The notes under the pieces are model-generated. The model worked only from the letters and a program-made list of their open reading frames with translations. It was not told the DNA's origin and did no database searches. Both the position numbers and the translations under genes were made by a program. A stretch of DNA of 51,712 nucleotides from Myxococcales bacterium (GTDB lineage Bacteria > Myxococcota_A > Polyangia > Polyangiales > Houyiibacteriaceae): assembly GCA_029862185.1 (NCBI GenBank), contig JAOTXX010000024.1, forward strand, positions 1 through 51,712, in the 5' to 3' direction. This document shows positions 1-51,712 of the stretch, one piece after another. The stretch's first letter is position 1. Every line of letters starts with the position of its first letter.

Positions 1-661
1 CGATGTTCGCAGACAAGCGAAGGTTCTTCCGATGGGGCGGCGCGATGACCTCGACCGGGTTTTTCATCCTTAGACGGTCGGCGATGTCCTTTCGCACGCG
101 CGGTGTGGCGGTTGCGGTCAGGGCGAGCACCACGGGATTGCCAAGCGGCTTTCGAAGCGCGCCGAGACGCAGGTAAGACGGGCGAAAATCATGCCCCCAC
201 TCGGAAATGCAATGCGCTTCGTCGACACACAGCATCGCCGGCTTGACCTCGGCGAGCGTCGACCCCGCGAGCGACTCGAGGGTCTCGGGCGTGGTCAAGA
301 CGATCAGCGCGCCTCCCTTGCCGAGGCGGGCCAATACTTGGCGTCGAGTGGTCGCGCGAAGCGTGCTATCGATGCGCACGACCGGCGCGCCGCGCTCACG
401 AAGCTTTCGCTCCTGGTCACGCATCAGAGAAATCAGCGGCGAGACGACGATGGTTGGCCGCTCGAACAAGAGTGCCGTCGACTGGTAGATCAGGGATTTC
501 CCGTAACCGGTGGGCAGCACGACTAGCGTGTCACGCCCGGACAGCAGCGCCTCGATCGCGCGCGCTTGCTCTGGGTGGAGCTTCTGAATGCCAAAGCGTT
601 CCTTGGCGAGCCCCCGTGCGGCGGTCAGGTTTGTGGAAGCCGCTCTGCGTCCCCTAGCCAC
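1..661 (-). CDS. recQ: RecQ-family ATP-dependent DNA helicase, N-terminal part (cut by window edge)
   Basis: ATP-dependent 3'-5' DNA helicase used in recombination and repair. The minus-strand reading frame is open from the window edge to a GTG at 661, about 220 codons. In order it shows a Q-motif-like stretch ([10 protein letters not shown]), Walker A motif PTGYGKS, motif Ia region [12 protein letters not shown], the DExH box [17 protein letters not shown], which is the RecQ-specific motif II plus aromatic-rich loop, and motif [12 protein letters not shown]. The helicase C domain, RQC and any HRDC domain lie outside the window. An in-frame TGA lies further upstream, so GTG at 661 or a nearby alternative start is required; no strong ribosome site is visible. 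The neighbour alaA-like gene is divergent. Family assignment is firm; whether it is the housekeeping RecQ or a paralogue is not decidable here. Confidence 0.9.
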
Positions 662-1043
662 GGGGGGCAGTCTACGCGTGGCCGCGGGCAAAGGCGATTT
701 CTGCTCGGTGGGTGGCTCGCGGGGTGGAACGATTGCCGTTGCCAACGATCAGAGCTCACGCGATGAAGCGCGACGCTGGATGGAAGCGCACTACGGCAAT
801 ACGGTCGTAACGAAGGACGTCCACGAGGTGCACCTCAGCTAGGAGTGTTCTCCGCAGTAGCGTCCCGAAGGAACGTTTTCGCGGTAGGCCTCGCAAGTCG
901 TTGAAATCAAGCCGATTGCCGGCGGAGTGTGTTCCTCAGAGAGAATGGCGGGGCTCCCAAACCGGGAGAGTGCGCCGCTAAAATGGGTGCTCGACAATGG
1001 CGGGGGCGTCTACCATGAGTCTGAATTGGACTGGCTCGAATCG
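662..1043. other. Divergent intergenic region between recQ and the aminotransferase
   Basis: About 380 bases separating two divergent genes, so both promoters should lie here. I see no recognisable RNA gene, palindromic operator or clear -35/-10 pair. Short open frames on the plus strand have no ribosome site or family resemblance. Confidence 0.5.
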
Positions 1044-2252
1044 ATGAATACTGAAATTTATAGCAGCGACAACCTCCACGATGTTCGCTATGAGATCCGC
1101 GGGAAGCTGGCGCAGCGTGCGCACGAGATGGAACGCCGGGGCTACGAGATCATCTCGCTGAACATTGGGAACCCGGGTCTATTTGGATTCCGCACGCCCG
1201 AAACGATGCGGATGGCCATGATCGAGAACCTCCCGGAGAGCGAGGCCTACTGCCACCAGAAGGGCATCTTCCCGGCGCGCGAAGCGGTGGTGCTGCAGCA
1301 GCAGGAACGCGGCGTCATGAACGTGACCGCCGAGCATGTGTTCATCGGCAACGGGGTCAGCGAGCTGATTGACCTTACGCTGCGCGCGCTGCTCAACGAC
1401 GGCGACGAAGTGCTGATACCGAGCCCCGACTATCCTCTTTGGACGGCGTCGGTCACGCTGAACGGCGGCACGGCCGTGCATTACCCGTGCACGCCGGAGA
1501 AACGGTTTCAGCCGGACCTCGATGCCCTGGCCGGCCTGATCAACGATCGAACACGTGCGATAGTGATCATCAACCCCAATAACCCCACGGGCGCCGTCTA
1601 CAGTCGGGAAGTGCTCGAGGCGATGGTCGCGCTTGCCGAACGGCACAAGCTCGTCGTATTCAGCGATGAGATCTACGACGGAATGGTGTACGACGACGCC
1701 GAGTTCGTCCCGGTGGCGCCACTGGTCAAGGAGACCCTCTGCGGTACGTTCAGCGGCTTGTCCAAGATCTACCGGGCCTGCGGCTTCCGCGTGGGTTGGG
1801 TGGTGTTCAACGGCACCAACGAGCTCGCCAAGGATTACCTGCAGGGTTTGGATTTGTTGGCGTCGCTGCGTTTGTGCAGCAATGTGCCAGGGCAGTGGGG
1901 CGTGCAGACGGCGCTGGGCGGCTATCAGAGCTTGAAGGAGCTGGTTCGGCCGGGCGGGCGCTTGTACGAGTCTCGCCAAGCGGTGATCCAAGGCGTCGAA
2001 GCAAGTGAGTACCTGCACATGCTTCCGCCCGGCGGTGCGATGTATGCATTTGTCGGCGCCGACACGGACAAGCTGCCTGACTTCGACGACCAGGAATTCG
2101 CAATGGAGCTTCTGGAAACGCAGCACGTGCTGCTGACGCCGGGCTCCAGCTTCAATATCGACTACCGGAACTACTTCCGCGTGACGGTCTTGCCGGAAGC
2201 GAAGGTGATCGAGGATGTATTTCGGCGGATGGAGAAGGTGCTAGGGGGCTAG
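1044..2252 (+). CDS. alaA: AlaA-like PLP-dependent aminotransferase (glutamate-pyruvate type)
   Basis: Class I/II fold type I aminotransferase, expected to exchange the amino group between alanine and 2-oxoglutarate in the cytoplasm. Over its length (402 aa) it matches what I know of E. coli AlaA: LNIGNPGLFGF near the N-terminus, IGNGVSELI, PSPDYPLWTA, VIINPNNPTGAVYS, FSDEIYDGMVYDDA, and the PLP-lysine motif SGLSKIYRACGFRVGW, ending with an FRVTVLP segment as in the family. The frame is open further upstream to 927, but homology begins near the ATG at 1044, which I chose; no convincing Shine-Dalgarno precedes it. The gene appears monocistronic. Substrate specificity beyond the alanine-aminotransferase subgroup is inferred from motif similarity. 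Confidence 0.85.
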   Translation: MNTEIYSSDNLHDVRYEIRGKLAQRAHEMERRGYEIISLNIGNPGLFGFRTPETMRMAMIENLPESEAYCHQKGIFPAREAVVLQQQERGVMNVTAEHVFIGNGVSELIDLTLRALLNDGDEVLIPSPDYPLWTASVTLNGGTAVHYPCTPEKRFQPDLDALAGLINDRTRAIVIINPNNPTGAVYSREVLEAMVALAERHKLVVFSDEIYDGMVYDDAEFVPVAPLVKETLCGTFSGLSKIYRACGFRVGWVVFNGTNELAKDYLQGLDLLASLRLCSNVPGQWGVQTALGGYQSLKELVRPGGRLYESRQAVIQGVEASEYLHMLPPGGAMYAFVGADTDKLPDFDDQEFAMELLETQHVLLTPGSSFNIDYRNYFRVTVLPEAKVIEDVFRRMEKVLGG

Positions 2253-2502
2253 TGCTCCGCCAGATTGTTGGCGGTAGACGTAGATCGTGCGAACACGATC
2301 GATGATAACGAGTCCCGTTGTCCGACCGAGACGTCACCCGCTCATGACGCAATGGATGTTACGAGGCGGAAAAACGCAAGGTTGTCACCAGCTGTACGAA
2401 CCCGCAGGCGAAACCGGCGGATGGCCACATCTCGATTGGAATTGACTGGCAGAAAGCCTTCTCATCGTGCACGGTAGTCCTTTCTTGGAAAGGATGACGA
2501 AA

Positions 2503-4215
2503 ATGTCAGTAAAACTGCTTGCCCTTGGATCTCTTTTCTTGTTTGCGCTGTCGCTGCTGACGCCGGCGACGCCAGCTCAGGCTTGTGGCGGGCTTTTCTG
2601 TTCCGCTACGGCGCCGGTGAATCAGGCCGCTGAACGGATCATCTTTTCGAAGAACGCGGATGGCACGGTCACCGCCGTCGTTCAGATCCAATACGAAGGG
2701 CCGTCCGAAGAGTTCGCCTGGGTCTTGCCGGTTCCCGGGGTCCCAGACATCGAAGTGTCGTCGGATCTCGCGTTCACCCGACTCCAGCTTGCGAGTAACC
2801 CACAGTACAATCTGACGACCCGTGTCGAAGGAGAGTGCCTGGACGATGGCACTAGATTCGCCCCGCCTGGCGATGTCATCCTTAATGGGGACTCCGGCAG
2901 CGGCGGTGCGGGTGGCAGCGGTGGCGGCGGCATCAATGTCCTGGCGCAGGGGAACGTCGGTCCGTACGACTATGTGGTCATCCAGCCCCAAGGCATCTTC
3001 GACCGCGTCGGCGACGTGGCGGTCGAGTGGCTTACGGACGAGGGCTACGACGTGGTTCCACCGGGCGGCGATCCCGAGGATATCTCTGACCTGCTCGGCT
3101 CATACCTCGAAGACGGGATGAACCTGATCGCGTTTCGGCTGACCAAGGGCAATGACGAAGGCACGATCCGGCCGATTCGAATGACCTACGTTTCGGATCA
3201 GCCCATGATTCCCATTCGTCCAACCGCCGTAGCGGCGAACGATGACATGGGCGTGATGGTCTGGGTGCTGGGTGAAAGCCGCGCCGTGCCGGTCAACTAC
3301 CGCGCACTCGAGCTCAACGAGGCGCTGATCGATTGGCTCACTGGCGGCAGCAACTACAACCAGGTCGTGGTGGCCGCTGGAAATGAGGCCGGTGGTCAAG
3401 GGTTCGTGACCGAGCGTGCGGGACCAGCCGATGCCTACGAGAACGTGGTCGTGGCGGACTTCGAACGCGACCAGTGGGAGCAGCTCCAGCTCAACCTCCC
3501 CGCGCTCTCCTCCGAAGATGTCCTGGACCAGAGCGCTCGGTTCGCGCAGTGGGATGGGTATCTCGGCGTGCTCGAGGACTTCTTGCCTGCCGATGAGCTC
3601 GAACAGTTTGTCCAGTGTCCCCGCTGCGGCAATCCGCTGACGCCATTCAACACCGAGGCGTTCATGGAGGCGCTTTCGACGGAGGTCGTGACGCCGATGC
3701 TGGAAACGAGCGAGCTCCTGGCGTCGAGGCCCTACGTGACGCGCTTCTACACGACATTGTCTGCCCCGGAAATGGACCTCGACCCCTTGTTTGATTTCAA
3801 CCCGGACCTCGAAGACATCGACAACGTGCATGGCGCCGAGCGCGTCATCGAATGCGACCCGTTGATCACGTTCAGCGAAGCACCGTCGCGCGTGGAGCTC
3901 GAGGACGGAAGGGTCGTTCGACTGCCGCCGGGCGCGAGAACTTGGCCCTGGAACCCCGATGGAGATGGCGCCCCTCCGGCCAATGCAATTGTCTCGCAGC
4001 TGTCGACCAGTGGCCCCGGAACGGTCGTGACCGACAACAGCGCAGCGATCGACCAAGCGCTCGGGCAGCACAACGCGACTGTGCCAAGCCTCGACAGCAT
4101 GGGTCTGACCACCGCCGGGGGCTGCTCGGTCACCTCGAATCCGACGGGCTTGCTGACCTGGCTAGGCCTGGCGCTACTTCTCTTGCGTCGAAGGACAGGG
4201 ACACTCTCCGGCTAG
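2503..4215 (+). CDS. DUF2330 domain surface protein with MYXO-CTERM-like tail
   Basis: Secreted or surface-anchored protein of unknown function, 570 aa. A signal peptide (about residues 1-28, ending TPAQA) is followed directly by CGGLFCS and then the DUF2330 core (sequence around IQYEGPSEEFAWVLPVPGVP), which is typical of this family. A Gly/Ser-rich insert lies near residue 145. The C-terminus has a GGCS motif, a hydrophobic helix and an Arg cluster, the layout of MYXO-CTERM sorting tails that are processed and anchored in Myxococcota. ATG 2503 is preferred over ATG 2494 because AAGGA sits 8 bases upstream of it, whereas it abuts 2494. Oddity: the last five residues and the stop codon are encoded by the left end of the inverted-repeat element starting at 4198, so the native tail was probably trimmed or replaced there. 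Confidence 0.85.
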   Translation: MSVKLLALGSLFLFALSLLTPATPAQACGGLFCSATAPVNQAAERIIFSKNADGTVTAVVQIQYEGPSEEFAWVLPVPGVPDIEVSSDLAFTRLQLASNPQYNLTTRVEGECLDDGTRFAPPGDVILNGDSGSGGAGGSGGGGINVLAQGNVGPYDYVVIQPQGIFDRVGDVAVEWLTDEGYDVVPPGGDPEDISDLLGSYLEDGMNLIAFRLTKGNDEGTIRPIRMTYVSDQPMIPIRPTAVAANDDMGVMVWVLGESRAVPVNYRALELNEALIDWLTGGSNYNQVVVAAGNEAGGQGFVTERAGPADAYENVVVADFERDQWEQLQLNLPALSSEDVLDQSARFAQWDGYLGVLEDFLPADELEQFVQCPRCGNPLTPFNTEAFMEALSTEVVTPMLETSELLASRPYVTRFYTTLSAPEMDLDPLFDFNPDLEDIDNVHGAERVIECDPLITFSEAPSRVELEDGRVVRLPPGARTWPWNPDGDGAPPANAIVSQLSTSGPGTVVTDNSAAIDQALGQHNATVPSLDSMGLTTAGGCSVTSNPTGLLTWLGLALLLLRRRTGTLSG

Positions 4216-4339
4216 ACAAGCACCGGATTTCACACCGGTTCTCAGGCAAGGATCGCAGCGACTCGAGTGATGGGGTGCTGCGATCTGTGCCGGAGGAAGC
4301 ACGTAAATTCGAGCGGTTACGAGGGGGGAGAGTGTCCCC
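4198..4339. repeat. Inverted-repeat element, copy 1 (MITE/REP-like)
   Basis: 142-bp element bounded by GGGACACTCTCC on the left and GGAGAGTGTCCCC on the right, which are mutual reverse complements. It contains an internal stem around GATCGCAGC...GCTGCGATC (about 4252-4297) with two mismatches further out. It is clearly homologous to the element at 4852-4994. It overlaps the 3' end of the DUF2330 gene and the 3' end of the VOC gene, so both stop codons lie inside it. It may act as a bidirectional terminator. I see no transposase in the window. Confidence 0.8.
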
Positions 4340-4835
4340 GATCGAAGAGTTGTTTTGCGAGGGTGCGGCGTGTGAGGTGGATCGCTCGGTTGACGCCGTT
4401 GAGCAGCGGTACGAACCGCGCAAGATGGGCGGGCAGGTGGAGCTCGACGAGCTCGATGACGACGCCGTCGGGTGCGGTCACGTAGGCGTAGCGGATCGAG
4501 CCGGAGCGTCGCGGCTCAGCGTGGACGTGCACACCGGCTTCACGTAGGCGCGCCAGCACGCCATCGAGGTCGGTAGTTTGAACACCGAAGTGCGCCACGC
4601 CGAACCCGGAGCGAAGTGCCCCTTCGCCTGCTTCGGGCGGGTCCATCGGCGTCATGCCTGGCGGGAACTCGCTGATGACCAAAATCTGCCCGCCGAGAAG
4701 CACACCGTGGTTGCGGCCGCCTTCACCCGAAGGGATGGACCCCAAGTGCTCCGCGCCGAGGCAGGACTCATAGAATCGGATCGTTGCTGAAGGGTCGGCA
4801 GCGTGGATGTGAATGTGGTCGACGAACGTGATCAC
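4317..4835 (-). CDS. VOC superfamily (glyoxalase/bleomycin-resistance fold) protein
   Basis: Small cytoplasmic metal-dependent enzyme or binding protein of the vicinal-oxygen-chelate fold, 172 aa from a GTG at 4835. It shows the paired beta-alpha-beta-beta-beta modules: DHIHIHAAD with FYESCLGAEHLG in the first, and GVAHFGVQTTDLDGVLARLREAGV with YVTAPDGVVIELVEL in the second. The likely metal ligands are the His of DHIHIH, the His of VAHFGV and the Glu of VIELVEL. The substrate is unknown. The open frame extends upstream into the repeat at 4852-4994, but homology starts at the GTG. The C-terminal tail after the fold runs into repeat copy 1 and ends there. The gene is therefore boxed in by the two repeat copies. 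Confidence 0.75.
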   Translation of the reverse strand: MITFVDHIHIHAADPSATIRFYESCLGAEHLGSIPSGEGGRNHGVLLGGQILVISEFPPGMTPMDPPEAGEGALRSGFGVAHFGVQTTDLDGVLARLREAGVHVHAEPRRSGSIRYAYVTAPDGVVIELVELHLPAHLARFVPLLNGVNRAIHLTRRTLAKQLFDRGHSPPS

Positions 4836-4851
4836 TAGGACAGATATCGTG

Positions 4852-4994
4852 GGGGACACTCTCCGGGTAGACAAGCGCGGGATTTCACACCGGTTCTCAG
4901 GCAAAGATCGCAGCGAGTCGGGGGATGGGGCGCTGCGATCTTTGCCGTAGGAAGCGTGCGATTTCGGCAGGATAGGAGGGGGGAGAGTGTCCCC
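4852..4994. repeat. Inverted-repeat element, copy 2 (MITE/REP-like)
   Basis: 143-bp element with perfect 13-bp terminal inverted repeats GGGGACACTCTCC (4852-4864) and GGAGAGTGTCCCC (4982-4994). A perfect internal 16-bp stem is formed by GGCAAAGATCGCAGCG and its complement. It ends three bases before the stop codon of the methyltransferase gene at 4998 and lies 17 bases upstream of the VOC GTG start. It is the better preserved of the two copies. Confidence 0.85.
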
Positions 4995-4997
4995 GTG

Positions 4998-5612
4998 TCA
5001 ATGACGGAGAAGGACCACTCGGTACATCCCGCCGAGAATGCTCGGCTCGTCGTGCACGATTTCGCACGGAAGCCCTGAGAGGATGTCGCCGAGACGCCGG
5101 TTGAGGTCGGTGCCGAGGCGCGTCGAGACGACGTTCGAGAGCCTTCGTCCCCAGGTGGGCTCGGTGCCGTCGGGCAGGAACTTGTCGAAGACGACGATGC
5201 GGCCACCGGGTCGCAGCACGCGGATCGCCTCGGACATGCAGAGGGCGGGGTCGGGAACGACGCTCAAGATCAGATTCAGTACGACCGCGTCAAACGCCCC
5301 ATCGTTGAATGGGAGCGCTTGCGCATCGCCGGCCCGGAGCTCGATGTCACATCCCGCAATCGGAAGCTTTTCTTCTGCGCGCGCAAGCATAGCGTCGCTC
5401 AAGTCCAGCCCGACGCCCTTCACACCTGTCGGAAGGTAGACTAGATCCGCGCCGGTCCCAACACCGACGAGACACACTCGTTCGCCGGCCCGGAGACCAA
5501 GCCACTCCATGGCGCTACGGCGCCCTTGGCGGAAGAGCCGCTCGAGAACCGCATCGTAGACCGGGGCCCAGAGCCGGTACACGAACCGATTCCACCGATT
5601 GTTCATTTGCAT
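4998..5612 (-). CDS. Class I SAM-dependent methyltransferase (UbiE/PmtA-like)
   Basis: Cytoplasmic SAM-dependent methyltransferase, 204 aa. The N-terminal WNRFVYRLWAPVYDAVLERLF segment followed by motif I VCLVGVGTGADLVYLP, VGLDLSDAMLARAEEK (motif II acidic residue), GDAQALPFNDGAFDAVVLNLILSVVPD (motifs post-II/III) and VLRPGGRIVVFD is typical of small methyltransferases acting on phospholipids or quinones. I chose ATG 5612 (MQMNNRW) because family similarity starts there; the frame is open to 5639. Divergent from another methyltransferase at 5851. The true acceptor cannot be read from the sequence. Confidence 0.8.
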   Translation of the reverse strand: MQMNNRWNRFVYRLWAPVYDAVLERLFRQGRRSAMEWLGLRAGERVCLVGVGTGADLVYLPTGVKGVGLDLSDAMLARAEEKLPIAGCDIELRAGDAQALPFNDGAFDAVVLNLILSVVPDPALCMSEAIRVLRPGGRIVVFDKFLPDGTEPTWGRRLSNVVSTRLGTDLNRRLGDILSGLPCEIVHDEPSILGGMYRVVLLRH

Positions 5613-5850
5613 GGTTGTGACCGCCGTTGGGCCAAACACAAACCTGCGTTCTCAGTGCTTAGGTCGTCAAGGTGTCGCTGCGGGCAGGCAGAACACAGGC
5701 CCAACGTGCGGTTCGGCCCGCCCATCACGCCGGCTCGCCAGCGGAGGAGCTCACGACTGGATCTTTCCGTGGACGGCTCCGCCAGGTGCGAGATACGGAT
5801 GCGGGTGTTGCTTGCGCCGGGCCACACGACGGTGCGACGCTGAGCCGGGC

Positions 5851-6534
5851 ATGGATGTCGCAAAGCCACGCGGCCAACCCGACCGAGTCCTCTCGCACGA
5901 GGAGGCAAGGGCCTTCTACGACCGCTTCGGGCCAAAGCAGGACCTGCAACGAATCTACGAGGACCCCGCGATCGAGGTGCTCCTCCAATACGCGGGCTTC
6001 GAAACCGCCTGCGCGGTCGTCGAGCTCGGCTGCGGGACGGGCCGGCTAGCGGCGCGCCTCCTTGAAGAGCTTCTTCCGGAAGACTCCAAGTACGTCGGGC
6101 TAGACATCAGCGGAACGATGATCGACCTGGCCCAGGGCAGGGTCGCGCCGTGGGCAGATCGCGCGCGCGTCCAGCGAACGGAGGGCTCGCCTACTCTGCC
6201 GCTGAGCGACGGCGCCTTCGACCGGTTCCTTTCTACGTACGTGCTCGACCTCCTCAGCGAGGAAGACATCCGTGCGGCTTTGCGCGAGGCGAGACGAGTG
6301 CTCGCCCCAGGCGGGCGCCTTTGCCTGGCGAGCTTGACCTTCGGTCAGACGCTTCCATCGAAGCTCGCCTGCCGCGCTTGGACCGCGATTCACTCGCTCA
6401 GCCCGCGGCTCGTCGGTGGATGCCGGCCTCTCCACCTCGAGGTCTTCATCGGCAGTGACTGGCAGATCCTTCACCGCGAGGTCATCTGCACGCTCGGAAT
6501 CTGCACCGAAGTGCTGGTCGCGCGGCGACGATGA
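5851..6534 (+). CDS. Class I SAM-dependent methyltransferase
   Basis: Second, unrelated-looking SAM methyltransferase, 227 aa. Motif I is VVELGCGTGRLAARLLE, followed by YVGLDISGTMIDLAQ, LPLSDGAFDRFLSTYVLDLLSEEDI and the post-motif ARRVLAPGGRLCLASLTFG. The N-terminal YDRFGPKQDLQRIYEDPAI is like the ubiE/Methyltransf_11 group. The frame is open upstream to 5599, but those residues are Arg/Gly-rich and uninformative, so ATG 5851 is preferred; the ribosome site there is weak. A strong hairpin at 6642-6675 follows about 110 bases downstream and probably ends the transcript. Substrate unknown. Confidence 0.8.
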   Translation: MDVAKPRGQPDRVLSHEEARAFYDRFGPKQDLQRIYEDPAIEVLLQYAGFETACAVVELGCGTGRLAARLLEELLPEDSKYVGLDISGTMIDLAQGRVAPWADRARVQRTEGSPTLPLSDGAFDRFLSTYVLDLLSEEDIRAALREARRVLAPGGRLCLASLTFGQTLPSKLACRAWTAIHSLSPRLVGGCRPLHLEVFIGSDWQILHREVICTLGICTEVLVARRR

Positions 6535-6641
6535 GAACGGTTGGTCAACGGCCCTCTGTGCGCGAGTGGCAGGGGGATTGGGCTTTGTGGTCGACCGGGG
6601 TCGGGTTGTTGCGGGTCCGTTGTAATCGCACCAAAAATTGC

Positions 6642-6675
6642 GAAAGAGGGGCCCGCGATTTGGGGCCCCTCTTTC
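6642..6675. terminator. Strong bidirectional hairpin terminator
   Basis: Perfect 13-bp stem GAAAGAGGGGCCC / GGGCCCCTCTTTC with an 8-base loop, lying between the convergent ends of the methyltransferase (stop at 6534) and the C1 peptidase gene (stop at 6710). The A-rich and T-rich stem ends give a U-tract in either direction. Confidence 0.85.
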
Positions 6676-6709
6676 TACCGGTGTCAGCCAGATGCTGACG
6701 CGATCCTGA

Positions 6710-9688
6710 TTAACACAGAGTCCAGATGAAGATGCGACGCACCGCGCTTCGCCTGTTGCCGTCGCTATCGGTCACCGTGAGCTTCACATCGTGCCACGTG
6801 CCGAAGCAGGTGTTGGAGTAGAGGCGTACCGTGACGGTGCCGCCCGTCCCCAGCGTTCCGCTCTGCACATCAGTGCGATTCGTCGTCCAGACCAGCGAGC
6901 TGCCGGACAGGGTTCCGTCTTCGGGATCCTGGCCAGTGCCGACGAAGGTCACGTCGCTGTACCACTGCTCACGGGCGTCGTCGTAGCCGTCGTACGCGTA
7001 AGGGCCCTCGCTCACTCCCGAATCCACCGCGGGTTGGAGGATCGAAGCGGTGGGCGGGTTGTCGGCACAGGTCTCGACGAGCAGATTGACCGAGTCCTCT
7101 GCGAACTCGCCCTGGTCGTCGGTGGCGCGGACCACGATCGTGTAGCCGCCCTCCGGGAACGAGCCCGTCACGGAGTGCCCCGTGCCAAGGAACGCACCAC
7201 CGGCAACGGACCACTCGATCGCGCTCTCCGGAAGCTCGAAGGTCGGTGTGTTGTTCAGATCCTGCGATGTAGCAAGGAACGTGATTGGCTCGTCCGCGCA
7301 GTATCGCTCGACGCCGCCGGGTGCGACGAGGTCGACGGTTGGGGGATCGTTCGAGATCGTGAGCTCCACGCTATCGCTCAGCGTGCCGCCACCCGGTGCC
7401 GAAGTGCTCGCAGTGATGACATGAAGGCCGAACGACAGGTCAAGCCGGGAAATCAAGCCCACGCTCTCTCCGAGGAAGCCATCCACATCACTGGTCCATC
7501 GAACCAACGGCGCCTCGGTGAATCCGAGTGTGCGCGCTCTGAATTCGACCCGCCGGCGCCCAGGCGGCACGACACTGCCGTCCGTCGGCGACTGGATGAT
7601 GATCGCGGGATCCCTTCGTTCACGGTACGCGAAGAAACCGCTCTCATTCCCGACCCCCGTCTCATCTCCAATGCCGGTGATCAACGCGCGCTGCGCCGGG
7701 GTGCTCGTCGAGCAAAAAAGCAAACCGTCGAGGGTAATCGGCGGAGTCGTCGGCACGGTGATGCGCACGAAGCACGGATCGTTCGGGTCGGTGATGAAGG
7801 TGCGCGGATTGATCTCGAGCTCGACGCCCGCAATTGCACTGCTGGAGTCGGACGGCGTATAGGTACCGCCGGTGATGTTGTCGACAAACTCGAACACTCC
7901 GTCGAGGCCTGCGCCGACGACGCGCCATGAGCCGAAGAAATCGAGCGGCGCGGGGTTGCCGGCCGTCTCACGGGCAAACTGCATTGCCGGGTAGTCGCCG
8001 ATCGTCGCGAAGAATGGCTCACGCGTGTCGAAGTCGCCCGCCGGATGCGTCCACCCCGCAAGCGTGTCGTCGTCGACGCGAAGCGCAATAACCCCAGTCC
8101 CGCCGGAGGTCGCATCGTAGCTGGCGTCGATTTCCGGACTGCCGAAACGTGCGACCATGCGGTCGACACCCAGCGATCCGTTCACTCGGTAGTCCCGATC
8201 GGTTGCATGGAGCGTACCGATCCGCCTGTCGGTTCGTCCCAAGAGGGAGCTGTTCGGAAAGGCTCCGGGCAGATGGTAGGCCGCGAGATTGGCGCGCCCG
8301 AGAGGTAGATCCGTCTCGACGTGCCACTTTCCCAGATAAGGCTGGTTGTTGAGCCAACCGCTTGGGTTACGCGTCTCGAGCACGCTGTAGGCGTCTGAGA
8401 TCCGATTGATCCAATCGTAGCTCATGTAGATGAAGCCGCTCGTCCCCGCGGCAGCCTCGGCGGGCCTTCCGCGATCCATCAAGTCCGTGCCCCAAGAGTT
8501 CTTGACGATGAAGGCTTGCATCTCGTCGTCGTATCCGACGATCAACATCGCGTGTCCGCCCGCGTTGGTCTCGAGCGGATGCCAGACCCCGTCGGCGAAC
8601 TGCGCCTCTTCGTCTTCTTCTTGCGCATCGTAACAAGGGTCGCCCGTCGGCAAGTCGACGCCCGCGTCGTCCACACAGGCACGCACGCGAGTCAACGCTA
8701 CGCCAAAGGCCACTTCGCGACCGGCGGCGAGCTCGTCTCGTATTGCACTCAGCGTCGAGCTGACCGCGCGCACCCGGGCTGCACCGTAAACGGCCTCTGC
8801 CGGGGCGCTGCGCGGGAAGTTGATGAAGGTCCTGCTCTCGGGAATCGAATAGGTCATGGGTTGGGCGCTGAGATTCCAGCCGTCCACGGCCCGCTGGCTC
8901 AGCGTCGTGTCGCGCCACGACATCCGAGGGAGGTCGCCATCTTGGTTGGTGTTTTCGTAGTTGTTGTTCGGGATGTAGGTGAGGCTTGGGTCGCTCACAT
9001 CGATCCCAGCCATCACGTCCTCCTCGGGCAGGCCGAATCTCAATCGAAACAACCAGCCGAGCTGGTAGCTGAGGGAGCTTCCGCCCCATGCGCCGAGCTG
9101 GGTTTCGCGCTCGCTCGGTGCCGCCGGAGCTTCATTCAGGTAGGTCATTTTCTGCACGTGGTTCGCGTACTGTTCGGACAAGTCCAGCGTCAGGCCGCGC
9201 TCCCGCTCGTAGGCGGCTTCGAGGGCCGCGCTCGTCGCGTGGGCAACGCAGGTTCCTCGACCGCCTTGGTCTCGAATGGCGGTCTGCCGATCGCGAAGGT
9301 CGACCCGGGTGGGGACCGCTTTTAATCCGATGCGTTGCTCGAGCAGTTGAGGTGAGCCCTCGCCGTCCTCCGGCGCAGTCTCGGGAGGCGGCGGAAACTG
9401 CGCGCGGAGCTCGTCCCAGAGGTCCAGCCGGTCCAACACGACCCGCTTGCCGTCGCTGAGGGTGATCGTGGGAATGCCGTCACGCTCGCCATAGGTTGCG
9501 GCAGGCGCTCGAGGCCCCCCTCCTTCTTGCTCTTCGAATGAAGCCGGCGCGCAGCTAGCGAGACCGATTTGCGATGCGAGCACCGCGAGCAATGCGCGTG
9601 CGCCGAGGCCGGATGGCATTCGGACCGGGCGTCTCACACGACCTTGCAGTTTGGATGCCGAGGGGTTGAGGTTGTCGTTGTTGTTCAT
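6710..9688 (-). CDS. Papain-fold (C1) cysteine peptidase lipoprotein with Ig-like repeats and C-terminal FIWTLC domain
   Basis: Secreted 992-aa lipoprotein. The N-terminus has a basic stretch, a hydrophobic segment and lipobox LASC (Cys46). A C1 peptidase domain spans about 120-440: catalytic Cys147 in QGGRGTCVAHATSA, His379 in NAGGHAMLIVGYDD and Asn397 in VKNSWGTD. A middle region of unclear fold follows, then two Ig/PKD-like repeats (around IQSPTDGSVVPPGRRRVEF and NDPPTVDLVAPGG). The last about 118 residues (NPPTASILQPA to FIWTLC) are closely related to the lipoprotein at 15820-16344. ATG 9688 is supported by AGGAG six bases upstream. The role is presumably extracellular proteolysis or processing of surface proteins. 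Transcription ends at the 6642-6675 hairpin. Family call is firm; substrate is unknown. Confidence 0.88.
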   Translation of the reverse strand: MNNNDNLNPSASKLQGRVRRPVRMPSGLGARALLAVLASQIGLASCAPASFEEQEGGGPRAPAATYGERDGIPTITLSDGKRVVLDRLDLWDELRAQFPPPPETAPEDGEGSPQLLEQRIGLKAVPTRVDLRDRQTAIRDQGGRGTCVAHATSAALEAAYERERGLTLDLSEQYANHVQKMTYLNEAPAAPSERETQLGAWGGSSLSYQLGWLFRLRFGLPEEDVMAGIDVSDPSLTYIPNNNYENTNQDGDLPRMSWRDTTLSQRAVDGWNLSAQPMTYSIPESRTFINFPRSAPAEAVYGAARVRAVSSTLSAIRDELAAGREVAFGVALTRVRACVDDAGVDLPTGDPCYDAQEEDEEAQFADGVWHPLETNAGGHAMLIVGYDDEMQAFIVKNSWGTDLMDRGRPAEAAAGTSGFIYMSYDWINRISDAYSVLETRNPSGWLNNQPYLGKWHVETDLPLGRANLAAYHLPGAFPNSSLLGRTDRRIGTLHATDRDYRVNGSLGVDRMVARFGSPEIDASYDATSGGTGVIALRVDDDTLAGWTHPAGDFDTREPFFATIGDYPAMQFARETAGNPAPLDFFGSWRVVGAGLDGVFEFVDNITGGTYTPSDSSSAIAGVELEINPRTFITDPNDPCFVRITVPTTPPITLDGLLFCSTSTPAQRALITGIGDETGVGNESGFFAYRERRDPAIIIQSPTDGSVVPPGRRRVEFRARTLGFTEAPLVRWTSDVDGFLGESVGLISRLDLSFGLHVITASTSAPGGGTLSDSVELTISNDPPTVDLVAPGGVERYCADEPITFLATSQDLNNTPTFELPESAIEWSVAGGAFLGTGHSVTGSFPEGGYTIVVRATDDQGEFAEDSVNLLVETCADNPPTASILQPAVDSGVSEGPYAYDGYDDAREQWYSDVTFVGTGQDPEDGTLSGSSLVWTTNRTDVQSGTLGTGGTVTVRLYSNTCFGTWHDVKLTVTDSDGNRRSAVRRIFIWTLC

Positions 9689-9876
9689 GGGTCGCTCCTA
9701 TGAGTTCGGGTAGGTGATTCGGAGCGACAGAAGAGCAAAGCGTATGCCAGGCCAAGACAACCGTGTTTTGGCGCATCATGCGCAGTCGGGAACGAAAGTG
9801 ACGACGTTCCGTCGCCAGTTCTCGGCGCGCCCTGACGTGCGTGCGTCATCGCGCCTGAAGGACCGAACGAGGGCTC

Positions 9877-11613
9877 CTAGAACTGGCCGCGGAGTGCCAC
9901 ATGGGCCCCGCTCGGTCCCACCACGACTTGCGGCTCGAGCCGAGCTCGACTGGGTCGGAACAAGTACACCAATGGCATCGTGAGGAGCGGCGCGGCAGTC
10001 AAGCCCGTGAGCAAGGCGACGCTCGTATGCTGTCCCCGATTGACGCAGCTACGCACTTCGACGGTATCGAGGCCCTGTGCGGAGCATGAGATCGATGGTT
10101 CAGCCTCCGCGGTGACGCCCCAGGCGATCGAGAATGCGGCCAAGCCCAATCCCGCGCCGCCCGAAGCCCACGCCCACCAGGGAGTCTTTTCGCGCTCCGG
10201 CAAGGCGAGTGGCATGGCCGCGACCAGCGCTGCCGAGCCGACAGCACCCGTTGCGATGATCGCTCCTCGGAGGTCGAACCACTTCTGCTGAGCAGACGTG
10301 TCTTGCCCGCCGTTGTCGATTTCGTTGACCCATGAAACGGCGGCATCACTGCGCGGCATCAGAAGCGCGTAGCCCGTCGCAAGGCCGGCTACTCCGACGC
10401 CGACGAGCGTGAGGCCGGCGATGAACTGGCCGCGCGGCCGGCGGCCTGAACGCCGCGTTTCGGGCGCCGCAGAAACCGAAGCCACAGCCTCGCCGCCCCT
10501 GCAGGGCAGCGCAACGGGCTTGGGCGAGGTGAAGTCCATGCATCGACGGTCGGTCAAGGTTCGTGCGGCGGCGAGGAGATCCGACTTGATGGGCCGGTTG
10601 TCGCCCACGGAAAGCCGCGCCAGGGCGACCGGCACCGACGAGTCCGCCCCTTCGATTTCGATGAGCTCGGCCTCCAGTGTCCCCGTGGTGGGCATCGAAA
10701 CGAGAACGACCGCGCCTGCGCCGATCTCGATGGCAAGCCGCCGCGCATCGAGCACCCGGTGTTCACGTTCCTCGGAGGAGCTCGGATAACTGAGCGTCAG
10801 GCTGGGCCTGGTTTCGATGACTTCATCGAATCGCTGGTCCACTCGGTGCAGCGTCTTCCCTGCGCCAACCGTGACTGCGTGCACGCGACCGCGAGCTCCG
10901 GTGCTGCACTCGACCTGAAGGCGATACTCACCAGGAAACAAATCTCCGATTGAAACGGGTGTCTCGCCAAGAAGGAGCCCGTTTAGGCGTGCAGCACATC
11001 CGGACGGCGTGCTTTCCACTCGAAGCTCTCCGGTCTGAGTGGCCTGCAGCGCGTCCACCCGATTGAGCAAGTCCGTCACGGCGGGCGGGTGCATTTGAGG
11101 GCTCGGCTCACCGCGAGGCACCAACTGCCTGCACTCGCGTGCGACCGCCCTTGCGCGAGACTCAGATTGCGTCGCGAGCTCGGCGCGAACGATGTACAGA
11201 CAAGTGTCGAGGACTCTCCTGGCGGGTTCGGGCTCTCGGTTGAGCTCTTCGATCGCTTTGCGCGACATCGCCTGCGCTGAACTCAGCTTGTTGAGGGCCC
11301 GTTCGTAGTTGCCTTCCGCAAGGTCGTTGACCGCTGAGTCCGATAGCGACCTCCAACGGCGGACCTCGCGATCGTCAAGCTTCGACGAGGGCGCCGAAAC
11401 CTTCAACTCTACTTCGGTGGCAGCCCGCTTTTGCGACCAGACCGCTATGCCTTGACCGACGAGCTCGTTGCGGAGGTCCGATACTGCCGCGTCCATCCGG
11501 TCGGCCGGCGCGCCAGAGTGGCTCGGCACGACCAGCCAGTGGCTCTCTGCCTGTGCCCCAACTGACGAAACCAGCAGGCTCCAAGAAAGGAACGTCAACG
11601 AGGTCAGCCGCAT
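9877..11613 (-). CDS. PEGA-domain membrane protein with signal peptide
   Basis: 578-aa envelope protein of unknown function. Residues 1-22 form a signal peptide (ends VGAQA). Residues 90-190 are helical with a TPR-like feel (LAEGNYERALNKLSSAQ). A PEGA domain lies at about 195-262 (GELRVESTPSGCAARLNGLLLGETPV). The C-terminal third carries four hydrophobic segments (GQFIAGLTLVGVGVAGLATG, AIIATGAVGSAALVAAMPLA, WAWASGGAGLGLAAFSIAWG and a LLTGLTAAPLLTMPLVYLF stretch). PEGA domains are common in myxobacterial surface and kinase proteins. The gene is divergent from the sigma-54 activator and PEGA-kinase genes with only 94 bases between starts, which suggests a shared regulatory region. No enzyme motif is visible. 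Confidence 0.8.
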   Translation of the reverse strand: MRLTSLTFLSWSLLVSSVGAQAESHWLVVPSHSGAPADRMDAAVSDLRNELVGQGIAVWSQKRAATEVELKVSAPSSKLDDREVRRWRSLSDSAVNDLAEGNYERALNKLSSAQAMSRKAIEELNREPEPARRVLDTCLYIVRAELATQSESRARAVARECRQLVPRGEPSPQMHPPAVTDLLNRVDALQATQTGELRVESTPSGCAARLNGLLLGETPVSIGDLFPGEYRLQVECSTGARGRVHAVTVGAGKTLHRVDQRFDEVIETRPSLTLSYPSSSEEREHRVLDARRLAIEIGAGAVVLVSMPTTGTLEAELIEIEGADSSVPVALARLSVGDNRPIKSDLLAAARTLTDRRCMDFTSPKPVALPCRGGEAVASVSAAPETRRSGRRPRGQFIAGLTLVGVGVAGLATGYALLMPRSDAAVSWVNEIDNGGQDTSAQQKWFDLRGAIIATGAVGSAALVAAMPLALPEREKTPWWAWASGGAGLGLAAFSIAWGVTAEAEPSISCSAQGLDTVEVRSCVNRGQHTSVALLTGLTAAPLLTMPLVYLFRPSRARLEPQVVVGPSGAHVALRGQF

Positions 11614-11707
11614 GCCGGGGTCTTATCACAGGTTCGGAAACTCAGGATCAACAACGTCTCGCGGGGGTGGTCCTCGTCACGGCAACCATGTAATCTCAAA
11701 AGCGCCG

Positions 11708-13273
11708 ATGTCCTCGATCAAGCCGACTGAGCCGTGGCCGCGAGTGCGCGACGTCGTGGAAGCCTCTGTCATGGGGCTCCATCGCGGCCGCTTCATCGAG
11801 GAGACACTCGAAGCGCTGTGTGTGCAGCTTGGCGCAGCTTCGGCGTGGAGCACTCTGGAAACCAAAGGCAACGGACCGATGCACCGCTCACGGACGACGA
11901 GCTTTCGCGGCGTGTCGCCGGCGATCCTCGCCATGCACGTGGCCGACGTGCTCAATCAGGTGCAGTCAAAGCTCAAGACGGTTGCCGGCCCGGTTCCCTA
12001 CGCGCCGGACGGTTCTTTCATTGCCGTGCCGCTGTGGTCGCTTCCGACGGGCTCGTCACAAGGCCGGAGCCTGATCGGGGCGCTCTACTTGGAATTCGGT
12101 AAGGACCAGGGCACCCACGAGCCCGTCGTCGGTGTGGTGGAGACGGCCGGCGCGCTGCTTGGCGGCCTCATTGCACAGCAGACGGTCATCGAAGACACCA
12201 GGGAAGATCTCCGGGCCGAGCGGGCGACCGAGCCCGGCGGTGCGCAGCTCACGCTCGACGAGCTTCTCGCGCCCGAGAGCATGGCTGACATCGCTCGCGA
12301 GCTCCGCTCTGCCATTGGAAGTGACGAGTCGATCATGATCGTCGGTGAGTCCGGCACCGGCAAGACTCAGCTCGCCACGGCTTTTGCACATGCAAGCAAC
12401 CAAGCCCCGATCGTACGGGCCACCCTCGGGCTTGCGGACGACCTAAACACGATCACATCGGAGCTCTTCGGGCATGAACGTGGCTCGTTCTCGGGTGCCG
12501 TGTCCAAACGCAAAGGGCTGGTCGAGTATGCAGACAAAGGAACCCTGATTTTCGACGAGGTGCTCAACCTGCCACACCACGCGCAGCAATTGCTTCTCGA
12601 CTTCACCCAATTTGGTTCGTACCGCCCGCTCGGCTACCAAGGACCCCAGCCCAAGACGGCGAGCCTGCGCATCATCTCCGTGACCAACGGCGACGTGCGG
12701 AAGGCCATCGCCGACAGGGTGTTTCGTCAGGACTTGTACTACCGGCTCGCCGCCGTGCCGATCGCCTTGCCTCCGCTTCGCGCACGTCGCTGGGACATCC
12801 CCAACATCGCCGTACGTTACCTTCATCGCATCGACCCAATCACGAGCTGGGAGCTCGACGGGAGTGCGATGGACGCCCTTCTCTCCCCGAAGCTCTCTTG
12901 GGAGGGCAACATCCGCGAGCTCGAGTCCGTATTGAAGCGCGCGCAAAACCGAGCCCGAGCGGCGGGGGACGGCGATCCTGTCATTCAGGCGCGGCACCTC
13001 GAGCTGGGCGTCGGTGAGCCTCCGACGTCCTCGAGCCGGCCGTCGGAGCGCCCGGCAGTGCATGATGACATTCGAGGCCGTTGGCGGAAACTGAGCGAAC
13101 AAGAGAACGACCTAGAGGCCGCGGAGCGGGCCGTCATCGAAGATGCGCTCGCTCTCTGCCATGGTATCGTCGCGCGCACCGCGCGCATGTTGGATGTTCC
13201 ACGTACCGGCTTGATCAGCCGGATCGGACGGCTCGGCATCGACACGGAGAGTTTCAAAGAACGGAAGGGATGA
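11708..13273 (+). CDS. Sigma-54-type AAA+ transcriptional activator with GAF-like N-terminus and Fis HTH
   Basis: Bacterial enhancer-binding protein, 521 aa. Residues 15-165 look like a GAF-type sensor; there is no receiver domain. The AAA+ domain spans about 185-420: Walker A GESGTGKT (213-220), a GAFTGA-equivalent loop reading GSFSGA (259-264), Walker B TLIFDE (279-284), the VFRQDLYYRL segment with sensor arginines, and a WEGNIRELESVLKRA sensor II region. The C-terminus (ALALCHGIVARTARMLDVPRTGLISRI) is a Fis-type helix-turn-helix. I chose ATG 11708 by domain start; the frame is open to 11468. The kinase gene starts 9 bases after the stop, so they form an operon, implying that kinase and regulator work in one pathway. 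The GAFTGA substitutions could weaken or alter sigma-54 contact. Confidence 0.87.
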   Translation: MSSIKPTEPWPRVRDVVEASVMGLHRGRFIEETLEALCVQLGAASAWSTLETKGNGPMHRSRTTSFRGVSPAILAMHVADVLNQVQSKLKTVAGPVPYAPDGSFIAVPLWSLPTGSSQGRSLIGALYLEFGKDQGTHEPVVGVVETAGALLGGLIAQQTVIEDTREDLRAERATEPGGAQLTLDELLAPESMADIARELRSAIGSDESIMIVGESGTGKTQLATAFAHASNQAPIVRATLGLADDLNTITSELFGHERGSFSGAVSKRKGLVEYADKGTLIFDEVLNLPHHAQQLLLDFTQFGSYRPLGYQGPQPKTASLRIISVTNGDVRKAIADRVFRQDLYYRLAAVPIALPPLRARRWDIPNIAVRYLHRIDPITSWELDGSAMDALLSPKLSWEGNIRELESVLKRAQNRARAAGDGDPVIQARHLELGVGEPPTSSSRPSERPAVHDDIRGRWRKLSEQENDLEAAERAVIEDALALCHGIVARTARMLDVPRTGLISRIGRLGIDTESFKERKG

Positions 13274-13282
13274 GCCGGGCTC

Positions 13283-14926
13283 ATGTCCAAAATCGACTTC
13301 GATGCCTCTTCAAGCGATCTGCTCGGGACCGAAATCGGCCCTTACACGCTGGTGCGACGACTCGGTATGGGCGGAATGGCCGAAACGTTCGTGGCCATTC
13401 GGCGTGGGCCGAGTGGGTTCACTCAACGCGTGTGTTTGAAGCTCGTGCTGCCCTTCTTTCGCGAAGACGAGGAGTTCGTAAAGCTGTTTCAGCGTGAAGC
13501 GCGACTTGCCGCGAAGCTGCGCCACAGCAACATCGTCGGTGTCATCGACTTCGGAGCAATTGGAGGCCGTTCGTACATGGCCATGGAGCTGGTCGACGGT
13601 GTAGACCTTCGCGTCCTGCTCGACGCCCAAAGTGCTCAGCGGCTCTCTCCCGAGCGGGTCGCCCTCCTAGGGCACGACCTCGCTGCAGCTCTGAACCACG
13701 CGCATAACCCGCCTCGCGACAGCAGCGTTGACGAGGGGCAGGCCGCAGCGATCGTGCACCGCGACATCTCCCCGTCCAACGTGCTCATCAGCATTCACGG
13801 TGAAATCATGTTGAGCGACTTCGGCGTGGCCAAGGCGGTCACCGGGAGCTCGCGGCAACAGAGCGCCGTCAAGGGCAAGATTCCCTACATGTCGCCCGAG
13901 CAGCTGCGACTGGAGCCGCTCGATGGACGCGCGGACCTCTTTGGGGTGGGCGTTGTCCTGTTCGAGGCGCTGTGCGGGCAGCGCCCCTACGAGGGCGGTC
14001 ACGACCCGGCCACGATCATGTTGATCCTGCAGGGTCAACATCAGCCGCTCGCTTCGCTTGCGCCGGGGGCCCCGCCTGAGCTGTGTGCATTGGTCGAGCG
14101 CCTCATCGAACCGGACCGTGACAAGCGCCCCGACAGCGCCGCCGAGTTGATCGAGTTGCTCGACCCGTTTGTCCCCGTACCTCGGGTTCGGCGCGAGCTC
14201 GGGAAGAGAGTTGCCGAGCTCCGGCCCAAAGACCCAGGACCGCAGGCGTTCGGCGAGCAGGCGACGGCTCAGCAGCCAGGCAGCCTACCGGCGGACGATG
14301 GCGAACAGATCAGCGGAATCGTCGGCGCAGGAGAAGGACGCAAGCAGGTCGAGCCGTGGGCGGAGAGCAACGTCGCCGCGCCGGAGGCACCGAGCGCAGT
14401 TCAATCGGAATCGTTCGTCACTGGCACCCTGCCAAAGCGACGACGGACCGGGGCTCTGATTGCGCTGCTGCTTACCGCCCTGCTGTTGGCGGGGGGCGTG
14501 CTGGCCTGGCGCGCAATGCGTGATGCGGGTCCAGAGGCGCAGCCGGCTCCGAGTGAGATCGAAGCCGAGCCGGTCGTCGCGGTCGACAGCGTCGAAGCCG
14601 ACGTCGAAGCGGAGCCCGAAGCCGAGGCCGAAGGCGAGGCCGAGCAGCAGAAGGCCGACGAGCTGCAAGAAGCGAGCGACCAACCCACGCCGAAGCCGCG
14701 CGTGCAGCCAGTGGTGCAGGCGCCTGCGAGTTTGACGGTCATCGTCTACCCGTGGGGCGACGTCTGGATCAACGGGAAGCGTCGGGGCACCGCGCCGCTG
14801 AAGGACCTCTCGCTCAAGCCCGGTCGGTATCGAATCGCCGCCGGCCAGGGCGAGCCTACGGTCACTCAGACCATACGACTCCGGCCGGGCCAGACAAAGA
14901 AGCTGAAGCTCGACGTCACAAAGTGA
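13283..14926 (+). CDS. Membrane Ser/Thr protein kinase with C-terminal PEGA domain
   Basis: Hanks-type kinase, 547 aa. Kinase domain about 20-295: Gly loop LGMGGMAETF, VAIK-equivalent Lys53 (VCLKLV), catalytic HRD (159-161) in VHRDISPSN, DFG at 179-181 and the activation segment KIPYMSPEQLRLEP. The usual Lys two residues after HRD is Ser163 here; I recall HRDxSPxN as common in myxobacterial kinases. A Glu/Ala-rich juxtamembrane region leads to one transmembrane helix at about 391-411 (ALIALLLTALLLAGGVLAW), an acidic linker and an extracytoplasmic PEGA domain in the last 70 residues (LTVIVYPWGDVWINGKRRGTA begins it). Co-transcribed with the sigma-54 activator. Probably couples an envelope signal to phosphorylation of that regulator or another target; the partner is inferred from synteny only. 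Confidence 0.92.
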   Translation: MSKIDFDASSSDLLGTEIGPYTLVRRLGMGGMAETFVAIRRGPSGFTQRVCLKLVLPFFREDEEFVKLFQREARLAAKLRHSNIVGVIDFGAIGGRSYMAMELVDGVDLRVLLDAQSAQRLSPERVALLGHDLAAALNHAHNPPRDSSVDEGQAAAIVHRDISPSNVLISIHGEIMLSDFGVAKAVTGSSRQQSAVKGKIPYMSPEQLRLEPLDGRADLFGVGVVLFEALCGQRPYEGGHDPATIMLILQGQHQPLASLAPGAPPELCALVERLIEPDRDKRPDSAAELIELLDPFVPVPRVRRELGKRVAELRPKDPGPQAFGEQATAQQPGSLPADDGEQISGIVGAGEGRKQVEPWAESNVAAPEAPSAVQSESFVTGTLPKRRRTGALIALLLTALLLAGGVLAWRAMRDAGPEAQPAPSEIEAEPVVAVDSVEADVEAEPEAEAEGEAEQQKADELQEASDQPTPKPRVQPVVQAPASLTVIVYPWGDVWINGKRRGTAPLKDLSLKPGRYRIAAGQGEPTVTQTIRLRPGQTKKLKLDVTK

Positions 14927-15003
14927 TCGATGAGGAAGCCGACATCCGGTCGGAAAATGACTGACGGGGGTCGGTCACTCTGCTCTCCGAGCCGGAGCTC
15001 TCT

Positions 15004-15022
15004 CCGAAAATCATTCGGTTTT
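15004..15022 (+). terminator. Small hairpin with T-tract after the kinase gene
   Basis: Stem CCGAA / TTCGG with a 5-base loop followed directly by TTTT, about 80 bases after the kinase stop and 65 before the next start. Short stem, so a weak terminator call. Confidence 0.45.
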
Positions 15023-15086
15023 CTGGATGGCATGCCTCGTGCGTTAGCAGTGAGGCATGTCGAAACACAAACCGATAGGAGAGACC

Positions 15087-15719
15087 ATGACTCGTTACAA
15101 CATCTTTCGAACGCTCGTCAGCTCGAGCATCATTCTCGCGGCGGTCGGCTGCGGTGACTCGGGCGTCGATGAGCGAAGCGTCTTCGAAGAGCCCGCTGCG
15201 ATCGGCCCGTCGGAGAGCGGCGGTGGCGCATCACTCGAGGAAGAGCTCGAGCTCGCGTGCAACTCTGCCTGCGACGCCATGCAGGAGTGTCCAGGAATGG
15301 CTGTCACCGAGAACTGTGTAGAAAGCTGCGTTGCTGCGTATGGGGTCGGCGCCGAGGCAGGCGACGAGTGCACGCTCGTCGGCATTGACCTCCTCAATTG
15401 CATCTCGGCACTCAGCTGCTCCACACCGCCGTTTGATGACGACTGCGCCGACGCGGTGCGCGAGGTTCGCACCACTTGCGGAACTGGGGTTCTGAGAGTC
15501 AGAGAGGACTCTGATTCCGATCGGGAGCTCGTCGCAGAGCTCGCTGATCGCTCCTCGAGCGATCTGGACGGCAGCGCCGACGAGCCAGACCCGGCGGACG
15601 GGTCCGAGGACGAGGAGCCGGGAGTCATCGATCTCGCCGATCCCATCGTGATCGCCGAGGTACCTGACCTCGTCGTGATCGTGGACTTTCCCTGGGGCGG
15701 AGTCTCAGAAGATGACTGA
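15087..15719 (+). CDS. Cys-rich lipoprotein of unknown function
   Basis: 210-aa predicted lipoprotein. The N-terminus MTRYNIFRTL plus hydrophobic stretch ends at lipobox AVGC (Cys around 23). The middle part (about 58-145) holds ten or more cysteines, with spacing such as CNSACDAMQEC and CVESC, consistent with a disulfide-bonded extracytoplasmic module. The last 60 residues are very acidic (Asp/Glu/Ser-rich) and end in a hydrophobic IVIAEVPDLVVIVDFPWGG segment. ATG 15087 has AGGAG six bases upstream, so the in-frame ATG at 15057 is less likely. I do not recognise a named domain. The following lipoprotein gene starts 100 bases downstream. Confidence 0.75.
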   Translation: MTRYNIFRTLVSSSIILAAVGCGDSGVDERSVFEEPAAIGPSESGGGASLEEELELACNSACDAMQECPGMAVTENCVESCVAAYGVGAEAGDECTLVGIDLLNCISALSCSTPPFDDDCADAVREVRTTCGTGVLRVREDSDSDRELVAELADRSSSDLDGSADEPDPADGSEDEEPGVIDLADPIVIAEVPDLVVIVDFPWGGVSEDD

Positions 15720-15819
15720 TCTCCATCGGCTGCTGTTTCGAGGCTCTTCGATCGTTCAGACAAGCGTCAAGTACGACGGCTATTTGATTGGTCGGGGCGC
15801 TGGCGGTACTCTCGCAGGC

Positions 15820-16344
15820 ATGAAGGCACTCGTACGGACTGCGAAGCACTACCAAGTACACGCGATCGCTTGCGTCGCGGCGGTGGCGCTGATGGCTTGT
15901 GTCGACGTTGGCTCGGGCGGCGGCGGCATGGGCGGCTCGGCGGGCATGGGCGGCTCCGCGGGCATGGGCGGCTCCGGTGGGATGGCGAACAGCCCCCCGG
16001 AGGCGACCATCCTCGATCCTGCGAGCGATTCGGGCACCAGCAACCCCGATTACGTCTATGACGGCCTCGATACCGACTTGGACCTTTGGTACAAGGATGT
16101 GACGGTCGAAGGTCTCGGGGCGGACACCGAGGACGGCACGCTGACCGGAGCCTCGCTCGAGTGGAAGACGGACCGCACCGACATCCAAGAAGAAGTACTC
16201 GGCACCGGCGCGAACCCCACCCTGCGGCTGTATTCGAATAATTGCTTCGGGATCACGCACATCATCGTGCTCGAGGTGACCGACAGTGACGGAGCGACGA
16301 CGACCTCTGAGCCACGCACGCTGTTCATTTGGACCCTCTGCTAG
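15820..16344 (+). CDS. Gly-rich lipoprotein consisting of one FIWTLC domain
   Basis: 174-aa predicted lipoprotein. After a signal segment and lipobox (LMAC) comes a collagen-like linker of GGSAGM-type repeats (about 35-55), then a roughly 116-residue domain beginning NSPPEATILDPASDSG and ending FIWTLC at the stop. This domain is about half identical by eye to the C-terminus of the C1 peptidase encoded at 6710-9688 (shared DVT..G.G.D.EDGTL.G.SL.W.T.RTD.Q, RLYSN.CFG..H, VTDSDG, FIWTLC). Two conserved Cys (in SNNCFG and the terminal residue) could form a disulfide. The start is chosen at the ATG giving a normal signal peptide; the frame is open to 15712. Function unknown; probably an Ig-like carbohydrate or protein-binding fold. 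Confidence 0.75.
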   Translation: MKALVRTAKHYQVHAIACVAAVALMACVDVGSGGGGMGGSAGMGGSAGMGGSGGMANSPPEATILDPASDSGTSNPDYVYDGLDTDLDLWYKDVTVEGLGADTEDGTLTGASLEWKTDRTDIQEEVLGTGANPTLRLYSNNCFGITHIIVLEVTDSDGATTTSEPRTLFIWTLC

Positions 16345-16361
16345 TTGGTCTTCGACCAGCT
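16343..16361. terminator. Bidirectional hairpin between convergent genes
   Basis: AGTTGGTC / GACCAGCT stem (one G-U pair) with a TTC loop, starting within the stop codon of the lipoprotein gene and ending 10 bases before the stop of the convergent MDR gene at 16372. No long T-tract. Confidence 0.55.
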
Positions 16362-16371
16362 CGACGCGGAA

Positions 16372-17520
16372 TCAGGCGAGCCCCTTGTTTGGGTTGATCA
16401 AATATTTCTCCCCTGTCGCCTGTTTTCCGTACACCGAGATGGCCTCGAGGGTCAGTGCCTCCGCGAGGGAAACCTCTCGCGTGTAGCTGCTGGCGAAGGT
16501 GGTCTTGATTTCGGCCGCGACGCGTTCCTGCAACTTCCGAGCGGCTTGGGGCCCGATCTTCTGGAGAAACGCAAACAGCAACCAGCCGCCAACGCCCCAG
16601 GCCATGCCGAAGCTTCGGGCTAGGACTATGGGACTGCGATCGAGTCCACCGTAAATGTAGACCTGCTTGTGTGTGGTCGTGCCGTACGGGCTGTACTGGG
16701 CTCCGGTCGCACTCGCGGCCGCTTCCATGCAGGTCAGGATCTGCCCCGCGAGCGTTCCCCCACCGATGGCGTCGAACGCCAGTGTCGCACCCGTGGTGAT
16801 CAGCGCGTCGGTCAGGTCTTTCATGAACGTCGGTTCGCTCGAGTTGCAAACATGGGAGGCGCCCATGCCCCGAAGGAGCTCGACCTGTTCCCCTTTGCGC
16901 ACGATGTTGACCAGCGGGACGTCGTCCGCGAGACAGACCTTGTGCAGCATCTGGCCGAGATTGGATGCCGCTGCGGTGTGCACGAGAGCCTTGTGATCCT
17001 CGAGGCGCATGGTTTCGACCATTCCGAGCGACGTCAGCGGATTGACGAACCAGGACGCGCCTTGTGCCGGCGTGGTGCCGTCGGCCAAAGGAAGTGCCTG
17101 GTTGGCCGGAACGCAGCGGTACTGCGAGTACATGGCTCCGCCGATGATCCCGACGGTCTTGCCGACCAAGGCCTGCGCGGACTCGCCGGCACCGGCCGCG
17201 ACCACGATGCCCGCGCCTTCGTTGCCCACCGGCAGGGACTTATCGACGCGCGCTGTCATCGCGCGCATCAGCTTGTCCGGAACGCTTGCCGTCACGACCG
17301 GACGATCCGCACTGCCCGACGACCGCATGGTCGTAGGGTCCGCGGCACCGAACAGCAGCCCAAGGTCCGACGGGTTGATCGGCGACGCTTCGACACGAAC
17401 CAACACCTCGTCGTCTTTGGGTTGTGGGATGGGCATCGCCGCGAGCGACAACTCGAGTGTGCCGTCCTGCTTGATCATCGAGCGCAACTGCAATGCGTCA
17501 CCCGAAACTTGTTTAGCCAT
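16372..17520 (-). CDS. Medium-chain dehydrogenase/reductase, quinone-oxidoreductase-like (non-zinc)
   Basis: 382-aa cytoplasmic NAD(P)H-dependent oxidoreductase of the MDR superfamily. The N-terminal GroES-like domain has VLVRVEASPINPSDLGLLFG and the loop VGNEGAGIVVAAG; the zinc-ligand GHE pattern of alcohol dehydrogenases is absent, which points to the quinone reductase/enoyl reductase side. The nucleotide-binding domain contains ALVHTAAASNLGQML and later LAFDAIGGGTLAGQIL. ATG 17520 has GGAG seven bases upstream. The DsbA-like gene stops 10 bases before this start, so the two are one operon in the order DsbA-like then MDR. Substrate unknown. Confidence 0.82.
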   Translation of the reverse strand: MAKQVSGDALQLRSMIKQDGTLELSLAAMPIPQPKDDEVLVRVEASPINPSDLGLLFGAADPTTMRSSGSADRPVVTASVPDKLMRAMTARVDKSLPVGNEGAGIVVAAGAGESAQALVGKTVGIIGGAMYSQYRCVPANQALPLADGTTPAQGASWFVNPLTSLGMVETMRLEDHKALVHTAAASNLGQMLHKVCLADDVPLVNIVRKGEQVELLRGMGASHVCNSSEPTFMKDLTDALITTGATLAFDAIGGGTLAGQILTCMEAAASATGAQYSPYGTTTHKQVYIYGGLDRSPIVLARSFGMAWGVGGWLLFAFLQKIGPQAARKLQERVAAEIKTTFASSYTREVSLAEALTLEAISVYGKQATGEKYLINPNKGLA

Positions 17521-17530
17521 CTTGGACTCC

Positions 17531-18214
17531 TCAGTTTGAATTTTCAGATTGCGACGCTGTTGCTTCTTCGGTGAGCTTCTCCAATGCGGCGACGAAAACG
17601 TCCGGATCTTGGGCGCCGGGGATCAAGTAGCGGCGGTCGAGAATGAAGGCTGGCACCGCTTGGATGCCTTTGCTCAACCAGAAGCGCTGGTGCTCGCGCA
17701 CGTCGGCTGCGTAGCGGCCGTCTTCGAGCACCGCGGCGGCTTCGGATTCGTCGAGCCCTACCCGGCCCGCAACCGCGGCCAGAACCTCTTCATCACCGAC
17801 GTTTTCCTGTTTCGAAAAGTAGCTCTCGAACAGCGCGATCTCGAGCTCGGATTGTTTGCCATGCTGCCCGGCCCACGCCAGCAACTGATGCGCGAGGAAC
17901 GTGTTGTAGATGCGCTGGCCCTCGTAGAAGTTGAACGAGAAGCCGAGCGAATCGCCGACCCCCGTCAGACGGCCTCGCGCGGCGTCGCTTTGCTGGCGGT
18001 TGGTCCCATACTTTTGCCCCATGTGCTCGCGAAGCTCCTGGCCTTCGGGCGGCATCATCGGGTTGAGCTCGAAAGGGTGCCAGTGGACATCTGCGTCAAC
18101 CTCGCCATCGAGACGAGAGAGCGCCTCTTGCAACTGCTTGTAGCCGATGATGCACCACGGACAGACCACGTCCGAGACGATGTCAATGCGGATCTTGGTG
18201 GGCGGCGCGCTCAT
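17531..18214 (-). CDS. DsbA-family (FrnE-like) thioredoxin-fold oxidoreductase
   Basis: 227-aa cytoplasmic thioredoxin-fold protein. It begins IRIDIVSDVVCPWCIIG, with the active-site CPWC at residues 18-21, followed by the long helical insert of the 2-hydroxychromene-2-carboxylate isomerase/FrnE family (WHPFELNPMMPPEGQ, ESYFSKQENVGDEEVLAAVAGRVGLD) and the cis-Pro loop GIQAVPAFILDRRYLIPGAQ. No signal peptide at the chosen ATG 18214; the frame runs on to 18343 through Pro/Ser-rich low-complexity sequence that I consider non-coding. First gene of a two-gene operon with the MDR dehydrogenase. Probable disulfide or polyketide-type redox chemistry; exact role unknown. Confidence 0.85.
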   Translation of the reverse strand: MSAPPTKIRIDIVSDVVCPWCIIGYKQLQEALSRLDGEVDADVHWHPFELNPMMPPEGQELREHMGQKYGTNRQQSDAARGRLTGVGDSLGFSFNFYEGQRIYNTFLAHQLLAWAGQHGKQSELEIALFESYFSKQENVGDEEVLAAVAGRVGLDESEAAAVLEDGRYAADVREHQRFWLSKGIQAVPAFILDRRYLIPGAQDPDVFVAALEKLTEEATASQSENSN

Positions 18215-18365
18215 GGTGGTCGTAGGAGTCATGGGCAGCGGGGGTTGTGGCGTCAAGGTGGGGGGATCGGGTGAGGCGGACGCTGCGCTGCAGGTCGACA
18301 TCATGCTCGGCGGCAAAGCGGTCGAAATCGACTCGAGTGCCAAGAAGGCGAAAGATGGAGCGCTG

Positions 18366-18491
18366 GATCAAGCCAAAGCGCGCTTTCGCGACATCGTCGT
18401 CCCCGTAGCCGTCCCAATTCTGGCTGGTCCGGGCTCGATCACGACGACGCTGCTCGTCGGGATTCGGGCCGAGCAATGGTCGGATCGATAG
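18366..18491 (+). pseudogene. Possible remnant of a MarC-family membrane protein gene
   Basis: In the gap between the DsbA-like and MBL genes the plus strand encodes RDIVVPVAVPILAGPGSITTTLL, which resembles the conserved ...PLAIPLLAGPGAITT... segment of MarC/YhgN integral membrane proteins, preceded by a charged stretch as in that family and cut by a stop at 18491. The rest of a MarC protein (about 200 aa) is missing on both sides. I read this as a short decayed fragment; the match is based on one conserved segment from memory, so confidence is modest. Confidence 0.35.
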
Positions 18492-18567
18492 AGCTTCCAA
18501 AGGCCCTTTGCGGTTACTATCGATATGGCCGACTCGCTCTACTGAACAGCCCAGGAGATGAATCATC

Positions 18568-19299
18568 ATGGACACCACGACCCACGAGATTGCAGACGAT
18601 GTCTTCCGTATCAGCACGTTCGTGCCCGAGGTCGGGCCGACGGGTATGACGTTCAATCAGTTCCTGATCCGCGCCGACGAGCCGCTGCTGTTTCACACAG
18701 GGCCCCGCGCGATGTTTCCCGCCGTCCGTGCCGCCGTCGCGAAGCTGCTGCCCGCAGAGTCCGTCCGATGGATCACATTCGGCCACGTCGAGTCTGATGA
18801 ATGCGGTTCCATGAACGAGTGGCTCGAGGTTGCGCCGCAGGCCGTCGTCGCACACGGCGAGGTTGGCTGTATGGTTTCGCTCAACGATCTTGCAGACCGA
18901 CCACCGAGAGCCCTGCAACACGATGAGGTGCTGGACCTCGGTGGCAAACGCGTCCGTCATCTGGATACACCACACGTGCCCCACTGCTGGGAAGCGCGGT
19001 TGCTTTTCGAAGAAACGACGCGAACGCTTCTCTGCGGGGACTTGTTCACGCACGTTGGCATGCCTTCCCCGGTCACATCGGGCGACATCGTCGGTCCGGC
19101 ACGGGAAGCCGAGGCGATGTTCAACGCCAGCTGTCTGACCCCGACCACCGGGAGAACGATCCGCTCGCTTGCGAGTCTCGAGCCCGCTGTGCTGGGGCTC
19201 ATGCACGGTTCGTCTTTCAACGGGGACTGCGAAAAGGCGCTCCAGGACTTGGCGAACGTCTACGACGACCTGCTCGCGGCGGCCGCGCCGGCTTCATAG
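18568..19299 (+). CDS. MBL-fold hydrolase of the oxygen-binding diiron (ODP) type
   Basis: 243-aa cytoplasmic metallo-beta-lactamase-fold protein. The metal motif is H73-x-E75-x-D77 in FGHVESDECGSMNEWL, which replaces the classical HxHxDH and is typical of flavodiiron-type ODP domains. Further ligands are expected at TPHVPHCWEA and CGDLFTHVG and at the late His in GLMHGSSF. The N-terminus (VFRISTFVPEVGPTGMTFNQFLIRADEPLLFHTG) matches the fold start. There is no flavodoxin domain, so it is a stand-alone ODP protein. ATG 18568 has AGGAGATG shortly upstream. The sulfatase gene starts 27 bases after the stop, so they are likely co-transcribed. Confidence 0.82.
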   Translation: MDTTTHEIADDVFRISTFVPEVGPTGMTFNQFLIRADEPLLFHTGPRAMFPAVRAAVAKLLPAESVRWITFGHVESDECGSMNEWLEVAPQAVVAHGEVGCMVSLNDLADRPPRALQHDEVLDLGGKRVRHLDTPHVPHCWEARLLFEETTRTLLCGDLFTHVGMPSPVTSGDIVGPAREAEAMFNASCLTPTTGRTIRSLASLEPAVLGLMHGSSFNGDCEKALQDLANVYDDLLAAAAPAS

Positions 19300-19326
19300 G
19301 ACGCGGGAAAACGGGAGGAGGCAGAG

Positions 19327-21183
19327 ATGGAGAAGGCTATCTTGTGGGATTTGCCAGATGATGGTGGCTTGGTTCGACGAGCTCGAGACCGCCGACGTCA
19401 TCGGCAGTCGCTAGAGGTCATGGGTTCTTTGCTCCTGATCTCGTCGATGGCGAGCAATGTAGAGGCCGACTCGCCGAACATCGTGCTCATCCTGGCCGAT
19501 GACCTCGGCTTCACTGACACTGCGCCTTATGGCGGCGAGGTCCCGACTCCGTCGATCAGTGCGCTGGCGGAGCAGGGCATCACTTTCACCAACCATCACA
19601 TGGCTGCAAGCTGCGCGCCTACGCGCGGCATGCTGTTGACCGGTGTGGACAGCCATCTCAACGGCGTACCCAACATCCCCGAAGCGATTCCCCCTGAGCA
19701 GGCGGAGCAATCGTCGAACTACCGGGGAACGCTGGGTGAGAACGTCGTCACGATCGCGACGCTTCTCAAAGATGCGGGCTACCACACGTACATGTCCGGC
19801 AAATGGCATCTTGGAAAGACGCCAGAGATGCTCCCGAGCCGCCGTGGCTTCGAGCGGACCATTGCCATGGCTGACACTGGCGCCGACAACTGGGAGAAGA
19901 AGCCGTACCTTCCGATGTACAAGAAGGCGAACTGGTTCGGCGACGGCAAGGAGATCGACCTACCGGACGACTTCTATTCGTCGAAATTCTTGGTCGACAA
20001 GATGATCGAGTTCATCGAGTCCAACCGTTTGGATGGCAAGCCCTTCTTTTCGTACGTCCCGTTTCAAGCGGTGCACATGCCGGTTCAAGCGCCACAGGCC
20101 TATATCGACAAATACATGGGCAAGTACGACGGGGGGTGGGCCGCGCTCCGGGAGCGCCGCCTCGAAAGCGCCAAAACTCTCGGTGTGGTGCCCGCCGACA
20201 CCGAGCTAGCGCCGGTACCGAGCACGGAAGACTGGGACTCGTTCACCGACGAAGAGAAGAGATACAAGTCGAAAGAGATGGCCGTGTATGCGGGCATGAT
20301 CGATGCGATGGATCACCACATCGGCCGGCTCATCCAGTACCTCGAGGACACGGGCCAATACGACAACACCGTGTTCATTTTCACGTCTGACAACGGCCCC
20401 GAGGGAACTGAGGTGTTGAGCGGCGCGCGGGCGCTTTACCTCCGGTTGTGGTTCGCGACCCACGGCTACAGCATGGACTACGAAACTCTCGGCACGCGCG
20501 GCAGCTTCGTCGACATCGGACCGAGCTTCGGCAACGCCGCCGCATCGCCGTTGGCCTATTACAAGTTCTTCGCTCACGAAGGCGGCATGAGGGTCCCCAT
20601 GATCATCGCGGGGAGCATGGTCGCCCAGATGGGGATCCTTTCGAACGCGTTCACCTATGTCACCGACCTCGCGCCCACGATTCTCGAGATCGCCGGCGTC
20701 GATCCGCCTGTTGGAAGCTACGAAGGCCGGCGCGTCGAGCAGATGAGCGGAAAGAGCTTGGTGCCCTTACTGAAAGGACAAACCGACAGAGCCCACGAGC
20801 CAGACGAAACCATCGGATACGAGCTCGCCGGCAACGCCGCGTTGTTTCGAGGAGACTACAAGATCGTCACCGATCGCGGTCCAGTCGGCGATGGCGAATG
20901 GCATCTCTTCAACTTCGTGACCGACCCGGGTGAGGCCACCGATCTCAGAGAGCAGATGCCCGAGCTCTTCGCGGAGATGATGGAGGGTTACCGGAGCTAC
21001 GCGCGCGACTACGAGGTCCTGCCGGTCCCTGATGGCTATGACCAGCGCAAAGAGGTTTTTCGCTACGTGCTGCGCAACAACCCGGACCCGCTTCTCCTTT
21101 CGGTCGTGGCTGGTTTGGCCCTGTTGATTCTCTTCCTCGCATGGCGCGGGGCTCGCGCGGTTCGAAAGCGCCGGCGCGCCTAA
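19327..21183 (+). CDS. Type I sulfatase (arylsulfatase-like) with C-terminal membrane anchor
   Basis: Formylglycine-dependent sulfatase, 618 aa. Metal motif ILADDLG (Asp58, Asp59), maturation motif C96-A-P-T-R100-G where Cys should become formylglycine, the GKWHLGK motif, and the FTSDNGPEG metal-binding segment. The C-terminus has a membrane helix (about 586-606, LSVVAGLALLILFLAW) followed by a basic tail, so the enzyme is probably membrane-anchored. ATG 19327 has a strong GGAGGAGG six bases upstream, but the first 31 residues are charged and the signal-like segment (MGSLLLISSMAS) begins only at 19420; the real start may be there or the 5' end may have been altered. Likely follows the MBL gene in one transcript. 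Substrate unknown. Confidence 0.88.
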   Translation: MEKAILWDLPDDGGLVRRARDRRRHRQSLEVMGSLLLISSMASNVEADSPNIVLILADDLGFTDTAPYGGEVPTPSISALAEQGITFTNHHMAASCAPTRGMLLTGVDSHLNGVPNIPEAIPPEQAEQSSNYRGTLGENVVTIATLLKDAGYHTYMSGKWHLGKTPEMLPSRRGFERTIAMADTGADNWEKKPYLPMYKKANWFGDGKEIDLPDDFYSSKFLVDKMIEFIESNRLDGKPFFSYVPFQAVHMPVQAPQAYIDKYMGKYDGGWAALRERRLESAKTLGVVPADTELAPVPSTEDWDSFTDEEKRYKSKEMAVYAGMIDAMDHHIGRLIQYLEDTGQYDNTVFIFTSDNGPEGTEVLSGARALYLRLWFATHGYSMDYETLGTRGSFVDIGPSFGNAAASPLAYYKFFAHEGGMRVPMIIAGSMVAQMGILSNAFTYVTDLAPTILEIAGVDPPVGSYEGRRVEQMSGKSLVPLLKGQTDRAHEPDETIGYELAGNAALFRGDYKIVTDRGPVGDGEWHLFNFVTDPGEATDLREQMPELFAEMMEGYRSYARDYEVLPVPDGYDQRKEVFRYVLRNNPDPLLLSVVAGLALLILFLAWRGARAVRKRRRA

Positions 21184-21211
21184 TTCTTACGGTGGCCGCG
21201 GCACAGCACAC

Positions 21212-22075
21212 TCAATCCGTGACGAGGCGCGCGCTGAGCTCCCAGAGCCTACGAGCCTCTTCTCGATCGCGAGCGGACGGCTTCGTCTTCTTCGGCTTGC
21301 AGTCGTAGAAGTACTCGCCGCTCGTCGTCGTCACCTCGTCCGATGTCGCCAGGTATACGCTCGTCTCGGCGCCTTTCTCGGCGGTGCGCAAGAAAGGCTT
21401 GACCAGAGCCAGGATGCGACCGGCATACCAGTTGTTTTGCGCACCGAGCTGGCTGCGGACGCCACCGGGGTGAAGGGCGTTGACCGTCACGGGGGTACTC
21501 TCCAAGCGTTCGGCGAGCTCCCGCGCGAAAAGGATGTTCGCGAGCTTCGAGTGTCCGTAGGTTGGAAAGGCGCTGAAGCCTCTGTGCCACTGGAGATCGT
21601 CGAAACGAATGCCACGGCAGAACCGGTACGCCTCGGACGCGACGACGACGACCCGGCCTTGCTCAGCTCGTTTCAAAGACTCGAGCAGCAAGGTCGTCAG
21701 CAAGAAATGCCCGAGGTGGTTGACGGCGAACATCTGCTCCTGGCCGTTATCGAGCAGAATTCGACGCGTGTTGATTACTCCAGCGTTGTTGACCAACACG
21801 TCGAGCGGCTCGTTTCGGTCGATGAACTCCCGCGCGACTCGCCGGACTTCGGCGAAATCTCCGAGGTCGGCGAGATAGAGCTCGACCGAGATGTCGCGGT
21901 GGCTCGAGAGAAGCGCATCGCGCAGCGCCACCGATTTCGTCGGATTGCGGCAGAGCAAATGAAGCCGCGCACCTCGTTCGGCGAGAGCGAACGCCGTGGC
22001 TCGGCCGATCCCCTCGGTTGGACCCGTGATCATCACGTTCTTTCCCTGAATCGACATCGCCTCATTTTTGTGCAT
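21212..22075 (-). CDS. Short-chain dehydrogenase (retinol-dehydrogenase-like)
   Basis: 287-aa NAD(P)-dependent oxidoreductase. Cofactor motif TGPTEGIG (a TGxxxGIG variant), LYLADLGDF, structural NNAGV, and catalytic Tyr-Lys in YGHSKLANILF, with VNALHPGGV after it. These features are those of the RDH11-14/WWOX-like SDR group that acts on lipophilic alcohols and ketones. ATG 22075 gives an N-terminus MHKNEAMSIQGK and overlaps the end of the TetR gene, suggesting translational coupling; ATG 22057 is an alternative. Co-transcription with TetR and divergence from the Rieske oxygenase suggest a shared, autoregulated lipid or steroid-type oxidation module (inference). Confidence 0.83.
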   Translation of the reverse strand: MHKNEAMSIQGKNVMITGPTEGIGRATAFALAERGARLHLLCRNPTKSVALRDALLSSHRDISVELYLADLGDFAEVRRVAREFIDRNEPLDVLVNNAGVINTRRILLDNGQEQMFAVNHLGHFLLTTLLLESLKRAEQGRVVVVASEAYRFCRGIRFDDLQWHRGFSAFPTYGHSKLANILFARELAERLESTPVTVNALHPGGVRSQLGAQNNWYAGRILALVKPFLRTAEKGAETSVYLATSDEVTTTSGEYFYDCKPKKTKPSARDREEARRLWELSARLVTD

Positions 22076-22673
22076 TGTCGGTGATTTCCTCGCGTATCGA
22101 CCGAAGAAACGCTTCTCGCTCATCGCGTGCCGAATAGCTTGGGCCGAGAATGTAGCGCCGCATGGTGGGGGACGCGTGGAACGTGATGGTGAATGATGCG
22201 AGGCGAAACAGGAACCGCTCGATGTCGAAGTCTGCCAACTGGCCCGTCGCCTGCGCGACCGCGATGTAGGCGGTCGCCAGCTTCACGATGCGCTGCCCGT
22301 TCTCACGCACGACGTCGACGATCGTTTCCTCGTCCGGCGCGAATGCTTCCCGCATCAGGGCACCTGCGTAGTCGGGATACTCCGCCATGAAGTCCCACAG
22401 CTGCGCCGCGCATTGCACGATGAGGTCGGCAGGTGGAAAGCTCGACCCCGCGTCGATCGTCGGCGTCATGCGCGTCCCGATCGTCTCCATGATGTGCTCC
22501 AGCATGGCGCGCGCGAGCTCCTCCTTCCCGTCTGGGAAGTAGTGGAAGATGCTGGCTGCCCGGATGTCTGCGCGGGCCGCGACCCCACGCAGCGAAGCCC
22601 CCTTGAAGCCGTGCCGTGCAATCTCCGTTGCGGCGGCCCGCAACAAGCGTTCTCGGGTGTCGCTCGCGCCCAT
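22062..22673 (-). CDS. TetR-family transcriptional repressor
   Basis: 203-aa regulator. The N-terminal helix-turn-helix reads TRERLLRAAATEIARHGFKGASLRGVAARADIRAASIFHYFPDGKEEL, the standard TetR DNA-binding segment; the rest is the helical ligand-binding domain. I take ATG 22673 (MGASDTRERLL) as start; 22691 and 22751 are in-frame alternatives, the last lying only seven bases from the operator. The double palindrome at 22759-22789 lies in the divergent promoter region between this gene and the Rieske oxygenase and is the likely binding site, so TetR probably represses both itself with the SDR gene and the oxygenase gene. The ligand is unknown; a lipophilic substrate of the oxygenase is plausible. 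Confidence 0.88.
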   Translation of the reverse strand: MGASDTRERLLRAAATEIARHGFKGASLRGVAARADIRAASIFHYFPDGKEELARAMLEHIMETIGTRMTPTIDAGSSFPPADLIVQCAAQLWDFMAEYPDYAGALMREAFAPDEETIVDVVRENGQRIVKLATAYIAVAQATGQLADFDIERFLFRLASFTITFHASPTMRRYILGPSYSARDEREAFLRSIREEITDNAQK

Positions 22674-22758
22674 TGCGTCAGGCCCTAGCATCGCGGCTAA
22701 GCGCCCGTCCAGCCCGCAAAAGCCAGTCGACGCTTGACTTCCAAAGGCCATGCGGTTA

Positions 22759-22789
22759 CCTAACGATTGTTAGCCTAACGATCGTTAGG
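22759..22789. promoter_or_regulatory. Tandem palindromic operator for the divergent TetR
   Basis: Two adjacent 15-16-bp sites: an imperfect CCTAACGATTGTTAG (22759-22773) and a perfect palindrome CCTAACGATCGTTAGG (22774-22789). They sit between the divergently transcribed TetR and Rieske oxygenase genes, 61 bases before the oxygenase start. Perfect dyads of this length next to a TetR gene are characteristic of its operator; binding itself is inferred. Confidence 0.85.
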
Positions 22790-22849
22790 TTCGCGTCCGG
22801 GCCAGCTGTCGACGGCGGCGCTGATGCGACCGGAGCAGAGGAGCAAACG

Positions 22850-24058
22850 ATGAGAATCAAAGACGTGGAAACGAAGGCCTTCGTCGCGCAGTTCGTCGCG
22901 CGGCTCTTCGCTCACAACTTTTTGAAAGACACGCAGATGTTCCTGCCTAAGGCGGACTACGAGCGCCGATACGGCAAGTTCCCGAGATACTTCTCGGGAT
23001 GGTACCTGTTCGTGCCCTCGAAAGACCTGGCCGAGGGCGAGATCGTTCACAAGAAGCTAAACGGGCTCGACCTCGTGGCTTACCGCAACAAGGAAGGCAA
23101 ACCGGTCGTTCACTCGAACCGCTGCCCCCACATGGACGGCCTGTTCGCGCCTCTTGGGAAGGTCAAGGATGGCAAGATCACGTGCGCGTACCACAACTAC
23201 TCGTACGACAACGGCGTGCCGCAGAGCGGGCCTACCGAGTTCCGCAAGGACCCGAGCAAGTGCATTCCATGCCACCCCGTGGTCGAGGTGAACGATCTGA
23301 TCATGTTCTGGTTCGACGCAAGCAGCGACAACGGTGTCGGTGTGCCGACCTGGGAGCTGGACCTGCCCGACGTAAGCAAGTTCCCGCGTCGCTTCTTTGC
23401 GCGCTCCATCACCCCGACGCACATGGCGCCGTTGCACGAGAACATCATCGACGACTTGCACTTCATGAACCTGCACGGAGCCAGTCGATACAAGTCCGAG
23501 CTGAAGGTCTATCACGAGAAGCAGCGGTTCAGGACGAAGAACACGATGCGAGTCCCGGCCCCGAAGATTGGGCCCTTCAAGGTGAAGGGGGTCGATGGAG
23601 ACGAAATGGACACGCGCATGGACACGGACTTCCATGGCCTCGGCATTCACATCAACTTCGTACAGGTCGGTGACTTCGAAGCCCGGATGATTCACTGCAC
23701 GACGCCCATCGAGGACGAGGTGACCGAGTGGACGGTGGCCATGTACATGGAGCCCCGCGAATGGAAAGCGAAGTTCGACATCAAGACCTTCATGAACATG
23801 GTGTACCCCTGGGCCGCGATCGCGCAGACCTGGTATCTGCACACGCAAGACCGCCGCGTGTTTTTCGAGAAGGGCGAGTACCGGTTCTACGAAGATGTCC
23901 CGAAAGGCTTCGAGAAAGTGAACGCCTTTCGCAGGTGGATCCACGAGGAGCTTCTGGGCGAGCAGCGTCCGATGGGGAAGAACAGCATCCCGACCAAGTT
24001 CATTCCGGCGGACGAGCTTGCCAAGTCCCGAAGAAAGCCAGCCCCAGCGGCCTACTGA
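22850..24058 (+). CDS. Rieske non-heme iron oxygenase (steroid/cholesterol-type)
   Basis: 402-aa oxygenase component. Rieske [2Fe-2S] ligands are Cys92-x-His94 (RCPHMDG) and Cys112-x2-His115 (CAYHNYSYD). The mononuclear iron motif is N198-x2-D201-x2-H204-x4-H209 in ENIIDDLHFMNLHG. The arrangement and length resemble KshA and cholesterol 7-desaturase (DAF-36/Neverland) type enzymes more than aromatic dioxygenases; this is judged from overall layout only. No ferredoxin or reductase gene is adjacent, so electrons must come from elsewhere. ATG 22850 has GAGGAG seven bases upstream; the longer open frame upstream runs through the operator and is not coding. Divergent from TetR-SDR and controlled from the double operator. 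Confidence 0.88.
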   Translation: MRIKDVETKAFVAQFVARLFAHNFLKDTQMFLPKADYERRYGKFPRYFSGWYLFVPSKDLAEGEIVHKKLNGLDLVAYRNKEGKPVVHSNRCPHMDGLFAPLGKVKDGKITCAYHNYSYDNGVPQSGPTEFRKDPSKCIPCHPVVEVNDLIMFWFDASSDNGVGVPTWELDLPDVSKFPRRFFARSITPTHMAPLHENIIDDLHFMNLHGASRYKSELKVYHEKQRFRTKNTMRVPAPKIGPFKVKGVDGDEMDTRMDTDFHGLGIHINFVQVGDFEARMIHCTTPIEDEVTEWTVAMYMEPREWKAKFDIKTFMNMVYPWAAIAQTWYLHTQDRRVFFEKGEYRFYEDVPKGFEKVNAFRRWIHEELLGEQRPMGKNSIPTKFIPADELAKSRRKPAPAAY

Positions 24059-24100
24059 TAGTGACTACAAACGGCCTCTTGGAACTCTAGGAAGTCGACA
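24055..24100. repeat. Dispersed intergenic repeat, partial copy E
   Basis: Starts at the Rieske stop codon (CTGATAGTGACTAC) and aligns for about 46 bases with the left half of copy D at 37113-37160, ending in GAAGTCGACA; the right half seen in copies A-D is not recognisable here. Confidence 0.55.
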
Positions 24101-24134
24101 CAACGCGGCACGACCCGCCCCACGTTTGCGAGCT

Positions 24135-27100
24135 TCATGCAACCCGGCGTCGACGGCCGAGCCACAAGCAGGCGAGCACTAGCCAATACAGCGAGGTCGA
24201 ATCCCTGCCGAATTGAACGGCGCAGCCGGCGGCCGATGCAGGCGAAGCCGTTTCCGACCCAGCCGTAGGCGGCGTCGTCACTTCGGGGTCCGAATCGACC
24301 GGCGGCGCCACCGTGATGCCCGCCGGCGGTGTCTTGAGGCGAAGGGCCGGGTCGCCGAGTAGGACATAGACCGCTAGCGCCTTCGCGTCATAGGCGGGCG
24401 CGTGCTCTTGGTGGAGCGCGACGACCAGATCGCCGAGGCGAGGTGCGCCGCCATCTGCATTGAAGAGCTTGGTCGCGAAGGCTTCACCAAGCTTGGCTGC
24501 GTAGTGAGACATCGTCACCCCGGACGCGCCCCACGAGGCGATCGCGAACTCGTTGGCCGGGTCGACCATGTGCTCAGCCAGGGCATCGATGCCCGGCAAC
24601 TCGAAGCGAGAGGTTGAGCAGGTCATGCCGGTCACGATCGGCGGCAAGAGGGGTCGCAACATGGGAATGTCTTGTGACATCAGCACGCCTTCGTCGTCGA
24701 ATCGATCAAGCCCGCCGTGGCCCGTGTAGTGCATCCAATAGGGCGCGCGCTGCAAGTCGATCGCCAGCTCGGCTCGTGCGCGCTCGGCGCCAAGTGCATC
24801 GACGCCAATCGACCGCGTTTCGAGCTCGGGCGGAAACCACTTCAGCAGCGCGTCGATGGGTTCGGCGAAGTTCGTACCCCGATTCGCTCCGGAAATCATC
24901 AGAGCGGATAGGCCAAAGTCCGAAAACTCGAGCGCCTGATAGCGTTGCAGCGCTTCGAAAGCCGCGACCGCTTCGTCGACGGTCTGAGCGGGAATTCGTC
25001 CGATGGCCACGTCGGCCAACCCATCTTCATCGAGGTCGCCCAGTAATGCGTCGGAGGCGTACAGCCCCGCCTTCGTCTGTGTCATTCGGGGAGCGATCGC
25101 CCCGGGTCCGATTCCCATGAGGTTTCGATAGTCGAGAGTGCCATCGCCGAGCAGCAACACGAAGCGTGGCTTGTCGGCCCACTGCGCCTCGGCGTCCACC
25201 AGGAAGTCATGGATGGCATGTGGCGTCGCGACCGAATGACCGTACGCGTCGTAGAGACTTTCGATCGACACGACAGCGGTGGACAGACCTTCGGCGGCGT
25301 GCAGCGCGGCAAACCGCTCGGCCGCGCTAACCCATGCAGCCGGTGTAATCACCAGATAGCTAGCTCCGTTCGATGGCGCCTCGAGCTCGACGGCTCCCCG
25401 GACCCCGAGGGGTTGGCTCGGTGCTTCGAAAACGAGGTAGCGGTGGTCGCTCACTGCTTCGAAGCTGACGGACGTGGTGCCAAGCTCGGGGTCTGCGACC
25501 AAGGTTGCCTCGATCTTCTTTTGCGCCGTGATGTCCAGGACGTGCGCCGAGGCCGCGGCGACCTCGACGGTGAGAGCGCCGGTCCGAAGTGCGGTGAACT
25601 CGAGCTCTGGCTGCGAGGTGGACAGCGCCCGCTCGATGTCGAGCTCGAATCGGTCGACGTATAGGCCCGATGCCGCCGCAGGCACGTCCGAATCTGCCAC
25701 CAGCAACAGCTGATTGGTACCGCCGTTCAACACCCCCGGATCAACCGACATCTCAAACACATGGGGTCCCAGGGCCGCAACTTGGACGGTGTCAACCGGA
25801 GCGCCGTTGACGTGGATCGTCACCCGCTGCGCGGTTTCTTCGTTCAAATTCCAGCCGCCGTAGAGGTAGACCCGCAGCGTGGCAGCTTCGATCGGCACCT
25901 CGGGAAGACCGATTTCGGTCTCGTAGTGCCCGTACCCCGGAGCTCGCGCACTCAGCGACGCGGCAAACCAGTAGTCCGATTCCGGATCAGGGGAGACGAC
26001 GAGCGCGGGGAAGGCATTGCTGTCGAGCTGATGCCGCGTCGTGCCCGTCCCGACCGCGGTGACCTCGGTCTGTCGAGGCTCGACCGGCATCGGGCGGCCG
26101 GATGCGTTGCGCACGACGTACTTCCGCGTTGCACTATAGACGCTGGTCGAAGATCGGCCGACGATGACCAGGCTGTCACTGGCCTCGTCGAACCACCACG
26201 GCACCTGGTGCGCCTGCTCGCTGATCTTCACGTTTCCAGACTCCGCCCAATCGCGAATTTCGGCAGGGCTCGTCGCTAGGAGCTCTGAAAGGTCCGTGAT
26301 GGAAACCTCGACGGCACCGTCGCGTGCCACGTCTAGCACCACGCGACTGGCCGGCCCCGACGAATGGCTTTTCAGCACCAGCCCTTCGGCTCGCTGCGCG
26401 GACCGTGCGGCCAGCGCGCGCGGCTCGGCGTCGTAATCGGTTTGCGGCACGCCAGGTGCGGTGGCGGGACGCGCGAGCAGCGCCCACTCGCCAATGGGCT
26501 TTCGCGCGCCGTCGATTTCGATCTCCTCGATTCGATAGCTCACCCTCTGCCGGGTGGACGCGCCCCTGTCGCGCAAGGTGTACACGCCGCCCTGCGGCGC
26601 ACCCGGTAACGCCAACAAGATCCCCTCGTGGACCGGTTCCCATTCGTCCGAGTCGCGTCGCGAAACCACGAAGCCGAGCGTGCCGCTTTGCGACGTCGTC
26701 TCCCACTGCAGCAGGGTCTCACCGCGCACCCTCAGGAGCTCGACTCGCCCGACCAGCACGTGCGTCGAAAGCTGGCAGATGCTCGGAGTCCCCGCGTCAT
26801 CCGGCAAGAAGCACTCGTACCCCGACTCGACCGTGCAATCCGAGCTACAGCCATCTCCGTTCGCGGTATTCCCGTCGTCACACCCCTCCGGCATCGCTAC
26901 GGCGCCGTTGCCGCAAATCGAGGGACCCTCGCAGACGAACTTCTCGTCGTCGCTGCATTTTCGGTCTTGCCATAGGCCGCCGTTCTCCTGCCGTAAGCAG
27001 TCTTCATCTGCTCCTGCGTTGGGCTCGCCCGACTTCCAGTTGGTGTAGAGCCCACCGACCGGGTTTCCCGTTTCGTCGCCCTGCCAGAACTGATCCCCAT

Positions 27101-29387
27101 CGCGCCAGCGCCATTCGCCTTCGACGGTCTGATCCTGTCCACCGATCCAAACGTGATTTCCGATGAACCCGTCGAGGTAGCCGTTCTCGGTCGCATCGTC
27201 GACGCGCGCAAGCGTCCACCCCGCACCGAGCCCCTCGCAAATCGTCTCTGCCTCGCTCGCGGTAAGCGCTTTCTCACACAATAGATACTCGGTTGTGGTG
27301 GCCCCCATCTGGCTGTGCCACTCGAAATTGTCTGCGCAAAAGGGCGTGCAGGTCGATGTCGGGTCGCCAGTGCACGTGTACCCCGGCTCGACCTGACAGG
27401 TGGAGCTGCATCCATCGCCGCCTACGGGGTTCCCGTCGTCGCACTGCTCTCCGAGCCAAATCCGTCCGTCTCCGCAGGGTGGAGGGGCCTCGAGCGCGCA
27501 CGTCGCGCTACAGCCATCGCCATCTTGGATATTGCCGTCGTCGCACTCTTCTGGCGTCGCCACCGCGCCATTTCCGCAGATTGGCGGACCCTCGCACACG
27601 AACTTCTCCTTGTCGGTGCATTTCCTGTCCTGCCACAAGCCGCCGTTCTCCTGCCGTAAGCAGTCTTCATCTGCTCCTGCGTTGGGCTCGCCCGACTTCC
27701 AGTTGGTGTAGAGCCCACCGACCGGGTTTCCCGTTTCGTCGCCTTGCCAGAACTGAACCCCATCACGCCAGCGCCATACGCCTTCAACGGCCTCATCCTG
27801 TCCACCGGTCCAGAGATGATTTCCGATGAATCCATCGAGGTACGCGTTCTCGGTCGCATCGTCGATCCGCGCGAGCGTCCACCCCGAACCAACGCCCTCA
27901 CAAATCGTCTCTGCATTACTCGCAGTATGCGATGTGTCGCACAACAAGTACTCGGTCGTCGTCGCGCCCATCTGGCTGTGCCACTGCAAGTCTCCTGGCA
28001 CGCAGATGGCGGTGCAGGTCGACGATGGATCTCCGGTGCAGGTGAACCCTGGCTCGATCCCACAAATGGCGCTGCACCCGTCACCGCCCAGTGCGTTCCC
28101 GTCGTCGCATTCTTCTCCCAGCCAAACCCGGCCGTCCCCGCAGGTCGCAGCGCCCTCGAGCGTGCACGTCGCGCTACAGCCGTCGCCATCCGCGGTATTG
28201 CCGTCGTCGCACTCTTCGGGCATCGCCACTGCGCCATTTCCGCAGATCGGCGGGCCCTCGCAGACGAACTTCTCGTTGTCGGTGCATTTCTTGTCTTGCC
28301 ACAAGCCGCCGTCCTCCTGTCGTGTGCAGTCTTCATCTGCTCCTGCGTTCGGCTCGCCCGACTTCCAGTTGGTGTAGAGCCCACCGACCGGAGAGCCATT
28401 CTCGTCGCCCGACCAGAACTGCGTCCCATCGCGCCAACGCCATACGCCCTCAACGGCCTCATCGTGCCCGCCGGTCCAAAGATGATTTCCGATGAATCCG
28501 TCGATGTACGCGTTCTCGGTCGCGCCGTTGATCCGCGTCAGCGTCCATCCCCCAGCAAGCCCCTCACAAATCGTCTCTGCGGCACTCACCGAAAGCGATT
28601 TTTCGCACAGGAAATATTCGGTCGTCGTCGAGCCCATCTGGCTGCGCCACTCGAAATTGTCTGCGCAGGAAGACGTGCAGATCGACGGCTCTCCGGTGCA
28701 TGTGTACCCTGGCTCGATCTCACAGTTGGAGTTGCACCCGTCGCCACCGGCCGTGCCCCCGTCATCGCATTCCTCGCCGAGCCAGATAAGCCCGTCGCCG
28801 CACGGAGCAGGCGCTTCGAGTGTGCACGTCGCGCTGCAGCCATCGCCATCCACGGTGTTGCCGTCGTCGCACTCTTCGCCGGCGCCTCTCGCGCTCGAGC
28901 CACAAAACGGAGGACCCTCGCACACGTAGCGCTCGATGTCGGTGCACTTTCGGTCTTCCCAGGTGCTGTCACCCTTCATTCGCGCGCAGTCTTCATCGGC
29001 TCCGGCATTCGGCTGGCCGCCGGACCAGTTGTTGTACAAGCCGCCGACGGGCATTCCGGTGTCATCGCCTAGCCAGAACTGATCGCCGTCGCGCCACAGC
29101 CATTGCCCGTCAATGGCTTGGTCGTCGCCTCCAAGCCAAAGGTTGCCGCCCCCGAGGCCCCTGACGAACCCGTTCTCCCCGCTGTCTTCGACGCGCGTGA
29201 GCGTCCAACCCGCTGCAACCGCCGCGCAGTCCGCATCTGCCGCGCCCCAACTCGCATCGGTCCCGCAGTAGAGGTACTCCGAGGCGCCAAAGGCCGCTGG
29301 AGTGCCCGCTCCGCCGCACTGGGCTTGCGCAGTGGGTCGCCAAGCGAGGAGGGCTACGATCATCAGTACTAAAAATTCCAGTTTCAT
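24135..29387 (-). CDS. Gingipain-like (C25) protease with four C-type-lectin/Cys-rich units and MYXO-CTERM-like tail
   Basis: 1750-aa surface or secreted protein. Signal peptide 1-22. Four C-type-lectin-like domains at about 37-157, 257-377, 480-599 and 700-820, each with WTLxR, GGLYxNW, GADEDC and CEG motifs. Each is followed by myxobacterial Cys-rich repeats ([18 protein letters not shown] type). Residues 880-1340 are beta-rich (FnIII/jelly-roll-like by eye). A C25 peptidase domain spans about 1343-1685 with catalytic His1557 in YTGHGG and Cys1590 in GMTCSTSRF. The end (1721-1750) is GC, hydrophobic helix, RRRR: a MYXO-CTERM-type anchor. The lectin units probably bind glycans and the C25 domain cleaves proteins outside the cell. 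Units 2-4 are nearly identical in DNA. No clear ribosome site precedes ATG 29387; upstream DNA is AT-rich. Confidence 0.9.
26925..28619. repeat. Three near-identical ~660-bp coding repeats (lectin plus Cys-rich unit)
   Basis: Lectin units 2-4 of the C25 protease gene repeat with a period of about 660 bases. Stretches of roughly 100 bases, for example 26975-27080 against 27635-27740, are identical or nearly so. The first unit (28920-29280) has diverged. Synonymous sites are conserved too, which indicates recent duplication or gene conversion. Confidence 0.85.
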
Positions 29388-29635
29388 TAATTGAATACAG
29401 TTTAATCATAAAGGACGACTCGGCCATTTCAATGTTCCAATTGAGCAAAAGAGTCGAATTAGACGTCTGTCCGGCCGGTTTCGGTCCTTCAAACGCATTT
29501 TTTGGGAGCACGGTCGGTTTCGCCGCTGAACACCTGACACTGCTCGATGCGGATGAAGGACGGCCACGCACCTAAGTTTCCACCCCGCCAAGCATTGATT
29601 CAGAGCGACGATCCCACGACGGTCGGGCGCGTTCT
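29388..29635. other. AT-richer upstream region of the C25 protease gene
   Basis: About 250 bases with noticeably lower GC than the flanks in the first 130 (runs such as TTAATTGAATACAG and CATTTTTTGGG). Probably holds the protease promoter. No RNA gene or palindrome identified. Confidence 0.4.
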
Positions 29636-29926
29636 TCAGGGATTCCTAGACCCAGGCGTCGGCTCGTTCGGCCCTGCTGCGTCTTCCATTGCGGGGCACG
29701 CATCGGCCTCTTGAGCGTCGAGGCGAGCATGGGGAAAGATCCCTTTGTCGAAAAACACTTCGACGTCCCTTTCGGTGATGACTCTGTGACCGTCGTCGGC
29801 CCGGCGTCCAAAGATCCCCAGAGGCAGAGCGATCATCTCCGCGTTGGCCATGCGCATGTGAACCCGACGGGCGCCAAGCCTTCGCCGGTTGACGTCCACA
29901 AACGAACCGAGCTGTCGTTTGGTCAT
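29636..29926 (-). CDS. Hypothetical 96-aa protein downstream of phosphoketolase
   Basis: Short basic protein beginning MTKRQLGSFVDVNRRRLG, with GIFGRRADDGHRVITERDVEVFFDKGIFPHAR in the middle and a Pro/Ala-rich tail. It is on the same strand as the phosphoketolase gene and starts 44 bases after its stop, so it may be co-transcribed. No signal peptide, membrane helix or known motif is visible. The ribosome site is poor. The opposite strand is also open here, so coding status is uncertain; third-position GC and an ordinary amino-acid composition favour this strand. Confidence 0.4.
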   Translation of the reverse strand: MTKRQLGSFVDVNRRRLGARRVHMRMANAEMIALPLGIFGRRADDGHRVITERDVEVFFDKGIFPHARLDAQEADACPAMEDAAGPNEPTPGSRNP

Positions 29927-29970
29927 CGCCAGGTGTGTTTCCCGGTCGATCGAGTTGCGTCGTCATGGCG

Positions 29971-32361
29971 TCACCAGGGCCATTTCCAGTCACGTTCCGC
30001 GGCCCGGTCCACCCCGTGCTCATGGGCGTGGTTCAGACAGTCGAGCTGCATGTCGCGCAGCGCCTCCTTCACGTGGGCGCCAGCAACCTGCAGTCGCGGC
30101 ACGCGGTCGATGACGTCGATCGCCAGACTGAAACGGTCCACCTCGTTGCGGATGGCGAGCTCCAGCGGCGTGTTGATGTTGCCCTTTTCCTTGTAGCCGC
30201 GCACGTGCAGGTTGCGGTGATTCGTCCGTCTGTAGCTCAGGCGGTGGATGAGCCACGGGTAGCCATGGAAGTTGAAGATGATCGGCCTGTCGGTCGTGAA
30301 CAGGGAGTCGAAATCGCGGTCGGACAAGCCGTGTGGGTGCTCGTGCGGCGGCGTCATCTTGTACAGGTCCACGACGTTGACAAAACGTAGCCGCAGATCC
30401 GGGAAGTGCTCGCGCAGTAGAACGACCGCCGCCAATGCTTCCCGTGTCGCCACATCTCCGCAGCCCGCCAAGACGACGTCCGGCTCGCTGCCCTGATCGG
30501 TGCTGGCCCACTCCCAGAGGCCGATTCCCTTGGAGCAATGGCGGATGGCCGCATCCATGTCCAGGTATTGCAGGTGCTTCTGCTTGTCCGAGACGATGAC
30601 ATTGATGTCGTTCGTGCTCTCGAGGCAGTGGTCCGCCACCGAAAGCAGGCAGTTCGAGTCCGGCGGCAGATAGATGCGTGTCACGCGTGGGCTCTTGTTC
30701 ACAACCAGATCGATGAAGCCCGGATCCTGATGGGTGAAGCCGTTGTGATCCTGCCGCCAGACGGTCGAGGTGATCAATAGGTTCAGCGAAGCCACGGGCG
30801 AACGCCACGGGATGTCCTCGCAGGTATCGAGCCACTTCGCATGCTGGTTGAACATAGAGTCGATGACGTGGACGAACGCCTCGTACGTCGAGAAGAATCC
30901 GTGACGACCGGTCAGCAGATAGCCCTCTAGCCAACCCTCGAGTGTGTGTTCCGAAAGCATCTCCATGACTCGCCCATCGTGTGACAGGTTTCCACCGTCG
31001 GCGTCGATAGGCAGCATGTCGGCCATCCACGTCTTTCCGCTGGCCTCGTAGACGGCGTCGAGCTTGTTCGAGGTCGTTTCGTCTGGACCAAAGACACGGA
31101 AGTTGTCGGGATTCAATCGCAGGATGTCGCGCAGGAACTCGCCGAGCCGCCGGGTGTTCTCAAACTCGCCGAGCCCCGGCTTGGAGACCTCCACGCGGTA
31201 TTCACGGAAGTCCGGCATTCTGAGCGGCCGCCGCAGACGCCCACCGTTGGCGTGCGGGTTCGAGCTCATCCGCCGCTCACCCTCGGGCGCGAGCCCCCGA
31301 AGCTCCGGCAAGAGCCGCCCGGACTCATCGAACAGTTCCTCGGGGCGATAGCTCTTCAACCACTTCTCCAGTAGAGCGAGCTGCGCCGGGTTCGCGCGCA
31401 CATCGGCCAGAGGTACCTGGTGCGAGCGCCAGGACCCCTCGACTTGGTGTCCGTTCAACTCCTTCGGTCCGGTCCAGCCCTTTGGACTGCGAAGCACGAT
31501 CATCGGCCAGCGCGGCCGGCTGAGCTCGGCGCCGCTCGCGCGCGCATCGTCCTGGATTCGGCGTATGTCGCGCAGACAGTCCTCCATGGTGCGCGTCATC
31601 AGCGCGTGCATGGCCATCGGGTCGTCGCCCTCGACGAAGTGCGGATCCCAGCCATAGCCGCGAAACAACGCCTGAAGCTCATCGTGTGAGATGCGGGAAA
31701 GAATCGACGGGTTGTTGATCTTGTAGCCGTTCAGATGAAGGATCGGCAGCACCGCGCCATCGCGTGCGGGATTGAGGAACTTGGTGGAATGCCAGGCGGT
31801 GGCCAGCGGGCCCGTCTCCGCCTCGCCATCGCCGACCGCTACCGCCACCAGCAGATTCGGATTGTCGAAGGCCGCGCCGAAGGCGTGCGAGACGCTGTAG
31901 CCAAGCTCGCCGCCCTCATGGATCGAACCCGGCGTCTCCGGCGTGCAGTGGCTGCCAATGCCCCCCGGAAACGAAAAATCGCGGAAGAACTGCCGCATGC
32001 CGTCGGTGCCTTCTCCCTTCTGGGGATACGTCTCACCATAGGTGCCTTCGAGATACACCGGTGCGAGCACCCCTGGCGCGCCGTGACCGGGTCCTGCCAA
32101 AAAGATCGCGCTCAGGTCGTGGTGACGGATCAGCCGGTTGAGATGCACGTACATGAAGGCAAGGCCGGGGCTCGCGCCCCAGTGGCCGAGCAGTCGTCGC
32201 TTGATGTGCTCGGGAGTCAACGGCTCGCGCAGCAGCGGGTTGTCCTGCAGATAGATCATCGCGGCGGCGAGGTAATTGCAGGCGCGCCAATAGGCATCCA
32301 TCTGGCGCAACTCCTGGTCGGTGGGCGTGGCGGCTTCGCTTCCCTTGACTGGCGACGGCAT
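29971..32361 (-). CDS. xfp: Xylulose-5-phosphate/fructose-6-phosphate phosphoketolase
   Basis: Thiamine-diphosphate enzyme that splits xylulose 5-phosphate (and often fructose 6-phosphate) with phosphate to acetyl phosphate plus an aldose phosphate. 796 aa, the normal family length. Diagnostic segments: [21 protein letters not shown] near the start, [63 protein letters not shown]-type loop, the TPP motif [36 protein letters not shown], and C-terminal [15 protein letters not shown] 32361 follows a GGAGG 13 bases away. The cupin gene lies upstream on the same strand (87-base gap) and may be in the same operon. No acetate kinase gene is adjacent, so acetyl phosphate use must be encoded elsewhere. 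Confidence 0.95.
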
Positions 32362-32448
32362 GGGCAGTTCGATCCTCCGTGAATGAGCCCGACGTCCCGA
32401 CCGGACGGTACGGGGGCGCCGCAACCCTGGCGCACTCGGGTTGCGGTA

Positions 32449-32841
32449 TCAAGTCCGTCCGGTGAGCTTCTCGAGGACGTGATCGAGGACGTGCGTGTGC
32501 TCATGTTGAGGGCTGAACAGCACCATTTCGGTGTCTTCGACTGCCATCACAGTGTGTCCGGGCGGCCAGTAGAAGAGATCGCCCGTCGCGACCTTTTCGG
32601 CCTCGCCGTTGCCGTAAGTGACGGTCATCGCGCCTTGCATCACATAGCCCCAGTGTGGGCACTGACACAGGTCGCCCTCCAAGCCACTGAGCAGCGGAGC
32701 CAGATCGGCGCCAGCTCCGAGGGAAAAATACTCGCCGCTCATCTTGCCGAAGCCGCTGGCATCACCGAACTCCGTTTGCTGCCTAGCGACGGCTCCGGGT
32801 GCATCGATCTTAATGGGTACATCTTGTTTTGCTATCCGCAT
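32449..32841 (-). CDS. Small cupin-domain protein
   Basis: 130-aa single-cupin protein. The barrel is visible as CQCPHWGYVMQGAMTVTYGNGEAEKVATGDLFYWPPGHTVMAVEDTEMVLFSP: cupin motif 1 (with His and Gly but a reduced ligand set) and motif 2 region around PPGHTV. A His-rich EHTHVLDHVLEKL tail follows. ATG 32841 has AAGGA six bases upstream; the open frame to 32997 is not supported. It precedes the phosphoketolase gene by 87 bases on the same strand. It may be a sensor or small metal-dependent enzyme; no specific role can be read. Confidence 0.78.
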   Translation of the reverse strand: MRIAKQDVPIKIDAPGAVARQQTEFGDASGFGKMSGEYFSLGAGADLAPLLSGLEGDLCQCPHWGYVMQGAMTVTYGNGEAEKVATGDLFYWPPGHTVMAVEDTEMVLFSPQHEHTHVLDHVLEKLTGRT

Positions 32842-32957
32842 GATTGTCCTTTCAGGCTCGGGCTCTTCTGCCAAAGGAACCTCTTCAACTGATCGTCGTG
32901 CGTTCAGGCACCTCTCGGGTTCTAACGCCGAGTAACTTCCCCGATCAATGTCGCTCG

Positions 32958-33055
32958 GCAGGTAGGCAGAACAAAGGCGGTCTCCGATGCACCGCAAGTC
33001 GACATAATTCTTAGTGCGCCCAATTCGGTTCTCGGACTGATCTCCATGGGCTAAT
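32958..33055. repeat. Dispersed intergenic repeat, copy A
   Basis: Matches copy B (48629-48730) over about 100 bases: AACAAAGGCGGTCT, then CCGCAAGTCGACATAA, CCAATTCGG and CCATGGGCTAA in the same order and spacing. The strongest conservation is in 32995-33055. Confidence 0.75.
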
Positions 33056-33176
33056 CGGCGACTCCCCCCTCCTGTGAAATCCGGCTTCCGAACGCGGGCA
33101 AGCCAGTGGCAGAGGTTCGTTACCGATACGGAGACTCACACAATCGCGGTTGACGCCGGTGTAGCGGTTGTAAACT

Positions 33177-33195
33177 ACGCTAGTATGACTAGCGT
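33177..33195. promoter_or_regulatory. 19-bp palindrome, probable operator
   Basis: ACGCTAGT-ATG-ACTAGCGT, perfect 8-bp arms with a 3-base centre, 45 bases before the start of the broken cytochrome gene. The layout is that of a TetR-type operator; no regulator gene is adjacent. A single half-site ACTAGCGT recurs at 48764-48771 upstream of another gene. Confidence 0.5.
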
Positions 33196-33240
33196 CTGGC
33201 AGTTGCATCGGCGGCCTTGCGTTCGGTTTCGAGGAGCAAC

Positions 33241-33828
33241 ATGAAACGCATACACCAGCCTGGAGGTAGCTATGAGAATGAATCCAGGTGTTCGCTCGTC
33301 GAGCGGGGGGAGTATCTGGTCAACGCGGCCGCTTGCGATGGCTGCCATTCGCCCAAGGTCTTCACCCCCGAGGGTCCAGTCCTCGACGCTTCTCGACGTC
33401 TGTCTGGACACCCGGCAGATGAGCGCCTGCCGGACCTCCCGCGGGGCCTTTTCAGCCCGGACGGATGGGGCGCGCTTACGAACAACGGCCTGACCGTGGC
33501 GTATGGTCCCTGGGGCGTGAGCTTTGCGTCGAATCTTACCCCACACGAGACCGGCTTGGGCCCTTGGACGGAAACGTTCTTCATTCAGACGATGCGGACT
33601 TGAAAGCACCTCGGTGTCGGGCGGCCACTGCTTCCGCCCATGCCGTGGATGCACATCGGACAACTGACCGATGAGGACCTAAAGGCGATGTTTGCCTATC
33701 TGCCAACCTTACCGCCGGTCGATAACCGAGCGCCGCAGCCCGTCCTGCCAGCGAGCGCTCAGGGCAGCGGCACCGCCCCGGAAGCTCACCGCTCGCGCGA
33801 TCTCGGGTTGGACCGGCCTTCTGTCTAG
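33241..33828 (+). pseudogene. Cytochrome c family gene interrupted by an in-frame TGA
   Basis: The first part encodes RGEYLVNAAACDGCHSPK with a CxxCH heme motif and then VSFASNLTPHETGLGPWTE, typical of diheme cytochrome c proteins that serve dehydrogenases. A TGA at 33601-33603 follows MRT; reading continues in the same frame as KHLGVGRPLLPPMPWMHIGQLTDEDLKAMFAYLPTLPPVDNR, the expected C-terminal half of the same family, where the stop replaces what is normally Gly (GGA). A single base change explains it. The N-terminus also lacks the signal peptide needed for heme attachment in the periplasm. A strong GGAGG-ATG pair at 33272 is in another frame, hinting at an earlier 5' rearrangement. I read it as a pseudogene; a sequencing error at the TGA cannot be excluded. 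Confidence 0.75.
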
Positions 33829-34214
33829 GTCGAGCTCACGCTCCGCTTGGCGAATCAATCGACGAACATGAGCGCGCCGCGTTTCATGGGCGCTCACCAC
33901 GTTGGCGATAGGCAGCATCCGAATCGGTCATTCGCAGATCGAGGTATTTGTTGGTCTGAGTGTCGGTCACGCTCTGCATCCTAGCGCCAGCTTCGGCCAA
34001 GGGGTGGATCTTCCAGCAACAGCAGGGCATTGAGTCCGCGCGGGCGTCAGCGTAGCGGCGGCGAGCAAGCAGAAATACCACGCCGCGTGTGCCAATCCAC
34101 GAACGATGGGAGTGTCGGGTGGCATCACCCTTGTTCGGCATGGCATGGCTGATGCACGATGTGCTTTGACTCGTCGCGGTTCGCCAAGGTGCATCGCCGT
34201 CGAGAAAGCTGGTT
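33829..34214. other. Gene-free stretch
   Basis: About 385 bases between the cytochrome pseudogene and the lipoprotein hydrolase. Minus-strand open frames here have Arg/Cys-rich shadow-like translations. I see no repeat, RNA or clear hairpin. Confidence 0.5.
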
Positions 34215-35198
34215 ATGCGGTGTTCGGTTCGATACCTGTGTGCGTGCGCGCTCGGCCTGATGGTGGTCGGCGGTTGTCACGTGGAAGCGTTGGACTTCTC
34301 GTCGTGGCAGTTCTTCGATCAGTCGCAGCGCATCCGAACCGGCGACGACCTGGAGGACGCGCGCGCGGAGATGATCGAGCTGGTGTTTGGTGCGCCGATG
34401 CCAACGCGCCTGCCCGACGAAGTCGAGGCGACCCGGGATGCGGCTTTTGCCGGACATGAGATTGAGCGGATCAGGGTGGCGACCGATGACCTCGTCTCCG
34501 TTGCGTATCTGATCCATCCTGGTGCCTGGAACGGGGCACTCGCGATTTATCACCATGGCCATTCGGGGGACTTCCGCGAGCTTGGAAGAGATACGATCAC
34601 CGCGTTCCTGGAAGAAGGTTTCCAAGTGCTTGCCTTTTCGATGCCGATGCGGGGTTTGAATACGCATCCGTTTGCGACGGATGAGCACAGTGAGCTTCAG
34701 GTGCGCGACCGGCCGCTCGAGTATTTTGCCGATCCCGTGGTCGTTGCCCTCAACTGGGCGGACGAGGCGTATTCGTATCGCCGTCGGTTCATGGTGGGGA
34801 TCTCGGGTGGTGGATGGACGACGGTGCTGGTCTCGGGAATCGACGAGCGCATCGACACGAGCTACCCAGTGGCTGGGTCGTGGCCGCACTACTTACGCGA
34901 CAGGTTTGGTTTTTTCGGTGACTACGAGGAGCGCATCACGCCGAACTATCTCGAGCTGTACCTGATGGCGACGTACCCGGATCGAGCGCAGGTTCAGGTA
35001 TTCAACGAGTTTGACAGCTGCTGTTTCGGGGGGCTCTATTCGTACGATTACCTCGGATACACGTCCTACCGCGCCAATGCCTGGGGCGGGCGCTTCGAGA
35101 TTTTCATGGACCACGATCAGGTCGTACATGAGATCTCGGGGAATGTGGTTCGGGAGATCCTGAAGCGGGAGCGGGGCGATCTCGTCGAGCCCGGCTGA
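34215..35198 (+). CDS. Alpha/beta-hydrolase-fold lipoprotein
   Basis: 327-aa predicted lipoprotein hydrolase. Signal region with lipobox VGGC (Cys21). The hydrolase core has YHHGHSGDF (oxyanion-side loop after strand 3), FSMPMRG, the nucleophile elbow GISGGGW and a late MDHDQVVHEIS segment that could carry the catalytic His. An acidic residue is expected in between (around NEFDSCCF). The fold is similar to dienelactone-hydrolase or acetyl-xylan-esterase-like outer-membrane enzymes. ATG 34215 is used; the ribosome site is weak. It is flanked by a pseudogene and a convergent hypothetical gene, so no operon context helps with the substrate. Confidence 0.72.
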   Translation: MRCSVRYLCACALGLMVVGGCHVEALDFSSWQFFDQSQRIRTGDDLEDARAEMIELVFGAPMPTRLPDEVEATRDAAFAGHEIERIRVATDDLVSVAYLIHPGAWNGALAIYHHGHSGDFRELGRDTITAFLEEGFQVLAFSMPMRGLNTHPFATDEHSELQVRDRPLEYFADPVVVALNWADEAYSYRRRFMVGISGGGWTTVLVSGIDERIDTSYPVAGSWPHYLRDRFGFFGDYEERITPNYLELYLMATYPDRAQVQVFNEFDSCCFGGLYSYDYLGYTSYRANAWGGRFEIFMDHDQVVHEISGNVVREILKRERGDLVEPG

Positions 35199-35227
35199 AT
35201 CGGCGCCTCGCGCGCGCGCGCCTGCAG

Positions 35228-35713
35228 CTAAAATACGAACGCTGTTCGTGCTGGGTCCCAGCGGATCACGCTCGCCTTCTCGTAGGCGATGCGGTCTTCG
35301 AGGCGGCGAATTCTGCCTTTTCGCACACCGAACATGGTCCCCGAAATGATGATGCCGACGACGCCGGCGACGAGAAACGGAACGCCGACACCGAGCAAGG
35401 TTCTGCCAGTGGCGCTGCAGCGAACGTCGTCGAAGCTCGATGAGGATGCGATCCGGACACACTCGTTGACGAGCGCTGGGGTGACGAGTGCGACGCCTAC
35501 GGCGGCCGCAGCAGAGGTGCTGAACAAGGCGATGCGGGATCGCTTAGCGAGGAACTCGAGCTCGTCTCGGCGGTATTCGTCGTAGCTGATTCGCTGCGGG
35601 GCTTGTGTGGGGGTCGCTTTTGCTTCGATCGCGGGGTCGTGAGCGGCGACGGTGCTGGCTTGTGCGAGCGAGGCGCACAGGAAGACGAAAAGGACTCGGA
35701 TGGCGCGTCGCAT
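35228..35713 (-). CDS. Hypothetical membrane protein with signal peptide
   Basis: 161 aa. Signal peptide 1-24 (ends TVAAH), a YDEYRRDELEFLAKRSR amphipathic segment, then two hydrophobic helices (ALFSTSAAAAVGVALVTPAL and LLGVGVPFLVAGVVGIIISGTMFG) separated by a loop with two Cys, and a basic-acidic helix (RKGRIRRLEDRIAYEK). I do not recognise a domain; small two-helix proteins of this type are common in myxobacterial genomes. It converges on the hydrolase gene with 29 bases between stops. Confidence 0.65.
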   Translation of the reverse strand: MRRAIRVLFVFLCASLAQASTVAAHDPAIEAKATPTQAPQRISYDEYRRDELEFLAKRSRIALFSTSAAAAVGVALVTPALVNECVRIASSSSFDDVRCSATGRTLLGVGVPFLVAGVVGIIISGTMFGVRKGRIRRLEDRIAYEKASVIRWDPARTAFVF

Positions 35714-35880
35714 GTGTTCTTCCTACGGCAGTCGGGCGTGGCGCGTCAATCCCGCAAGTTGTAACGAGCGCCGGCACGCCGAGCGCCTCGGAATTGCGTT
35801 TCATTTGGACGAGAGAGACTGTTCACTCACTACCCGCGGCTTTGTGCTCATTATCCCTAAAACTCGATTGGAGGCGCGCC

Positions 35881-36846
35881 ATGAGGACATCGATCGCCAC
35901 CTTGAACGGAGACACGAGAGACCTTTCTGACGAGCTAACCGCGAAGCTAGAAGCATCGTTGCGCGGTAGCCTCTTGAGGCACGAATCGGAGGGCTATGAC
36001 GAAGCCCGCACCATCTGGAATGCCATGATCGACCGGCGACCCGCGTTGATCGCGCGATGCGCCGGTGCAGCGGATGTCATGCGCTCGATCCCATTTGCCG
36101 CCGAGAACCATCTGCTGCTGGCGGTTCGCGTCGCAGGACACAACATCGCCGGCAAAGGCGTGTACGACGAGCTGCACGATGTGAATACCGAGATCCTTTC
36201 GGGGCCGGTGATCTACCCGCTCTCGGAAGGACGACAGGTCGTCCAGCACTACCGAGACTTCTTTCGCGACCTGCCCGAGGACCGCAATGTGTGGGCCGTC
36301 TTGCGGAAAGCTCCAGCGTTCCCGTTTCTACCCGAAAGCGCACACGGCCAAGAGGTCGTCATCCTTGCGGCGGCTTGGTTTGGAGACATGGGGTCGGGCA
36401 AGCGGGCCCTGAAGCCGCTCGAGCGCTTCGGTCCTGTTCTCGGGACCGGCGTCGGCCCCCACCCCTTGGTAGGTTGGCAAGCGGCGTTTGATCCGCTGCT
36501 CACGTCTGGGTCTCGGAACTACTGGAAGTCTCACAACTTCTTCGACATTGCAGACGATTTGATCGATGTCGCGCTCGACTACACGGCGCGGCTGCCCTCG
36601 GATCAGACGGAGATCTTTTTTGGTCGGGTCGGTGGAGCGGTCAACCGGATTCCCGTCGACGCCACGGCGTACCCGCACCGAGACACCGAGTACGTGATGA
36701 ATGTACATACTCGCTGGGAAGAGCCGAGCGAGGACGCGAAGTGCGTCGCTTGGGCCCGCAAGTACTTCGAAGCAACCGCCCGGTATGCGAAACGCAAGTA
36801 CGATCCAACCAATCTGTTTCGTCTAAACCAAAACATCCGCCCATGA
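35881..36846 (+). pseudogene. BBE-type FAD oxidoreductase gene with internal in-frame deletions
   Basis: 321 codons where intact family members have about 450-470. The N-terminal part (YDEARTIWNAMIDRRPALIARCAGAADV, then LLLAVRVAGHNIAG) is the start of the FAD_binding_4 domain including the His of GGHN. It jumps after about 15 unmatched residues to EILSGPVIYPL, which belongs to the substrate domain. The roughly 110-120 residues between, which build most of the FAD-binding fold, are missing. A second gap near the end joins FEATARYA directly to KRKYDPTNLFRLNQNIRP, skipping about 35 residues. The reading frame survives both gaps. GGAGG precedes ATG 35881. FAD binding is very unlikely, so I call it a degraded gene, though a short product could still be made. 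Confidence 0.75.
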
Positions 36847-37112
36847 CGGTGGCGGCGGGAGCGTTTGCCCGCATGCACGCCTCGCAAGTCATTCAACATA
36901 AAGACCACGTTTGAATTTCCTAGCTAGCCATCGGAACGCCGGAGCCCACGAAGGAACAGGAGGAGACGCTCGCGCCCGCTACCATGCCTGGGAGGCGTGT
37001 GTCCTACATCGCCCTGACGCACAAGTATCGAGAGCCTGACTTCGCGCGCCGGATCTTTGATTTCATTTCTGAGGCGCGACACCAGCAGGACAACCAGCAG
37101 TGGCATCTGCGG
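36847..37112. other. Gene-free stretch
   Basis: No coding frame or RNA recognised between the BBE remnant and repeat copy D. Together with copy D this makes a gap of about 370 bases before the next gene. Confidence 0.45.
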
Positions 37113-37213
37113 CTGATAGTCACTACGAGCCGCCTTTCGGAGCCCTATTGGAAGTCGACATCAGAGCTAGTACCAAGCAATTCGCACCCCCCGGTGGGTC
37201 CTATGGGCTAAGA
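37113..37213. repeat. Dispersed intergenic repeat, copy D
   Basis: Left half matches copy E (CTGATAG...GAAGTCGACA). Right half matches copies A-C (GAGCTAGTACC, GCAATTCG, CTATGGGCTAAGA). The right end AAGAGGA supplies the ribosome binding site of the gene that starts at 37221. Confidence 0.72.
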
Positions 37214-37220
37214 GGATACG

Positions 37221-38852
37221 ATGGGACCAATGGTCGAACGAACACAAGAACGCCTTTCAGCCGAAGAGAGCCTCGTGCGGCATCTTGTAGCAATCTGCGA
37301 AAGAGGCGCGGAGAGGCCTGAGAACGACAGCGCCGCCATTAGCTCAGCGGGTGTCGAGGGCGGACTGAAGGCGACTCAAATCTGGGCGAGAAACCGCGCA
37401 CCCCATCTGTTCCCCAAGAGCGACAAACATGACGCCTTGGTGCACGTGCTCGAGCACGATGTCATCGGGGCCGTCGCCCAACTTGGTCGTACAGACGCCC
37501 AGGGTGACTATGAGGCGCGCTATGTAGCGCTGCAGAAACGCCTCGAAGGCTTCGAGACCACCCTCACCAACATTCGTTTTCTGCTTGGCAACAAGGAGAT
37601 CACGTACGCCGATTGCCTGCTCTTCGTTTTCCTCGTGCGCCTGAACTCAGTGTACTTCGACCTGTTCAAGGCCACTTTCTTTCTTCTCGAAGACCGGCCC
37701 GCGCTTTTTTCTTACTGTCGCGATCTAATCGAGCGTCGGGAGTTCTTTGAAACAACGGATCTCAAGAGCATCAAGACCGAGTCTTTCTTGGGCGAACCAG
37801 TGCTCAACAGCCGCGGCATCACTCCACTTGGTGGAGAGCCCGACTTTCACCAGCCCCACGACCGCCATCTGAAATTCTCGGCCGACCGCGCAACGATCAA
37901 TGCCAGAGGCACCGAGGAAGACCAGAAGACAGCTCGAGCCGCCGGCGAGTGGGTTCGCGGAGTCTCCGCGCTCCGACGCACAATCGAATCACGCACGGAC
38001 GCGGAATTTCCATCGGAAGCGGGCCGGTATCACCTCTTCGCTCCCTACAACTGCCCGTGGTCACATCGCGCGCTCCTCGGGCGGTCGGTGAAGGGACTCT
38101 CCGGCATCATTGGGGCCTCCGTCGTCTATTTTCGCCGCCATCCCGATCACGGCTGGCAGTTCAATGAGAAAATCCCTGGCTGTACGGCAGACCAAGTCGG
38201 CGGTGAGCGATTCCTGAGGGCCTACTACGAGAAAGTCGACTCTACGGAACGCTCAGCGCCGGTTCTTTGGGATACGAAGACCAATCAAATCGTGAACAAC
38301 GAATCCGCAGACATCTTGAGGATGTTCAACCGAGCCTTCGATGATCAGCTCGGGGGTGATTTCATCGATCTCGTACCCGCGGCTCTCGAGACAGAGCTCG
38401 ACGAGCTCAACGAGCTCATCTATCAACGCATCAATAATGGCGCGTACAAAGCTGGGTTTGCAGGGACTCAAGCAGCATACGAACGCGCCTACCACCGATA
38501 CTTCTCGGCGCTCCAGTACTTGAACGACCTCCTCTCGGGACGGGAGTTTCTCCTTGGTACCGTGCATCCCACGGAAGCAGATCTACGACTCTTCCCGACG
38601 ATATTCCGGCACGATGCAGTCTACTATGCTCGCTTCAAACTCAACCACGCGCGCATCATAGACTACCCGGAGCTCTCGGCGTGGCTTGCGACGATGCTCG
38701 ACTGGCCAGGGGTCCGCGAAGCCTCGAACCTCGACCACGCCCGCAACGGATACTTTGGCCGAACAGGAAACGGCATCGTGCCCGCAGGCCCGGTACCGCT
38801 CGAGCTTTCGCCGAGCGCCTTCTCTCGAGAGGTATGGTTGGGCGACTCGTGA
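37221..38852 (+). CDS. Glutathionyl-hydroquinone reductase (Xi-class GST) fused to an extra N-terminal partial copy
   Basis: 543 aa where the family is usually about 310-330. Residues about 230-543 form a complete Xi-class enzyme: RYHLFAPYNCPWSHRALLGRSVKGL with catalytic Cys in CPWSHR, DHGWQFN, PVLWDTKTNQIVNNESADILRMFN, and a C-terminal helical domain with GREFLLGTVHPTEADLRLFPTIFRHDAVYYARFKLN and a NGIVPAGP ending. Residues about 100-215 are a second, divergent copy of that C-terminal helical domain (LGNKEITYADCLLFVFLVRLNSVYFDLFKATFF, then RGITPLGGEPDFHQPH), without its own thioredoxin fold. It should reduce glutathionyl-hydroquinones. ATG 37221 is preceded by AGAGGA from repeat copy D. Confidence 0.8.
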   Translation: MGPMVERTQERLSAEESLVRHLVAICERGAERPENDSAAISSAGVEGGLKATQIWARNRAPHLFPKSDKHDALVHVLEHDVIGAVAQLGRTDAQGDYEARYVALQKRLEGFETTLTNIRFLLGNKEITYADCLLFVFLVRLNSVYFDLFKATFFLLEDRPALFSYCRDLIERREFFETTDLKSIKTESFLGEPVLNSRGITPLGGEPDFHQPHDRHLKFSADRATINARGTEEDQKTARAAGEWVRGVSALRRTIESRTDAEFPSEAGRYHLFAPYNCPWSHRALLGRSVKGLSGIIGASVVYFRRHPDHGWQFNEKIPGCTADQVGGERFLRAYYEKVDSTERSAPVLWDTKTNQIVNNESADILRMFNRAFDDQLGGDFIDLVPAALETELDELNELIYQRINNGAYKAGFAGTQAAYERAYHRYFSALQYLNDLLSGREFLLGTVHPTEADLRLFPTIFRHDAVYYARFKLNHARIIDYPELSAWLATMLDWPGVREASNLDHARNGYFGRTGNGIVPAGPVPLELSPSAFSREVWLGDS

Positions 38853-38871
38853 GGATCGCAACAACCCGACC

Positions 38872-38942
38872 GTGGTTGCTAGCGGTCCGGTTTTGGACGC
38901 CAACCACGCTGAGGTCGCCCCCTCGGCGGGGGTTTCTACTTT
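38872..38942 (+). terminator. Two hairpins after the GST gene, the second with a T-rich tail
   Basis: First hairpin 38872-38907: GTGGTTG / CAACCAC with an inner GTCC/GGAC pair; its right arm GGACGCCAACCA is the complement of the TGGTTGGCGTC core of the array at 51296. Second hairpin 38918-38932: CCCCC-tcggc-GGGGG followed by TTTCTACTTT, a good intrinsic terminator for the plus strand. Confidence 0.65.
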
Positions 38943-39111
38943 AGGTGCTTGGCTCTGGGGGTTGGTCCCCATCGCCCGGGCAGTAGGTGCTGGGCTCTGG
39001 GGGTTGGTCCCCATCGCCCGGGCAGTATGCAGATGCCTCGGCGTTTCCGACAGCCGCGAATGCGAAGACGGCGACGAAAGCAAGGGCGCGAATCAGTGTC
39101 TTGGTGAGCAT
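38941..39111 (-). CDS. Small secreted protein with two YCPGDGDQPPEPST repeats
   Basis: 56 aa. MLTKTLIRALAFVAVFAFAA plus VGNAEASA is a clear signal peptide. The mature part is just two identical 14-residue units (Tyr-Cys-Pro-Gly-Asp-Gly-Asp-Gln-Pro-Pro-Glu-Pro-Ser-Thr) encoded by a 42-bp tandem repeat. One Cys per unit could pair within or between molecules. ATG 39111 is used because it opens the signal peptide. I do not recognise the family. Its 3' end meets the terminator of the GST gene. Confidence 0.6.
   Translation of the reverse strand: MLTKTLIRALAFVAVFAFAAVGNAEASAYCPGDGDQPPEPSTYCPGDGDQPPEPST
38944..39027. repeat. 42-bp tandem repeat, two copies
   Basis: Units 38944-38985 and 38986-39027 differ at one position (GGTGCTTGG against GGTGCTGGG). 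They encode the two 14-residue units of the small secreted protein. Confidence 0.85.
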
Positions 39112-39297
39112 CTGCCGATCTCTAGGGCCCTCCCTCGAGGTGCACAAGCGCCATACGTATTTGACCCTCGCAATGGCGCGGGGCTTTCGTCGTTTTGTCG
39201 GGGGATAGGCGGAACCGACGCCCGCTCTCAGTCTCGCGAAGCCACCTTCTTAGGCGTTCTTCGCAATTCAGGGCCTGTGTAGAGGACGCGAAGCGCC

Positions 39298-40536
39298 CTA
39301 AGCGAACCACTCCTGCTGCAGATCTTCGAGCGCCTCGTGCATCATCTGCTCGAGGGCCATCACGTGGAACCGGTACTGCTTGGCCAGTTGGGCCGTGAAT
39401 CGGGATTCGTGGAAGCAGCGGACGAAGATCTCGAGGCTCCGCGAACGTTTCCGGAGCAACATCGCCAAGCGCAGGTTCAGGGAGTCGCTATCCGTGCCGA
39501 AGATGAAGACTGGGGGATGCGCGACCTCCTTGAGGAGTGCATCGAGCTGGTCCCAGACGGTGGGATCTTCGGCGTCGCCGTCGACGACATCTACCGGAAA
39601 AGCCGATTCATGGGTCTGCATATTGAAGGCAGCGACGGCGTTCTTCGCGGTTCGATCGACGATCACCACACGTTCGAGGTCATCGCTCGCTTCGCGACGG
39701 AGGTGCTCCAGCATCGTTTGGCCGAAGCGCCCAAACCCGACGAGCACCACAGCGTCCCGCGCTGAAGTTTGCTCGAACCGCGGCGCGAGATGGTGATCGT
39801 AGAGTCGGTCGGCTGCCATGTGGTGCATGTTGAAAGCGCGAATGCGTTGCCCCTCGCTGTCCCCCATCAGCCGGTCCATCTCTCGCTTCATCCGAATGTC
39901 GTCGATGTGCGCGACGACTGACATCGAGGGCTCCGCCTCGAGCACGGCCCAAGCCGCTTCGAGGTTGATTAGGTCGTCGCCTGTCAGCAGCGCGACGCCC
40001 TTTGCACGGCTCAGGGACAGCGTGGCTAGGGTCGAGGCGTTCCGGATATCGGCGCACACGTAGGGCGCCCCATATTGTGTGCGTGCCTTGGCGAGAAGTC
40101 TCTGACTCTGCTGCGTGTCGACCAAAAGGACGCGTGGCTTTTTCGTTCCCGCATGGAGTGTTTCGAGAAAGAGCTCCCCGAGTTGGCCCAGGCCGACGAC
40201 GACGATGTGGTCGCGGAGGTTCTGCCTTTGAATCCACGCGGGCCGCAGAATCCGCAACGCACTTTCGACGAGCACGCCCGCCGTAACCAGTGGCGCGAGG
40301 AAATAGGCGAGCCACAGCGCGACCCGCGCGCCGCTCGGGCCGTCGATTGGGACTCCGAGATCGAGGCCACCAAGCACGAACAGCCCGAGCGAGTAGTACA
40401 CATGCGTCAGGATCCCGGCGCCCAGCACTTCAGGCCGATCCGAAACGACAACGCCGTTCCGAAACGCGTAGAGCGCCAACCCGAACGCGGCGAGCGCCAG
40501 CGCACCGCGCCAAACCCAACCAATTGGAGACCGCAT
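39298..40536 (-). CDS. TrkA-N/RCK-type protein with ion-channel-like but filter-less membrane domain
   Basis: 412 aa. Two membrane helices flank a pore-like region (about 7-27 and 68-90) with YYSLGLFVLGGLDLGVPIDGP between them, the position where potassium channels carry TVGYGD; here no such filter exists. Two RCK_N (TrkA-N) Rossmann domains follow: HIVVVGLGQLGELFLETL with VLLVDTQQ, and AVVLVGFGRFGQTMLEHL with VVIVDRT. The C-terminus (VMALEQMMHEALEDLQQEW) is helical. ATG 40536 has AGGG seven bases upstream; the frame extends to 40596 without homology. It may be a nucleotide-sensing membrane protein derived from a channel rather than a working potassium channel. Confidence 0.8.
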   Translation of the reverse strand: MRSPIGWVWRGALALAAFGLALYAFRNGVVVSDRPEVLGAGILTHVYYSLGLFVLGGLDLGVPIDGPSGARVALWLAYFLAPLVTAGVLVESALRILRPAWIQRQNLRDHIVVVGLGQLGELFLETLHAGTKKPRVLLVDTQQSQRLLAKARTQYGAPYVCADIRNASTLATLSLSRAKGVALLTGDDLINLEAAWAVLEAEPSMSVVAHIDDIRMKREMDRLMGDSEGQRIRAFNMHHMAADRLYDHHLAPRFEQTSARDAVVLVGFGRFGQTMLEHLRREASDDLERVVIVDRTAKNAVAAFNMQTHESAFPVDVVDGDAEDPTVWDQLDALLKEVAHPPVFIFGTDSDSLNLRLAMLLRKRSRSLEIFVRCFHESRFTAQLAKQYRFHVMALEQMMHEALEDLQQEWFA

Positions 40537-40619
40537 GGCGCACCCTAACGCAGCGTCGACGGCACGAAAACCCTTCGCGTCATGGTGCCGCGGCACTTCG
40601 AGTCGTCATCCGCAGGAAA

Positions 40620-41183
40620 CTACTCGAGCGGGCTGATCTGCTGGATGACCGGTGCACGGTACAGGACGTTGTCTTCGTTCGTCCCGGCTTCGAGCTGGAA
40701 CGTGGACTCCACGTTGTCGTCGTCCAGGTCGCCATTGGCGTAGAAGGTGTAGAGCGCATTGTCGTTGGCAGCGTTCGCACAGGCGCTCGCGCCCTCGGCG
40801 TCCAGACCGTACTGGAAGTAGAGTCCGTCGGCTGGCGCGAAGTTCATCGCCTCGAACTCGGCCGCCTCACCACTCCACAGCGGGATGTTCTTGCTGGAAG
40901 ACGGCTCGACGAGCATTTCGGCGTCGCCGAGGGTGCAGTGCGTCACGGCCACGGCGGCGACGCCCGGGACGGGAACGCCACCGGTCCAGTTCTCCGAGGC
41001 GTAGTACGCCGCTGCGCCTTCGAACATCGACTTCAGGTTGTTGGCAGCTTCCGAGGTCTTCGAACGCTTGACGTAGTTGATGAATGCCGGAATCGCGATT
41101 GCGGCAAGAATGCCGATGATGGCAACGACGATCATCAGCTCGACGAGCGTGAAGCCCTCTTTCTTTGGCAGTAGCTTGTTCAT
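40620..41183 (-). CDS. pilA: Type IV major pilin-like protein
   Basis: 187-aa prepilin. Short basic leader [10 protein letters not shown] followed by [22 protein letters not shown]: the prepilin peptidase site is Gly-Phe, with the conserved Glu5 of the mature protein. The long N-terminal helix continues through [27 protein letters not shown]. The variable globular part has two Cys (VTHC and GASAC) that probably form the C-terminal disulfide loop. ATG 41183 has AGGAA six bases upstream. It stands alone without other pil genes, as is common for pilA copies outside the main cluster. The upstream region contains a small hairpin (GATAG...CTATC) in the 5' leader but no clear sigma-54 promoter that I can see. 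Confidence 0.88.
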
Positions 41184-41421
41184 AGGTAGTTCCTGTTCCC
41201 CCGTGCTCCATGGGAGATAGGCGAAACTATCGCCCTCCTGCCGTCTCGCAAAGTTAACCGGTAAGACGTTATGCACAATTGGGGTGCTGATGGATATTTT
41301 TCCTCAACGTGCGAGGTTGATGGGGGTCATGGGAGGTGACTGCAGCGGTGCGATGGCCCGCGGGAAATTTGCGTGTTGCTGTGGATGAGCGGTTCTCGCG
41401 CTACGTGCTATCCGTGAGCCC

Positions 41422-42156
41422 ATGGCTAGATCGTTGGTGACCCTCGACATCGACCGCTCGGTCGCGACGCTCACGATGGACGACGGCAAGCGCAATGCGC
41501 TGTCGCCCGCAATGTTCGACGAGATTTACCCGGCGCTCGAGCGCGCGGAGCGCGAGGGCGCGGCCGTGGTGATCACCGGGCGAGAGGGTGTGTTGTCAGC
41601 GGGATTTGACCTCAAGGTGATGAAGTCTGGCGGTGTGCAGGCGGTCAAGATGTTGCGCGCAGGTTACGCGCTGACCGCGCGCCTGTTGTCGTTTCCGACG
41701 CCCGTGGTCATCGCTTCGCCCGGTCATGCGTACGCGATGGGCGCGTTCATGTTGTTGTCCGGCGACTACCGTTTCGGCGTGCCGGGCCCATACACGTACG
41801 TAGCCAACGAAGTGGCGATTGGCCTTCCGATGCCCCGCGTCGCATGTGAGGTGCTTCGACTGCGCTTGACCCCTGCGGCTCGTGAGCGCGCGGTGACCTT
41901 ATCCGAGCAGTTCTCGCCGGAGCAGGCACTGCAAGTTGGCTTCATCGACGCGCTAGTACCTGCCGAGCAGTTGCTCGATACAGCGCGTGACAAGGCGGTC
42001 GCGCTCTTGGAGCTCGATTCGGAAGCGCACGCCGTATCCAAGAAGCGCCTGCGCGCCGACACGCTGAGAAAGATCCGCACGGCGCTTCCCTTGGACCTCA
42101 AGGACGCGGTCGTGCTCGGCGCCAAGCAGGTTGCGAAGTCAACGCTGGGGCGGTGA
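41422..42156 (+). CDS. Enoyl-CoA hydratase/isomerase (crotonase) family protein
   Basis: 244 aa crotonase-fold protein. Typical features: ATLTMDDGKRNALSPAMFDEI near the start, VITGREGVLSAGFDLKVM (first oxyanion-hole loop), PGHAYAMGAFMLLSGDYRFG (second oxyanion-hole helix) and NEVAIGLPMP. The first catalytic Glu of hydratases (in the GGGCEL position) is not present (AFMLLS), while the Glu in NEVAIG is, so activity may be isomerase-like or different from a normal hydratase. ATG 41422 lacks a strong ribosome site. Monocistronic by context; probably works on an acyl-CoA in the cytoplasm. Confidence 0.82.
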   Translation: MARSLVTLDIDRSVATLTMDDGKRNALSPAMFDEIYPALERAEREGAAVVITGREGVLSAGFDLKVMKSGGVQAVKMLRAGYALTARLLSFPTPVVIASPGHAYAMGAFMLLSGDYRFGVPGPYTYVANEVAIGLPMPRVACEVLRLRLTPAARERAVTLSEQFSPEQALQVGFIDALVPAEQLLDTARDKAVALLELDSEAHAVSKKRLRADTLRKIRTALPLDLKDAVVLGAKQVAKSTLGR

Positions 42157-42263
42157 GCTCCCGCGCTTAGAGATTTTCTCTAACCCAAATAAGGAGTTGA
42201 CGGGCCTGGCGCGATCGTGCGGAGATCGGCCGACGTTCTGCTTACCGCGGTTTGGAGAAAAAC

Positions 42264-42959
42264 ATGAACAAGGCCCCCGCAGTACTCCTGACTCTTACCC
42301 TCGTGATGTCGGGGTGCGGAGGATCCGGAGGTGGTGACGGTATCGGAGGCATGGCCGGCATGGCCGGCGTTGGGGGCAGCGCAGGAAGCGGGGGCACTGC
42401 AGGTGCGGGCGGCGAAGGTGGCGCTGGCGGCTCGGCTGGCGCTGGCGGCTCGGCTGGCGCCGCCGGTCAAGGTGGCGAAGGCGGCTCGGCTGGCGCCGCC
42501 GGTCAAGGTGGCGAAGGCGGCTCGGCCGGCGCTGCCGGTCAAGGTGGCGAAGGCGGCTCGGCCGGCGCTGCCGGTCAAGGCGGCGCTGGCGGTAGCGGCG
42601 GCGCGGCTGGTACTGGCGGCATGCCGGAAAACCGGTGCCCGTTTTACACCAGCGTTCTTGTCAGCCCGCTCTTGCAGTCCGTCGGCAACCTCATCGACGT
42701 CGACACGCGTGTTCTCGATCTGGACGGCGACGCGGTCGATGTCCTCGTGACTTCGGATTGCGGCGAGGTCGCTGATCCGCTGCAGACCGCGGACGCGGAG
42801 ACGGGTGAGAGCAGTACGACCGTCCGGTGCGATCAGGCGGGGCCTTGCGCCGTGACTGTCTCGCTGTCCGACGATGGATTCGATCCGGAAGGCTGCGACG
42901 GAACGAATGTGGAAGCAACATCAACGACGCTGGTCGACTGTCAACCAGCACTTCGATGA
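42264..42959 (+). CDS. Lipoprotein with Gly/Ala-rich repeat stalk
   Basis: 231 aa. Signal peptide with lipobox MSGC, followed by about 100 residues of low-complexity Gly/Ala/Ser repeats (four AGAAGQGGEGGS-type units) acting as a flexible stalk. A C-terminal domain of about 110 residues follows (from PENRCPFYTSVLVSPLL) with six Cys and the acidic pattern LDLDGDAVDVLVTSDCGE, resembling a small Ig-like or cadherin-like fold; it ends VEATSTTLVDCQPALR. ATG 42264 has GGAG seven bases upstream and is preferred to 42252. Probably displayed on the outer membrane; the ligand is unknown. This gene design (lipobox, Gly stalk, one small domain) also occurs at 15820. Confidence 0.72.
   Translation: MNKAPAVLLTLTLVMSGCGGSGGGDGIGGMAGMAGVGGSAGSGGTAGAGGEGGAGGSAGAGGSAGAAGQGGEGGSAGAAGQGGEGGSAGAAGQGGEGGSAGAAGQGGAGGSGGAAGTGGMPENRCPFYTSVLVSPLLQSVGNLIDVDTRVLDLDGDAVDVLVTSDCGEVADPLQTADAETGESSTTVRCDQAGPCAVTVSLSDDGFDPEGCDGTNVEATSTTLVDCQPALR
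42447..42590. repeat. 36-bp tandem repeat, four copies, inside the lipoprotein gene
   Basis: Period of 36 bases, marked by GGTCAAGG at 42465, 42501, 42537 and 42573; encodes the 12-residue Gly/Ala units. Prone to length variation. Confidence 0.85.
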
Positions 42960-43098
42960 TGAGCTTGATGAGAAGAAGCTTGGACTGAGCTTGCTCTCTT
43001 CAGCAACGGTGGGCCAGGTGTACCGGTCATGCTGGCTTCTCGAGCGCCTCGAACATCGGCCGGTCACGGCGACCTCGGCCGGATCTCTCCAGCCTCGC

Positions 43099-43365
43099 AT
43101 GTACAATCGCGCCGAGCACCCACTTGCAGCCGCGGCCGCGGTCGCATATGCAGCCGGCATGGCACAGCGCTTTGTAGTGGTTTCAGACAACGGTGAGTCT
43201 TGGGTGCTCAGCGGCGATCCCGACGACGGCACGTTCATCTCCAGTAAAGACGAACAGCATGCCTTGCCGCAGCTGCTCAAGGACGGCTGGTCATCCAAGC
43301 TGGTGACGCCCGGCTCGGGGACCAAGGACGACTCTTCCTACTGGCTTGTCCTGCTCGAGAAGTAG
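43099..43365 (+). CDS. Small hypothetical protein, possibly DUF4177-like
   Basis: 88 aa from ATG 43099. The core reads AQRFVVVSDNGESWVLSGDPDDGTFISSKDEQHALPQLLKDGWSSKLVTPGSGTKDDSSYWLVLLEK: a strand, a linker, then QLLKDGWxxxxVTP...YWLVLLE, which looks like the small alpha/beta DUF4177 pattern, but I am not sure. The open frame runs back to 42874 and overlaps the lipoprotein gene in another frame; no ribosome site decides the start. A hairpin at 43391-43416 follows the stop. Confidence 0.5.
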   Translation: MYNRAEHPLAAAAAVAYAAGMAQRFVVVSDNGESWVLSGDPDDGTFISSKDEQHALPQLLKDGWSSKLVTPGSGTKDDSSYWLVLLEK

Positions 43366-43390
43366 TCCGGACGCCACCGATCTTCTTCTC

Positions 43391-43416
43391 CGACGACCCC
43401 ACCCTGGTTGGCGTCG
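43391..43416. terminator. Hairpin containing the ACCCTGGTTGGCGTC 15-mer
   Basis: CGACG-ACC ... GGT-TGG-CGTCG forms an interrupted stem 26 bases after the stop at 43365. The 15-mer at 43401-43415 is identical to the repeated core of the array at 51296-51616. No T-tract. Confidence 0.4.
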
Positions 43417-43513
43417 ATCAGAATTCTCGGTCCCTTCTTGAGCTGATCTGCGGTTGGTGGCCGCCGGCGGGGGATGGTTGAACGTCACCTGGGTCGGGTT
43501 GTTCCACAGCGTG

Positions 43514-44362
43514 TCAGACGGGTGGGGCGAGGACAGGGTTCTGCCCGGTCCGGATGTCGTCCATGCGCTGATGCGCGGTCTCTCGCCAGCCGTCCTCCGA
43601 CAGGATGTAGAACGTGTTCGAGCGGATCGCTGCGATGACCCGATCGGCCATCACCGACGGATCGATCGCGGTTTCAATGCCCTCGTTGATGCTGTCGAGG
43701 ACGAGCTGCCGAGCGTCCGATTCGACGATGTCGCCGGGCTTCGAATACTCGGCCGGCCGGTTTCTCTCGCAGGTTCCGATGCCGGTCTTGATCAGCTCCG
43801 GGCACAGCACGGATACTTTGACCTTCTCGGAGGTGACCTCGAGCTCGTGGTGCAGCGATTCGCTCAGCGCTAGCACCGCGTGCTTTGTCATGTGGTAGAT
43901 GCCGGCAAAGGGCATCGCGCAGAGCGCGGCCATCGACGCGGTGTTGACCAGATGACACTCCGTGTCCTGCTCCAGCATGATGGGAATGAAGGTTCTGATT
44001 CCGTGGATCACGCCCCAGATGTTGACGTCCATCATCCACTGGTAGTCAGCCAAGCTCTCTTCCCAAAGCAAGCCGCCCGCGAATACACCTGCGTTGTTGC
44101 AGGCCACATGCACGCCGCCGAACTCGCTACGGGCGCGCTCTGCAAGCGCGGCGACATCGGCCGCCTTCGAAACGTCCGTCACGACACCGATGGCCTCGGC
44201 GCCGGTGGCGGTGATTCGCCCGACCGCCGAGTCGAGCGCGGCCTCTTCGATGTCTGCGAGGACCACCCGCATTCCCTCGCGCGCGAAGCGCTCTGCAAGC
44301 GCGAACCCGATGCCGCTCGCCGCACCGGTGACTACTGCTGTTTTACCTGAGAAGGACTCCAT
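43514..44362 (-). CDS. Short-chain dehydrogenase/reductase
   Basis: 282-aa classical SDR. TGAASGIG cofactor motif at 12-19, the acidic ADIEEA after strand 2 (NAD preference likely), CNNAGVFAG, catalytic Ser in NTASMAAL, and Tyr-Lys in YHMTKHAVLALSE. The C-terminal SDARQLVLDSINEGIETAI is like SDRs found with monooxygenases. The start overlaps the 3' end of the monooxygenase gene by 31 bases, so the two are translated from one mRNA. It may interconvert the alcohol and ketone forms of the compound handled by the monooxygenase and esterase encoded upstream in the operon. Confidence 0.86.
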   Translation of the reverse strand: MESFSGKTAVVTGAASGIGFALAERFAREGMRVVLADIEEAALDSAVGRITATGAEAIGVVTDVSKAADVAALAERARSEFGGVHVACNNAGVFAGGLLWEESLADYQWMMDVNIWGVIHGIRTFIPIMLEQDTECHLVNTASMAALCAMPFAGIYHMTKHAVLALSESLHHELEVTSEKVKVSVLCPELIKTGIGTCERNRPAEYSKPGDIVESDARQLVLDSINEGIETAIDPSVMADRVIAAIRSNTFYILSEDGWRETAHQRMDDIRTGQNPVLAPPV

Positions 44363-45858
44363 GACTTGCTCTCCCTAGACTCGTACGTTTGGGCTTCGCG
44401 ACCCGCGACCACGTTGAAATCATCGAGCCCGATGTTGGCGTGAAGCTCGACCCAGTGTTTGAAGTTGCCGGGGAAAAGGAAGGGCGCGTGCCCATCTGCG
44501 TTCGTGTAGTAGCTGTTGCAGCTCGGCGACCCCCAGGAAAACTTCCCGAACTGGGTCTTCATCCAGGCGAAGTATTCATCGGTGAGGTCCTGACGAACAT
44601 CGATCGCCTTGATTTGCGCTTCTGACATCTCCGACAGCAAGCGAACGATGGTCTCGACGTTGAGCTCCGCTGTCTTGAAGTAGGGCACGTTCAAGACGAG
44701 CCCGTTCGGGCCCATGGCAAAGAAGTAGTTCGGGAAGCCGGGCGTGGCGATTCCTTTGTACGCTTTCGGCGCGCTCCCCATCTCCTCCGCCAAGCGCTTG
44801 CCGGTCGAGCCAACGACCTCGATGCGGTCGAAGTCGAGAATCCGGTAGCCGGTACAGTAGATGATGACGTCGACATCGATCCGCTTTCCGTCGGCGGTCA
44901 CCAGCCCCTCTTTCGTCACCTCCCGTAGCCCGGAGGGAACGAGCTCGACGTTGTCGTTGGTGAGGGCGGGGTAGAAGTCGTCGGAGATGAGACCGCGCTT
45001 GCACTGGTATCGGGTGTCGGGAGTGAGCTGCGCGCGGAGGACCGGATCTTCGATGGTGCGTTGCAGGTACCTGCGTGCGAACCATTCAAACTGGCCCATC
45101 CGCGGATGGCCAATCGTGGCGGCATGCTCCACCTGGCCCATCAAGAACCCTTGCACCCGCCGCGTGAGCGCGATCAGCCACGGAAACCTGCGTACGCGGC
45201 GCTTCTCGGCATCGCTGTAGAACCTCCGATTGCGCGGCATGATCCAGTTCGGAGAGCGCTGCAGCACGGTGAGGTGCTCGGCGACTCTGGCGACCTCGGG
45301 CACGATCTGCACGGCGCTGGCGGCGGACCCGACGACGGCCACGCGCTTGCCTGCGAGATCGACATCGTGGTTCCAGCGCGCGGAATGCCAGCTCGGCCCG
45401 CCGAACCGGTCACGGCCCGGAACGTCCGGATACAATGGGGTGTGCTGATTGCCCATCGCGTTCACGAGAACATCGAACTCGAAGGTTTCACCCGTTTGCG
45501 AGCGCACCAACCATTGCGAGTCGTCCTGCCAGCGCGCCGATTCGATGACCGTGTTGAACCGCGTGTAGGGATCGAGGCCGAACTCGGCCCAACACTTGGC
45601 GAGGTAGCCTTGAATCTCCGCGCGCTCGACGAAGTTCGCCGACCAATCGGGGTTCGGCGCGTAGGAAAACGAATACGAATGGGCCCAGACGTCGCATGCC
45701 AGCCCCGGATAGGACTGCACGCGCCAGGTCCCGCCCGGTGCGTCCATGGCTTCGAGGATCGTGAAATCGGTGAAGCCCCGCTCCAGGAGCGCGCGTCCGC
45801 AGGCGATGCCGGAGGGACCCGCGCCGATGATGCCGATTCGGGGCGGCTCGACCGTCAC
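44332..45858 (-). CDS. Baeyer-Villiger-type flavin monooxygenase
   Basis: 508 aa from a GTG at 45858. The FAD-binding GxGxxG is IGIIGAGPSGIACG. The Baeyer-Villiger fingerprint FxGxxxHxxxW is present as FGGPSWHSARW. The NADPH-binding GxGxxA-type segment is VAVVGSAASAVQIVPEV. The long C-terminal region (YCTGYRILDFD, GFPNYFFAMGPNGLV, FSWGSPSCNSYYTNADGHAPFLFPG) is typical of class I BVMOs. It uses NADPH and O2 to convert a ketone to an ester or lactone. The GTG has a strong GGAGGT seven bases upstream and overlaps the esterase stop codon as GTGA, so translation is coupled. Middle gene of the esterase-BVMO-SDR operon. Confidence 0.9.
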   Translation of the reverse strand: MTVEPPRIGIIGAGPSGIACGRALLERGFTDFTILEAMDAPGGTWRVQSYPGLACDVWAHSYSFSYAPNPDWSANFVERAEIQGYLAKCWAEFGLDPYTRFNTVIESARWQDDSQWLVRSQTGETFEFDVLVNAMGNQHTPLYPDVPGRDRFGGPSWHSARWNHDVDLAGKRVAVVGSAASAVQIVPEVARVAEHLTVLQRSPNWIMPRNRRFYSDAEKRRVRRFPWLIALTRRVQGFLMGQVEHAATIGHPRMGQFEWFARRYLQRTIEDPVLRAQLTPDTRYQCKRGLISDDFYPALTNDNVELVPSGLREVTKEGLVTADGKRIDVDVIIYCTGYRILDFDRIEVVGSTGKRLAEEMGSAPKAYKGIATPGFPNYFFAMGPNGLVLNVPYFKTAELNVETIVRLLSEMSEAQIKAIDVRQDLTDEYFAWMKTQFGKFSWGSPSCNSYYTNADGHAPFLFPGNFKHWVELHANIGLDDFNVVAGREAQTYESRESKSWSPSQVKQQ

Positions 45859-46829
45859 GGGCCGACCTCCACGCCGACATCGAGACCAAGCTCGCCCGTT
45901 GCCGCCGTTCCGAGCGCATCGTGGGCTTCGACAAACTTCAACACGTCGGCCTTCAGCTCCGCGTAGTGAGGCCGCCAAGGCATGCTGAAAAATCCGTGGA
46001 TCTCGCCAGCGTAGATCTTGCTCGAAACGGTGCCGGCGCCCGCTGCGAGCCGCGAGGCACAGAGCCGCGTCGACTCGCAGAGCCTGTCGTTTTCTCCGGC
46101 GACGAGGAAGCTTGGCGGGTGGGTTTCGAAGTCGAGATCCATGGGCGTGATGGCGAGATCGGGCCCGACTTGCTCTTCAAAGGCCGCAAGGCCGGCGTAG
46201 CATTCCAGCATCAGATCCGCACCCGGAAAGCCCGTTCGGAGGAAGCTCAGTCGATCGAGAATCCCGTACAGCGAAACCGCGCTTAGGCACCGCAGCGGAG
46301 CATCGGCAGTGGGGTCACCGTCGAGGTCCGTGATGAGATGTGGATTGTGGCAGAGTATGCCGAGCATCATCGCGAGATTGCCTCCGGCAGAGTCTCCCAT
46401 GAGGTGCACGGCGTCGAAGCCCGGATGCTCGCGTCGAATCCAGCGCAGTGCGTCGAGCAGTGAAAGGAGAATCCCGGGGTGGGGATTCTCGGGTGCGACG
46501 GGGTACTCGAGGTTGAAGACTGGATGGCCCGCGTCGGCAAACGCGAGCAACTCACGCGTGTAGAGCTCTTTCTTGCCGATGATCCAACCACCGCCATGGA
46601 CGAAGACGACGGGCGCGCGTTCCGGACTGCCCGCCTTGCGAGGGATGTGCTCGAGCGTCTCCGCAGGGTCGGCTCCATAGCGATGATGCGACATCGCTTC
46701 GGACCAGGACGGGGACGGCCGCAGCCTGTTCAGCAGCACGAAGAACGCCATGATCAGCCGTGCGACGAGGAGCCCGATCCGACGCTTCAGACTAAGGGGC
46801 GTGGGTGAGAGAGCATGGGCCATCGGCAA
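45855..46829 (-). CDS. HSL-family alpha/beta hydrolase (esterase)
   Basis: 324 aa. Oxyanion motif HGGGW (VVFVHGGGWIIG), nucleophile elbow GDSAGGN, late acid in VAGENDRLCES and His in AGEIHGFFSMPW: the hormone-sensitive-lipase/family IV esterase set. The N-terminus (GLLVARLIMAFFVLLNRL) is hydrophobic and could anchor the enzyme to the membrane. First gene of a three-gene operon with a BVMO and an SDR; the stop overlaps the BVMO start. It most likely hydrolyses the ester or lactone the BVMO makes (inference from gene order). Confidence 0.88.
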   Translation of the reverse strand: MPMAHALSPTPLSLKRRIGLLVARLIMAFFVLLNRLRPSPSWSEAMSHHRYGADPAETLEHIPRKAGSPERAPVVFVHGGGWIIGKKELYTRELLAFADAGHPVFNLEYPVAPENPHPGILLSLLDALRWIRREHPGFDAVHLMGDSAGGNLAMMLGILCHNPHLITDLDGDPTADAPLRCLSAVSLYGILDRLSFLRTGFPGADLMLECYAGLAAFEEQVGPDLAITPMDLDFETHPPSFLVAGENDRLCESTRLCASRLAAGAGTVSSKIYAGEIHGFFSMPWRPHYAELKADVLKFVEAHDALGTAATGELGLDVGVEVGP

Positions 46830-47136
46830 TGGGCGGTCGGACTAGCATGGGATTTGCGTTTGGCACAACGGTTGGTTCGTTTGCTGAGCGGCGGCGCTAC
46901 TCCGGGGCGTGAGAATGGGAAGAACTGCATGACTCGGGCAATCTACTACGATGTGCGAGTTTGCAGGAGCTCGCCTGGCAAGCACCCTCGGCGCTGCATT
47001 CATCGCAAAAGCCGCGAGACATGAGGGGCAATGTCACATCAGCTTGCCCCGTCGAGTGGGCAGGGGACACTAGAGCTCATTGTGTGAACCAGACAGCAGA
47101 ACGTCTGCGCCGCAACCGAACGACAAAGGGATCTCG
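46830..47136. other. Intergenic region upstream of the esterase operon and the Lys-rich gene
   Basis: About 300 bases between divergent genes. It contains one GGGGACACT that resembles the outer end of the 4.2-5.0 kb inverted-repeat element, but the rest of the element is absent. No other structure recognised. Confidence 0.45.
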
Positions 47137-47268
47137 ATGAGCAAAGATCACAAGAGAACCGACACGAAGAACAAGCCGAAACTCACCGCCAAAGAGAAGA
47201 AGGCCAAGAAGGCAGAAAAGGCCACCAAGAAGGCGGACAAGGCGGGACTAGGCATTCCCCACAGCTAG
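47137..47268 (+). CDS. Lys-rich small protein
   Basis: 43 aa, about one-third Lys: MSKDHKRTDTKNKPKLTAK followed by EKKAKKAEKATKKADKAG and ending GLGIPHS. Small highly basic proteins that start MSKDHKR occur in diverse proteobacteria; their function is not known to me. A nucleic-acid-binding or ribosome-associated role is only a guess. ATG 47137 has AAGGG six bases upstream. Convergent with the cold-shock gene, 50 bases between stops. Confidence 0.65.
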   Translation: MSKDHKRTDTKNKPKLTAKEKKAKKAEKATKKADKAGLGIPHS

Positions 47269-47318
47269 AGGACAGGCCACCCCTCGCGAGCTGCCCTCAC
47301 GCAGATCTGCGGAGGGCC

Positions 47319-47516
47319 TCAAAGAGGGCGGACGTTCTCCGCGCGTGGCCCCTTGGGACCTTCGCCTTCGTCGAATGAGACCTTCTGTCCCTCGCGCAAA
47401 TCCTCGAAGCGCACGCCATCCACGTTCGACATGTGAAAAAAGATGTCGTTACCGGGAGAGATTTCGATGAAACCGAAGCCTCGGTCCGTAAGACGTTTGA
47501 TTGTACCTTCAGCCAT
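47319..47516 (-). CDS. Cold-shock domain protein (CspA family)
   Basis: 65-aa single-stranded nucleic-acid-binding protein. RNP1-type RGFGFIE and RNP2-type DIFFHMS motifs are in the right order, then VSFDEGEGPKGPRAENVRPL. The N-terminus MAEGTIKRLTDRGFGFI starts with Ile in place of the usual Val and Arg-Leu in place of Lys-Trp, giving a non-standard first strand. ATG 47516 has AGGAA six bases upstream; the frame extends to 47588 without support. Probably an RNA chaperone. A long 5' leader could be present because the next upstream gene is divergent. Confidence 0.92.
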   Translation of the reverse strand: MAEGTIKRLTDRGFGFIEISPGNDIFFHMSNVDGVRFEDLREGQKVSFDEGEGPKGPRAENVRPL

Positions 47517-47788
47517 TTTGCGTTCGTTCCTATTCGAGAGTGTTGCAAACCCGATAGCTCTATTTGCCCCTCGGCGCCATTCGGTCAATACGCGAGCGAG
47601 TCAGACGAATTGGCAAGGGCGTCCGAACTGAGAGATTCTCGTCGTTAATGCCGTCGCAATCTACCACCGCGTGCTTCCGCCGATGGGTCGAGGCGGAGAC
47701 CGAGGTGCTGATCGAACGATGGCTGTTTGAATTGCGTGAAGGTGGGACACCTCTTACAAGAAGCCGCGCACCTTGCTAGGAGTCCCTG

Positions 47789-48454
47789 ATGCGATTGCTC
47801 TTCCGCCTGTTTCTTCTCGTTCCGCTCCTTTCGGCCTGCGAGCCGCGCACCCCAACCATCGCGCCTAAGTTTGAGGCCTCGCCGCCGAAGGTCTTCACGG
47901 AGACGGCTGACGATGCGGTCGGCACTCGAGAAGACGGACTAGGTCTCGCCGTGGGTGCGGTGCCCCCGTCGTTTGAGATCCGCGACTTTCGCGGGGAGCC
48001 ATTCTCGTCTGCAAAGCTCAGCGATGCAGACACGTTGGTTGTGTTCTATCGCGGTGGCTGGTGCCCCTACTGCAACTTTCAGATTCGGGAGCTCAGCCGG
48101 TCGCATGATAAATTCGAGGCGTTGGGCGTGTACTTGGTCGCCATCAGCGTCGATCGGGCGGATGCGGCGGCCGTCACGCAACGGGCCTACGAGGTGCCGT
48201 TCCCGGTCCTCTCGGACCCAGACCTAGCCGCACACGAAGCGTTCAACGTGGTTCTCGAACTCGGTTCCGTGGGCGTAGCCGGCCTGGCAGCCTACGGCCA
48301 CGACATCGAAAAGTGGTCAGGCAAGGACCACCACAAGATGGCGGTGCCCGCGGTCTTCCTCGTCCGTGACGGCAAGGTCGCATGGGCTCACGTCGCCCGA
48401 GACTACAAGACGCGTCCGAGCACCGAGCAACTCCTGGCCGTGGTGGCACCCTAG
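47789..48454 (+). CDS. Peroxiredoxin-like (AhpC/TSA) lipoprotein
   Basis: 221 aa. Signal peptide with lipobox LSAC (Cys17). The thioredoxin-fold core has VVFYRGGWCPYCNFQIRELSR with an active-site CPYC, then LVAISVDRADAAAV, FPVLSDPDLAAHEAF and AVPAVFLVRDGKVAWAHV. This matches the peroxiredoxin-like AhpC-TSA_2 group that carries CPYC; it is probably an outer- or inner-membrane-anchored thiol peroxidase or reductase in the periplasm. Monocistronic by context. Confidence 0.85.
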   Translation: MRLLFRLFLLVPLLSACEPRTPTIAPKFEASPPKVFTETADDAVGTREDGLGLAVGAVPPSFEIRDFRGEPFSSAKLSDADTLVVFYRGGWCPYCNFQIRELSRSHDKFEALGVYLVAISVDRADAAAVTQRAYEVPFPVLSDPDLAAHEAFNVVLELGSVGVAGLAAYGHDIEKWSGKDHHKMAVPAVFLVRDGKVAWAHVARDYKTRPSTEQLLAVVAP

Positions 48455-48628
48455 CGCGCCTCGTGGAACTGCTGAGCCAGCGGGATGTCGGGCGTGATTC
48501 TTAGCGCTGCGCGGACGCGAGCCGCAGCCCCCCGAACGCCACGCACGGCTTTCTGCTCAACCTCGGTCGGATCTGTGCCGCGCCGACCAAGAAAGAGGAT
48601 TGTGAGATGCGAGGAGACGGAGTGGAGA
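48455..48628. other. Gene-free stretch before repeat copy B
   Basis: The minus strand is open here and ends at 48451 with VRGVRGAAARVRAALRITPDIPLAQQFHEAR, which reads like the tail of a protein, but there is no start or supporting upstream part. It may be a fragment of a lost gene. Together with copy B the gap to the next gene is about 375 bases. Confidence 0.35.
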
Positions 48629-48730
48629 CGCAGATAGGCGAACAAAAGGCGGTCTAGGGTGCGCCGCAAGTCGAAATAACAAGCTAGTTCTGCGCAATTC
48701 GGATCCCCGAATGGTCCCCATGGGCTAAGA
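48629..48730. repeat. Dispersed intergenic repeat, copy B
   Basis: Same order of blocks as copy A: GAACAAAAGGCGGTCT, CCGCAAGTCGAAATAAC, AAGCTAGTTC, GCGCAATTCGG and CCCATGGGCTAAGA. It lies about 100 bases before a plus-strand gene; a half-site ACTAGCGT follows at 48764. Confidence 0.78.
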
Positions 48731-48831
48731 CAACTGGGCTCAGCCGCCGCCCATTCTTTGCAGACTAGCGTGCAAGCCATCATCTTGTTGGTGAGCTGAC
48801 TGTATAGTCGCGTTCTTGCTGAGGTAACCAC

Positions 48832-49347
48832 GTGATCGGATTTCCACTGGGTCTTGTCTACTCCAACGCGTGCGAGTGGTTCATTCATCGCCATGTGCTT
48901 CATGGGCAAGGTCGCAAAAAGCAAAGCGCCTGGAGCTTTCATTGGCACGAACACCATCGGCTCTCACGTCGCCATGGTTTTCGAGATCCTCATTACGAGC
49001 GGCCTGTCTGGGGCTGGCATGCCCAAGGTAAAGAGGCGCTAGGTGTCACCGTGCTTGCCGCAGCCCATCTGCCGCTATTGCCCATTGCACCTTTCTTCAC
49101 GGCAGCCGTCTGGTACAGCGCGATCCGGTATCATCGCGTGCACAAACGTGGACACCTCGATCCCGACTGGGCGCGGGAGCATTTGCCGTGGCATTACGAC
49201 CACCACATGGGACCGAATCAGGAAGCCAACTGGTGCGTCACGCGGCCTTGGTTCGATCACTTGATGGGCACTCGCGAGCCGTACGCGGGTACGTCACGTG
49301 AGGCCCGCGATCGCGCTCGGCGCGTCACGCGCGCGGTAGCGTGTTGA
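48832..49347 (+). CDS. His-rich fatty acid hydroxylase/sterol desaturase-like protein
   Basis: 171 aa starting with GTG at 48832 (GAGGT six bases upstream). His clusters characteristic of the membrane diiron hydroxylase superfamily: EWFIHRHVLHG, FHWHEHHR, YHRVHKRGH and the C-terminal HYDHHMGPNQEANWCVTRPWFDHLMGTRE. One or two hydrophobic stretches (LGLVYSNACEWFI, VTVLAAAHLPLLPIAPFFTAAVW) would sit in the membrane. It is shorter than full-length hydroxylases. The ligand set looks complete, so it may hydroxylate a lipid; the substrate is unknown. The methyltransferase at 49411 follows after 63 bases, possibly one transcript. Confidence 0.75.
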   Translation: MIGFPLGLVYSNACEWFIHRHVLHGQGRKKQSAWSFHWHEHHRLSRRHGFRDPHYERPVWGWHAQGKEALGVTVLAAAHLPLLPIAPFFTAAVWYSAIRYHRVHKRGHLDPDWAREHLPWHYDHHMGPNQEANWCVTRPWFDHLMGTREPYAGTSREARDRARRVTRAVAC

Positions 49348-49410
49348 GGCACCCGTTCTGATCGCGCCTCGATTTCCGTCATTGCGGATAGATTGCAGAC
49401 CTTCCCCTCC

Positions 49411-49983
49411 ATGCTCGATGTGATTTTCGTCGTAACTCTCATCGCAAAAGTCTTGCTCGGAGGCTGCGTCGTGGTTTCACTCGTGCGTCCGACACTTCGA
49501 ATCTGGCCGCCTCCAGACCGCGACTCCTGGCAGTATCGCTTGGTGTGGACGCTGACCGGTCTGTGTGCGTTGGGACTCGCTGCGGTCGGCGTGCTCGACT
49601 GGAACACGTTTTCCTTTAGTCATGGGCTTCGGATTCCCGTTGGCACGATCCTCATCCTAGGCGGGCTTGCGCTCGCGCTCCGGGCCGTCCGAGTCCTGGG
49701 CGTTCACGCTACTTCAGGACTGCAAGATTCGCTCGTTGAGGTCGGCCCTTATCGCTTCACGCGAAATCCGCAGTACGTCGGGGATATCGTGCTGCTGTTG
49801 GGCTGGGGCATCCTCGCGAACTCCCTTCGCGCATGGGTCCTTTGCACTCTCGCGATCGCATGGTTCGCAATCGCAGCATTCACGGAAGAACCTTGGCTTC
49901 GCAAGCAGTACGGAGACGCGTACGATGCGTACTGCCAACGGGTGTCTCGCTTCTTCGGGTGGCGGCGTGATGTCTCACGCTGA
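49411..49983 (+). CDS. ICMT/NnrU-like membrane methyltransferase
   Basis: 190-aa integral membrane protein of the isoprenylcysteine carboxyl methyltransferase/PEMT superfamily. Four to five hydrophobic helices. The conserved C-terminal signature is VGPYRFTRNPQYVGDIVLLLGWG, then EEPWLRKQYGDAYDAYCQRVSRFF, which binds SAM and the lipid. It probably methylates a lipid or a small membrane-soluble molecule. ATG 49411 is used; an in-frame TTG at 49393 is possible, and neither has a clear ribosome site. Downstream of the hydroxylase-like gene and upstream of repeat copy C. Confidence 0.82.
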   Translation: MLDVIFVVTLIAKVLLGGCVVVSLVRPTLRIWPPPDRDSWQYRLVWTLTGLCALGLAAVGVLDWNTFSFSHGLRIPVGTILILGGLALALRAVRVLGVHATSGLQDSLVEVGPYRFTRNPQYVGDIVLLLGWGILANSLRAWVLCTLAIAWFAIAAFTEEPWLRKQYGDAYDAYCQRVSRFFGWRRDVSR

Positions 49984-50041
49984 GGGCGACTCGACAGAAG
50001 TCGCGCTACCGTGCCCGGAGGAGCCTAGCGTGGGATCTAGA

Positions 50042-50143
50042 GGGCATAGCCAATTCAAAGGCCCAGTCTGCGCCGTACGCCACGCGACATAACAAGCTAG
50101 TACCGCGCAATTCGGCGCTCATCAGGAGCCCGATGGGCTAAGA
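50042..50143. repeat. Dispersed intergenic repeat, copy C
   Basis: CGACATAACAAGCTAGTACC, GCGCAATTCGG and CCGATGGGCTAAGA align with copy B; the left part is less conserved (CAAAGGCCCAGTCT). It ends 18 bases before the next start codon. Confidence 0.75.
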
Positions 50144-50161
50144 GAGCTTCACGGAGTACCC

Positions 50162-51286
50162 ATGCAGGAAGTGAAGGATGAACGCGGCGCTGACGTTCCG
50201 AGCGGCCCTCGGAAAGCGGTCGTGATCGGAGGCGCTGGTTTTCTTGGGAAGCGGCTCGTCACGATGCTCGGCGGCGGGGATGGTTCGATTGAACCGCCGT
50301 CGGAATGGCCCCGGTTCGATCACGTGCACGTCGTCGATCGTGCGGCCTATGTCGAAGATCCCCGGGGAAAGGTGGAGCGCGAGAATCGCGGGATCTCGAT
50401 CTCGTCGGCGATCGGTGACATCCGATCCAAAGAGGACCTTCGCTCGGCCCTTCGCGGCGCGCACACGGTCTTCCACCTCGCGTCGCTCGTCGATGTCGGG
50501 CTGAAGAAGAACCCGGCCATCGAGGAGGTCAACGTCCTGGGCACGCACAACGTCGTCGAGGTCTGCCAAGAGCTCGGCGTGCCCTTTCTCGTCTACACGA
50601 GCACGGAGGACGTTGTTTTCTCCGAAACGCCCGTCTCTGGCGGCGACGAGTCGCTCCCGTATCCGACCAAGCCTCTGCATGACTACGTGCGAACGAAGAT
50701 CGAAGGCGAGCGTGCAGTGCGTGCCGCCGACGGCGAGCGGGGCCTTCGCACCTGCGCGATCCGCCCGGTGCACATCTACGGGCCGGACGACCCCCACGCC
50801 ATGATCCAGAGCCTCGAAGCGTTCGCCGAGCGCCGCGTGCCCTTCCTGCTTGGAAACGGTTCGGCGCGCTTTGACGTCGTTCACGTCGACAACGTGGCGC
50901 ACGCCCACCTGCTCGCTGCGGCGAAGCTTCACGACCCGGCGACGCGCGACCTGGTCGGCGGCAGGGTCTACTTCGCGGGCGAGGGACACGCGCCGAACTA
51001 CTTCGAGTTCCTCCGACCCTTCGCCGAGGCCTGCGACATCCCCATGCCTCGCGTCCGCCTCCCGGGCCCGGTCGTGCTGGTACTCGCCCAAGCCATGGAA
51101 GTCGTGCATCGGGTCACGGGAATCGAAGTCCCCTTCCACCGTTTCCACTACCACATCCTCGTGAAAGACTTCTTCTTCTCTGGCGCGAACGCAGAGCGCG
51201 ATCTCGGCTACCGACCCATCGTGTCGAAGGAGGAGGGGATGGCGCAGACGGTCGCCTGGGTGCAAACGCTAAAGTTCTCTTCGTAA
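50162..51286 (+). CDS. NAD-dependent epimerase/3-beta-hydroxysteroid dehydrogenase-type oxidoreductase
   Basis: 374-aa extended SDR. Rossmann motif VIGGAGFLGKRLV, then VFHLASLVDVG, EVNVLGTHNVVEVC, catalytic Ser/Thr in VYTSTEDVV and Tyr-Lys in YVRTKIEGE, followed by CAIRPVHIYGPDD. The C-terminal layout (GNGSARFDVVHVDNVAHAHLLAA, then RVYFAGEGHAPNYFEFLRPF) is that of the 3-beta-HSD/sterol-4-alpha-carboxylate 3-dehydrogenase family, which oxidises 3-beta-hydroxy sterols. A hydrophobic segment near residue 305 may be a membrane contact. The nearest ribosome-site candidate is GGAG 8 bases before ATG 50162. A steroid substrate is likely by family but not proven. Confidence 0.83.
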   Translation: MQEVKDERGADVPSGPRKAVVIGGAGFLGKRLVTMLGGGDGSIEPPSEWPRFDHVHVVDRAAYVEDPRGKVERENRGISISSAIGDIRSKEDLRSALRGAHTVFHLASLVDVGLKKNPAIEEVNVLGTHNVVEVCQELGVPFLVYTSTEDVVFSETPVSGGDESLPYPTKPLHDYVRTKIEGERAVRAADGERGLRTCAIRPVHIYGPDDPHAMIQSLEAFAERRVPFLLGNGSARFDVVHVDNVAHAHLLAAAKLHDPATRDLVGGRVYFAGEGHAPNYFEFLRPFAEACDIPMPRVRLPGPVVLVLAQAMEVVHRVTGIEVPFHRFHYHILVKDFFFSGANAERDLGYRPIVSKEEGMAQTVAWVQTLKFSS

Positions 51287-51295
51287 GACTCGAAC

Positions 51296-51616
51296 AGCAA
51301 CCGCACCCTGGTTGGCGTCAGCAGCAGCAGCAACCGCACCCTGGTTGGCGTCTAGCAACCGCACCCTGGTTGGCGTCAGCAACCGCACCCGAGCAACCGC
51401 ACCCTAGCAACCGCACCCTGGTTGGCGTCAGCAACCGCACCCGAGCAACCGGAGCAACCGCACCCTGGTTGGCGTCAGCAACCGCAGCAGCAACCGCACC
51501 CTGGTTGGCGTCAGCAACCGCACCCGAGCAACCGCACCCTGGTTGGCGTCAGCAACCGCAGCAACCGCACCCTGGTTGGCGTCAGCAACCGCAGCAACCG
51601 CACCCTGGTTGGCGTC
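51296..51616. repeat. Irregular array of nine ACCCTGGTTGGCGTC cores
   Basis: The exact 15-mer starts at 51305, 51338, 51363, 51415, 51462, 51498, 51536, 51569 and 51602 (spacings 25-52). It is usually preceded by AGCAACCGC, so each unit can form a small hairpin CAACC...GGTTG. Degenerate units (CAACCGCACCCGAG) lie between. All three plus-strand frames are open across parts of it, but the translations are simple Gln/Pro/His or Ser/Asn/Arg repeats with no start context. It begins 10 bases after the stop at 51286. Confidence 0.85.
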
Positions 51617-51712
51617 CGCCACCGCTTCTGAGGGTACCCGCCACTTGGGAAGCGGCAAAGACTTGAAATCACTCGGGGCAGTCCTGGCGTGCTTCGTGCG
51701 TACCCGCCAGCA

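Follow-up and report, generated by a model that had tools for sequence, protein, structure and literature searches.

Bacterial Ig-like and PKD-like domains such as Big_9 (PF17963), K319L-like_PKD (PF22352) and Big_1 (PF02369) form Ig-like sandwiches. Carbohydrate-binding modules of the CBM2 type are also beta-sandwiches, and a disulfide next to the terminus joins their N- and C-terminal ends and locks them. The MYXO-CTERM tag of Myxococcota needs a transmembrane helix and an Arg-rich tail; myxosortase cleaves its C-terminal motif, which contains a Cys, and the protein becomes anchored at the surface (PMC11980579).

We describe a C-terminal domain shared by a C1 peptidase and a small lipoprotein encoded in the 51,712-nucleotide stretch of Myxococcales DNA that was analysed (the window). 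The core PP...DxEDG...L.W...LGTG...HxIxLxVTDSDG is common to this domain and to ordinary myxobacterial Ig repeats. Unlike Big_9, K319L-like_PKD and Big_1, the window domain possesses a pair of Cys residues, one in the EF loop and one at the C-terminus, and the pair-bearing domain always ends the protein. Like CBM2, it is a predicted end-locked beta-sandwich, but its bond would run from the EF loop to the last residue. It resembles MYXO-CTERM in its occurrence in Myxococcota, its C-terminal position, its conserved Cys and its presence on surface proteins (predicted for the window pair), but it is folded. Neither window protein matched TIGR03901 or TIGR03382, and both stop at the Cys.

No Pfam or NCBIfam match to the domain was found in either window protein. 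The earlier note had named, as a result that would count against its idea, a match to a known Pfam Ig/PKD family in which the terminal Cys is not conserved. The outcome counts against the idea only in part: the window proteins gave no such match, but distant relatives weakly matched Big_9, K319L-like_PKD and Big_1, in one or two members only, and the pair is absent from many relatives. The lack of a Pfam Ig match at the cut-off makes membership in a named Pfam family less likely and leaves the fold assignment unaffected. Judged by its modelled fold, the domain is a variant within the large group of bacterial Ig/PKD-like domains, without a family-library match of its own. A literature search of incomplete coverage for a C-terminal-Cys Ig-like domain or cap yielded nothing relevant. 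Our analysis suggests, with a probability of about three in four, that an intramolecular disulfide staples the chain end of this Cys-terminated Ig-like domain, providing exported proteins with a rigid C-terminal cap.

A shared domain ending in FIWTLC

In a search of the window's own genome with the lipoprotein as the query, the last ~117 residues of the peptidase aligned with lipoprotein residues 56–174 at 58% identity (E 2.8e-38), in agreement with the earlier note, which had estimated a domain of about 118 residues, about half identical. That note had also described both proteins as ending at FIWTLC; both reading frames were as described, and the FIWTLC-stop pattern matched at both ends. The shared domain and ending are confirmed far above chance. 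The peptidase matched PF00112 (E 2.7e-11, Pfam search), and the motifs QGGRGTC, GGHAM and KNSWG, read in its sequence, contain the catalytic Gln-Cys, His and Asn in papain-like order, as in a predicted member of Peptidase C1 (papain). Its ten Cys residues can be assigned to a lipid Cys (46), a catalytic Cys (147) and four pairs, and those of the mature lipoprotein to a lipid Cys and a single pair (Table 1).

Table 1. Positions of the two window proteins and of their parts
Feature	Position	Strand	Description or basis
C1 (papain-type) peptidase	6710–9688	-	992 aa; lipobox, catalytic domain, further Ig-like domains, FIWTLC-ending domain
Peptidase lipobox Cys46 (IGLASC), predicted lipidation site	9551–9553	-	Sequence, by eye
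Peptidase predicted catalytic Cys147	9248–9250	-	Motif QGGRGTC
Peptidase penultimate Ig-like domain, own Cys pair Cys797/Cys874	7064–7348	-	AlphaFold tail model, pLDDT 87
Peptidase C-terminal Ig-like domain, ending at Cys992	6713–7063	-	Homology search, alignment, AlphaFold
Peptidase Cys961, predicted disulfide partner in the loop preceding strand F	6806–6808	-	Alignment, Cys counts
Peptidase FIWTLC codons, strand G end and terminal Cys992	6713–6730	-	DNA pattern match 6710–6730 including stop
Small lipoprotein	15820–16344	+	174 aa; signal peptide, lipobox, Gly-rich linker, FIWTLC-ending domain
Lipoprotein lipobox Cys27 (ALMAC), predicted lipidation site	15898–15900	+	Sequence, by eye
Lipoprotein Gly/Met/Ser-rich linker, lipid anchor to domain	15913–15987	+	Sequence
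Lipoprotein C-terminal Ig-like domain, ending at Cys174	15988–16341	+	Homology search, alignment, AlphaFold
Lipoprotein Cys142, predicted disulfide partner in the loop preceding strand F	16243–16245	+	Alignment, Cys counts
Lipoprotein FIWTLC codons, strand G end and terminal Cys174	16324–16341	+	DNA pattern match

Close copies of the domain were found in 4 of 57 near genomes, all four belonging to one genus. The other close copies are three lipoproteins of the same build (73–81% identical) and a 256-aa lipoprotein in genome G012, in which three domain-bearing proteins are encoded on one 15-kb contig. The DNA pattern F[IV]WTLC-stop had exactly six matches in the 19 genomes of the genus, one per domain copy and all at the domain end, while the reversed pattern, used as a control, had none in the same genomes. 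No FIWTLC-type end was detected apart from the domain in this DNA search of the 19 genomes, indicating that the hexapeptide is the end of the domain and not a tag shared with other proteins. A search of a plasmid collection gave one weak match, in Gemmatirosa, which was an internal ordinary Ig-like domain without the Cys pair.

Fold and the two cysteines

AlphaFold predicted Ig-like sandwiches, the fold that the earlier note had proposed to look for, for the two-domain tail of the peptidase (pLDDT 87) and, with moderate confidence (pLDDT 72), for the lipoprotein domain alone. The strands of the tail model are consistent with A, A', B, C, C', E, F and G, and the modelled domain appears to conform to the bacterial Ig-like superfamily, a Greek-key beta-sandwich of 7–9 strands. 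Structure matches in the PDB were mostly Ig/Fn3/cadherin/PKD-like folds. The closest solved fold to the two-domain tail was that of the “Fn3-like” modules of CbhA (3pdd, Foldseek E 2.5e-8), and the best structural match of the penultimate peptidase domain was the B1 domain of CelAly (9kvu; Z 12.5, rmsd 1.5 over 86), which was also among the matches of a PDB-sequence profile search, weakly. The CbhA and CelAly modules belong to polysaccharide-degrading enzymes, whereas the window domain belongs to proteases and small lipoproteins. For the single-domain model, the structure matches were middling (best Z 8.1) and indicate a common fold only.

In the AlphaFold models, FIWTLC constitutes the end of strand G and the final Cys. 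In the tail model, strands F (184–193) and G (199–209) pair with sums near 393 (184 + 209), and Cys181 and Cys212 also sum to 393; in the single-domain model, in which F spans 93–102 and G extends to 119, the pairing sum is 212 (93 + 119), equal to that of Cys90 and Cys122. Since the Cys sums match the register of the F/G hairpin in both models, the two residues should face each other across the hairpin, just beyond the strand ends.

An alignment of seven copies, comprising the six close copies and the tail of the G012 subtilase, contained only two Cys residues per domain, both invariant: one in LYSNxC and one as the last residue. Profile searches of the order and the phylum gave 36 C-terminal relatives in Myxococcota, of which 17 carried both Cys residues, 19 carried neither and none carried only one (Fisher p 1.2e-10, uncorrected for relatedness). 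Because the search profile favours Cys, a one-Cys domain should outscore a domain with none, and the absence of one-Cys domains is therefore not easily explained as an effect of the search. Each pair-bearing domain holds exactly two Cys residues, 30–33 residues apart, and the second was the last residue in 17/17. The pair was present in none of ~70 internal relatives, located in tandem arrays or followed by further domains. Since relatives without the pair exist, the fold does not depend on the proposed staple.

On the best tree of the domains, built without the Cys columns, the Cys label changes at least six times. Three independent changes are on well-supported branches and all three are paired, too few for significance after tree correction (sign test p 0.25). 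The C-terminal pair is missing from the G248 subtilase, whose penultimate Ig domain nevertheless contains a Cys pair (-194/-118). Both Cys residues are kept in genomes with a single detected copy of the domain.

A probable stapled chain end and its alternatives

Starting from the homology, terminal position, Cys covariation, fold and purifying selection established by computation, we infer the following mechanism. A bacterial Ig-like domain would cap the C-terminus of exported proteins that are predicted to be lipidated at the N-terminus. Its strand G (...RxLFIWTL) would end in a Cys bonded to the Cys of the E–F loop across the F/G hairpin, so that the chain end is stapled to the body of the domain and strand G is locked. 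Judging from covariation and strand register, a disulfide probably connects the EF-loop Cys with the last residue; oxidation in the periplasm, once Sec has exported the protein, would produce it. At the protease-rich cell surface, where the carriers are presumed to reside, the domain may serve as a rigid cap and display module and may resist fraying and carboxy-terminal proteolysis. It is mobile between heads, namely a C1 peptidase, S8 peptidases or none. A bolder version, which we consider possible but doubtful, is that the exoproteases and surface lipoproteins of Myxococcota carry this domain as a distinct, transferable C-terminal module, and that without its Cys staple, acting as an end cap or a folding checkpoint, they could not be exported or could not survive in the cell's own protease-rich surroundings.

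The earlier note had proposed either a structural disulfide domain or a sorting/attachment tag. The former is favoured by the exact terminal position of the Cys in all 17 Cys-bearing relatives and by its covariation with the internal Cys. The same exact position would also be expected if the terminal Cys served sorting or covalent attachment, as in MYXO-CTERM, and a Cys-dependent C-terminal tag is in use in the phylum (PMC11980579). However, FIWTLC is followed by neither a transmembrane helix nor an Arg-rich tail, the NCBIfam MYXO-CTERM match is absent, and the last residues are predicted to form a beta strand. Moreover, the terminal Cys covaries with an internal one, every occurrence of the hexapeptide in the 19 genus genomes belongs to the domain, and a lipobox is already present where the N-terminus of a carrier is complete, so that, by prediction, no C-terminal anchor is needed. 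We have rejected the C-terminal sorting tag, for which we see hardly any chance.

The terminal Cys could instead form intermolecular disulfides through the shared domain, linking the lipoprotein to the peptidase or each protein to itself. Both proteins carry the domain and their genes are 6 kb apart, Ig domains often pair, and the three domain proteins of G012 share a contig. Nevertheless, joint gain and loss of two Cys residues per domain, with the two opposite each other in register, is the hallmark of an intramolecular bond, and genomes with a single detected copy retain both; we regard intermolecular bonding as very unlikely. Somewhat less improbable, but still unlikely, is an ordinary tandem Ig-like stalk domain in which the pair is an incidental stabilisation, with no role tied to the chain end. 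Many related Ig-like domains of the phylum lack Cys, and neighbouring Ig domains contain other Cys pairs. An incidental pair is difficult to reconcile with its restriction to protein-ending domains (0 in ~70 internal relatives) and with a Cys that is the last residue every time.

Under our preferred explanation, the disulfide-stapled C-terminus, a C-terminal domain that had no name acquires a definite anatomy open to testing: a probable disulfide-locked chain end on proteases and lipoproteins that are predicted to lie at the surface of Myxococcota cells. This explanation also corrects the plausible reading as a sorting tag. A family model built from the shared domain could provide names for proteins that are at present annotated as hypothetical.

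Carriers, gene neighbourhood and other genes of the window

The Cys-bearing carriers are seven S8 subtilases, one C1 peptidase (that of the window) and, for the rest, proteins without a recognised catalytic head. Pattern matching and reading of the sequences identified a lipobox where the N-terminus of a carrier is complete: LMAC and LASC for the two window proteins and FAGC, TASC, FMGC, ASGC, ATAC and WVGC in relatives. With a signal peptide and a lipobox, these carriers are predicted to be lipoproteins. No close relative of the C1 catalytic domain was found in the rest of the genus. The 256-aa lipoprotein of G012 (L015 267–1037, -) has a signal peptide similar to that of the C1 peptidase and the same two-Ig tail, but no catalytic domain, suggesting that the catalytic head was gained or lost. 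The dN/dS of the tail between these two versions is ~0.22; selection thus appears to maintain the tail even where the head is missing. The dN/dS of the lipoprotein is 0.10–0.18, and the domain is under purifying selection. In G132, a domain copy lies in a 90-aa reading frame (L097 2536–2805, -) with its upstream part out of frame, possibly a broken gene or an assembly error.

In the window, in G012 and in G018 alike, a protease gene lies close to the lipoprotein gene, an arrangement that would fit joint action of the products, as the earlier note had proposed for the two window proteins. A 220-aa Cys-containing lipoprotein without an NCBIfam match is encoded directly upstream of the FIWTLC lipoprotein (15057–15719, +); its counterparts adjoin the FIWTLC lipoprotein in G018 and lie on the G012 contig (L015 14013–14723). 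The intervening block of a PEGA protein, a sigma-54 regulator and a Ser/Thr kinase (9877–14926) is conserved with G012 (L015) and G018 (L019). This block was rejected as a functional partner: relatives of the PEGA protein occur in 17 of the 19 genomes of the genus and the FIWTLC-ending domain in four, indicating that the two are not tied.

Another window gene encodes a 1750-aa protein (24138–29387, -) that contains a C25 peptidase region of the PorU/gingipain type (NCBIfam T9SS_sortase E 1e-47, below the cut-off), seven myxo_disulf repeats, lectin-like repeats and, by eye, a MYXO-CTERM-like tail. A DUF2330 protein (2467–4212, +) has a sub-threshold MYXO-CTERM tail; the established sorting tag is thus probably present within the window itself, on a protein other than the two that share the FIWTLC-ending domain.
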